Origin: a virus
DNA length: 32,449 nucleotides
Strand: one strand, 5' to 3'
IMG/VR virus record: IMGVR_UViG_3300046665_000772
Span: 1-32,449 of that record
A program made the translations under genes and the position numbers. Below are positions 1 to 32,449 of this stretch, in pieces (positions within the stretch are counted from its first letter, which is position 1; every line of letters starts with the position of its first letter). The notes under the pieces are model-generated. The model did no database searches. It worked only from the letters and a program-made list of their open reading frames with translations, and was not told the origin of the DNA.

Positions 1-390
1 ATGCCGGTTGACATCAAGAAATTCACCAAGCACCTATACGTCGCGGCACTCAAAAACAAGAGATTCGGCAACGGACAGTGCGGGCTGTTTGTGCGTAAGG
101 CATTGCAAGCCGGAGGCGCGGACTTTCACGGTTCGTACCCGCCAACTGGGAAGGAGTTCGGCCCCGCCCTGGAGATGCTGGGTTTCCATGAAATCACAGT
201 GAAAGATCCTGCTCACTTCAATTTCACGAAGGGTGACGTAATGGTCATGGAGCCGCATAAGGGCAGTACAGCGGGACACGTGGCCGCGTACAACGGAAAG
301 TACTGGATTTCCGATTTCATCCAGACTGATTTCTGGGCTGGGCCGGACTACCGCAAGGAGAAACCCCACTATGCTGTCTATCGCTATTAA
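1..390 (+). CDS. Putative peptidoglycan amidase effector (NlpC/P60-CHAP fold)
   Basis: A 129-residue protein likely to cut peptide bonds in peptidoglycan. A cysteine in an N-G-Q-C-G motif (Cys27) is followed by a helix of the type F-V-R-K-A-L, and a histidine sits in A-G-H-V-A-A-Y (His93), then Y-W-I-S-D-F with Asp105 as a possible third residue. This Cys-His order is that of NlpC/P60 and CHAP amidases, including the Tae effectors of type VI secretion. There is no signal peptide, so the protein needs an injection or export route to reach the wall. Its stop overlaps the next gene, which encodes an exported protein, as in effector-immunity pairs. The reading frame starts at the first base of the window, so upstream sequence cannot confirm the start. 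The fold is fairly secure; the type VI assignment is inference, since no secretion gene is in view. Confidence 0.7.
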   Translation: MPVDIKKFTKHLYVAALKNKRFGNGQCGLFVRKALQAGGADFHGSYPPTGKEFGPALEMLGFHEITVKDPAHFNFTKGDVMVMEPHKGSTAGHVAAYNGKYWISDFIQTDFWAGPDYRKEKPHYAVYRY

Positions 391-943
391 TTGCGCAATC
401 GCCTCGGCACTGTTCATGCTCAACAGTGCTGTCGCATCGGCGGCCGATGGCCCCCCGCGATACCTGAACGAGCCCGTGCTGGGACTCCGGCTCGACGCTA
501 AAGCAAAGCTCGACCCGCTTCCCGAGGACGTGCGAACTCTGTGCGTGCAAATTGCCGACAACGAGTACTCGACGGCGCGTATGTGGATCTTTGCTCAAGC
601 ATCCGATGCTGGCGGCGCCTACTACGTCGTAGCCGGTTACTCGAAGTTGCGTCGTCCTGCTCCGGGCGAGAGGCTGTATGAGCCGACAGCACGGGGCGGA
701 CTGATGTCCGTGACAGGCAACAGATGCGTTGGCGATCCGGCCGACGAATCGTTCGAAGCCCGAGACTTCAACGACATCCCACAACCGATCTTCCGGCAGC
801 TTGCCCGTGATCTTGCGGCGCGGCTCGTTCGAGCGCTCGGTGGTCCGGATCGACTGCGCGCTGAAATTAAAAACCAGCGAATCGACTTCGATCGTCTTTC
901 GCCGGAACTACAGGAGGCGTTCGCGCCGTACTTCGGAAAGTGA
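371..943 (+). CDS. Exported protein, candidate immunity partner of the amidase
   Basis: A 190-residue protein with a hydrophobic N-terminus (residues 1-24, ending V-A-S-A before A-D-G) that looks like a cleavable signal peptide, though it has no lysine or arginine ahead of the hydrophobic core. The mature part is soluble and acidic/basic mixed, with two cysteines (around L-C-V-Q and R-C-V-G) that could pair in the periplasm. The start overlaps the end of the amidase gene by 20 bp, and an AAGGAG site lies at 355-360, so the two genes are translationally linked. A periplasmic protein coded directly after a wall-degrading enzyme without its own signal is typical of immunity proteins that protect the producer. 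I recognise no named domain; the immunity role rests on context. Confidence 0.6.
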   Translation: MLSIAINCAIASALFMLNSAVASAADGPPRYLNEPVLGLRLDAKAKLDPLPEDVRTLCVQIADNEYSTARMWIFAQASDAGGAYYVVAGYSKLRRPAPGERLYEPTARGGLMSVTGNRCVGDPADESFEARDFNDIPQPIFRQLARDLAARLVRALGGPDRLRAEIKNQRIDFDRLSPELQEAFAPYFGK

Positions 944-1359
944 ATCACCCTTACCCGATGACTCACCCTCACCCCATGCCCGCCCTTCTGATCAGATTCC
1001 GGATCGGAGAACGCGAGGTGTATCCGTCAGGTCCGCAGGGTTAGCGCTAACAAGTCGGCCGCAAGATAATCACCAGTACGATTCCAACAACAAACCACTT
1101 GGACAGGTCTTGGCGGAAGCGGTGAGATTCGAACTCACGAACGGGTTCCCCCGTCGGCAGTTTTCAAGTCTGCGGAAAAACTTATTACAATCAATAACTT
1201 AGCGAATATTAGTTTCCGCTCTTCAGATATTCTTTGCGCTATCAATGCCCTTTAACCTTTGCCGAGCGCCTGTGGTTGCGGAAATCTTTTTGTCGAACTC
1301 TTGAAGTTGGTAACTCGACCACAACATGCCAGGAACCAACAAATATTGAAAGGATGAGC
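944..1359. other. Gene-poor junction between chromosome and prophage
   Basis: No convincing gene. The left part (944-1110) is GC-rich, has no clear terminator, and contains a perfect 12-bp palindrome at 1040-1051 (GTTAGCGCTAAC). The centre holds the tRNA-Ser fragment described separately. The right part (1176-1359) is distinctly AT-richer and leads into the first prophage gene; I found no convincing -35/-10 pair in it. The change in composition at about 1175 agrees with the phage-host boundary placed there. Confidence 0.5.
1111..1175 (-). tRNA. 3' fragment of tRNA-Ser (anticodon UGA), likely att site
   Basis: Read on the minus strand, this stretch has an anticodon arm (stem GCAGA/ACTGC, loop CTTGAAA, anticodon TGA, one mismatched closing pair), a long variable arm with stem ACGGG/CCCGT as in class II tRNAs, a T arm GTGAG-TTCGAAT-CTCAC, the 3' acceptor strand CGCTTCC, a discriminator G and an encoded CCA. 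The matching 5' acceptor strand (GGAAGCG) and the D arm are absent from the sequence preceding it, which is AT-rich. It is therefore a truncated gene, not a working tRNA. Such 3' pieces are left at one end of an element that integrated into a tRNA gene. Confidence 0.8.
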
Positions 1360-1641
1360 ATGGCCCGATTTACTGTGCGTGTTGAGCTTCACAAAGCCGA
1401 GTCGGACGATTACGATGCGCTCCACGACGCGATGAAAGAAGCAGGCTTCAAGGACACGATCCAAAACGACGAAGGCGTCTCGTTTCAGCTGCCTCCCGCT
1501 GAGTACAATTATGTCGGAGAGGCGACCCGACAGCAGGTGCTGAACAAGGCAGTTGCCGCCGCGAAGACAACTGGAAAGAAGAGTTCTACCCTTGTTACGG
1601 AGTCCGCCGGCCGAGTCTGGGATAGCTTGTCTCGGGCTTAA
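1360..1641 (+). CDS. DUF2622/GhoS-like small protein
   Basis: A 93-residue protein starting M-A-R-F-T-V-R-V-E-L. Conserved-looking features are the D-D-Y-D-A-L-H helix, G-F-K-D-T-I, the P-A-E-Y-N-Y loop and a C-terminal L-V-T-E-S-x-G-R-x-W motif. I associate this pattern with DUF2622, a family annotated by some pipelines as GhoS-type (type V antitoxin, an endoribonuclease that cuts toxin mRNA). No small GhoT-like membrane toxin lies next to it, so antitoxin activity here is doubtful. An in-frame ATG at 1354 also exists, but AAAGGA at 1349-1354 gives a 5-base spacing to 1360, which I prefer. A strong hairpin terminator follows the stop. It sits in the conversion region between the att fragment and the lysis genes. 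Confidence 0.65.
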   Translation: MARFTVRVELHKAESDDYDALHDAMKEAGFKDTIQNDEGVSFQLPPAEYNYVGEATRQQVLNKAVAAAKTTGKKSSTLVTESAGRVWDSLSRA

Positions 1642-1658
1642 CCGGCATGGGGATGACG

Positions 1659-1687
1659 AAAAAAAGCCACCTCGCGGTGGCTTTTTT
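1659..1687. terminator. Bidirectional intrinsic terminator
   Basis: Seven A, stem GCCACC (1666-1671), loop TCGC, stem GGTGGC (1676-1681), then six T. It can work in both directions and lies between two convergent genes, ending 18 bp after the DUF2622-like gene and at the stop of the minus-strand gene on its right. Confidence 0.85.
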
Positions 1688-1932
1688 CATTCCGGAAGCC
1701 GGGGAAATTCAGTAACGCACGGCTCCCCAGCAAGCTCATTTCGTAGCGCTTCCAATACTACCCCCGGCCCCCCAGCCGCATTACCGAGCGTCCTCTGCAA
1801 CTGGTCAGCACGAAGAACCAATGCGCGCACGCGTGCAATTTCCCACAGTAGAGTCGTGACGTCGTCCGAGTCCTGGTTGCGAACTTGGATCTCCTTTAGT
1901 TGCTTTTTAGTTAACGCCGGCTTGAGTCGCAT
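1687..1932 (-). CDS. Small prophage protein of unknown function
   Basis: An 81-residue helical protein from the ATG at 1932, with K-K-Q-L-K-E-I-Q, D-V-T-T-L-L-W-E-I-A-R-V-R and R-A-D-Q-L-Q-R segments and a C-terminal E-P-C-V-T-E-F-P-R-L. The L-W-E-I and A-D-Q-L-Q helices look amphipathic and could mediate dimerisation. Two in-frame upstream starts exist (1989 and 2007); none of the three has a good ribosome site, and the extra N-terminal residues are cysteine-rich and unlike the rest, so I favour 1932. The gene diverges from hicA and converges on the terminator at 1659-1687. I do not recognise a function. Confidence 0.5.
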   Translation of the reverse strand: MRLKPALTKKQLKEIQVRNQDSDDVTTLLWEIARVRALVLRADQLQRTLGNAAGGPGVVLEALRNELAGEPCVTEFPRLPE

Positions 1933-2021
1933 GAGCAAATACTGTGTTTTTGTACAGCATACCTCAACATTCTGAGTAGGCTCACACATTTTTACACACA
2001 AGTACACACAAACACGAAATC

Positions 2022-2039
2022 GTGTGTATAATTACACAC
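2022..2039 (+). promoter_or_regulatory. hicAB promoter -10 within an operator palindrome
   Basis: A TATAAT box (2027-2032) lies inside an inverted repeat, GTGTGTA (2022-2028) and TACACAC (2033-2039) separated by TAAT. Further ACACA-rich half-site-like repeats run from about 1994 to 2010. No good -35 is visible, as expected for a tightly repressed promoter. HicB carries a DNA-binding domain and represses its own operon in known systems, so this palindrome is the natural operator. A leftward promoter for the divergent small gene might share it. Confidence 0.65.
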
Positions 2040-2065
2040 AACAAGTCGCGAAGAAAGGGTTCCTG

Positions 2066-2248
2066 ATGGATTCAAAGACCTTGATTCGGATGCTTGTTGA
2101 AGGTGGGTGGCAAGAAGTTCGCGTTGTAGGGAGCCATCATACTTTCAAACACCCTGATAGGCCTTTAATTCTGACGGTACCTCACCCAAAGAAAGACTTG
2201 CCAATCGGGACTGTAAATAGCATCCTGAAGAAAGCCGGGCTGAAATAG
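2066..2248 (+). CDS. hicA: HicA toxin, mRNA interferase
   Basis: A 60-residue protein with the double-stranded-RNA-binding-like fold of HicA toxins, which cut mRNA in a ribosome-independent way. The family motif G-S-H-H-T-F is at residues 22-27 with the catalytic His24, followed by K-H-P-D and the T-V-P-H-P-K-K-D-L-P-I-G-T strand and helix. Length matches the family. The start at 2066 has AAGGG nine bases upstream-to-start; an earlier in-frame ATG at 2024 would fall inside the promoter. An operator palindrome lies 27 bp upstream. Unusually, an intrinsic terminator follows directly and separates it from hicB. The DNA is AT-richer than the phage late genes, which suggests separate acquisition. 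Confidence 0.9.
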   Translation: MDSKTLIRMLVEGGWQEVRVVGSHHTFKHPDRPLILTVPHPKKDLPIGTVNSILKKAGLK

Positions 2249-2259
2249 CCCGGTTTTTT
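2234..2259 (+). terminator. Intrinsic terminator between hicA and hicB
   Basis: Stem CCGGGCT (2235-2241), loop GAAAT containing the first base of the hicA stop codon, stem AGCCCGG (2247-2253), then six T. It overlaps the hicA 3' end. In a rightward transcript it should reduce hicB relative to hicA unless read through or unless hicB has its own promoter. Confidence 0.85.
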
Positions 2260-2263
2260 ACTA

Positions 2264-2300
2264 CCTCCGGATTGACGTTTGTAAATTGTGAGTCCGGAGG
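2264..2300 (+). repeat. Inverted repeat in the hicA-hicB spacer
   Basis: CCTCCGGA at 2264-2271 is repeated as its reverse complement at 2293-2300, with a 21-base loop holding a TTGACG that could act as a -35 element. The right arm contains GGAGG, followed by GAAGG, without a start codon at usable distance. It could be a second regulator site or an mRNA hairpin ahead of hicB. The AT-rich stretch 2316-2337 after it may hold a hicB promoter, but I cannot fix a -35/-10 pair. Confidence 0.5.
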
Positions 2301-2373
2301 AAGGTCAAACCCTTCAATAATTATAAAGAAATATAAGTCAACGGTGAGAAGGCCTACATGGAAGGAAATTGCA

Positions 2374-2787
2374 ATGGAAATGCCGATCGCAATTCATAAA
2401 GATAGGGATAGCGTGTATGGCGTAACTGTTCCCGATGTCCCGGGATGTTTTTCTTGGGGCGAAACAATTGATGATGCCATTAAGAACGCCAAGGAAGCTA
2501 TCTACAGCCACTTTGAGGTAATGGCGGAAGGTGGTGATGCAGTAGAGGTAAAAGCCTCAGCAATTGAAGATCTTAGCAAGGACGAAGAATATGCTGGAGC
2601 CATCTGGGCTTTGGTTGATGTGGATGCTTCAAAATTTGATTCAAAGCCTGAAAGAATCAATATTTCCATTCCACGCTTTGTCTTAAAGAAGATCGACAGC
2701 TTTGCTGAATTACGTCACGAAAGCCGCAGTGGCTTTATTTCTCGCGCCGCTTTAGCGGTAATAGCGGAAGAAACCGAGCACGCTTAA
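2374..2787 (+). CDS. hicB: HicB antitoxin and operon repressor
   Basis: A 137-residue antitoxin. The N-terminal half is the partial RNase H fold that covers the HicA active site: strands I-A-I-H-K and Y-G-V-T-V-P-D-V-P-G-C-F, then the E-T-I-D-D-A-I-x-N-A-x-E-A-I helix. The C-terminal part from about residue 95 reads as a ribbon-helix-helix DNA-binding domain (R-I-N-I-S-I-P-R-F-V-L-K-K-I-D), which should bind the palindrome at 2022-2039. The start at 2374 has AAGGA seven bases ahead; a longer frame to 2272 has no ribosome site. The 125-bp gap from hicA with a terminator in it is unusual, because these genes normally abut. A terminator follows the stop. Confidence 0.9.
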   Translation: MEMPIAIHKDRDSVYGVTVPDVPGCFSWGETIDDAIKNAKEAIYSHFEVMAEGGDAVEVKASAIEDLSKDEEYAGAIWALVDVDASKFDSKPERINISIPRFVLKKIDSFAELRHESRSGFISRAALAVIAEETEHA

Positions 2788-2820
2788 AATAAAGCCCGCT
2801 TTTTGCGGGCTTTATTTTTT
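2788..2820 (+). terminator. Intrinsic terminator after hicB
   Basis: AAAGCCCGC, short T loop, GCGGGCTTT, then ATTTTTT. The stem is the same GCCCGC/GCGGGC found in several other terminators of this prophage. Confidence 0.9.
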
Positions 2821-2866
2821 TGACGTGCCTCAACACTGAATTCAAGCGCATCAGTAAATTGGGACA

Positions 2867-3103
2867 ATGAAGCCAATTAATACTAATCGCACAAACAACG
2901 ATCTTGCCCGTGCCATTGACGAGGCGCTAGAGCTGGCCGAGCAGCAGGGGCCGCGCGCCGCGGCCGCCTTTTTGGCGGAACACGGTGCCGGCTTCGCGCT
3001 CACCTGTCGGGCGCTGGCCGAGCCAGCGCGGCGGCGGGCGGCAGCGATGACGGCGGGGCCGGAAACACCCGGTGCAAATAGCCGCCTTCCGTCGTCTGCA
3101 TGA
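2867..3103 (+). CDS. Small unknown protein convergent with the lysis genes
   Basis: A 78-residue frame starting M-K-P-I-N-T-N-R-T-N-N-D. Residues 12-60 form two plausible alanine-rich helices (L-A-R-A-I-D-E-A-L-E-L-A-E and G-P-R-A-A-A-A-F-L-A-E) followed by F-A-L-T-C-R-A-L-A-E-P; the last 18 residues look unstructured. The N-terminal part has natural amino-acid use and seems a real phage-type protein, but the GGGA before the ATG is only two bases away and no promoter is clear. It ends 40 bp before the stop of the spanin gene on the other strand. Function is unknown; the frame could also be a remnant. Confidence 0.45.
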   Translation: MKPINTNRTNNDLARAIDEALELAEQQGPRAAAAFLAEHGAGFALTCRALAEPARRRAAAMTAGPETPGANSRLPSSA

Positions 3104-3142
3104 CCAATTTCTGCTCGGTCGCCGTGATGACGTGGAAATCCA

Positions 3143-3649
3143 TCACGGCCTCGCATTCACGGCCCGGCAGGCTTCGAAGCGCCCGACGACACGCTCGTAT
3201 CGCCGCACGAGTCCTGCAACTGCTGCTCCGTCGCCGAGAATCTCTGCAGCATCCTCCGGCACAATTTGCGGTCCGCCTCCGTCAGCTGTAGGTTCGCTGG
3301 CAGCGGGTCGATCTGCGGTCGCGGCGGCGGCTGGTACTGGCCCGGTTGGGCAGCGCAGGCGGTCAGTGCCAGCGCGCACACGGCGCTGAGCAGCATCCAG
3401 ATTCGTTGCATATTCCTGATCCTTTCGTAGTGCCGCGGTGTCGCGGTCGAGCAGTTGAGCGCGGAGGCCCGATTCGATGGCGAGGTTCGCGGTTGCGGCG
3501 CTGTCGCGCAATTCCTTGCCGACGGCGATTGCTGCGGCGTATCCAGCGTCGTACCGCCCAACGGCGTAGTGGTGCATGCCAAACCATGCGCCCGCAGCGA
3601 GCAGCGCGGCCAGCACAATGCCGATGAGTAGGCCTTCGATCCGGCTCAT
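3143..3649 (-). CDS. Rz-like inner-membrane spanin
   Basis: A 168-residue protein with one N-terminal transmembrane segment (about residues 7-24, I-G-I-V-L-A-A-L-L-A-A) and a periplasmic domain with helical, charged segments (A-A-I-A-V-G-K-E-L-R-D and Q-E-Y-A-T-N-L-D-A-A-Q-R-R-V-R). This is the i-spanin topology: it spans the periplasm with an outer-membrane lipoprotein partner and fuses the two membranes in the last step of lysis. The start at 3649 overlaps the lysozyme stop as ATGA. A second gene, the o-spanin, lies wholly inside it in another frame. It is the last gene of the late operon. Confidence 0.85.
   Translation of the reverse strand: MSRIEGLLIGIVLAALLAAGAWFGMHHYAVGRYDAGYAAAIAVGKELRDSAATANLAIESGLRAQLLDRDTAALRKDQEYATNLDAAQRRVRAGTDRLRCPTGPVPAAAATADRPAASEPTADGGGPQIVPEDAAEILGDGAAVAGLVRRYERVVGRFEACRAVNARP
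3157..3411 (-). CDS. Rz1-like outer-membrane lipoprotein spanin, nested in Rz
   Basis: An 84-residue protein in a different frame inside the Rz gene. The N-terminus is a lipoprotein signal: M-Q-R-I-W then a hydrophobic core and the lipobox L-T-A-C with the lipidated Cys19. The start of the mature part is proline-rich (Q-P-P-P-R-P-Q-I-D-P-L-P), a hallmark of o-spanins, then comes a basic helical region and a serine-rich tail. Full nesting of Rz1 in Rz is known from lambda-type phages. It should be lipidated, sorted to the outer membrane and bind the Rz C-terminus. Confidence 0.85.
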   Translation of the reverse strand: MQRIWMLLSAVCALALTACAAQPGQYQPPPRPQIDPLPANLQLTEADRKLCRRMLQRFSATEQQLQDSCGDTSVSSGASKPAGP

Positions 3650-4140
3650 GACAAACCTCGACGGCAAAGTTCGCGCTCGCGCTCGCGCCGACGCGTCAGC
3701 CCAGCCACCTCGCGGCCACCGGCCCGGTTCCACAACAGCAGCGCATCGCACGCGCCGACCATGTCGCCCGCGCGCGCACGGCGTGCCATGCTCGAGCTAC
3801 AGAACGCCGACACACCGATGTTGTAGGCCGCGTCGACAAATGCCACGCGCTGGCCGTCCGTGATCAGGTCCATCGGGATGCACTTCGCGATGCCGGCGGC
3901 GTGCCGTTCCAGATCGCGATCCAGCTGCGCATCGCACTCGGCCGGCGCGTACGTCTTACCAGCCTGTGCGTTCTCGGTGGCCCCGTCACAGTAGGTCAGC
4001 ACGCCGCCAATGTCGCGATACGTCGTGAGGACCCGCCCCTCCTGCACGGGGGTGAACGCGAGAAGCGCGGCAGCTGCGGCGGCGCCCACAAGGCCCAGAA
4101 GCCCTCGGCGCGGCCACTTTGCGGTCTGATCGGTCGCCAT
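3646..4140 (-). CDS. Endolysin, T4-type lysozyme (GH24) with SAR anchor
   Basis: A 164-residue glycan-cutting lysozyme. The catalytic residues Glu34, Asp43 and Thr49 have exactly the spacing of the T4 lysozyme triad, in the context Q-E-G-R-V-L-T-T-Y-R-D and G-G-V-L-T-Y-C-D-G-A-T. The N-terminus has two arginines and then an alanine/glycine-rich, weakly hydrophobic segment (residues 13-30), as in signal-anchor-release endolysins that reach the periplasm through Sec and are activated when the membrane is depolarised. Several cysteines (51, and others near A-E-C-D and F-C-S-S) could control activation. The gene lies 1 bp after the holin stop and overlaps Rz by 4 bp. Confidence 0.9.
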   Translation of the reverse strand: MATDQTAKWPRRGLLGLVGAAAAAALLAFTPVQEGRVLTTYRDIGGVLTYCDGATENAQAGKTYAPAECDAQLDRDLERHAAGIAKCIPMDLITDGQRVAFVDAAYNIGVSAFCSSSMARRARAGDMVGACDALLLWNRAGGREVAGLTRRRERERELCRRGLS

Positions 4141-4141
4141 G

Positions 4142-4393
4142 TCACGCGCCTCCTTTTTTCGCCAGGAGAGCGCCGAGCTGCAGCCAGCCGCGATACACCT
4201 GCAGGGCCACCTTCGCCACGACAATGGCCAGACCCATATAGCGGAACGTATTGGTGCCGAGATGCGGCCCCAAGGCCGGCATCCAGCCTTCGAGGGCTGC
4301 GATGATCTGGTCGGCGAAGGGGTACGCCAGCAGCAGCACGGCCCATACGTTCTTGCGCGCCGTCTGCGCCCACGCGATGAGTTGGGTCTTCAT
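4142..4393 (-). CDS. Putative holin
   Basis: An 83-residue membrane protein. Hydrophobic stretches occur at about residues 15-33 (N-V-W-A-V-L-L-L-A-Y-P-F-A) and 50-70 (Y-M-G-L-A-I-V-V-A-K-V-A-L-Q-V-Y), with a basic K-K-G-G-A tail. Its size, its place directly before the endolysin and its pairing with a second small membrane protein support a holin that depolarises the inner membrane and triggers the SAR endolysin. It overlaps the upstream gene by 4 bp. The family is recognised by context more than by sequence, and which of the two small proteins is the holin and which an antiholin cannot be told. Confidence 0.75.
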   Translation of the reverse strand: MKTQLIAWAQTARKNVWAVLLLAYPFADQIIAALEGWMPALGPHLGTNTFRYMGLAIVVAKVALQVYRGWLQLGALLAKKGGA

Positions 4394-4578
4394 TTATTGG
4401 CCTTTCGATTTTGGCGCCACTCCTTCATGGGCGCCGAGTGGTACCACTGAAAACCGATCCAGAGGATCGATGCGAGGGCTGCGAGCGGCGGCAGCGCGTT
4501 GACGACCCAGCCCAGGACCGTCACGGCGGCGGCGAAGGTCGACCCGATGTCGAGGAAATGTTTTACGTGGTCGAACAT
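4390..4578 (-). CDS. Small membrane protein, second holin or antiholin
   Basis: A 62-residue protein with hydrophobic segments at about residues 12-30 (I-G-S-T-F-A-A-A-V-T-V-L-G-W-V-V) and 30-46 (P-P-L-A-A-L-A-S-I-L-W-I-G-F), then a hydrophilic basic tail (E-W-R-Q-N-R-K-A-N-K). Two close transmembrane helices and a charged C-terminus are common in class II holins. It overlaps the preceding peptidase gene by 16 bp, and its start lies just downstream of an intrinsic terminator buried in that gene, so it is the first gene of a lysis block that may be gated by readthrough. Confidence 0.65.
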   Translation of the reverse strand: MFDHVKHFLDIGSTFAAAVTVLGWVVNALPPLAALASILWIGFQWYHSAPMKEWRQNRKANK

Positions 4579-5069
4579 TGATGGCTTTCAGCCGCAGGCG
4601 TAAAAAAGCCCGCGTTTGCGGGCTGGTTGAGGAAAGTGAGGGCCGCGTGTAGCGTCCCGGGATCGAAGCGACCTGGATCCGGGATACCCAGCGAGGCCGC
4701 GCACGCCTCCGAACAGAACCACTTGCGCTTGTCGTCTCCCACAGGCGACAGCACGAAATGCACATTCCCCAGCAGGTCGTATAGCTCGCCCTCGTGCGCA
4801 TCAAACCATCTCAGGGCAGGCAGCGCGAGATGCTCAGGCAGGTCGACGAAATCCCAAAGTGCTGGGTCGAATTCGAACCACTTGATCCGGACGCCGCCGT
4901 CCATGTAGGACGACGATGCGGCCTGGCTGGGCTCGGCGGGCCCGCCGTCGAAGAAGATCAGCTCGACGTGCGAGTACGGACTGCGCGTCCACCAGCGCAC
5001 CAAGCGGTTGTAGACGCCCGGCATACCTGCATGTGTGCCCTTGTAGAAGGCTGCGCGAAACTTAGCCAT
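4563..5069 (-). CDS. YiiX/permuted NlpC-P60-like cysteine peptidase
   Basis: A 168-residue protein with the signature of permuted NlpC/P60 (YiiX/YaeF-like) enzymes: an early histidine in S-P-Y-S-H-V-E-L (His34, Glu36) and a later cysteine in K-W-F-C-S-E-A-C-A-A-S-L-G (Cys119). In this permuted order the histidine precedes the cysteine. No signal peptide or membrane segment is seen. Its place between the receptor-binding protein and the holins suggests a structural or tail-associated wall-active enzyme rather than the main endolysin. The last residues are encoded across an intrinsic terminator. It overlaps the upstream gene as ATGA. Confidence 0.7.
   Translation of the reverse strand: MAKFRAAFYKGTHAGMPGVYNRLVRWWTRSPYSHVELIFFDGGPAEPSQAASSSYMDGGVRIKWFEFDPALWDFVDLPEHLALPALRWFDAHEGELYDLLGNVHFVLSPVGDDKRKWFCSEACAASLGIPDPGRFDPGTLHAALTFLNQPANAGFFTPAAESHQCSTT
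4602..4624 (-). terminator. Intrinsic terminator inside the peptidase coding end
   Basis: On the minus strand: stem AGCCCGC, loop AAAC, stem GCGGGCT, then a run of T (six with the stem base). It is translated as P-A-N-A-G-F-F. It lies 24 bp before the start of the first lysis gene, so it can reduce lysis-gene transcription. Confidence 0.8.
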
Positions 5070-7591
5070 CAGATCTCCTCGATTTCGACGGTGGTTGAAT
5101 AAGTCGTTGCGTACTGGATGGCGACGTTGGAATCCTTGGGCCGCCGTCCATAGACCATGTTGTCGCGCTCGAGCGTCAGGTCGGCCGAGCCCGGGAACAG
5201 GCTCAACAGGATCGGGTAGGCCCGGCTGTTGCGAAGAATGTTCACGAGTGCAGCACGGTCCGTCGCCGGCATCGTCTCGAGAGTGATCGGCACTCGCCGG
5301 TAGATGTATCCCGCATTGGCGCCCTGATCGCCGGCGTCAGTCCGATAAAGCTCGGTCGTGTCCACAGGATCCAGTTCGGCCGCGGAAGCGTTATACGTCG
5401 GCGACCAGTACGGCCCCGCCACCAGGCGCGCCGCCTCGACGTAGCCCTGCAGGTTGTTCGCGTCCGTGATGTCGACGGTCATGCCGTATGCCTGCACGGC
5501 GGCGGGCAACCACATGCGCGCATACGCCCCGCCACCGTAGGCATAAGCGCTGGCGGCCTGCGCGGCAGTCCAGCCCCGCAGAGTCACCGCCGGCGCCGGG
5601 CACGCCAGCACTGCGCCGCTGTCGTACGTGTAGGACTGCCAAGTGTCGATGTAGCCGAGTGGTCTGGTACCGAGCGGACTTGACCAGATGTCTGCAGCGC
5701 GCGTTGCTGCGGCAGTCGTGGTCGGGAAATACGACGAGGCAAAGCCCTGCCCTTCCACTTGGACACGAGTGGCAAGGATCGAGTCGCCCACAGTAACGGA
5801 AGTCGTGTTGTTGGGGTAAATCACGAAGGAGCCGGTGCCGCCCGAGACGTAATTTCGGGTGATTTGAATCACGGTGTCCACGGTCAAAGACAGGTTGGAA
5901 ATGACAAACAGCCCGCCACTGGTCTGGACTGCGGTCCCAGGCCCCTCAAGAATCACGCAGAAGCTATCCGCATTGGCGCCCCACGAAACGCCAGCAGAGT
6001 CGTATAGACCGATGGCGCACGATGAGACCGACCCGGCGCGCAAGGCGATGGTTGCCGTGTACCTAGTGCCAATCGCAATGGTGCCAAAGCTCTGGGTCCG
6101 ACTTTCGTTGGCGCTCGTAGTGGCCTTGCTGACGATCTGATACGTTTCAAAGGCCCGGTACATCGTACCCGTCGCCGCCGCGATGTTGCAGCCGCTCCAG
6201 CCCGTAGTAAGGGTGCCAGAGGCGGTAAGTACGTTTGTTGCAACCTGCTCCAGCAACAGCTTGGGCGGTGCCGACAGATTGTTCGGGTTGTACGTCAACC
6301 GGGCGACGTTGATGGCAGCCGACTTCATCGTGCCGTCGCTGGCGATGTACGTGCCCGTGGAGGCGCGCGAGATGAACGTATCTTGCGACGGGTAGTAGCT
6401 CGTAACGGCGTTCGTGTACGTAAGACGCTTTACGCTGACATTATCGATGTAGACAGCGCCTGCTGAACTTCTTCCGAAGGACACCCAAGTGGTTGCATTC
6501 GTGGCGGTGAACGTCAGTGCGTAGGTCGCCCCCCCGAGCAGCGTCGGCGAGTTAATGATATCGCCGATGTTCTGCGTATTGCCAACTTTAGCAAGGACCC
6601 CCGTATTGGTAAGGGTGAACACAAACAAGTACGTAACACCGGGTGTCGTTGGGATAGCCTGCGACAAAAATGCAGTATTGGTCCCGTCGCCGTTGATGCT
6701 TGCGCTCCCCCCGTTTGTACTGCTCCAGGTAACAGTTGACGAACCCTGTTGAGTTGCTTGCCAGCCTGCAAGGAAAGCATCAAACGTGGTGTTCGTGATG
6801 AGTTCGCCCCCGAGCGTGGTGGGAATCTGCTCAACCTGCGCACCCCACACGTAGAGGCCACTCACCCCGTCGCCCGTGTAGGTGGTAGTGACCGCATCCG
6901 ATTGGAGGCCGATATAGTTGGTGCCAGTGGCGGTCTTCGACACGAAGAAAAACACGTTACAGCGATACCACCCGTTACCTTGGGCGGTAATGCTGCCAGT
7001 AACACCCGCGCCAGCAGTGCTTGAGATAGTTCCGGTCTGTAGGTCGAAAATGACATACGCCGAGAAGTTGCTGTAGCTGAAGACGGACGAGAAACCCACC
7101 CGAACGTAACGCCTCGACCCCTGCTTTGCGAACACGGACATCGCGTAGGGCGTCCCGGCATTCAGCGTGATGGTCGACGTACGCAGTTCATGGGCCGCGC
7201 TGACGGTCACGTCTTCCCGGATGAACTGGGCGCTGTACGAGCCATCCGGGGCCGTCGCAAAAAATGGGGAGGCGATGCAGTTTGTACGGGACCAGGGGGA
7301 AGCGGACGGCGTTTCGCTGGTCGTGAGCATGTTCGTGACCGACGGCTCGCTGGTCAGGCGCACGCGCTTTGTGACGGTTGGCGACCAATTACAGAATGGG
7401 AAAGCGATGGCCTGGATTGTTTCGAGCGAAGGCCACGCCGCGTAGATCGACGCGGCGATGCCGGTCGCGCGCCACACGTCCGACTTCGTATCGATCTGCA
7501 GGTTAGTGACAGCCAGCGCGCCGGCCGTGCTGCTGGCCGTCAGCGTCGCGCGATCGACCGCGTTATCAGAAACAATGCGCAGATTGTTCAT
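5069..7591 (-). CDS. Modular tail receptor-binding protein with carbohydrate-binding-like domains
   Basis: An 840-residue protein. The N-terminus (1 to about 85) has R-I-V-S-D-N-A-V-D-R-A and a W-P-S-L-E-T-I-Q-A-I-A-F-P-F-C-N stretch; the C-terminus (about 660-840) ends with R-A-Y-P-I-L-L-S-L-F-P and E-I-E-E-I. I read these as halves of one conserved tail scaffold. Between them are three beta-rich modules: residues about 85-270 (ending Y-V-W-G-A-Q-V-E-Q), about 270-400 (ending Y-I-D-N-V-S-V-K-R-L, as in CBM4/9-like domains) and about 430-640 (ending V-Q-V-E-G). These endings are typical of jelly-roll carbohydrate-binding modules, so the protein probably recognises a surface sugar. The start at 7591 overlaps the previous stop as ATGA; an ATG at 7600 is less likely. 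Confidence 0.75.
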   Translation of the reverse strand: MNNLRIVSDNAVDRATLTASSTAGALAVTNLQIDTKSDVWRATGIAASIYAAWPSLETIQAIAFPFCNWSPTVTKRVRLTSEPSVTNMLTTSETPSASPWSRTNCIASPFFATAPDGSYSAQFIREDVTVSAAHELRTSTITLNAGTPYAMSVFAKQGSRRYVRVGFSSVFSYSNFSAYVIFDLQTGTISSTAGAGVTGSITAQGNGWYRCNVFFFVSKTATGTNYIGLQSDAVTTTYTGDGVSGLYVWGAQVEQIPTTLGGELITNTTFDAFLAGWQATQQGSSTVTWSSTNGGSASINGDGTNTAFLSQAIPTTPGVTYLFVFTLTNTGVLAKVGNTQNIGDIINSPTLLGGATYALTFTATNATTWVSFGRSSAGAVYIDNVSVKRLTYTNAVTSYYPSQDTFISRASTGTYIASDGTMKSAAINVARLTYNPNNLSAPPKLLLEQVATNVLTASGTLTTGWSGCNIAAATGTMYRAFETYQIVSKATTSANESRTQSFGTIAIGTRYTATIALRAGSVSSCAIGLYDSAGVSWGANADSFCVILEGPGTAVQTSGGLFVISNLSLTVDTVIQITRNYVSGGTGSFVIYPNNTTSVTVGDSILATRVQVEGQGFASSYFPTTTAAATRAADIWSSPLGTRPLGYIDTWQSYTYDSGAVLACPAPAVTLRGWTAAQAASAYAYGGGAYARMWLPAAVQAYGMTVDITDANNLQGYVEAARLVAGPYWSPTYNASAAELDPVDTTELYRTDAGDQGANAGYIYRRVPITLETMPATDRAALVNILRNSRAYPILLSLFPGSADLTLERDNMVYGRRPKDSNVAIQYATTYSTTVEIEEI

Positions 7592-8232
7592 GCCGGCCAC
7601 CCGATGGCTTCGACTTCTTCAACAGTGTTTGCCGCCTCGATCTGCGCTCGCAGCGCACGGCCAGTGTCGTACACCTGTGTGACGTGCATGCCAAGCGCGA
7701 CGCCCAGGCCAATCATGCCGTCCGCATCGAGCGTACGCGTGGTGTTGTCGGTCAGGGTCCAGGTGATCGAGTAGGGCTTCCCGCCCTGCTTCGCCATCCA
7801 GGCCAGCTGGGTGGCGCCGCTGATGCGCTCTTTGTCGGCCTGATACGCGCCGCCGTCGTAGATGACGTCCTTGACTTCCGCCGCGGAGCGCGCCAGTTTG
7901 ATGCGATTCCACGCGCGCCCCTTCGCGGCATCCAGGGTGTCGCCGAGGTCAGTCACACGCTCACCGCCCGCGAAAGGCGAATCTTCGCTGCCGACCAAGG
8001 CCGCTTCGACTTCGCCGAGGAAGGTTGCCTCGTCGCCTGCAAGGCTATCGACGGGGATGCTAACCCCCCATTGCCACGCGACCGGAAGGTTGGCGAGCGC
8101 AGCCTGCTCGCTCGCGTGCGAGTTGACGATGACGATCGCGGTGTTGGCTGCGAGGTCCACCGTAAGGCGCGCGGCGCGGTGGTAGCTGATGGTGATGCCG
8201 TTTTCGGCGGTCAGGGTCTTGGCAATTGGCAT
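7588..8232 (-). CDS. DUF4376-type tail protein
   Basis: A 214-residue protein. The C-terminal half from about residue 100 matches the pattern of DUF4376: A-K-G-R-A-W-N-R-I-K-L-A-R, then D-G-G-A-Y-Q-A-D, S-G-A-T-Q-L-A, W-T-L-T-D-N-T-T-R-T-L and L-R-A-Q-I-E-A-A-N-T. Such domains end many phage tail fibre or tail-fibre assembly proteins; their exact role is unknown. The N-terminal part is beta-rich and starts with a T-A-E-N-G-I-T-I-S-Y-H-R hairpin. The gene lies between tail tip genes and the receptor-binding protein, with a 4-bp overlap to the latter. Confidence 0.7.
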   Translation of the reverse strand: MPIAKTLTAENGITISYHRAARLTVDLAANTAIVIVNSHASEQAALANLPVAWQWGVSIPVDSLAGDEATFLGEVEAALVGSEDSPFAGGERVTDLGDTLDAAKGRAWNRIKLARSAAEVKDVIYDGGAYQADKERISGATQLAWMAKQGGKPYSITWTLTDNTTRTLDADGMIGLGVALGMHVTQVYDTGRALRAQIEAANTVEEVEAIGWPA

Positions 8233-8233
8233 A

Positions 8234-8938
8234 TCAGAGTCCTGCTACGGTTGTCATAATTGCGGCGGCCGGGAACAAGTTCACGGAATTCCCGATTGAA
8301 GCCTCGTCTTTCGTCCACGCCGTCTGGTAGGTCGTTCTCGTCACGGCGCCCGACGTCTCAAGGATCCACGCGTAAGCCAATGTCTTATTGGTCCACATGC
8401 CCGACTGCGTCGACGACGTGTTGTAGCCGTAGGGGACGCCCATGATGCCGGGAGAGGAAATTGGCGATGGTGGCGTCCATGTGTGATTCAGTGGGTCAGC
8501 GCTGAGGGTCAGGATCCCTTTTGACAGCAGTGGGCGGCGCGACAGGTCGCCACTCAGAACGCCATTGACGTCGTAGATCATGAATTGCGACGTGGCTGTG
8601 CTCGGCGGCGCGCCGAAGACGTAGACCTCCGTGTACTCCTGCACCGGGAAGCCGAGAGCATCAAGCGTGCCGTTGCCCTTCATGACCGTGATCGTCCACG
8701 TCGATCCAGACTGTGTGGTTTCCACCAGCACAGTCGGTCCGTTCGTCTTGAGCGGAAGGACGACGACGATGTCGCCGGCCCAGCTAATGGTGTAGGTGCT
8801 GGAACCACAGTAGTTCTCGATGGGGTCGCTCCCAGCCTGAACGATCCCCGTCGCGGACGCCTGTCCGACGTAGCTGTACGTGATCCCGTCTGCGGAGAAT
8901 GTCAGTTCGTTGTTCGGGTTGTAGAAGGTCAGTTCCAT
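8234..8938 (-). CDS. Tail tip protein of unknown function
   Basis: A 234-residue beta-rich protein rich in Thr, Ser, Gly and aromatic residues, with no signal peptide or membrane segment. It starts M-E-L-T-F-Y-N-P-N-N-E-L-T-F, a strand-turn-strand pattern. Tryptophans are spread over the length and the end is hydrophobic (A-A-I-M-T-T-V-A-G-L). It overlaps the upstream 93-residue gene and is followed 1 bp later by the DUF4376 gene. Such pairs of beta-sandwich proteins occur among tail-tip and fibre genes of siphophages. I do not recognise a family. Confidence 0.65.
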   Translation of the reverse strand: MELTFYNPNNELTFSADGITYSYVGQASATGIVQAGSDPIENYCGSSTYTISWAGDIVVVLPLKTNGPTVLVETTQSGSTWTITVMKGNGTLDALGFPVQEYTEVYVFGAPPSTATSQFMIYDVNGVLSGDLSRRPLLSKGILTLSADPLNHTWTPPSPISSPGIMGVPYGYNTSSTQSGMWTNKTLAYAWILETSGAVTRTTYQTAWTKDEASIGNSVNLFPAAAIMTTVAGL

Positions 8939-9219
8939 CAGTACACCACCAGTGCGAATTTCCGGGCGGCCGACGATGTGGCGACCGTGACCCTGGGATA
9001 GCCCAGGGCGAAGTCCAGTGTCACGTTTTGACTGCCCTTGCCGGCGGTGACGTACGTGAGCAGATTCACGATCTGCGCACTGCGGCCGGCGAATGCCGGG
9101 AATGTCAGCGTGTCCGTAGAAGTCGAGGCATACGACTTGATCGTAGCGATCACACCGCCCGACACGGTGTCGGAATTCCAGACCTCGCCACCGCTGTTGT
9201 CGTAAATGATGAGTGGCAT
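8938..9219 (-). CDS. Small beta-rich tail tip protein
   Basis: A 93-residue protein starting M-P-L-I-I-Y-D-N-S-G-G-E-V-W-N-S, with strands I-A-T-I-K-S-Y and V-T-L-D-F-A-L-G-Y and a C-terminal F-A-L-V-V-Y. Its length and composition suggest a single small beta domain, perhaps an accessory piece of the tail tip or fibre. It follows the tandem-repeat fibre gene by 1 bp and overlaps the next gene by 1 bp as part of the same translational chain. No family is recognised. Confidence 0.6.
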   Translation of the reverse strand: MPLIIYDNSGGEVWNSDTVSGGVIATIKSYASTSTDTLTFPAFAGRSAQIVNLLTYVTAGKGSQNVTLDFALGYPRVTVATSSAARKFALVVY

Positions 9220-9220
9220 G

Positions 9221-10651
9221 TTATGAAGAAATCTTGAAGCTCATCGTGTTGTTCGAGCGGTAGCCAGTGATCAGGTTATCCGCGATCTCGATGCGCGCAC
9301 CGGACGTTGCGGTGCGAAGCAATCCGATCGTTGCACTGAGAGCCTGCAGGTTGCCGATGCTCGCCTTGTCGATGAGGGCCAGCCCGATGGCGGCGGCCGC
9401 GATGAAGGTCGAGATATTCGCCGCTGTCATCTGGCCACCCAGGTTCACTCCGATGGTCGCGCCATAGGTGGCGTTCAGCGCGCCGGTATAGCCCAGGCCG
9501 CCGATCGTCACCTGCCCGCCGCCACCGCCGCTCAACGCTCCGTTGGAGCCGATGCTGACGTTGCTGTTCAGCGCACCGGCCGGCAGATACGAAGTAGGCA
9601 GCGCCGAGCCGGCGCCAAGGATTAGGTTGCCCTGCGCATCTTTGACGGTCAGCCCTCGGGTATCGATCGCCTCTGGCAGGATCGAACCCTTGACGAAGAC
9701 ACTGCCGTCATACACGTAGTCGACCGCTACCCAAGCGCTGCCGTTGTACATCTTCTGCGCGCTGAAAGTCCGGTCCGATTTGTACAGCTTGACCAGGTCG
9801 CGATTCTGCGGCGCGCCCCATCCAGCCGAGGACAGCGCGGCGACGGCCTCGCTATCCGACCACACACTGCCTGTCGTGACCGCGGCGATGTCGACGTTGC
9901 CCCGCACACCCGGCGCGCCGTTGCTTCCGGGGACGCCCTGATCACCCTTAAACTTCGACCACACGTAATCCGTCTTTAACGTCGATTCCGTCGCGGTGGC
10001 CTTGTTGACGGCTAGGCCGATATATTGAGTCGAGGCGGTTGGCGTGTCGTAAAGACCGGTGCCGTCGGCGACGTCCGAGTATTTGATCCAGGTGTAGAGA
10101 GTCGCGCCATCCGCACCTTTGGCGCCAGGCACGCCATCAGTACCCTTGATCAGCGACCAGGCGTAATCCGTGGCGATCGTCGACTCGGTTGCGGTTGTCT
10201 TGTTGTAGGCCAGCCCGATGTATGCCTTGGCGGTTGGGTCATCGCTCAGGCCCGCGCCGGCGGCAGAGTCCGCATACTTGACCCACGTGTAGGTGACGGC
10301 ACCATCCGCGACCTTGGTGACGGTCGCGACCGCCGTGTACTGTTGTCCATCGACCGTGATGGTCGCCGTAATCGTGCCGGACACCGCCGACATATTCGCG
10401 TAGCTCAGAGTCACCTGATTCCCGCTCACCGTCGGGCTCAAGCCGGCAGAAAACGAAAACGTCACCGTGCCGGTCATGTTGAGCAGAGTGACCGCAAACG
10501 TGAACGAGGCTGGCGACGCGGTCGAACCATCGGCCGATACCTTGAACACCGCCGCCGGCGGCGAGATAAACATGCCCCGATCCGTGGGCGGCGTGAAGCG
10601 CGGCGATGCGCCCATGATCAGCACGTCGCGATCGTTGACGACAGTCGCCAT
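9221..10651 (-). CDS. Tail fibre-like protein with tandem repeats and collagen-like linkers
   Basis: A 476-residue protein. An Ig-like region is at residues about 35-113. Two tandem copies follow (about 121-174 and 186-242), each running Y-T-W-[VI]-K-Y, Y-I-G-L-A, N-K-x-T-A-T-E-S-T, T-D-Y-x-W-S and ending in short collagen-like G-x-x-G repeats (G-V-P-G-A-K-G-A-D-G). After residue 250 comes a region like the C-terminal part of host-specificity J-type proteins, with a glycine run near 375 and a hydrophobic helix (F-I-A-A-A-A-I-G-L-A-L). It probably forms a trimeric fibre or the distal part of the tail tip. The ATG overlaps the stop of the upstream tail protein by 1 bp. Confidence 0.7.
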   Translation of the reverse strand: MATVVNDRDVLIMGASPRFTPPTDRGMFISPPAAVFKVSADGSTASPASFTFAVTLLNMTGTVTFSFSAGLSPTVSGNQVTLSYANMSAVSGTITATITVDGQQYTAVATVTKVADGAVTYTWVKYADSAAGAGLSDDPTAKAYIGLAYNKTTATESTIATDYAWSLIKGTDGVPGAKGADGATLYTWIKYSDVADGTGLYDTPTASTQYIGLAVNKATATESTLKTDYVWSKFKGDQGVPGSNGAPGVRGNVDIAAVTTGSVWSDSEAVAALSSAGWGAPQNRDLVKLYKSDRTFSAQKMYNGSAWVAVDYVYDGSVFVKGSILPEAIDTRGLTVKDAQGNLILGAGSALPTSYLPAGALNSNVSIGSNGALSGGGGGQVTIGGLGYTGALNATYGATIGVNLGGQMTAANISTFIAAAAIGLALIDKASIGNLQALSATIGLLRTATSGARIEIADNLITGYRSNNTMSFKISS

Positions 10652-12114
10652 CAGACGGTTACCTCCAGGGTGGAACGAAGGGTGCCCCAGTCCACCGAGC
10701 GCGAGGTCACGATACCGACCTTGCCCGCGGCGAGGCCGAAGCGGTTACTGAAAAGAGTCACGGCTTGGCCGAGCTCCGTGAGCAGCTGCGCTGGCGTGGC
10801 CTCGAAGCGGTACGTCGTGCGCTGCACCTTCACGATGTCGCGCCGGCGATCAGCCTCAACCTGGGCATCGGTCTTGCGCAGCAAGCAGGTTTCAATCAGG
10901 CTCGGTTCGGAGTCGCGTTTGTACGTTGCCTTCACCATTGGGTCCTCCGATGTCACGGACAACCACTGCTCGGCGTACAGGGCCTTGTGCGCGGCCGGCA
11001 GACTTGTTTGCAGGTTGTTCTGTTCGGTCCAATTACGGCAGTAGCCGATTTTTACGGCCGCAGCTACCTCGGGACGATTGACGATTGTGATGCTACGATC
11101 AAGCTGTTGCGATCTCGGGATCACAGTCGTCGCAGACGTCGGGATCGCGAACTGGATCAGGCGCAGCTTGCCCGTCATCGACATCACCAGCTGGGCGCCA
11201 ACGCTGCTTGCCAGCTGCTGGCAAGCCACCAGCACGTTCGTCCTCTCGGTCAGGTACAGCCCTACCGGCTGAGGATTCGCCGTGTCGAAGGCCGCCAACT
11301 GGGTGGCATCGAGATCCGCCGCACCGAACCGCGTCGTCGACTTGCCGCGCTGCGTGACCAGATACTGGACGAGCTGGCTGATCGTGTTCACGTAGGCGCC
11401 GTTGAACTTCGTGCCCTGGGCGCTGCAAGTCACCACGCCCGTGCCGACCGCCTCGTTGAACACGAATCGGCCGGTGCTTGGCGTTACCGTGACGGCGCCC
11501 CGCGGCTTCCCATCCGTGCGCACCTCGATGACGCCCTCGTTCACGCCGTCGCCGAAGGCATACTCCAACGTGCTCGGGTTGGTCTGCACAGGGCTGATAT
11601 TGCTGCCCTCCCCCAGCAGGACCGGCACCAACGCGTCAGGATTGGTCGCATTGCCGCCGATCTTGACGTCAGTGACCGGCGTGTTCAGCCGCTCGAGCTT
11701 GTTCGCTAGGCGCAGATTAAGCCGGTCGCGCGACTTGCACCCGATGTCGATGATCGTGCCTGCGAACACCTGGCGGAAATCCGTCCGGTCCCACCGCACG
11801 TCCCCGAGGAAGGCGTTCACAGGCTGATTCGCCCAGACATCGTCCAGCCAGGCGTCGCGCGCACCATCGCCGTTATGGATCTCGATGTCGCCCGCGGAAA
11901 GACTCGCCTCCGAATCCATCGAAATCGACTCGGTCACCTTCAGGCCGCCGGCGACGACAGCCTGATATGGGGTAGCGGCCGAACCGATGTATGCCTTCGT
12001 CGACAGGTATCGGATGGTATCAACGCCGGCGCTCTTGACGCCGACTTCGAACAGCATCACGCGCTGCGCGCTGGAGTCACCCAGCCAAGCAGCAAACTGT
12101 GCATCAGTTATCAC
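10651..12114 (-). CDS. Tail tip/baseplate hub protein
   Basis: A 487-residue protein placed directly after the tape measure gene, where siphophages encode the distal tail or hub proteins. Residues 15-150 contain beta-hairpin pairs ending in V-F-A-G-T-I-I-D-I and L-R-L-A-N-K-L-E-R-L-N, similar to the start of many phage tail proteins that form the ring under the tube. The C-terminus has V-Q-R-T-T-Y-R-F-E-A and ends L-R-S-T-L-E-V-T-V. The start is a GTG at 12114 that overlaps the tape measure stop (GTGA), with AGGAA seven bases upstream. The exact role in the tip is inferred from position. Confidence 0.7.
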   Translation of the reverse strand: MITDAQFAAWLGDSSAQRVMLFEVGVKSAGVDTIRYLSTKAYIGSAATPYQAVVAGGLKVTESISMDSEASLSAGDIEIHNGDGARDAWLDDVWANQPVNAFLGDVRWDRTDFRQVFAGTIIDIGCKSRDRLNLRLANKLERLNTPVTDVKIGGNATNPDALVPVLLGEGSNISPVQTNPSTLEYAFGDGVNEGVIEVRTDGKPRGAVTVTPSTGRFVFNEAVGTGVVTCSAQGTKFNGAYVNTISQLVQYLVTQRGKSTTRFGAADLDATQLAAFDTANPQPVGLYLTERTNVLVACQQLASSVGAQLVMSMTGKLRLIQFAIPTSATTVIPRSQQLDRSITIVNRPEVAAAVKIGYCRNWTEQNNLQTSLPAAHKALYAEQWLSVTSEDPMVKATYKRDSEPSLIETCLLRKTDAQVEADRRRDIVKVQRTTYRFEATPAQLLTELGQAVTLFSNRFGLAAGKVGIVTSRSVDWGTLRSTLEVTV

Positions 12115-15100
12115 GAGAGGTTCCTTGTTGAATTTGCCGAGGCATACGCGCCGTCGGTCACAGCGTCACGCACACCCTCGACCACTGTCTCGGCAGCCTG
12201 CTGGGCGATTGCTTCGCCGGCCTTGATCTTGTCGCCCGTCTGCCGCTCCGCATCGGCGCGCAGCCCCTTCACCTCTTCACGCAAGGCCTTGACCTCGGCC
12301 ACCAACGGCGCCATGTCCAAGGTTCCCATGCGCGAGTAGTCGATCGGGGCGAGTGCTTGAGCGAAGCTCGACAGATCCTGACCGGAGAGCGCCGCAGGCA
12401 GGTACTGCACGCCTTGAGCGATCGCGGTCAGCGTCGCGCTGATGTCCGTCAAGGTCGCCGACGAATCATCGAGTGCGTCCAGGCTGGCCTGCGCCACGTC
12501 GACGGACTGCGTCGCCCACTGGGCCAGCTCGTCGTTCGTGCGCATGACCGTGGCCAGATCGGACGAGTACTGCGCGTCGCCCCCGTTGATCCGCTGGGAC
12601 AGCTGCAGGAAGGTCTGCTCAACCGACTGCAGGCTGCCCTGCGCGGCCGTGTCGCCGGCGGCGGCTTGCTGGCGGGTCTGCTCGAATTGCCGGCGCGCCT
12701 CCGCGTACTGCTGCTCGGGCGTAAGCGTGGACAGACTCCCCAGCGCGAGGCTGTTGTTCAGGCCTTTTGCCGTCGCCGCGAAGGACTTCATCTGGCCAAT
12801 GAAGTCGCCCAGGCTGCTCTTGGCCGCATCCTGCGCGTCCTTGACCTTCTGGGCGGCCTGCACCTGATCGAAGAGCGCCTTGTTGCTGTCGTCAAGCGCA
12901 TCTCTCTGCTTGGCCAGCAGCTGAGCCGACGTCATCGTCAACTGATCCAACTGTTCCTGCAGGTCTTTGCGCTGGCTTGCGGCAGCGTCGGTGACGTCGA
13001 AGAACGCCTGCTGCAGATTCATCAGCATGGCGTATGTCGCGGCACCGGCGGCGGTGGACGCATCGAGCCCCACGACGAAGTCCCTGAACATCTTTTGCGC
13101 TGCGGGGCCTTCCGTGGAGAGCCCATACTTGGCCAGCAAGGGGTTCAACTTCGCCTTCGTAGCTGCTCTCTGCTCGTCTTCCGAATAGAAGTTCTGCATG
13201 AACGACTTCGCCGACGATGCGAACTTGTCCAGCCCGCCAGAGGCCTCAACAAGGCGCTCCTTCGCCTCGATGGACATTGTCCCGAAGGATTTCCCCATCG
13301 ATGCGAATACGCTCCCGAGTCCCTGCACATCGGACGCAACACGTACGAGTGTTTCGCCCAGTCCCTCGCCCATCTTCTGGAACTGTTGAATGGTCGGGAA
13401 CAACTGGGTCGTAACCTTGTCGAAGGCAACGCTTACGCCAGCATTCAGTGCGTCAGTAAGATCCTGCCCGCTAAGGCCCCGGAGGCTTACGCCGAAGTCA
13501 ACACTGATGCTGTTGATCGCATTGGTCAGGGATACGCTGTCTTCACCAAGCTTTGCGCCCGCATCCACGAGGAGGTCGCCCATGTTGTCGAAGATCAGCG
13601 AGAACGGCTTCATCGCCTCCGCCGACAAAGCTTTGTAGTTGGTGTCCGTTCGCGTCCATCCGGAACGGAACATGCCCCCGTCGCTGGTCGTGTACACATC
13701 CTCGTACTGACGGCCCTGGCCAGCGCCGCTGCGAAGCTGTCCAAATGTGCCAGAGAACTGCACGCCGCTGTCGGTGATGTCCTTCGTGTGAGACGCGCCG
13801 ACGAACGCTTTGTCGGCCGATGCAACGGTACCGAACGCGCTTCCACCCGTAATGCCCGCGGTTTGCGATATCCCCTTGGCCGCGCCGCCAAGGGCCGACG
13901 CGATGTTCTGTAGGGCGGTGAGCATCGAGTTCTGATAGTCGAGCTCGAGCTCAGAATTTTTCTTCATGATCTCGAGCGAATTCGCGATCGATTCCGATTT
14001 CGCCGTCGGATCACCCAGCACCGTGCCTGTGCCCTGCACCTTTTGGCGCTCCTCAGCCGAATTCGGATTGACGGCCGTCGATCCACCGCCCAGGCTTCCG
14101 ACCATTGCCACCCCCAAACCAGCAACAGCGGCCAGCGTGACGGCGCCGGCCACAAGGTTCATAGGGAACGGCATAGAAGCGATAGCCTTGATCACTGCGG
14201 TGATCCCCCAGGCGCTGGCCTCGGTAGCCGCCAAGCCTGTCGATGCCGCTGTGGCTGTCGCCTCGCCTGCGATCTTCGTGGCATTCAGCGTTGTGTTCGC
14301 CGCGACCTCTGTTTCCTTGAAGAAGATCTTCTTCGCCATCGCCTCCAATGCCATCGCCATCTCGGCCGCGCGATACGCTTTTTCGAGCCCTCCCATCACC
14401 TTGTAGCCAGTCGAGTTCTCCTTGAAGAAGCCCTTCGCGGCGCCGGCCATGTCGCCATAAGACTTGATCTGAGCCTGGGCCGAGGCTTCGACCGCCATCT
14501 GGTTGGCGCGGGCGATCTTAGCCGGATCGCCGTGCGCGTCTTTCGTCGACGCGAGCAGCTGCGCGGCGATTGCGGCCTGCGTACGCTCGTAACCGGTGAG
14601 GGCCGTAGTCATGCTGCCAATCGCCTGCCCGACACTGCCGAACGCTTGAGCCATGCCCTGAGCAGCGGACTGGGCCGCCGAATCGAGCGCAGACATGATG
14701 TCCACCAGCGCCTGCGCATCCTGGATGGTCTTGTCGTAGAGCTCCTGTTTCGCGGCCCCATCGACTATCGCGGCCGACCGCTTGCGGATTTCAGCTGCTT
14801 CGTCACGAATCCGCTGCGCGCTCTCACCGGTCAGATCCAGACCTTCGGCAGTAATCGCCTCAGCATCCTTGCGGGCGGCAGCTACCTCAAGGTATTTTGC
14901 GGTCAGCTCTGCGACCTGTTTCTGGGTCAGGCCGATCTGCTCGTTTTGATCGATCTGCGCTTGGGTTTGCTGCTTCAGACTTGCAAGCTCAGCTTGCTCC
15001 GTCTCAATCAGGTTCGCCGAATTGTCCACGGCTTGTCGGTACCGCTTTTGGTCCAGTTCGAACAAGTCGTTGCCCCGCTTCAGCTCGCGCGCGCCGATGT

Positions 15101-16757
15101 CTTTCCCGACCTGGTCAATCTGGGCCTGCAGTTCTTTCACTTTGGCAAGATTGTCGATTTTGCCGCTCTGGAGTTTTTTCTCCGCCGCGAGGGAATCACG
15201 CTGATCGCGCAACGTCTTCAAGTCTGCATCTGCCGACTTGTCGGTAGCGTCCTCCTCATTCATCTGGCCTGTTCGTTTCAGGAAATCGATCTGCTGCTGC
15301 GCCTGCTGGTTGTCGTACGCGCGGGCGGCCGCCTGCCGCTGCAGCGCTTCCGTCTGGAGGTCGATCTGTTTCACGGCGTTCTTGTAGACGGTCGTGTTCT
15401 GGGTCGCCTCCTTGTTCACCTGGGCGACGTAACGGTTGTACTCGGCCTGGCTGATGGCTCCAGTGTCGAGGGCTGTTTTCAACTTCGTCAGTTCGCCGGC
15501 TGTCTGGGCATTCACGCCATTCAGACGGTTGCGCAGCTCGAGCGTGTCGTTCAGTGCCTTCTGTCGCTTTTGCTCGTCCGTGAGCTCGAGTTGGAACTGG
15601 GCGAGCCGGTCGGTACCGTTTTTCTTGGCGTTCGAGGTCTCGGCATCCTGGGCCGCCTGCGATTTCTGCGCGGCGCCGAGGATGGCCTCGCTCTTCGCGT
15701 CGACCGCCTTACGCTCCTGCTCTGCCTCGGCCACGCGGGCGCGGCCGATGTCCTGCACGTTCTTCAGCGAAGACCCGTCGACCAGCCCTTTCATTCCGCC
15801 GTCGAACAGCATGACTGCCTGCGCCGCGAACGCGCCGATATCTTTGCCGATGGTCTGGAAGACGTAGGCGATGTTCGTGCCCACGACCGCCAGAGCTTCG
15901 AACGTCGTGGTCAGGATTGCGTGTACGCCGGTTGCCTCCTTCACGGCCTGCCCTTCCTTGCCGGCGGCGCCGCCTACGGCGTCGAGGATCGCACTCAGGT
16001 CCTGCAGCGCTCCGCTGACGGCGAGTACGCCCGACAGCATGGCTTCGCCGATTCCGTTCGACGAGATCGTCCGCAAGACACTCTGCCAGGTGTCGCCCAG
16101 GTTGCTGATAGCGCCGTCGAGTGTCGCCGCGCGCAGCTCCATGCCGCCGCCAAAGTCGGTCTCGCCAATCTTGCGCAAGAAACCCTGAATCTCCTTCGCG
16201 TTGTTCCCGATGTTGGTCGTCATGCCCTTGAACGTCAGGGCCACGCGATCACCGTTTTGCTTTGCGGTGATCCCGAATTCCTTGAGACGCTCGAACTCGC
16301 CCGTTGCAGCGTCCGCTACCGCCTCGATCATCTGGTTCAGGCCCTTGCCCATGGCGGCAGCCGTGTTGCCGTAGGAGCGCAGCGCGCGCTCGGACGGATC
16401 AAGCCCCAAGTTCCGCATCTTGATAAATGCCTCTGTGGCTTCCTGAACGCTGTACGGCGTCGTGGCAGCGAACGACTGCAAAGCCTTGAACGCCACCGCG
16501 GCATTCGCGGTCGACCCCGTGGCCGTGATGAGGGAGGCGTTCAGCTTGTCGAATTCGCGCTGCGCGTCGACGACCTGGTGCACGAGCGCCGCGAACGACA
16601 CGCCGGCGGCCATGCCGACGAGCGCGCCCTTTGCCATTTTCGCGGCCTCGGTGATTCCGTTCACGGCGCCACCGACGACACGGCGCGCGTCATCCATGTC
16701 GCGCTGCAGGCGCGCGATGTCGGCGCGCAGCCGGATTTCCATGTCGCCAATGATCAT
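12111..16757 (-). CDS. Tape measure protein
   Basis: A 1548-residue protein, the longest in the window, which sets tail length and is ejected with the DNA. The N-terminal 250 residues carry the tape-measure domain (M-E-I-R-L-R-A-D-I-A-R-L-Q-R-D-M, then F-K-A-L-Q-S-F-A-A-T-T-P-Y-S-V-Q-E-A and G-L-N-Q-M-I-E-A-V-A-D). A long Gln/Lys/Glu-rich coiled-coil region covers about 350-700. A hydrophobic patch at about 840-895 (M-N-L-V-A-G-A-V-T-L-A-A-V-A-G-L) may insert in the host membrane. The rest is helical again. ATG 16757 has AGGGA five bases ahead; a TTG at 16772 is less likely. At about 0.15 nm per residue the tail would be near 230 nm at most, which is an estimate. Confidence 0.9.
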   Translation of the reverse strand: MIIGDMEIRLRADIARLQRDMDDARRVVGGAVNGITEAAKMAKGALVGMAAGVSFAALVHQVVDAQREFDKLNASLITATGSTANAAVAFKALQSFAATTPYSVQEATEAFIKMRNLGLDPSERALRSYGNTAAAMGKGLNQMIEAVADAATGEFERLKEFGITAKQNGDRVALTFKGMTTNIGNNAKEIQGFLRKIGETDFGGGMELRAATLDGAISNLGDTWQSVLRTISSNGIGEAMLSGVLAVSGALQDLSAILDAVGGAAGKEGQAVKEATGVHAILTTTFEALAVVGTNIAYVFQTIGKDIGAFAAQAVMLFDGGMKGLVDGSSLKNVQDIGRARVAEAEQERKAVDAKSEAILGAAQKSQAAQDAETSNAKKNGTDRLAQFQLELTDEQKRQKALNDTLELRNRLNGVNAQTAGELTKLKTALDTGAISQAEYNRYVAQVNKEATQNTTVYKNAVKQIDLQTEALQRQAAARAYDNQQAQQQIDFLKRTGQMNEEDATDKSADADLKTLRDQRDSLAAEKKLQSGKIDNLAKVKELQAQIDQVGKDIGARELKRGNDLFELDQKRYRQAVDNSANLIETEQAELASLKQQTQAQIDQNEQIGLTQKQVAELTAKYLEVAAARKDAEAITAEGLDLTGESAQRIRDEAAEIRKRSAAIVDGAAKQELYDKTIQDAQALVDIMSALDSAAQSAAQGMAQAFGSVGQAIGSMTTALTGYERTQAAIAAQLLASTKDAHGDPAKIARANQMAVEASAQAQIKSYGDMAGAAKGFFKENSTGYKVMGGLEKAYRAAEMAMALEAMAKKIFFKETEVAANTTLNATKIAGEATATAASTGLAATEASAWGITAVIKAIASMPFPMNLVAGAVTLAAVAGLGVAMVGSLGGGSTAVNPNSAEERQKVQGTGTVLGDPTAKSESIANSLEIMKKNSELELDYQNSMLTALQNIASALGGAAKGISQTAGITGGSAFGTVASADKAFVGASHTKDITDSGVQFSGTFGQLRSGAGQGRQYEDVYTTSDGGMFRSGWTRTDTNYKALSAEAMKPFSLIFDNMGDLLVDAGAKLGEDSVSLTNAINSISVDFGVSLRGLSGQDLTDALNAGVSVAFDKVTTQLFPTIQQFQKMGEGLGETLVRVASDVQGLGSVFASMGKSFGTMSIEAKERLVEASGGLDKFASSAKSFMQNFYSEDEQRAATKAKLNPLLAKYGLSTEGPAAQKMFRDFVVGLDASTAAGAATYAMLMNLQQAFFDVTDAAASQRKDLQEQLDQLTMTSAQLLAKQRDALDDSNKALFDQVQAAQKVKDAQDAAKSSLGDFIGQMKSFAATAKGLNNSLALGSLSTLTPEQQYAEARRQFEQTRQQAAAGDTAAQGSLQSVEQTFLQLSQRINGGDAQYSSDLATVMRTNDELAQWATQSVDVAQASLDALDDSSATLTDISATLTAIAQGVQYLPAALSGQDLSSFAQALAPIDYSRMGTLDMAPLVAEVKALREEVKGLRADAERQTGDKIKAGEAIAQQAAETVVEGVRDAVTDGAYASANSTRNLS

Positions 16758-16796
16758 GCGGATCCCTATCAAAAATGGGCACCCATAGGGCGCCCG

Positions 16797-17240
16797 TCAG
16801 TCTTTCTTCTGCATTGCCTCGAGCGCGATCGCGTCGAAAGCGTCAATGACGTCGAGCTCCCACGGCGTGAACGTCACCCCGTGCAGCTGCTGGAAGGCCA
16901 GAATGTTCTCCGGCATGATCGGGCCCGGCCCACCCATAGTCATCGATCGCCCCATGCGCCGGAAAGCGTCCCACAGCGCACGCCCAGCCCGCGGCCATTC
17001 CACGTTCAGCCGCGGGTCGCACTCGCCGGTGTTTTTGGCGACACGCTGCAAATGCGTACGAAGCGTTGCGCCGTCACCCAGCCGCGCCGCCAGCTCGTAC
17101 TCGGCGCGGCAACACCCCGTCAGGCTTTCGCGGAGTCGGCGATAAAAAGCTCGGTCTTGTTGATGCCCGCGCGCACCTGCGTGCGCAGCCATTGCTTGGT
17201 CGGGTCGGTGAGCAACGCGCGCACATTTGCCGGCGTGCAC
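16797..17240 (-). CDS. Downstream tail assembly chaperone frame (gpT-like), probably by -1 frameshift
   Basis: An open frame in the -1 phase relative to the upstream chaperone gene, overlapping its last 120 bp. The part with protein character begins about D-R-A-F-Y-R-R-L-R-E-S-L-T-G and runs through E-Y-E-L-A-A-R-L-G-D-G, W-P-R-A-G-R-A-L-W-D-A-F-R-R-M and T-P-W-E-L-D-V-I-D-A-F-D to Q-K-K-D. In lambda-like and HK97-like phages the second chaperone is made as a fusion through a programmed -1 slip. Candidate independent starts (GTG 17240, ATG 17192) have no ribosome site, which favours fusion. The T domain binds the tape measure and recruits tail tube subunits. The precise junction is not settled. 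Confidence 0.65.
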   Translation of the reverse strand: MHAGKCARVAHRPDQAMAAHAGARGHQQDRAFYRRLRESLTGCCRAEYELAARLGDGATLRTHLQRVAKNTGECDPRLNVEWPRAGRALWDAFRRMGRSMTMGGPGPIMPENILAFQQLHGVTFTPWELDVIDAFDAIALEAMQKKD

Positions 17241-17569
17241 TCGACCGGCTGGCCGCCGCGCGCCACGTTCCAGCCCAGCACCGAGGCGACGAGGTAGTCG
17301 GTTTCGTCTTCCTGATCGTCCAGCGGGTCGGACGACGGCATCTTGCCGGTGGCCGCGAACTCGGCGCGCAGCTTGCGCGTGCGGGCGAGGTCGATGCGCT
17401 TGCGCGACTCGTGCTCCGGGCTCGCGAGCTCGATGTACGTGCTGGTCGGCTCCTTCGTTTTCGGGTTCACGAGCACGAGGCGGCCGGTTGGCACGTCGTC
17501 GAAGGCGTCGAGGTCCAGGGCGGACACCAGTTTGTTGAGCAGGTCGGAAGGTTGGGCAGTTGCGTTCAT
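17120..17569 (-). CDS. Tail assembly chaperone (gpG-like)
   Basis: A 149-residue protein between the tail tube and tape measure genes, the standard position of the first tail assembly chaperone. It is acidic and mixed alpha/beta: D-L-L-N-K-L-V-S-A-L-D-L-D-A-F-D-D, T-S-T-Y-I-E-L-A-S-P-E-H-E-S-R-K-R-I-D, D-E-T-D-Y-L-V-A-S-V-L-G-W and the C-terminal helix R-T-Q-V-R-A-G-I-N-K-T. The E-D-E-T-D-Y-L-V-A-S-V-L-G-W patch and the location identify the role; sequence alone would be weaker. AAAGAG sits seven to nine bases before the start. A second frame opens under its 3' end in the -1 phase. It coats the tape measure protein during tail assembly and is not in the virion. Confidence 0.75.
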   Translation of the reverse strand: MNATAQPSDLLNKLVSALDLDAFDDVPTGRLVLVNPKTKEPTSTYIELASPEHESRKRIDLARTRKLRAEFAATGKMPSSDPLDDQEDETDYLVASVLGWNVARGGQPVECTPANVRALLTDPTKQWLRTQVRAGINKTELFIADSAKA

Positions 17570-17675
17570 GGTTTTCTCTTTCGCGGAGTAATAAATGCCC
17601 GTGCCGGCCGCCGCGCCCGCGAAAGGCGACGGCGACCAGTCGGTGCCAGGGTTGCCGCAGTTGCGGCGAAAGCGG

Positions 17676-18896
17676 TTAGACGGCCGAGTCTTGGATAGCG
17701 ATGGTCGTCAGGTCTTCGGGCTGGCCGGCGCCGCCGTCGGCATTGAGCAGCGCCTGGAAAGGGATCGTCTGGATCAGGATCTTCTCGCCGTCGTCCTTCG
17801 ATGCACCGTTGACCTTCAGGCGGTTGATGGCGAACGCGATGAAATCCGAGTTCGCCGTGTTGTCCGCCGTGAACGCCAAATAGGCGCTCGTTTCAGTCTC
17901 GTTGTAGAAAGCGTCGCGCAGCGCCGTCGAATCGAACTTCGCGGTCACCTGGCCGGTGACGATGACGCGGCCGGTGGCGACCTGGTCGGCGACGTTGGAG
18001 CCGATGCCTGGTTCGCTCGACTGTGCACACGCGATCTCGATGCTCGCGCTCGTGATCGTGCCGCCGGTAGCCGCGCCGACCTTGACGACGCCGTTCACGG
18101 CCGCCATCACGCCTGTCACGGTCACCGGCGTCGGGCTCGTGAAGTACTGCGCGGTGCCCGGCGTGGCGTCCTTGCCGCTGAATTCCACCGCGATCGTCGC
18201 CATGCCGCTCGCCGGCAGCGTGAAGGTGACCTTCGATACCTTGCAGCCGCTGAACACTTCGCTCGCGCCCGTGGCGCCGACGTCCGGGTGCCAGTGCTCG
18301 ATCGAGAACGACTTGTCGGTGTGGCCCGACTGCGGGACCATCGTCTTCTTGCCTACGACGGTGAGGGTCGCACTCGCGATTGGACCTTCAGCCGTCATGC
18401 TCGTGCCGTTCAGCGTCACGCCCGTGAGTCCCAGCGCCGTCACCGCGGTCACCTGGATGTTCTTGTTCAGGTTATTCGCATTGAATGCGCCGGCCGTGAG
18501 GCGCACGACGTCGCCGATCTTGACGCCATCGGTCAGCCAGGATCCGGCCGCACGCGTCACCGTCCAGGCGCCGGCGGCGCCGCCGACGGTGATCGAGGCG
18601 CCCGCCACGCTGACACCAGCCACGAAGTCTTTCTTCACGGCTGCGGCGACGAAATCGCCATACGTCTTGGCCGACAGTTCGCCGCTGATCGAGCCGCCGA
18701 CCTTGCGCAAGCCATGGCGGAAGTCCGAGACCTGGAAGTCCGGGCGGATTTCGTTCGACTGGTAGGTGTCCTTCGTGAGGTCGAGGGACGAAGTGACGCG
18801 GCGCAGCGACTGCGCGCTCGCGGCCGATGGCATGACGCCGTAGGTGGTCTCCACTTTATAGGTGACCTGTTTATAAACTCCGCTGCCGGTGCCCAT
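17676..18896 (-). CDS. Major tail tube protein
   Basis: A 406-residue protein of the tail-tube type (Phage_tube_2-like) that forms the hexameric rings of the tail. Typical parts are the N-terminal T-Y-G-V-M-P, S-L-D-L-T-K-D-T-Y-Q-S-N-E-I-R, G-G-S-I-S-G-E-L-S-A-K-T-Y-G-D and the S-F-S-I-E-H-W strand followed by F-S-G-C-K-V-S-K-V. Length agrees with long tube proteins that carry an extra surface domain. An intrinsic terminator lies just upstream, so a strong separate transcript or antitermination must supply this abundant product. The ATG at 18896 has AAGGAG eight bases ahead. Confidence 0.85.
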   Translation of the reverse strand: MGTGSGVYKQVTYKVETTYGVMPSAASAQSLRRVTSSLDLTKDTYQSNEIRPDFQVSDFRHGLRKVGGSISGELSAKTYGDFVAAAVKKDFVAGVSVAGASITVGGAAGAWTVTRAAGSWLTDGVKIGDVVRLTAGAFNANNLNKNIQVTAVTALGLTGVTLNGTSMTAEGPIASATLTVVGKKTMVPQSGHTDKSFSIEHWHPDVGATGASEVFSGCKVSKVTFTLPASGMATIAVEFSGKDATPGTAQYFTSPTPVTVTGVMAAVNGVVKVGAATGGTITSASIEIACAQSSEPGIGSNVADQVATGRVIVTGQVTAKFDSTALRDAFYNETETSAYLAFTADNTANSDFIAFAINRLKVNGASKDDGEKILIQTIPFQALLNADGGAGQPEDLTTIAIQDSAV

Positions 18897-18914
18897 GGTT
18901 CTCCTTCGGGAATG

Positions 18915-18945
18915 AAAAAAGCCCGCAAGCGGAAGCTGTGCGGGC
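18915..18945 (-). terminator. Intrinsic terminator upstream of the tail tube gene
   Basis: On the minus strand: stem GCCCGCA, 11-base loop, stem TGCGGGC, then six T. It lies 24 bp after the stop of the tail terminator gene, within the late operon, and would end transcription there without antitermination. I see no clear new promoter in the short gap to the tube gene. Confidence 0.8.
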
Positions 18946-18968
18946 CCGGGTTGGTACTGCTGTCTTTA

Positions 18969-19370
18969 CTAATTCGACTCGTGGTACGTGACCTTGAAAT
19001 CGATGCTCTGGTAGCTGTTGCCGGCGTCATCCGACAAGTCGGGCCCGACGGTGTCGCGCACGATACTGATGACGTCGACGCCCGCGATCTCGCCGCGCTG
19101 GAAATTGCAGGCGCGCCGTACCAAGTCGACCAATGCCTTCACGTCCGGGTAAGCCTGGCCGACAGCCGTCACCTGCACGCGGCTGGTGACGACGGAGTAC
19201 TCGGCCTGGCCATCGATCGCGCCAACCGGGACCGAACTCACCTCGGTAATGCCGAGGGCGGGCAACGGCGTGGTCTCCTTGATGACCCCGGCCACGATCT
19301 GATCTACCGCAACGCGCGCCAGCACGGGCGTCGAGCCGATCAGCAGCGCACGAATGACCTTCACGCTCAT
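18969..19370 (-). CDS. Tail completion/terminator protein (DUF3168-like)
   Basis: A 133-residue protein in the position of the tail terminator that caps the tube and joins it to the head. Features are the first helix M-S-V-K-V-I-R-A-L-L-I-G, the central Y-S-V-V-T-S-R-V-Q-V-T-A-V-G strand, the helix D-V-K-A-L-V-D-L-V-R-R-A-C-N and the final S-I-D-F-K-V-T-Y-H strand, which follow the alpha/beta plan of DUF3168/gpU-type proteins. It overlaps the upstream gp10-like gene by 4 bp and is followed by a terminator. Confidence 0.75.
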   Translation of the reverse strand: MSVKVIRALLIGSTPVLARVAVDQIVAGVIKETTPLPALGITEVSSVPVGAIDGQAEYSVVTSRVQVTAVGQAYPDVKALVDLVRRACNFQRGEIAGVDVISIVRDTVGPDLSDDAGNSYQSIDFKVTYHESN

Positions 19371-19849
19371 GAATCCTCCGGGGCAGGAACGTTGATGCCC
19401 TGCTTCGTCAGGCGCTCGCGCCCCTTGGCCGCCGCAGCCGCGATCGCGGTGGTGGCCGCCGAGTCGAATGCCGGACGCATGAACGGCTTCGCCGCGGCGC
19501 CCGGGTGGTCGACCTCACGCACCGCCATGCCGCCGAACGACAGCGCGTGCTGCGGCTTGGCCTTAATTTTGTGCGCGGCCGTGCCGAACTCAACCCACCG
19601 CCAGTGCGGCGCCTTCGCGCCGCCGGCCTTTAGGTGTGCATACACCGTGCCGCCCTTCGACCCCGTGGTGACGCGTATGCTGCGCTGCAGGTCGCCGTCG
19701 TCCACGGGCACGCCCTGCTTCGCCGCCTTCCTGAATTCATTCGCTCCGGCCCGCAGCATCGCGCGCAAAATATTGCGCTCCACCTTCACGGGAAGCTGCT
19801 GCAGAAAGGCGTCGATCTCACGCCCGCCAACAATCGATTCGTCAGCCAT
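19367..19849 (-). CDS. HK97 gp10-like head-tail joining protein
   Basis: A 160-residue protein of the HK97 gp10 family, needed to close the head and attach the tail. Signature elements are F-L-Q-Q-L-P-V-K-V-E-R-N-I-L-R-A-M-L-R-A-G-A, P-V-D-D-G-D-L-Q-R-S-I-R-V, H-W-R-W-V-E-F-G-T-A-A-H and P-F-M-R-P-A-F-D. The W-V-E-F-G-T and M-R-P-A-F motifs are diagnostic. The ATG at 19849 has AAGGGT ahead and overlaps the head-tail adaptor gene by 8 bp; a longer frame upstream has poor start context. Confidence 0.85.
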   Translation of the reverse strand: MADESIVGGREIDAFLQQLPVKVERNILRAMLRAGANEFRKAAKQGVPVDDGDLQRSIRVTTGSKGGTVYAHLKAGGAKAPHWRWVEFGTAAHKIKAKPQHALSFGGMAVREVDHPGAAAKPFMRPAFDSAATTAIAAAAAKGRERLTKQGINVPAPEDS

Positions 19850-20198
19850 GCGAATACCCTTCCAGCATCCATTCGGCGTTGCGCCGGTCATCCAGCAGCG
19901 CCGGCCCGGCGATGATCTGCATGACGCGGTCACCCTTGCCGTGCAAAGTGACGCGCATAGCGGTTGTGATGCGGTCATCGATGTCGATGCGCAAGCGCGT
20001 GCGCGTCGCCGCCGTGATCATGTCGTTCGCCGTGCTCTCGCCGCGCTTGGGCAGCACATCCTGGGCGTTTGCCCAGACATGGTCGGCCACGACCTCCCAG
20101 CCGCCCGCGCCAGGGATTTCCGTGCCGTAGTCGGGATCGCGCGCCGCCGTGCGTCGCTCGATTGTGACCTGTTCGTCCTTCCGAAACGGCGCCGTCAT
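19842..20198 (-). CDS. Phage head-tail adaptor (head closure)
   Basis: A 118-residue beta-barrel protein of the head closure/stopper type (SPP1 gp16-like). It has V-T-I-E-R-R-T-A-A-R-D-P-D-Y-G, the G-G-W-E-V-V-A-D-H-V-W-A-N strand typical of the family, and a C-terminal W-M-L-E-G-Y. The start at 20198 overlaps the previous gene by 4 bp; an in-frame start at 20231 would add 11 residues inside the upstream gene. It sits in the neck between connector and tail. Confidence 0.8.
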   Translation of the reverse strand: MTAPFRKDEQVTIERRTAARDPDYGTEIPGAGGWEVVADHVWANAQDVLPKRGESTANDMITAATRTRLRIDIDDRITTAMRVTLHGKGDRVMQIIAGPALLDDRRNAEWMLEGYSHG

Positions 20199-20734
20199 CC
20201 CGGCACCCAGTAGCGGTCGAGCTTGCGGCACAGGAATTGCGCGTTCGGGTTCGGAAAATAGTCATTCTCGACCATACCCAGGATGAAGCCTTTGATCGCC
20301 GGCGGAACCGACGTCTCATCTGGCCCATAGCCGCACACGTACCGCACCTCGACAGCGTTGATTCGCGCGGCTGTCTGCGGCCAGGCGCGACCCGGTGCCG
20401 GAACGATGTACCCCGGCTCGCTCTTCGCATCGACCATGTAGTCCTGCGGATCCAGAGTCTGCAACACGCCGTCTACGTCGTAGAACTTGACGTAGACGAC
20501 GCTGGCCAGCGGGGCGTGCGGCAGCCGGATCGCGTCCGGGAACCCGTCCAGCGTCACCTCCCACGTCTGCGTGATCAGCGCCCGCCCGGTCCGGTGCTCC
20601 GCATCGTCCGTGAAGTCCCGCACCTTCTGCTCCAGCTCTGCATCCAGTGCGGCGCCGCTCGTGCGAGCGGATGCTCGCGCGGTGGTTATCGACACCGCCA
20701 GTGCCGCCGGCGGGACGATCAGTCGATCAATCAT
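20195..20734 (-). CDS. Head-tail connector protein (gp6-like)
   Basis: A 179-residue adaptor that binds the portal ring. The N-terminal helix region has A-E-L-E-Q-K-V-R-D-F-T-D-D-A-E-H-R-T-G-R, then Q-T-W-E-V-T-L-D-G-F-P, I-R-L-P-H-A-P-L-A-S-V and the V-R-Y-V-C-G-Y-G strand followed by V-P-P-A-I-K-G-F-I-L-G-M-V, all typical of gp6-like connectors. The ATG at 20734 overlaps the stop of the upstream repeat protein as ATGA and has AAGGAAC ahead; a longer frame reaching 21391 is a shadow of that gene. Confidence 0.85.
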   Translation of the reverse strand: MIDRLIVPPAALAVSITTARASARTSGAALDAELEQKVRDFTDDAEHRTGRALITQTWEVTLDGFPDAIRLPHAPLASVVYVKFYDVDGVLQTLDPQDYMVDAKSEPGYIVPAPGRAWPQTAARINAVEVRYVCGYGPDETSVPPAIKGFILGMVENDYFPNPNAQFLCRKLDRYWVPG

Positions 20735-22239
20735 CGGTTGTTCCTTTGCAATGCGGCCGGACGGGAACCGCTCGTCGCGGCCGGGCGGCTTTCGTTGTAG
20801 TGCTGCCGCGGCGCATAGCCGGCACCGGCCGGCGCCCGCGCATAAGCAACCTGTGCGCTGTAGCGCAGCTGCGCATCGGCAACGACAAGGTTGAACGTTC
20901 CCAGCTGAGTGGGCATGTAGCGCGCGCAGCGCAGCGCGGCCGTAGCGCCGGCAACAGTGAACGTGCCGACGGTCGCGGGGAGCCGGCGGCCAGCCAGCAG
21001 TATCGCGGCGGCGCCCACCCATCCAAATGCGCCGGTGTTGGCGGGCAGCCGTCGATGCGCCTGCAGCCCGGTTGCGGCGCCCACGAGACCGAATACCCCA
21101 GCCGCTGCAGTCAGCGTGTACGCCGGCCCACCTAGCCCGGGAGCGGGCGTATACACCATCTGGACGGTCCCGGCCGACAGCGCGAACGCTGCCGACTGCG
21201 CCACCAGCTTCCGCGAGGCGCGTAGAGCGGCACTGGTCCCGACGAGTGCAAACCCAGCTGTGCCTGTCGGCAGCAAGCGCTGCAGGAGTAACGAGGCTGC
21301 GGCGCTTGACATGGTGAGCGCCCCCTGATCCGCTGCCAAGCGGCGGGCGGTTCTCAGTCCTACTGGCGTAGCCGCAAGGGTGAGCGCGCATTGATCTGCC
21401 TGAAGCTTTCGGCCTGCATACACGCCTGCCGCAGCCGCGGTCAGTGAAAACGATCCGGGCGCTGCCGTCAGCGTGTATGCGCTGCCGCTTGGGACGACGA
21501 ACGTTTCGTCATAGTCGTCAGCAGCCAGGAACAGCTGCCAAGGGTTCGCGCCCAAGGACTGCATTTCCGCATCCGAAAGGGTGCGCGACCACGCGGCGAC
21601 CAGTGACAGGCCGCCTACGGCCCAGGGAGACGAGGTGCTCGTTTTGCGACAGCCGATCCAGAAGTTACCCGTAGGCGTGGCGATGTTCGTTCCCGCCGCG
21701 CTCGCGCCCTTGACGCCGTTCTGGAACACCGAGATTGCCTGGGGCGAGGCGGTCGCGCCGAGGCTGAAGCCGGCCGCCATTTCGGCAGTCGTCATGACGC
21801 GCGATCCGTACAGGCTGGAAATGATCGCGCTGCTGGTATTGAATGGCGCGAAGTTGGCGCGCCCCTGGTCGATCCGGAACTGGAATTTGCGCAGACTGCC
21901 GCCCGCGTCGTCGTCGATCGCCATCTGCGTGACGTTCGCGGCGCAGGCCCCGACGGCAAACAGGCTGTAGTTCGTGCTCGCCAGCGCAGGAATCGTGTCC
22001 GACGGGATGATGTAGCTGTTCGCGGTGACCGCCTGCATCCCTACGCCCAACGGTGTCGCGATCGATTTCCCGACAATGCCGCCTGAGCTGTTGGTGTAGG
22101 GCTTAAATACCCCTGTGTTGACGGACCAGCCCATGGCGCCGGACAGCGTGGGCACGAACGCGAACGCCAGGCCCAGCGTGATCGGGTTACTCCAGTCGAT
22201 CTGCACCCGCCCGTGCGGTTGTCGACGCATCCCGGCCAT
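20731..22239 (-). CDS. LamG-like protein with nine 22-residue repeats, putative head fibre
   Basis: A 502-residue protein. Residues 10-240 look like a LamG/concanavalin domain: N-P-I-T-L-G-L-A-F-A-F, a jelly-roll core, and the closing motif A-W-S-R-T-L-S-D-A-E-M-Q-S-L-G-A-N-P-W-Q. Residues 254-462 are nine tandem units of about 22 residues with consensus R-R-L-P-A-x-x-G-x-F-x-L-x-G-x-A-A-x-L-x-A. The tail from 463 is disordered and Arg/Pro-rich. The alternating hydrophobic pattern suggests a beta-solenoid or beta-arch stalk. Its location between capsid and connector genes points to a head or neck decoration fibre that binds a sugar. There is no signal peptide. Confidence 0.65.
   Translation of the reverse strand: MAGMRRQPHGRVQIDWSNPITLGLAFAFVPTLSGAMGWSVNTGVFKPYTNSSGGIVGKSIATPLGVGMQAVTANSYIIPSDTIPALASTNYSLFAVGACAANVTQMAIDDDAGGSLRKFQFRIDQGRANFAPFNTSSAIISSLYGSRVMTTAEMAAGFSLGATASPQAISVFQNGVKGASAAGTNIATPTGNFWIGCRKTSTSSPWAVGGLSLVAAWSRTLSDAEMQSLGANPWQLFLAADDYDETFVVPSGSAYTLTAAPGSFSLTAAAAGVYAGRKLQADQCALTLAATPVGLRTARRLAADQGALTMSSAAASLLLQRLLPTGTAGFALVGTSAALRASRKLVAQSAAFALSAGTVQMVYTPAPGLGGPAYTLTAAAGVFGLVGAATGLQAHRRLPANTGAFGWVGAAAILLAGRRLPATVGTFTVAGATAALRCARYMPTQLGTFNLVVADAQLRYSAQVAYARAPAGAGYAPRQHYNESRPAATSGSRPAALQRNNR
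20854..21480 (-). repeat. Nine tandem protein-coding repeats of about 66 bp
   Basis: The coding DNA for residues 254-462 of the LamG-like protein is built from about 22-codon units. Most begin with R-R-L or R-K-L and hold G-x-F-x-L or A-L-T-L followed by A-A-x-L. Units 1 and 6 share A-Y-T-L-T-A-A. The units diverged clearly at the DNA level, so this is an old array kept by selection, not a recent expansion. Confidence 0.7.
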
Positions 22240-22613
22240 TACAGACTCGTCACGGCTTCGAGTTCGGCCGCCGCCGTCACGGCATTGGTCGTGTTCGCGT
22301 ACGGCACGACGCGCAGGTACATGGCTGCACGCGGAATTTCGAACGACCAGCTATACGAACTGCTGGTGGTCGTATCCCCGGCAACGGGAGCGCCGAAATC
22401 GCGCCAGTTTGTTCCGTCGGCAGAAACCTGAACTTGCAATTGGATTGCCGTACCCGGAGCGCTCGCGCCGTTGGCGACGCTCAAGGTCAGCAACCCGCCA
22501 TAGTACGCGCGACAGTCGATCGCGTTGACCGTGACGCTCGGCGACGCCTTGGTGCCACCAGCGGGCACGGATACGGATGCCAGGACGGCTACCAACGTTT
22601 TCGCAATTGCCAT
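22239..22613 (-). CDS. Small beta-rich head-region protein
   Basis: A 124-residue protein with an Ig/fibronectin-like strand pattern: L-V-A-V-L-A-S-V-S-V-P-A-G-G, Y-Y-G-G-L-L-T-L-S-V-A-N-G, I-Q-L-Q-V-Q-V-S-A-D-G-T-N-W and Y-L-R-V-V-P-Y-A-N-T. The V-S-A-D-G-x-N-W turn is common in phage proteins with immunoglobulin-like folds. The N-terminus is hydrophobic, but a signal peptide is unlikely in a capsid operon. It precedes the LamG-like fibre gene with a 1-bp TAATG overlap and may be its anchor or a capsid decoration. No family name is claimed. Confidence 0.6.
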   Translation of the reverse strand: MAIAKTLVAVLASVSVPAGGTKASPSVTVNAIDCRAYYGGLLTLSVANGASAPGTAIQLQVQVSADGTNWRDFGAPVAGDTTTSSSYSWSFEIPRAAMYLRVVPYANTTNAVTAAAELEAVTSL

Positions 22614-23041
22614 TATTTCTCCGTGCCGTCAGGGTTAAACAGCGCCGCTTCCACGTCCTGTGGTGTCAGCGGATCCGGCTGAAGCCCCAACGCGCACAGC
22701 GCGTCGGCGTCCTGTTGCGTTAGGACGTCGGTGCGCTCAACGTACGACTGCAGCGCCGCCTGCGCCACGGGCGAGCCGATCTTCAGGCGGCCCTGCTCCA
22801 GCAGCGGCCTGACATAGCGCATGTCGGTGTCGGCCTGAATATGGTCGAGCAGTTTGTTTCCCGCCTCAATGCCGAGCACTTCGAGGACTGTGCCGTTGCC
22901 GATTTCGCGTTCCGACGGGCGGGCGCGGCCAATCGAAAGGATCCGCGCCAGTTCCCCCAAGTCGCGATCGACCAAGGGCTGCGCGCAGGCTGGATTGCTG
23001 CGCACCGCCGCGCGCAGAATGGCTTGCTGTTCTGGGGTCAT
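22613..23041 (-). CDS. Unknown helical phage protein
   Basis: A 142-residue, mostly helical, acidic protein beginning M-T-P-E-Q-Q-A-I-L-R-A-A-V-R-S-N-P. Helices include L-V-D-R-D-L-G-E-L-A-R-I-L-S, G-T-V-L-E-V-L-G-I-E-A-G-N-K-L-L-D and A-A-L-Q-S-Y-V-E-R-T. Repeated T-P-E/T-P-Q-D-V-E motifs are at both ends. It has no signal, no metal motif and no cysteine pattern. It differs from its beta-rich neighbours and could be an assembly factor for the head fibre. Overlap with the next gene is 1 bp. Function is not recognised. Confidence 0.6.
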   Translation of the reverse strand: MTPEQQAILRAAVRSNPACAQPLVDRDLGELARILSIGRARPSEREIGNGTVLEVLGIEAGNKLLDHIQADTDMRYVRPLLEQGRLKIGSPVAQAALQSYVERTDVLTQQDADALCALGLQPDPLTPQDVEAALFNPDGTEK

Positions 23042-23043
23042 AG

Positions 23044-23457
23044 TCAGGTCAAGGTAAATGCGCCAGCTGCCTGGTCGAGATCGATCAGGATGCTTTCGCC
23101 GTCGTTCAGGGTGATCGACGAGCCGTAATCGTAGAAGCCGATCAGGTCACCGTTCGTGGCCGTGGCGTTGGCCAGCACCGCATAACGGAACGGCCCGACC
23201 GTGCCACCCGATGCGGTCAGCGTCAGGTCGGCCAGGACCTGCTTGTAGACGCCACCGGTCTGCGCGGCCGACGACGTGGTCACGTTGCGCGACGAGCAGT
23301 TCGTATAGCTGATCTGCGTGATGTCCGCCGTCACAGCCGCGGTCGCCGCGTTCGGCGCCGTGTTCGTCAGCAGGATCACCAGCTGGTCGGTCGCCAGGTT
23401 GTGTTTCTTCTTCGCGAGCGCCTCGACGAACGCATTGATCTTCGTAAATGTGGCCAT
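23044..23457 (-). CDS. Beta-rich head-region protein
   Basis: A 137-residue protein. An N-terminal helix ([12 protein letters not shown]) is followed by strands [32 protein letters not shown] and [15 protein letters not shown]. The G-G-T-V-G-P-F-R-Y centre is the kind of segment seen in phage surface proteins with a small jelly roll. Position directly after the capsid block suggests a capsid decoration protein or part of the head fibre. It is spaced by 2 bp from the next gene. Not assigned to a family. Confidence 0.6.
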
Positions 23458-23513
23458 CGACAGCCTCTCATTGTTCGGTAAGGGAAGCGCCCGGGCTCAC
23501 CCAGGCGCGGTCG

Positions 23514-23702
23514 TTACTTCTTGGCGCGAGTGCGCGCGGCGGGCGCGGCGGCCTCGCCATCGGCTGGCACCGTCCAGCCCTCGCTGGTCGACACATCGAT
23601 CAGGTCCTGGTCTTCGGTCTCGATCTCGGCGTCGGGCTCGAAGTGCTCGATGTCGACGCCTCGGTGCGCCCAGCTGAAGGCTTTTTGTGCGATCAATTTC
23701 AT
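23514..23702 (-). CDS. Small acidic phage protein
   Basis: A 62-residue protein: M-K-L-I-A-Q-K-A-F-S-W-A-H-R-G-V, an acidic middle (D-A-E-I-E-T-E-D-Q-D-L) and an Ala/Arg/Lys-rich tail. CGGAG lies before the ATG at a good distance. The short beta start and acidic stretch resemble small proteins coded next to capsid genes in many siphophages, some annotated as head-completion or scaffold-like. I cannot assign a role. Confidence 0.6.
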   Translation of the reverse strand: MKLIAQKAFSWAHRGVDIEHFEPDAEIETEDQDLIDVSTSEGWTVPADGEAAAPAARTRAKK

Positions 23703-23719
23703 TGCTGCTCCGGGAAGTA

Positions 23720-23743
23720 GAAGGACCGCCGCAGCGGTCCTTC
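23720..23743 (-). terminator. Perfect hairpin after the capsid gene
   Basis: A 10-bp perfect stem (GAAGGACCGC/GCGGTCCTTC) with a 4-base loop, 12 bp downstream of the capsid stop on the minus strand. No long T run follows (CTACTTCC), so it is more likely an mRNA-stabilising 3' end or a weak terminator than a full intrinsic terminator. It would help to raise capsid mRNA relative to later genes. Confidence 0.6.
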
Positions 23744-23755
23744 AGGGTTGGTGGA

Positions 23756-25144
23756 TTACGACGCCGCGATCTTCAGCAGCTTGATCGCCTGGGTGTTGCG
23801 TAGCTTGCCGCCCACGCGCTTGCGCACATAGAACTTCACAAAGCCCGGAGTCGTGATCTCGTCACGCGTCATGCGCATGCCCACGCGGTCGCAGATCAGG
23901 TAGCCTTCCTTGAAGTCGCCGAACGCGATCGGCGTGGAATTTGCGGCCACCGCTGGCATGTCTTCGGCCTCGGTGATCCCGTAGCCCATGAAGGTGTCCG
24001 GCTGCGAAGCAGTCAGCGTCGGCTGCCACAAATATTGGCCGGTCGAGTCCTTATACTTGCGCATCGCTGCCAGCACGAGCTTGCTGGTCACCCAGCGCGC
24101 GTTGTTGCGGTAGCGCGCGCGCAGCGAGTAGATCAGGTCGTAGAACACGTCGGTGCTGGTCGGCATTGCAGCTGCCTGACCGGACGCGATGTATTGCAGG
24201 GTACCGAAGGCGCGGCCGCCATCCGCCGTCGCCACGGGGGCCGGGCCGGCCAGAAAGCCGGTGGGCTTCTTCGTACCGTTGCCGGACACGAATGCCGCGC
24301 CTTCACCCTGCGCCATCGCTTCAGCAACCGACATTTGCAGCCAGCTTTCCACGTCGAAGAACAGATCGTCGAGGGATTCTTCCGAAGCCTGCGGTTTGGC
24401 GGATGCCATGCCGAAGGTCGGAACGATCTCGATCAGGTCAGGCGTGTTGGTCTGGTTGCGGGTATCGCCTTCACCCAGCCATTCGAAGCCGGCACCGTTC
24501 AGGTCAAACAGCTCATGATAGTCGGTGCTGCCGACCGTGCGCACGGTCGCGATCGAGCGGATCGGGGAGATGTCGACCGACAACCGGGCGATCGTGCTCT
24601 CGACGATCTTCGGCAGGGCGTAACCGCCCGCGGCGTTGGTGCCGACCACAGCCTGCGTCGCGCGGGTCTCGCGGCCACCGGCGGCGTTCTTTGCCTCCAG
24701 CGCCTTGAAGGCCTGGGTCATGCGTTGCTCGCACTGGTGGTCTTTCGGAGCGCGCACCCAGTCGAAGAAGGCGTTCTTGTATTCGGACTCTTCCTGCGTC
24801 TCGCGGGAGTCGCGATCGCCGCCGCCGAGGGCGCCGGGGCGCGACAGCTTGGTTTCCACCTTCTCGAGGCGAGACTTCTGCTCGGACATCGACGTGATCG
24901 CCTCGTCCATGCGCGCCAGTTTTGCATCCAGGTCGGCAGTCGACTTGCCAGCCTTGATGGCCTCGATGCGCTCATCGTTGGTCTTCTTGTATTCCGTGAA
25001 GGCCGTGTTGATCTTGTCGATCGCCTCGGTCACCGAGCGCAGGGTCGGCTCTTCGCGTTTTTCGTAGGGGATCACCACGGCCTTGGCTTGGAACGCGGCG
25101 AAATGGACGGCCATGGTGGCGGCCAGCAGAACGGTTTTCTTCAT
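23756..25144 (-). CDS. Major capsid protein, HK97 family
   Basis: A 462-residue HK97-fold capsid protein. Residues 1-22 look like a signal peptide (M-K-K-T, hydrophobic core, Q-A-K-A), which is odd for a capsid. Residues 30-105 form a coiled-coil delta/scaffold domain (A-I-D-K-I-N-T-A-F-T-E-Y, L-E-K-V-E-T-K-L) that the prohead protease should remove. The capsid domain then has G-G-Y-A-L-P-K-I-V, F-E-W-L-G-E-G, F-F-D-V-E-S-W-L, A-F-V-S-G-N-G-T-K-K-P-T-G and the end region I-A-F-G-D-F-K-E-G-Y. The start at 25144 has GAAAGAAG upstream; an in-frame start at 25159 lies inside the protease gene end. Confidence 0.9.
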   Translation of the reverse strand: MKKTVLLAATMAVHFAAFQAKAVVIPYEKREEPTLRSVTEAIDKINTAFTEYKKTNDERIEAIKAGKSTADLDAKLARMDEAITSMSEQKSRLEKVETKLSRPGALGGGDRDSRETQEESEYKNAFFDWVRAPKDHQCEQRMTQAFKALEAKNAAGGRETRATQAVVGTNAAGGYALPKIVESTIARLSVDISPIRSIATVRTVGSTDYHELFDLNGAGFEWLGEGDTRNQTNTPDLIEIVPTFGMASAKPQASEESLDDLFFDVESWLQMSVAEAMAQGEGAAFVSGNGTKKPTGFLAGPAPVATADGGRAFGTLQYIASGQAAAMPTSTDVFYDLIYSLRARYRNNARWVTSKLVLAAMRKYKDSTGQYLWQPTLTASQPDTFMGYGITEAEDMPAVAANSTPIAFGDFKEGYLICDRVGMRMTRDEITTPGFVKFYVRKRVGGKLRNTQAIKLLKIAAS

Positions 25145-25155
25145 GTGATCTTCTT

Positions 25156-25860
25156 TCACGAAGTGATGGATTGGAGCAGCCGGTTGGCCGCCTTCAGCGC
25201 CGCAGCGGCTTCATGAGCGTCCCGCTCATCCAAAGCGATGCGTTTGACCTCGGCGATCAGCGCCTTGGCCGCGTCCGCCGAGAAGCCCGCATCCCGCAGG
25301 GCCTGCTCGGCTTGACGAATGGTCTTGATGCCGGCGACATCAGATGCCTTCACGCCGGTGATACGGGCCTTGTCGTTTGCCGGGAACGTCACGAGCGACA
25401 CTTCCCACAGGTCGATTTCGGTCAGCGTGCGCACTTCCGTCTCGCGGTCGTAGCCCCACTGTTTCGCGAGGAAGCCGATCGACAGGCCGTTGATGGCGCC
25501 CATCTTCAAAAGTGCGTGCGCTTCCTTGCCCTTGACAGTGTCCAGGGCAAGTTGGCCCTTGATCTTCAGACCTTTGCTGTCCTCGACCATTTCGGTCCAG
25601 ACGCCGATCGGCGTGCTTGGGTCGTGCTGCCAGAGCATGGCTGGCATCGTGCCCGCTGCCTTATGCGCTGCGAGCGAGGTCACGTATGCACCACGCGCGA
25701 TCACGTCGTCGTAGTCGTCGCGCACGCCGAACACGGAGCCATAGCCCTCGACCGTTCCGTCGTCGCCGGCGGCCTTGAGCTCGAACGCGATGTTGCGCAC
25801 CTCGCGGCCTCCGGAGGATTCCCGGCGCTCCAGGTCAGTTGGGAGGGTTTGTTTTCGCAT
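25156..25860 (-). CDS. HK97-type prohead maturation protease
   Basis: A 234-residue serine protease of the herpesvirus-assemblin/HK97 gp4 class that trims the capsid delta domain. The catalytic histidine is in M-L-W-Q-H-D (His79) and the serine in I-N-G-L-S-I-G-F (Ser127), in the usual order and distance. Other typical pieces are G-Y-G-S-V-F-G, D-V-I-A-R-G-A-Y and W-E-V-S-L-V-T-F-P-A-N. The C-terminal 60 residues are helical and probably removed by self-cleavage. It overlaps the portal gene by 26 bp and is followed 11 bp later by the capsid gene. Confidence 0.9.
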   Translation of the reverse strand: MRKQTLPTDLERRESSGGREVRNIAFELKAAGDDGTVEGYGSVFGVRDDYDDVIARGAYVTSLAAHKAAGTMPAMLWQHDPSTPIGVWTEMVEDSKGLKIKGQLALDTVKGKEAHALLKMGAINGLSIGFLAKQWGYDRETEVRTLTEIDLWEVSLVTFPANDKARITGVKASDVAGIKTIRQAEQALRDAGFSADAAKALIAEVKRIALDERDAHEAAAALKAANRLLQSITS

Positions 25861-27055
25861 CGTTGGTTCCTTGTTTGCCGCCCTGGCTCATGTTCATGGG
25901 CGTGAGTGGATCGTTCAGGCCGTCCAGCGGATCCATGCCTTCCATGTCTCGAATTTCGTTGCGCGTATAGACGCCGAGCTCGACCATCGCACGGGCCCAC
26001 TGCGCGCGGTCGGCCATCGAGCCCTGCGTCAGGTACCGTACGTCAAACTCAGCGAACAGCGGCCCAGATCCGTCCAGCAGCATCTCGTCGATGCGCTGGG
26101 TCCAGGCCCGATGCCAGGGCATCAACGTATGCTTCACGTGCGCCGCGAAGAACGCCTCCGAACTGGCGAATGTGGCCGACTTGTCGCTGTGGCCGATCAT
26201 GATCGGGAACACGCCATAGACCCGGCAGATTTCCTCAATCTGCAATCGGCGCGTCTCGACGTGCTGTGCGTCGACACCTGTCAGCGCTGTCGAGACCCAT
26301 TTCGCGTTGTTGTCGAGAACGAAGGGATCGCCGGTCCGGTTCACGCCGGCGAACTTCCGGATCCATGCGGTCAGGCGTTCATGCTGCTTTTCGTCGAGCA
26401 CCTTGTCGACCGTGTACACGCCGCTCGGGCGCAGACCGTTCTCGTGCATGGCTGCCTGGCTTCGCTCGGTCGCCATCGCCAGTCCGACCGCCGAGCGCGC
26501 GAGCGCTACCGCATCCATGCTCTTGGTCCAGTTCCACTGCAACCCGTTCAGCACGAAAACTTCGTCAGGTCCAAACTCGCCAATCAGGCCGAACTCATCC
26601 CAGCAACGGTACCGCAGCTCATAGCGAGACACGCGACGCACGTCCCATTGGCCGGGTTCGATCGGTATCAGCTCGCGCACCCGGCGATTGTCGCCTCTTA
26701 CCTTGATCGACAGGCCGGTGCCGGTCAGCGCCGCGTGCACGGTCATCATGCGGCGCCACTCGAGGGAGGTCTGCCACTCGTTCGGCCGGCGCCCGAGCAG
26801 CCGGTATTCCGGGATGTTGACGGCGCGCTCGCGCGTCCCGTCGTCCTTTTCACGGAAAACGCCGAGGTTCGGTGTCGCGCAGCCGTCGGCGATCACCTTC
26901 ACGCAGGCCAGCACGGTCGCGACCTGTAGCGCCGTCTTCGCATTCACGTGCACGCCGGCGATCATTCTGTCGCCCGTGCCGTCGATCAGGTCGGCGACCT
27001 GGTCGTACGTGAGCTGGGCCGCCTTGCGCCCGAAAATGCGGTCGAGGAGTTTCAA
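25835..27055 (-). CDS. Portal protein, HK97 family
   Basis: A 406-residue portal that forms the 12-fold ring for DNA entry. Features include the start K-L-L-D-R-I-F-G-R-K, V-A-T-V-L-A-C-V-K-V-I-A-D-G, Y-R-L-L-G-R-R-P-N-E-W-Q-T, A-R-S-A-V-G-L-A-M-A-T-E, the C-terminal V-F-P-I-M-I-G-H-S-D and R-Y-L-T-Q-G-S-M-A-D-R-A. I choose a TTG start at 27055 that overlaps the terminase stop as TTGA, with GGGA six bases ahead; a TTG at 27067 has no ribosome site. Confidence 0.9.
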   Translation of the reverse strand: MKLLDRIFGRKAAQLTYDQVADLIDGTGDRMIAGVHVNAKTALQVATVLACVKVIADGCATPNLGVFREKDDGTRERAVNIPEYRLLGRRPNEWQTSLEWRRMMTVHAALTGTGLSIKVRGDNRRVRELIPIEPGQWDVRRVSRYELRYRCWDEFGLIGEFGPDEVFVLNGLQWNWTKSMDAVALARSAVGLAMATERSQAAMHENGLRPSGVYTVDKVLDEKQHERLTAWIRKFAGVNRTGDPFVLDNNAKWVSTALTGVDAQHVETRRLQIEEICRVYGVFPIMIGHSDKSATFASSEAFFAAHVKHTLMPWHRAWTQRIDEMLLDGSGPLFAEFDVRYLTQGSMADRAQWARAMVELGVYTRNEIRDMEGMDPLDGLNDPLTPMNMSQGGKQGTNDAKTNPPN

Positions 27056-28770
27056 TCTGTGTCCCAAAATGATTTCGTCGGCTCAGCCGCGCGCGTTATC
27101 AGGCCGGCGGCCATCACGGCGGCAACGATCAAGTCGATGCGCCCGGTCGCCTTCTCTTTGTCCAGCTTGCGGTTGCCCGCGCCGTCCTGGTCGGTAATCG
27201 CGTTACCGGCACACATCGTCAGCACCTTGTGGCCGTTGTGAACGAGCTCGCCGTTCAGCAACATCGTTTCGAACGTCTCCAGCGCCGGGCTCATGTCCTT
27301 ATAGCCCTGGCCGAACGGTTCCATCGGCGGCAGGCTGATACCTTCGTCCGCCGCCATCTGCAGCAGGTCCTCAATCCGCCAGCGGTCGTACGCGCATGCA
27401 ATGACTTCGAAGAAGTCGCACAGCCCGGACAGCTTCTGCAAGATCACGCGCTTGCTGATCGCGCGGCCAGGCGTGGTGTGCAGCAGCCCCTCCGCCACCC
27501 ACTCGACGTACGGCACGAGATCCTGCTGCGCGCGCCGCTCCAGGTCAGCGTCGGGCAGCCACGCGTAGGGTACGAGCTTCCACGGCTCGCCAGGGTCGAC
27601 CGGCTGCACCAGGAACACCAGGCCAGTAAGGTCGGTCGTGCTCGACAGGTCGAGCGCGGCGACGGCGCGGCGGCCACGCAGCGACTCGACGTCGTACTCC
27701 AGCTTCGCGCCCTTCCAGACTTCGTGGCTGATCCAAGGCGACTCGGCGTCCGTCCACTGGCAGAAGTTCAGCCGGCGCACGATCGCCTCTTTCGAGGGCA
27801 TGCCGCGTGCCGTCGTTACCTGCTCCCGGATGTACTTGTAACCGGGAAGGTTCGCGTCCTGCAGGCTGGGGTTTGCCTTCGGCCAGCAGTCCTCGCTCTC
27901 GAACGGATCGTCACCGTCGTCCAGCGCGCATACATAGGAGAAAAACGCGTCGTCCTGCAGGTCGCCAGCGGCGACCTTGCCGGCGTATTCGTGGTAGTTC
28001 CAGCACGGCGATTTCCGGCTGGCTCCTGAGTTCGTGATGATGAAGATCAGCGCCTGACGCCGGCTCTTCGTACCCGCGCGCATCATCTCGAGCACCGTCG
28101 CCGTCTTGTGCTCGTGGAACTCGTCGACAAGCGCGACGTGCGGACGTGGGCCCGACTGACCGTCGTCGCTGCTGATCGGCCGGAAGAAGGAACCAGTCTG
28201 CAGGTACGCCAAGTTCCACGCCTTCTCGCCCGTACCGCTCTTCGTCAGGCGCTTGAGCAGCTCGGGCGACTGATCGTGCATGGCAACCGCGTCTCGGAAC
28301 AGGATCATTGCCTGGTCCTTCTTCGTCGCGGCCGCGTAGATCTCGGCGCGCGGCTCGCCATCTGCGACCAAGCCCTTCATACCGACGCCGGCCGCCAGCG
28401 GGGACTTGCCGCTCCCTTTGGCGGTCTCGACGTAGGCGACACGGAACCGCCGGTACCCGTCCTCCGTCTTCCAGCCGAAGAGGCTGCCGACGACGTATTT
28501 TTGCCACGGCAGCAGTTTGAACGGCTGGCCTTCGAAGTCGCCGCCGTTCAGCTTCAGCACGTTCTCGTAGAACCCGATCGCCTTCTGCGCGGCGGCCAAG
28601 TCCCAGACCAGCCCGCGCGCGGCGCCGTGCTCCAGGTCGGCCAGGTGGCGCCGACACTGCGCCCGCACGTGCGGACCTGCGATGCGCGTACCGGCTGCGA
28701 CCTCGCGGGCGTACTCGGTGACGGGGTCAGCTGAAGTAGCTGCCGAGCGGGTCTTCCTTTTCGTCGTCAT
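27052..28770 (-). CDS. Terminase large subunit
   Basis: A 572-residue DNA-packaging motor of the Terminase_1/HK97-like type. The ATPase has Walker A E-T-A-K-G-S-G-K-S (115-123) and Walker B V-A-L-V-D-E-F-H-E-H (Asp216, Glu217). The nuclease domain begins A-A-L-D-L-S-S-T-T-D (Asp374, Asp380), and a late acidic residue in G-R-I-D-L-I-V-A (Asp546) completes the metal site. Full length, with no broken motif. It overlaps the small subunit by 44 bp and the portal by 4 bp. It cuts the DNA at cos with the small subunit and the HNH protein and pumps it through the portal. Confidence 0.92.
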   Translation of the reverse strand: MTTKRKTRSAATSADPVTEYAREVAAGTRIAGPHVRAQCRRHLADLEHGAARGLVWDLAAAQKAIGFYENVLKLNGGDFEGQPFKLLPWQKYVVGSLFGWKTEDGYRRFRVAYVETAKGSGKSPLAAGVGMKGLVADGEPRAEIYAAATKKDQAMILFRDAVAMHDQSPELLKRLTKSGTGEKAWNLAYLQTGSFFRPISSDDGQSGPRPHVALVDEFHEHKTATVLEMMRAGTKSRRQALIFIITNSGASRKSPCWNYHEYAGKVAAGDLQDDAFFSYVCALDDGDDPFESEDCWPKANPSLQDANLPGYKYIREQVTTARGMPSKEAIVRRLNFCQWTDAESPWISHEVWKGAKLEYDVESLRGRRAVAALDLSSTTDLTGLVFLVQPVDPGEPWKLVPYAWLPDADLERRAQQDLVPYVEWVAEGLLHTTPGRAISKRVILQKLSGLCDFFEVIACAYDRWRIEDLLQMAADEGISLPPMEPFGQGYKDMSPALETFETMLLNGELVHNGHKVLTMCAGNAITDQDGAGNRKLDKEKATGRIDLIVAAVMAAGLITRAAEPTKSFWDTD

Positions 28771-29197
28771 CGAGGTCCACGTTCACTTTCGATCGCGCCG
28801 CCGGGGTCAACCCGAACTCGACGAGGTAGCTCTTGAACTGGGCATCGGCCGCGCGCAGCTGGTTCACCGCCGGGTTGTTTTTGATGAGGGTGTTGCTGTT
28901 CTGGTCGATGGTCGTGTAGGTGCGGCCATCCCGCTCGACCAACTCCCGGCATGCCAGGATGTCGGCGTAGCAGTCGCACAGCCGCTCGAGCGCGAGGCCG
29001 TCGGCCTCGGTCATCACACCCATCTTCAGCAGCAGCGTGCACAGTTTCTTCCACACCGCCTTCGCCTTCGGGGGCAAATGCGATGGACATGTCGGCGCTT
29101 TCGCGCGCGGCTTCGGTTCCTTTTTGTTGATCGCGCGCTTGCCGGGGTTGCCCTTGACCAGCTTGAGCGCGGTCGGTGTTGGGCGCCTCCCGGCCAT
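28727..29197 (-). CDS. Terminase small subunit, P27 family
   Basis: A 156-residue DNA-recognition subunit. It starts with the family hallmark A-G-R-R-P-T-P-T-A-L-K-L-V-K-G-N-P-G-K-R, then P-S-H-L-P-P-K-A-K-A-V-W-K-K-L, the L-T-E-A-D-like M-T-E-A-D-G-L-A-L-E-R-L helix and Q-L-R-A-A-D-A-Q-F-K-S-Y-L-V-E-F-G-L-T-P-A-A-R-S-K. The ATG at 29197 has GGAG eight bases ahead. It should bind the pac/cos region in the adjacent spacer. Highly typical in length and order. Confidence 0.9.
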   Translation of the reverse strand: MAGRRPTPTALKLVKGNPGKRAINKKEPKPRAKAPTCPSHLPPKAKAVWKKLCTLLLKMGVMTEADGLALERLCDCYADILACRELVERDGRTYTTIDQNSNTLIKNNPAVNQLRAADAQFKSYLVEFGLTPAARSKVNVDLDDDEKEDPLGSYFS

Positions 29198-29203
29198 CGT
29201 CAA

Positions 29204-29354
29204 CTCTCCAGAAAAAAAAGTTTCATTTCGCGGTTGTGCGAAAAGAGGGAGGCGGCGGTCCCTTGCGCGGATCGCTCCAGAGATTTGACACCCCCCGGGG
29301 GTAGCGACCGGATCTTATTACATCAACGCAACGAATCGAGGCGAAGGGCTACCG
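29204..29354. other. Candidate cos region
   Basis: A 151-bp non-coding gap between the HNH nuclease and small terminase genes, the place where HK97-like phages with an HNH protein keep their cohesive-end site. It holds a perfect 10-bp palindrome CCCCCGGGGG (29292-29301) and an oligo-A/oligo-T segment (29212-29227). I cannot define the nicks; the assignment is by position and symmetry. Confidence 0.45.
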
Positions 29355-29672
29355 TCAGGCCGGCCAGCCATCGTCGCCGACCGGGCGCTTCACCCGCTTC
29401 GTCTTGCCCTGCTCGGCCTCGGTCTTGGCGTCATGGCAGGGCTGGCAAATCGCCTGCAGGTTCGACGGCGCGTCGATTTGCGCGCGCGTCCAACGCAGGC
29501 GCTGCGCGGTGGCCTTGCTGGTGATGTGATCGACCGCGACCGCCAGCGTGACCCGGCCCGCCCGCTTGCACGGTTGGCACTCGCCTTCGTCGCGCGCCAT
29601 GATCTGCTTGCGCAGCTTCACCCACGCCGAATCGTATCCGCGTTCGTGGCGCGACTTCGAGCCCCAGGCCAT
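29355..29672 (-). CDS. HNH endonuclease
   Basis: A 105-residue HNH nuclease. Two C-x-x-C pairs (Cys32/Cys35 and Cys76/Cys79) bind a structural zinc; the catalytic motif has D-H (His49 in V-A-V-D-H-I), Asn71 (S-N-L-Q-A-I-C) and His80 (C-H-D-A-K). In HK97-like phages such a protein, coded beside the terminase, works with the large subunit to cut at cos. The start overlaps the upstream gene by 1 bp (TGATG). Confidence 0.9.
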   Translation of the reverse strand: MAWGSKSRHERGYDSAWVKLRKQIMARDEGECQPCKRAGRVTLAVAVDHITSKATAQRLRWTRAQIDAPSNLQAICQPCHDAKTEAEQGKTKRVKRPVGDDGWPA

Positions 29673-29899
29673 CAGGAGCGACGCGCCGGTGGCAGCGCGC
29701 GCACCAGGTCAACCAGCGACTGCGACGGGAAGCCGTAGCCCTTCGCGCATAGCAGCTGTTTCGCCTCCTCGGCGTCGACCAGCCCACGGCAGATCCGGTC
29801 GAGGGCGGCGGTGTCGGCCTCCTTCGCAAAGATGGCCGGGCGGGTACCGACCACGGCGCGCACGATGCGGTCGCGGCAACTCAGGATCGGGTTCGGCAT
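29672..29899 (-). CDS. Small unknown late protein
   Basis: A 75-residue protein with helical segments (D-R-I-V-R-A-V-V-G-T-R-P-A-I-F-A and A-A-L-D-R-I-C-R-G-L-V-D-A-E-E-A-K) and a C-terminal L-V-D-L-V-R-A-L-P-P-A-R. Two cysteines are far apart and do not form a clear motif. GGAG sits six bases before the ATG. It overlaps genes on both sides and belongs to the start of the late operon, before the HNH gene. No family recognised. Confidence 0.6.
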   Translation of the reverse strand: MPNPILSCRDRIVRAVVGTRPAIFAKEADTAALDRICRGLVDAEEAKQLLCAKGYGFPSQSLVDLVRALPPARRS

Positions 29900-29988
29900 G
29901 CGTTGCTCCGCATCTCGTCGACGATGGCGTCTTCACACCGCACCTGCGCCATGAAGCGCAGCCAGCACAGCTCGGCTTCGACGGACAC
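29881..29988 (-). CDS. Very small late protein with a GTG start
   Basis: A 35-residue frame starting with GTG at 29988: M-S-V-E-A-E-L-C-W-L-R-F-M-A-Q-V-R-C-E-D, then A-I-V-D-E-M-R-S-N-A-C-R-T-R-S. It has a strong GGAGGG site seven bases ahead and overlaps the next gene by 19 bp. It lies 2 bp after the stop of the upstream gene, so without it there would be an untranslated gap in a tightly packed operon. One amphipathic helix with three cysteines is visible. The role is unknown. Confidence 0.6.
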   Translation of the reverse strand: MSVEAELCWLRFMAQVRCEDAIVDEMRSNACRTRS

Positions 29989-29990
29989 GA

Positions 29991-30185
29991 TCAGCCCTCC
30001 GTAACCGGGCGCACAGGCAGGCCAACGGACTCGTAGAAAGCATCCCGCGCGTTCAGTTCGAGGCGCAGTTGCTGCAGCTCGGCCAGGATCAGGGCCAGTG
30101 TGTTGGCCGTCGTCGAGGTGGCGCGCGCTTGGCGGACAGCCAGGCCGGCAGCGCGGCGCGGCTTTCGTTTGTTCTCGTTGGACAT
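29991..30185 (-). CDS. First gene of the late operon, unknown helical protein
   Basis: A 64-residue protein. A very basic N-terminus (M-S-N-E-N-K-R-K-P-R-R) precedes a helix rich in Leu (T-L-A-L-I-L-A-E-L-Q-Q-L-R-L-E-L-N-A-R), suggesting a small coiled-coil nucleic-acid-binding protein. GAGG lies four to five bases before the ATG. A terminator lies just upstream, so transcripts for this gene must read through it or begin in the short gap, where I see no clear promoter. Confidence 0.6.
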   Translation of the reverse strand: MSNENKRKPRRAAGLAVRQARATSTTANTLALILAELQQLRLELNARDAFYESVGLPVRPVTEG

Positions 30186-30208
30186 AAGACCTCACTCGGA
30201 CGGGGAAT

Positions 30209-30232
30209 AAAAAAGCCCGCACGGCGGCGGGC
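30209..30232 (-). terminator. Intrinsic terminator ahead of the late operon
   Basis: On the minus strand: stem GCCCGC, 6-base loop, stem GCGGGC, then six T. No minus-strand gene ends near it, so it is placed to stop leftward transcripts that arrive from the region of the putative antiterminator gene. Confidence 0.8.
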
Positions 30233-30413
30233 AAATGCTCGAAGCGGTCGGCAACGACCACGAGCAGGAGACATCAAGAATTAGTGCCGGTTACAGCGTC
30301 CGGCGACGTGGCGCGCCTGGGGCTGCGCTCGTCTGTCCTGGCCGACGCCAGATCACATTCAAAAAACAGGCAAACGAGCTTCCTCCGCCCGCAGAAACAG
30401 CTGTTCAATTACT

Positions 30414-30422
30414 TGCTATACT
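30414..30422 (+). promoter_or_regulatory. Extended -10 promoter for the moron gene
   Basis: TGC directly followed by TATACT gives an extended -10 element; the -35 position is weak (AAACAG-like), which is acceptable with an extended -10. It lies 30 bp upstream of the ATG at 30453. It would express the gene from the lysogen, independent of the late operon. Confidence 0.6.
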
Positions 30423-30452
30423 TTCTTTCCGGACAACTAAAATAGGGATAAC

Positions 30453-31094
30453 ATGATTTTCAAATACATGAAAGCGCATCACGCCGAAAGCTTTCTTCGC
30501 GAAGGCACGTTGCGAATCGGCACACTTTACGAATTCCGCAACATGGAAAAACATGGGGCGGTTATTGGCGACAAAAATGAAGGCCAAAAGAGCCTTTACA
30601 CCCATCTTGAAGGCCGATACACGAACGAAAACGCCCCGGCGATGAGCGAGAAGTTCATTAAACTCGGCGACGGTGGTGCATTTGAAAACTGCACGCTTGT
30701 CGAACAGACCGACAGCCCTGATTGTTTTCTCTTCTGTGCGAGCGAAGAGTATTCAGCAACGATGATGGCCGAATTTAACGCCGATGTATGCGTTGTAATC
30801 GACAACCTCGAGGGCTTTTACAACGCAATCACAAAAGCGCTCACCAGGAAAATTGGTAATCCGGCCTTATTTCGCGGGGCCCACAGGTGCCAATACGTCG
30901 CTCGCCACGTCAAGCATGAAGAGGATCATGGCATCCCCGGCGCACTCATAAAGGACGCTGACTACAGAGAACAAAAAGAGATCCGCGCTATCTGGGAATC
31001 GGCGATGCCTCTGCCGATTGGCCCAGTGATCATTGAATGCCCTGAGGCACAGAAATTTTGCTGGATATACCCAAACCCGTCCGGCGCCCGCTAA
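30453..31094 (+). CDS. Moron protein, possibly DUF2971-like
   Basis: A 213-residue protein on the strand opposite to the late operon. The N-terminus F-K-Y-M-K-A-H-H-A-E-S-F-L-R-E-G-T-L-R-I, then G-T-L-Y-E-F-R and G-D-K-N-E-G, recalls the start of DUF2971 proteins (a short strand-helix, then a loop with Asp and Glu-Gly). Later come D-C-F-L-F-C-A-S, Y-R-E-Q-K-E-I-R-A-I-W-E near residue 180, like the H-E-x-E-x-R box of that family. The relation is inferred by pattern. It has its own promoter and terminator and lower GC than the late genes, as expected for a moron expressed in the lysogen. Confidence 0.6.
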   Translation: MIFKYMKAHHAESFLREGTLRIGTLYEFRNMEKHGAVIGDKNEGQKSLYTHLEGRYTNENAPAMSEKFIKLGDGGAFENCTLVEQTDSPDCFLFCASEEYSATMMAEFNADVCVVIDNLEGFYNAITKALTRKIGNPALFRGAHRCQYVARHVKHEEDHGIPGALIKDADYREQKEIRAIWESAMPLPIGPVIIECPEAQKFCWIYPNPSGAR

Positions 31095-31097
31095 AAC

Positions 31098-31132
31098 GAA
31101 AAAGCCCGCTGCGATAGCGGGCTTAACTTTTC
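31098..31132. terminator. Bidirectional terminator between convergent genes
   Basis: Stem AAGCCCGCT (31102-31110), loop GCGAT, stem AGCGGGCTT (31116-31124), with A-rich and T-rich flanks on both sides. It ends the + strand moron and can stop leftward transcripts from the gene on the right. Confidence 0.85.
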
Positions 31133-31165
31133 TCTGGACGTGCGAAACCGCCCAGTGACCGAACT

Positions 31166-31594
31166 CTACAAGAAATAAATTCGCGTTGCAAGATTCTTTT
31201 TCAACTTCTCTTCGAGGTCCTCGCGCGCCTGCAGGAGCACAGCCTCGAAGTTCGAACTCGCGAACCGCCACGCGGTCGACAGGCCCTGGCTCTTGTAGAT
31301 CGCCGCGCACTGCAGCACGGCCAGGCTGTCGACCATCGCGTTGACAGCCTCGCCCACCTTCAGGTCCGCCGCGCGCTGTGCGTCGTGCACGTTGACGTCC
31401 GGTTCCGCGTCGCTGGCCAATTTCATGCCGCCGATGCCCAGGTCGCGATCGTCGGTGCGCATGTAGTCGAGCCAGCAAGCCATCATCTGGACGTACGGAT
31501 CGGGCTTCTGGAAGGCGGATTTTGCCACCTCGTCACGACGCACGCGGCGGATGTTCGAGGTAGCAAAAATGCCGGGGATCGCGATGGTGGACAC
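31166..31594 (-). CDS. Phage protein, candidate Q-type late antiterminator
   Basis: A 142-residue protein located between the early side and the late operon, the place of the late regulator. It has P-D-P-Y-V-Q-M-M-A-C-W-L-D-Y-M-R-T-D-D-R-D-L-G, K-V-G-E-A-V-N-A-M-V-D-S-L-A-V-L, a possible helix-turn-helix around A-A-I-Y-K-S-Q-G-L-S-T-A-W-R and a final helix A-R-E-D-L-E-E-K-L-K-K-N-L. The order (W-containing helix, middle helix before a DNA-binding-like segment, terminal helix) matches Q82-type antiterminators in plan, but I see no diagnostic motif. A GTG start at 31594 has AGGAG seven bases ahead. Terminators lie between it and the late genes, which fits antitermination. The role is inference. 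Confidence 0.45.
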   Translation of the reverse strand: MSTIAIPGIFATSNIRRVRRDEVAKSAFQKPDPYVQMMACWLDYMRTDDRDLGIGGMKLASDAEPDVNVHDAQRAADLKVGEAVNAMVDSLAVLQCAAIYKSQGLSTAWRFASSNFEAVLLQAREDLEEKLKKNLATRIYFL

Positions 31595-31897
31595 GGTATT
31601 TCTCCTGTTGGGTTACAAGTCAAATTTTAGCCTGTGCCAACAGGCAATTTCCGACCATCATTCAATATCTTTTATACCGTTTTCTCCTCGCTACAGCCTG
31701 CCCTCCTTTGATTTCTCTGGCAACGTATAGCTCGCTCTTCTTGGCAAAATTCAACCGTTAGCTCGTAGGATAAGCCGTCGTTCGCGGCCCTACCAAAGGG
31801 AGCGAATTCATCCGTGCTACGATAACCGGCTTGCCCGTCCGCAGGCTGCCGGCGCTTGAGGCCAATTATCTCAGTCCAGTCCATAGTGGAGCCACCC
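31595..31897. other. Divergent intergenic region
   Basis: About 300 bp between the minus-strand putative regulator gene and the + strand DUF2971 gene. The left part holds a promoter with an overlapping palindrome. The rest is AT-richer and shows an unconvincing leftward frame from 31885 to 31672 with weak ribosome site. I see no RNA gene and no clear promoter for the rightward gene. Confidence 0.5.
31612..31645 (-). promoter_or_regulatory. Leftward promoter with operator-like palindrome
   Basis: On the minus strand TTGGCA (31640-31635) and TGTAAC (31617-31612) are 17 bp apart, a good -35 and a fair -10. The -35 is inside a perfect inverted repeat, GCCTGT-TGGC-ACAGGC (31630-31645), a likely regulator site. 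It would drive the putative antiterminator gene and possibly the late operon. Confidence 0.5.
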
Positions 31898-32449
31898 ATG
31901 TTAGCGAAGGAACACCCTTGTTTCACAGCGCCCGAAGATAAAGCCATAAAGCTTTGGCGATATATGGACTTCACGAAGTTCGTCTCACTCTTGGAAACAG
32001 AGTCAATCTTCCTGTCACGCTCTGACAAGTTCGACGACCCTTACGAGGGGTCGACTACTCAACTCACAAAAATGACTCGGCCTGCGCGCAAGGAGTTAAC
32101 GCTACAGCCGGAAGGCTTGAGTCCGAGATACGTGCTTAAAGACATCACGGTAGAGTCGCTCAACTCAATCGCAAAATTCAACGAATGGATGCGGTCATGG
32201 ACCTATGTGAACTGTTGGCACATGAATCCTTATGAGTCTGCTGCCATGTGGAAGCTTTACGCGCGAACCGACGAGGCAGTGGCAATTCAGTCGACTTACA
32301 CGAGGTTGCGCGCCGCGCTACCAGACGACGCTTATGTCGGGGTAGTTAAATACATCGACTACGACACGGACTCGATCCCCGAAGACAATGTGTTCTGGCC
32401 ATACGTGCACAAGAGGAAATCATTCGAGCATGAGAAAGAACTGTGTTGA
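31898..32449 (+). CDS. DUF2971 protein, apparently truncated
   Basis: A 183-residue protein with the DUF2971 pattern: K-L-W-R-Y-M-D-F-T-K-F-V-S-L-L-E-T-E-S-I-F-L-S-R in pieces, then S-D-K-F-D-D-P-Y-E-G, N-C-W-H-M-N-P-Y-E-S-A-A-M-W-K-L-Y, and F-E-H-E-K-E-L close to the end. Family members continue past the H-E-x-E-[VL]-R box with about 60-80 more residues, but here C then a stop follows at the last base of the window. A small indel near 32440 would explain this. The ATG at 31898 has GGAG seven bases ahead; a TTG at 31856 has no ribosome site. DUF2971 genes are common in prophages and defence-rich loci; their activity is unknown. Confidence 0.7.
   Translation: MLAKEHPCFTAPEDKAIKLWRYMDFTKFVSLLETESIFLSRSDKFDDPYEGSTTQLTKMTRPARKELTLQPEGLSPRYVLKDITVESLNSIAKFNEWMRSWTYVNCWHMNPYESAAMWKLYARTDEAVAIQSTYTRLRAALPDDAYVGVVKYIDYDTDSIPEDNVFWPYVHKRKSFEHEKELC

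Follow-up and report, generated by a model that had tools for sequence, protein, structure and literature searches.

On balance, we favour the view that a protein encoded in the head gene block of an IMG/VR virus record of 32,449 bases (the whole stretch analysed, referred to below as the window) forms an adhesive surface fibre at the head or neck of the phage, anchored on the particle by its C-terminus, with a LamG-like domain at the distal end of a β-rich spacer, and delivered by a mobile cassette. The C-terminal tail would anchor the fibre on the particle, while the β-rich units of about 22 residues would act as a spacer whose length follows the unit number. The N-terminal LamG-like domain would face outward and bind a surface polysaccharide or glycan, and the fibre could keep the virion close to cells until its tail engages; two small genes of the cassette probably help to mount or build it.

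Results

The gene lies between capsid and adaptor genes

The ends of the open reading frame given in the preliminary description were correct, but its strand had to be changed to minus; the plus-strand reading of the same interval contains several stops and was rejected. The gene and its neighbours are listed in Table 1. It lies downstream of the capsid gene, directly between the gene for a small β-rich protein (c20) and that for the head-tail adaptor, and it shares start/stop overlaps with each of these neighbours (TAATG at the c20 stop). Its placement between capsid and connector, as originally proposed, is thus borne out, with the capsid gene on one side and the adaptor (phrog_442) on the other. 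The open reading frame at 19,975-20,430, a candidate for the adaptor, proved spurious.

The minus strand of the window carries a siphovirus-type structural block encoding a small terminase, TerL, portal, S78 protease and HK97-type capsid, as well as neck and tail-terminator-like proteins and a tape measure. Tail genes of its own are located elsewhere, e.g., at 5,069-7,600 (phrog_5939 tail protein), and a phage lysozyme gene (PF00959) lies at 3,646-4,224.

Table 1. Features of the LamG-repeat gene and its neighbours in the window
Feature	Position	Strand	Basis or remark
CDS, 502 aa: LamG-like domain, nine 22-aa repeats, conserved Arg/Pro tail	20731..22239	-	
LamG/concanavalin-A-like N-terminal domain, residues 1-240 (~10-240); motif QIDWSNPIT...NPWQLF	21520..22239	-	
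Repeat block 1, five units of ~22 aa, residues 255-364	21148..21477	-	Autocorrelation, profile, whole-unit gap in relatives
Conserved linker between repeat blocks (PAPGLGGPA, after VYT)	21121..21147	-	Alignment of relatives
Repeat block 2, four units of ~22 aa, residues 374-460	20860..21120	-	Autocorrelation, profile, relatives
Conserved C-terminal Arg/Pro tail, residues 461-502, 42 residues, putative anchor module	20734..20859	-	
Next gene: head-tail adaptor (phrog_442)	20195..20734	-	ATGA overlap with LamG gene
Cassette partner c20, 124 aa, small β-rich protein	22239..22613	-	F5/8-type-C match, E 6e-7
Cassette partner c1, 142 aa	22613..23041	-	
Upstream companion c2 (phrog_644), 137 aa	23044..23457	-	
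HK97-type major capsid protein	23756..25159	-	PF05065

The N-terminal domain has a lectin-like fold

The Pfam model PF13385 matched the window protein at 21.1 bits, below its gathering cut-off of 27.6, but a homologue (L011) passed with 49.2 bits. An AlphaFold2 (AF2) model of the domain was a jellyroll, with pLDDT values mostly of 70-95 over residues ~10-240. Foldseek matched this model to CBM40, sialidase/trans-sialidase and other concanavalin-A-like domains in the PDB (E values from 3e-7 to 1e-5), and also to many concanavalin-A-like proteins of phages. The model and its fold matches therefore agree on a concanavalin-A-like jellyroll, and the LamG-like domain first proposed from the bare sequence is upheld. 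There was no Pfam match to an Ig-like domain in the window protein. In an alignment of 25 relatives, the LamG domain was kept in all.

The repeats are regular, β-rich and vary by whole units

The nine regular 22-residue repeats of the preliminary description are real, and their period lies far beyond chance. BLOSUM62 self-similarity at a lag of 22 residues was 0.911, against a maximum of 0.297 among shuffled sequences (0 of 1000 shuffles), and a profile built only from the repeats of relatives found nine units at residues 256-461 of the window protein. The exact units span residues 255-460, and a proline/glycine linker, VYTPAPGLGGPA, follows the fifth, splitting the array into five plus four. 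From column counts, the pattern is R-L-x-A-x-x-G-x-F-x-L-x-G/A-x-x-A-x-L-x-x-x-R. No usable match to the repeat was found in Pfam, PHROGs or PDB sequences, no Pfam or PHROG model covers it, and a search of plasmids with the repeats of a relative gave no match.

At the DNA level, the copies were 45% identical at a lag of 66 bases, with no Tandem Repeats Finder (TRF) array of that period. Between genomes, units at the same position were 45-50% identical, compared with 30-31% for units at different positions, which indicates that the array is old and that unit positions have kept their identity. Recent tandem duplication was rejected on these two grounds, i.e., the low identity of the DNA copies and the better match of same-position units between genomes.

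The close relatives (L002, L003 and L017-L024) have the same 22-residue repeats in 7, 8 or 9 units, and the differences appear in alignments as clean 22-residue gaps; the repeat number, whose comparison among relatives had been suggested as a check, thus shifts by whole units. In distant relatives the repeats are of unrelated sequence, although in almost every case their strongest period is 20-24 residues or twice that (L006 and L032 were too short or weak to count in this comparison). A constant period with free sequence, together with copy changes by whole units, fits a spacer. Repeats of the same type also occur in a Manatee Spring podophage (L040:5147-5737; MW202742.1, UOF81327.1), where a stand-alone protein contains eight very regular 22-residue units and its gene immediately precedes the one annotated as major capsid.

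In AF2 models, the repeats formed short strands, roughly three per unit, and were β-rich with no helix, at pLDDT values of ~50-70; block 1 was modelled with three strands per unit at ~60-70. Disorder across the repeats, named beforehand as a refuting outcome, was not seen in this low-confidence model. As regards the β-solenoid that had been expected, many of the best PDB matches to the repeat model were β-solenoids, but with non-significant E values of about 0.1 or worse. A model of one chain says little about whether the shaft is trimeric.

The C-terminus is a putative anchor

The Arg/Pro tail was predicted to be disordered, as the preliminary description had it (pLDDT 30-40), and yet its sequence is conserved, with the motif YARAPAGxGYAPxxHYNESRPA...RPAxxQRNxR. 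The same tail follows homologous repeats in L017-L020 and unrelated ones in L015, L042 and L045. L021, L022 and L046 have a second tail type, RIVxFEGSGSR, and in L002, L003, L023 and L024 a stretch resembling it stands ahead of another domain; a third type is common to L025 and L044. In a myophage group (L029, L030 and L033), the fourth type is a neck-terminator domain (PF23961), and the tail-sheath gene comes immediately after it. When searched in L033, this domain was matched with an E value of 4e-21. The LamG-repeat protein is continuous with it in L033:7959-9884 and in L029:7959-9884. L029 and L030 may be the same virus, as their loci are equally long and the matches start at the same place. 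In L033, a GTG codon in frame close to the junction might serve as an internal start and yield a separate product. As a point against our reading, the Arg/Pro tail does not track capsid type: L002 has a major capsid protein (MCP) 85% identical to that of the window, yet a different C-terminus. The C-terminus is one of a few exchangeable modules.

Recurrence of the Arg/Pro tail behind unrelated repeats is as expected of an anchor, and the neck-terminator fusion would locate the protein at the neck and its LamG domain distally. The conserved, recurring C-terminal module thus makes a C-terminal anchor with an N-terminal LamG tip the likely polarity.

The polarity could be the reverse, with the N-terminal LamG domain docking on a common virion site or a small partner, and the repeats and C-terminal module facing outward. 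This is the main rival, since no other part is kept as widely as LamG: every relative retains the domain with its QIDWSNPIT motif, whereas repeats and C-termini are swapped. In phage tail fibres the base is generally N-terminal, and the docking partner could be the cassette protein c3, which is 60-80% identical in phages whose heads are unrelated. Arguing against this polarity are the neck terminator fused to the C-terminus and the near-identical C-terminal tails behind unrelated repeats, and we consider the reverse arrangement unlikely.

The gene travels in a mobile cassette

No relative was found among the 50,697 phage records of INPHARED, whether searched with the full protein, the LamG domains of relatives or c3. 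IMG/VR yielded about 36 relatives and GTDB contigs a further two, including a provirus in a Massilia contig (L015); a match occurred in 8 of 394 genomes of the bacterial family of Massilia, that Massilia included. Upstream, the gene order in relatives is c2 (phrog_644), c1, one of c3, c4 or c20, and then LamG, so that the slot held by c20 in the window may be occupied by c3 or c4 instead. Together with two small genes, the LamG gene recurs in phages whose heads and tails are unrelated. Treatment of c3, c4 and c20 as one family was unsupported (hhalign probability 1-7%).

The cassette follows the MCP gene in HK97-type relatives, lies between portal and MCP/protease in L021 and between portal and scaffold/MCP in L025 and L034, and in L033 the LamG gene is placed between a neck protein and the tail sheath. 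Separately, phages with capsid and portal proteins only 22-35% identical to those of the window carry a c2 that is 88-98% identical, which implies that c2 recently moved between unrelated head modules. In L028:3732-6272, on a 58-kb phage contig, an 847-residue protein upstream of the cassette is similar to virion RNA polymerase and DarB-like families.

Most relatives thus carry the gene in head blocks, as the window does; the exceptions are L004 and L010. In the former (L004:7040-8915, a 112-kb phage contig), a c1-c3-LamG cassette that has no repeat array follows tail genes and precedes replication genes, and in L010 the cassette has replication genes on one side and the terminase-portal-capsid genes on the other. 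These two placements would suit a receptor-binding or side fibre of the tail whose cassette merely inserts in head operons. Such a fibre is decidedly improbable, given the head-block position in most relatives, the neck-terminator fusion and the separate tail genes of the window.

Compared with L002, the closest relative, the window has conserved flanks (identities of 94% for the portal, 85% for the MCP, 89% for c2, 84% for the adaptor, 77% for Neck1 and 92% for MTP). Inside, c1 and c20 were undetected in the comparison, LamG was 37% identical and the repeats 43%. The c1-c20-LamG stretch is therefore a local island of divergence, as is common for host-contact genes.

Head-block position could also indicate a decoration or cement protein, with LamG and repeats lying flat on the shell and stabilising it without any adhesive role. 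Jellyroll-type decoration proteins are known on phage capsids, e.g., the minor capsid protein of Milano (PMC10491603). However, a shell-fitting cement should co-vary with the MCP, whereas this gene moves between unrelated capsids with no corresponding change in MCP, is more divergent than the genes around it and has repeats of variable copy number; we therefore regard a cement as improbable.

Changes at the first, second and third codon positions of the LamG gene were 0.08, 0.04 and 0.25 between L002 and L024, and 0.11, 0.07 and 0.31 between L002 and L023. Close relatives thus differ at third positions roughly three times as often as at first positions, indicating purifying selection. Together with the tight coupling of the gene inside a structural operon, this makes it extremely improbable that the product is a non-virion protein, i.e., a lysogenic-conversion or secreted factor, or that the gene is decaying.

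Discussion

A head or neck fibre, as first suggested for this protein, fits the position of the gene in the window, the head blocks of relatives and the neck-terminator fusion, and the suggestion can be refined by adding a polarity, with the C-terminus as anchor and LamG as tip. A concanavalin-A-like tip on a spacer at the head or neck would most simply serve reversible adhesion to surface glycans, although a LamG fold is by itself no proof that a sugar is bound.

It is also possible, and we put it forward tentatively, that the cassette represents a mobile, modular way of adding head or neck adhesins to phages. It would consist of c1, one of c3, c4 or c20, and the LamG-repeat-anchor protein, and would operate in siphophages, myophages and phages of the portal-scaffold-MCP type independently of the head. 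The stalk would keep a period of 20-24 residues while its repeat sequence is freely replaced, and the anchor would be drawn from a few interchangeable modules, including a neck terminator. We found no earlier description of a modular, head-independent adhesin cassette, and a literature search returned no paper joining phage LamG with head fibres, capsid decoration or structural proteins.

Less is known about head and neck adhesins than about tail fibres. If our reading is correct, a cassette that can be recognised from sequence, passes between unrelated phages and exchanges stalk and anchor independently would allow one to predict which phages carry head or neck fibres. Fibre length and anchoring would also be easy to test, because the number of repeats shifts by complete units and one lineage is tied to the neck terminator by fusion.

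Comparison with known systems

Among the closest parallels are Hoc of T4 and the Ig-like adhesins allied to it on capsids, including those of gut phages (PMC13370021; review, PMC7602432). Like Hoc, the window protein would be an accessory capsid protein of elongated, modular β domains, with a C-terminal capsid-binding part and adhesive domains outward; unlike Hoc, which has Ig-like domains, it has LamG and 22-residue repeats, and no sequence relation was detected. The head-attached fibre of phi29, gp8.5, is thought to order host contact (PMC7602432). That fibre is an α-helical coiled coil, whereas the repeats here are predicted to be β, in low-confidence models without helix. Neck and collar appendages, such as the fibritin whiskers of T4 and the collar spikes of XM1, for which host sensing has been proposed (PMC10491603), would be alike in their location at the head-tail junction; their folds differ, and the neck link here comes from one fusion lineage (L029/L030/L033).

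In the behaviour of its repeats, the window protein resembles the BACON-domain protein of crAssphage, whose tandem-repeat number differs from one related phage to another and for which carbohydrate binding is suspected (PMC6949934). The BACON repeats are whole domains, whereas the units here are of 22 residues and the lectin-like domain is single. The adenovirus shaft has a repeat of about 15 residues, which differs from the period of 22 found here. A triple β-spiral of this adenovirus type has been proposed as a model for the capsid fibres of phage 7-7-1 (PMC12796354). An adenovirus-type fibre would be alike in joining a shaft of short β repeats to a globular binding domain, but the domain order is the opposite. 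The Manatee Spring podophage protein UOF81327.1 has the same type of repeat and its gene adjoins the capsid gene, but it is without LamG and has a different C-terminus. Functionally, the window protein would resemble Hoc, the phi29 head fibres and neck whiskers, yet it has no defining domain in common with these or with the BACON protein.
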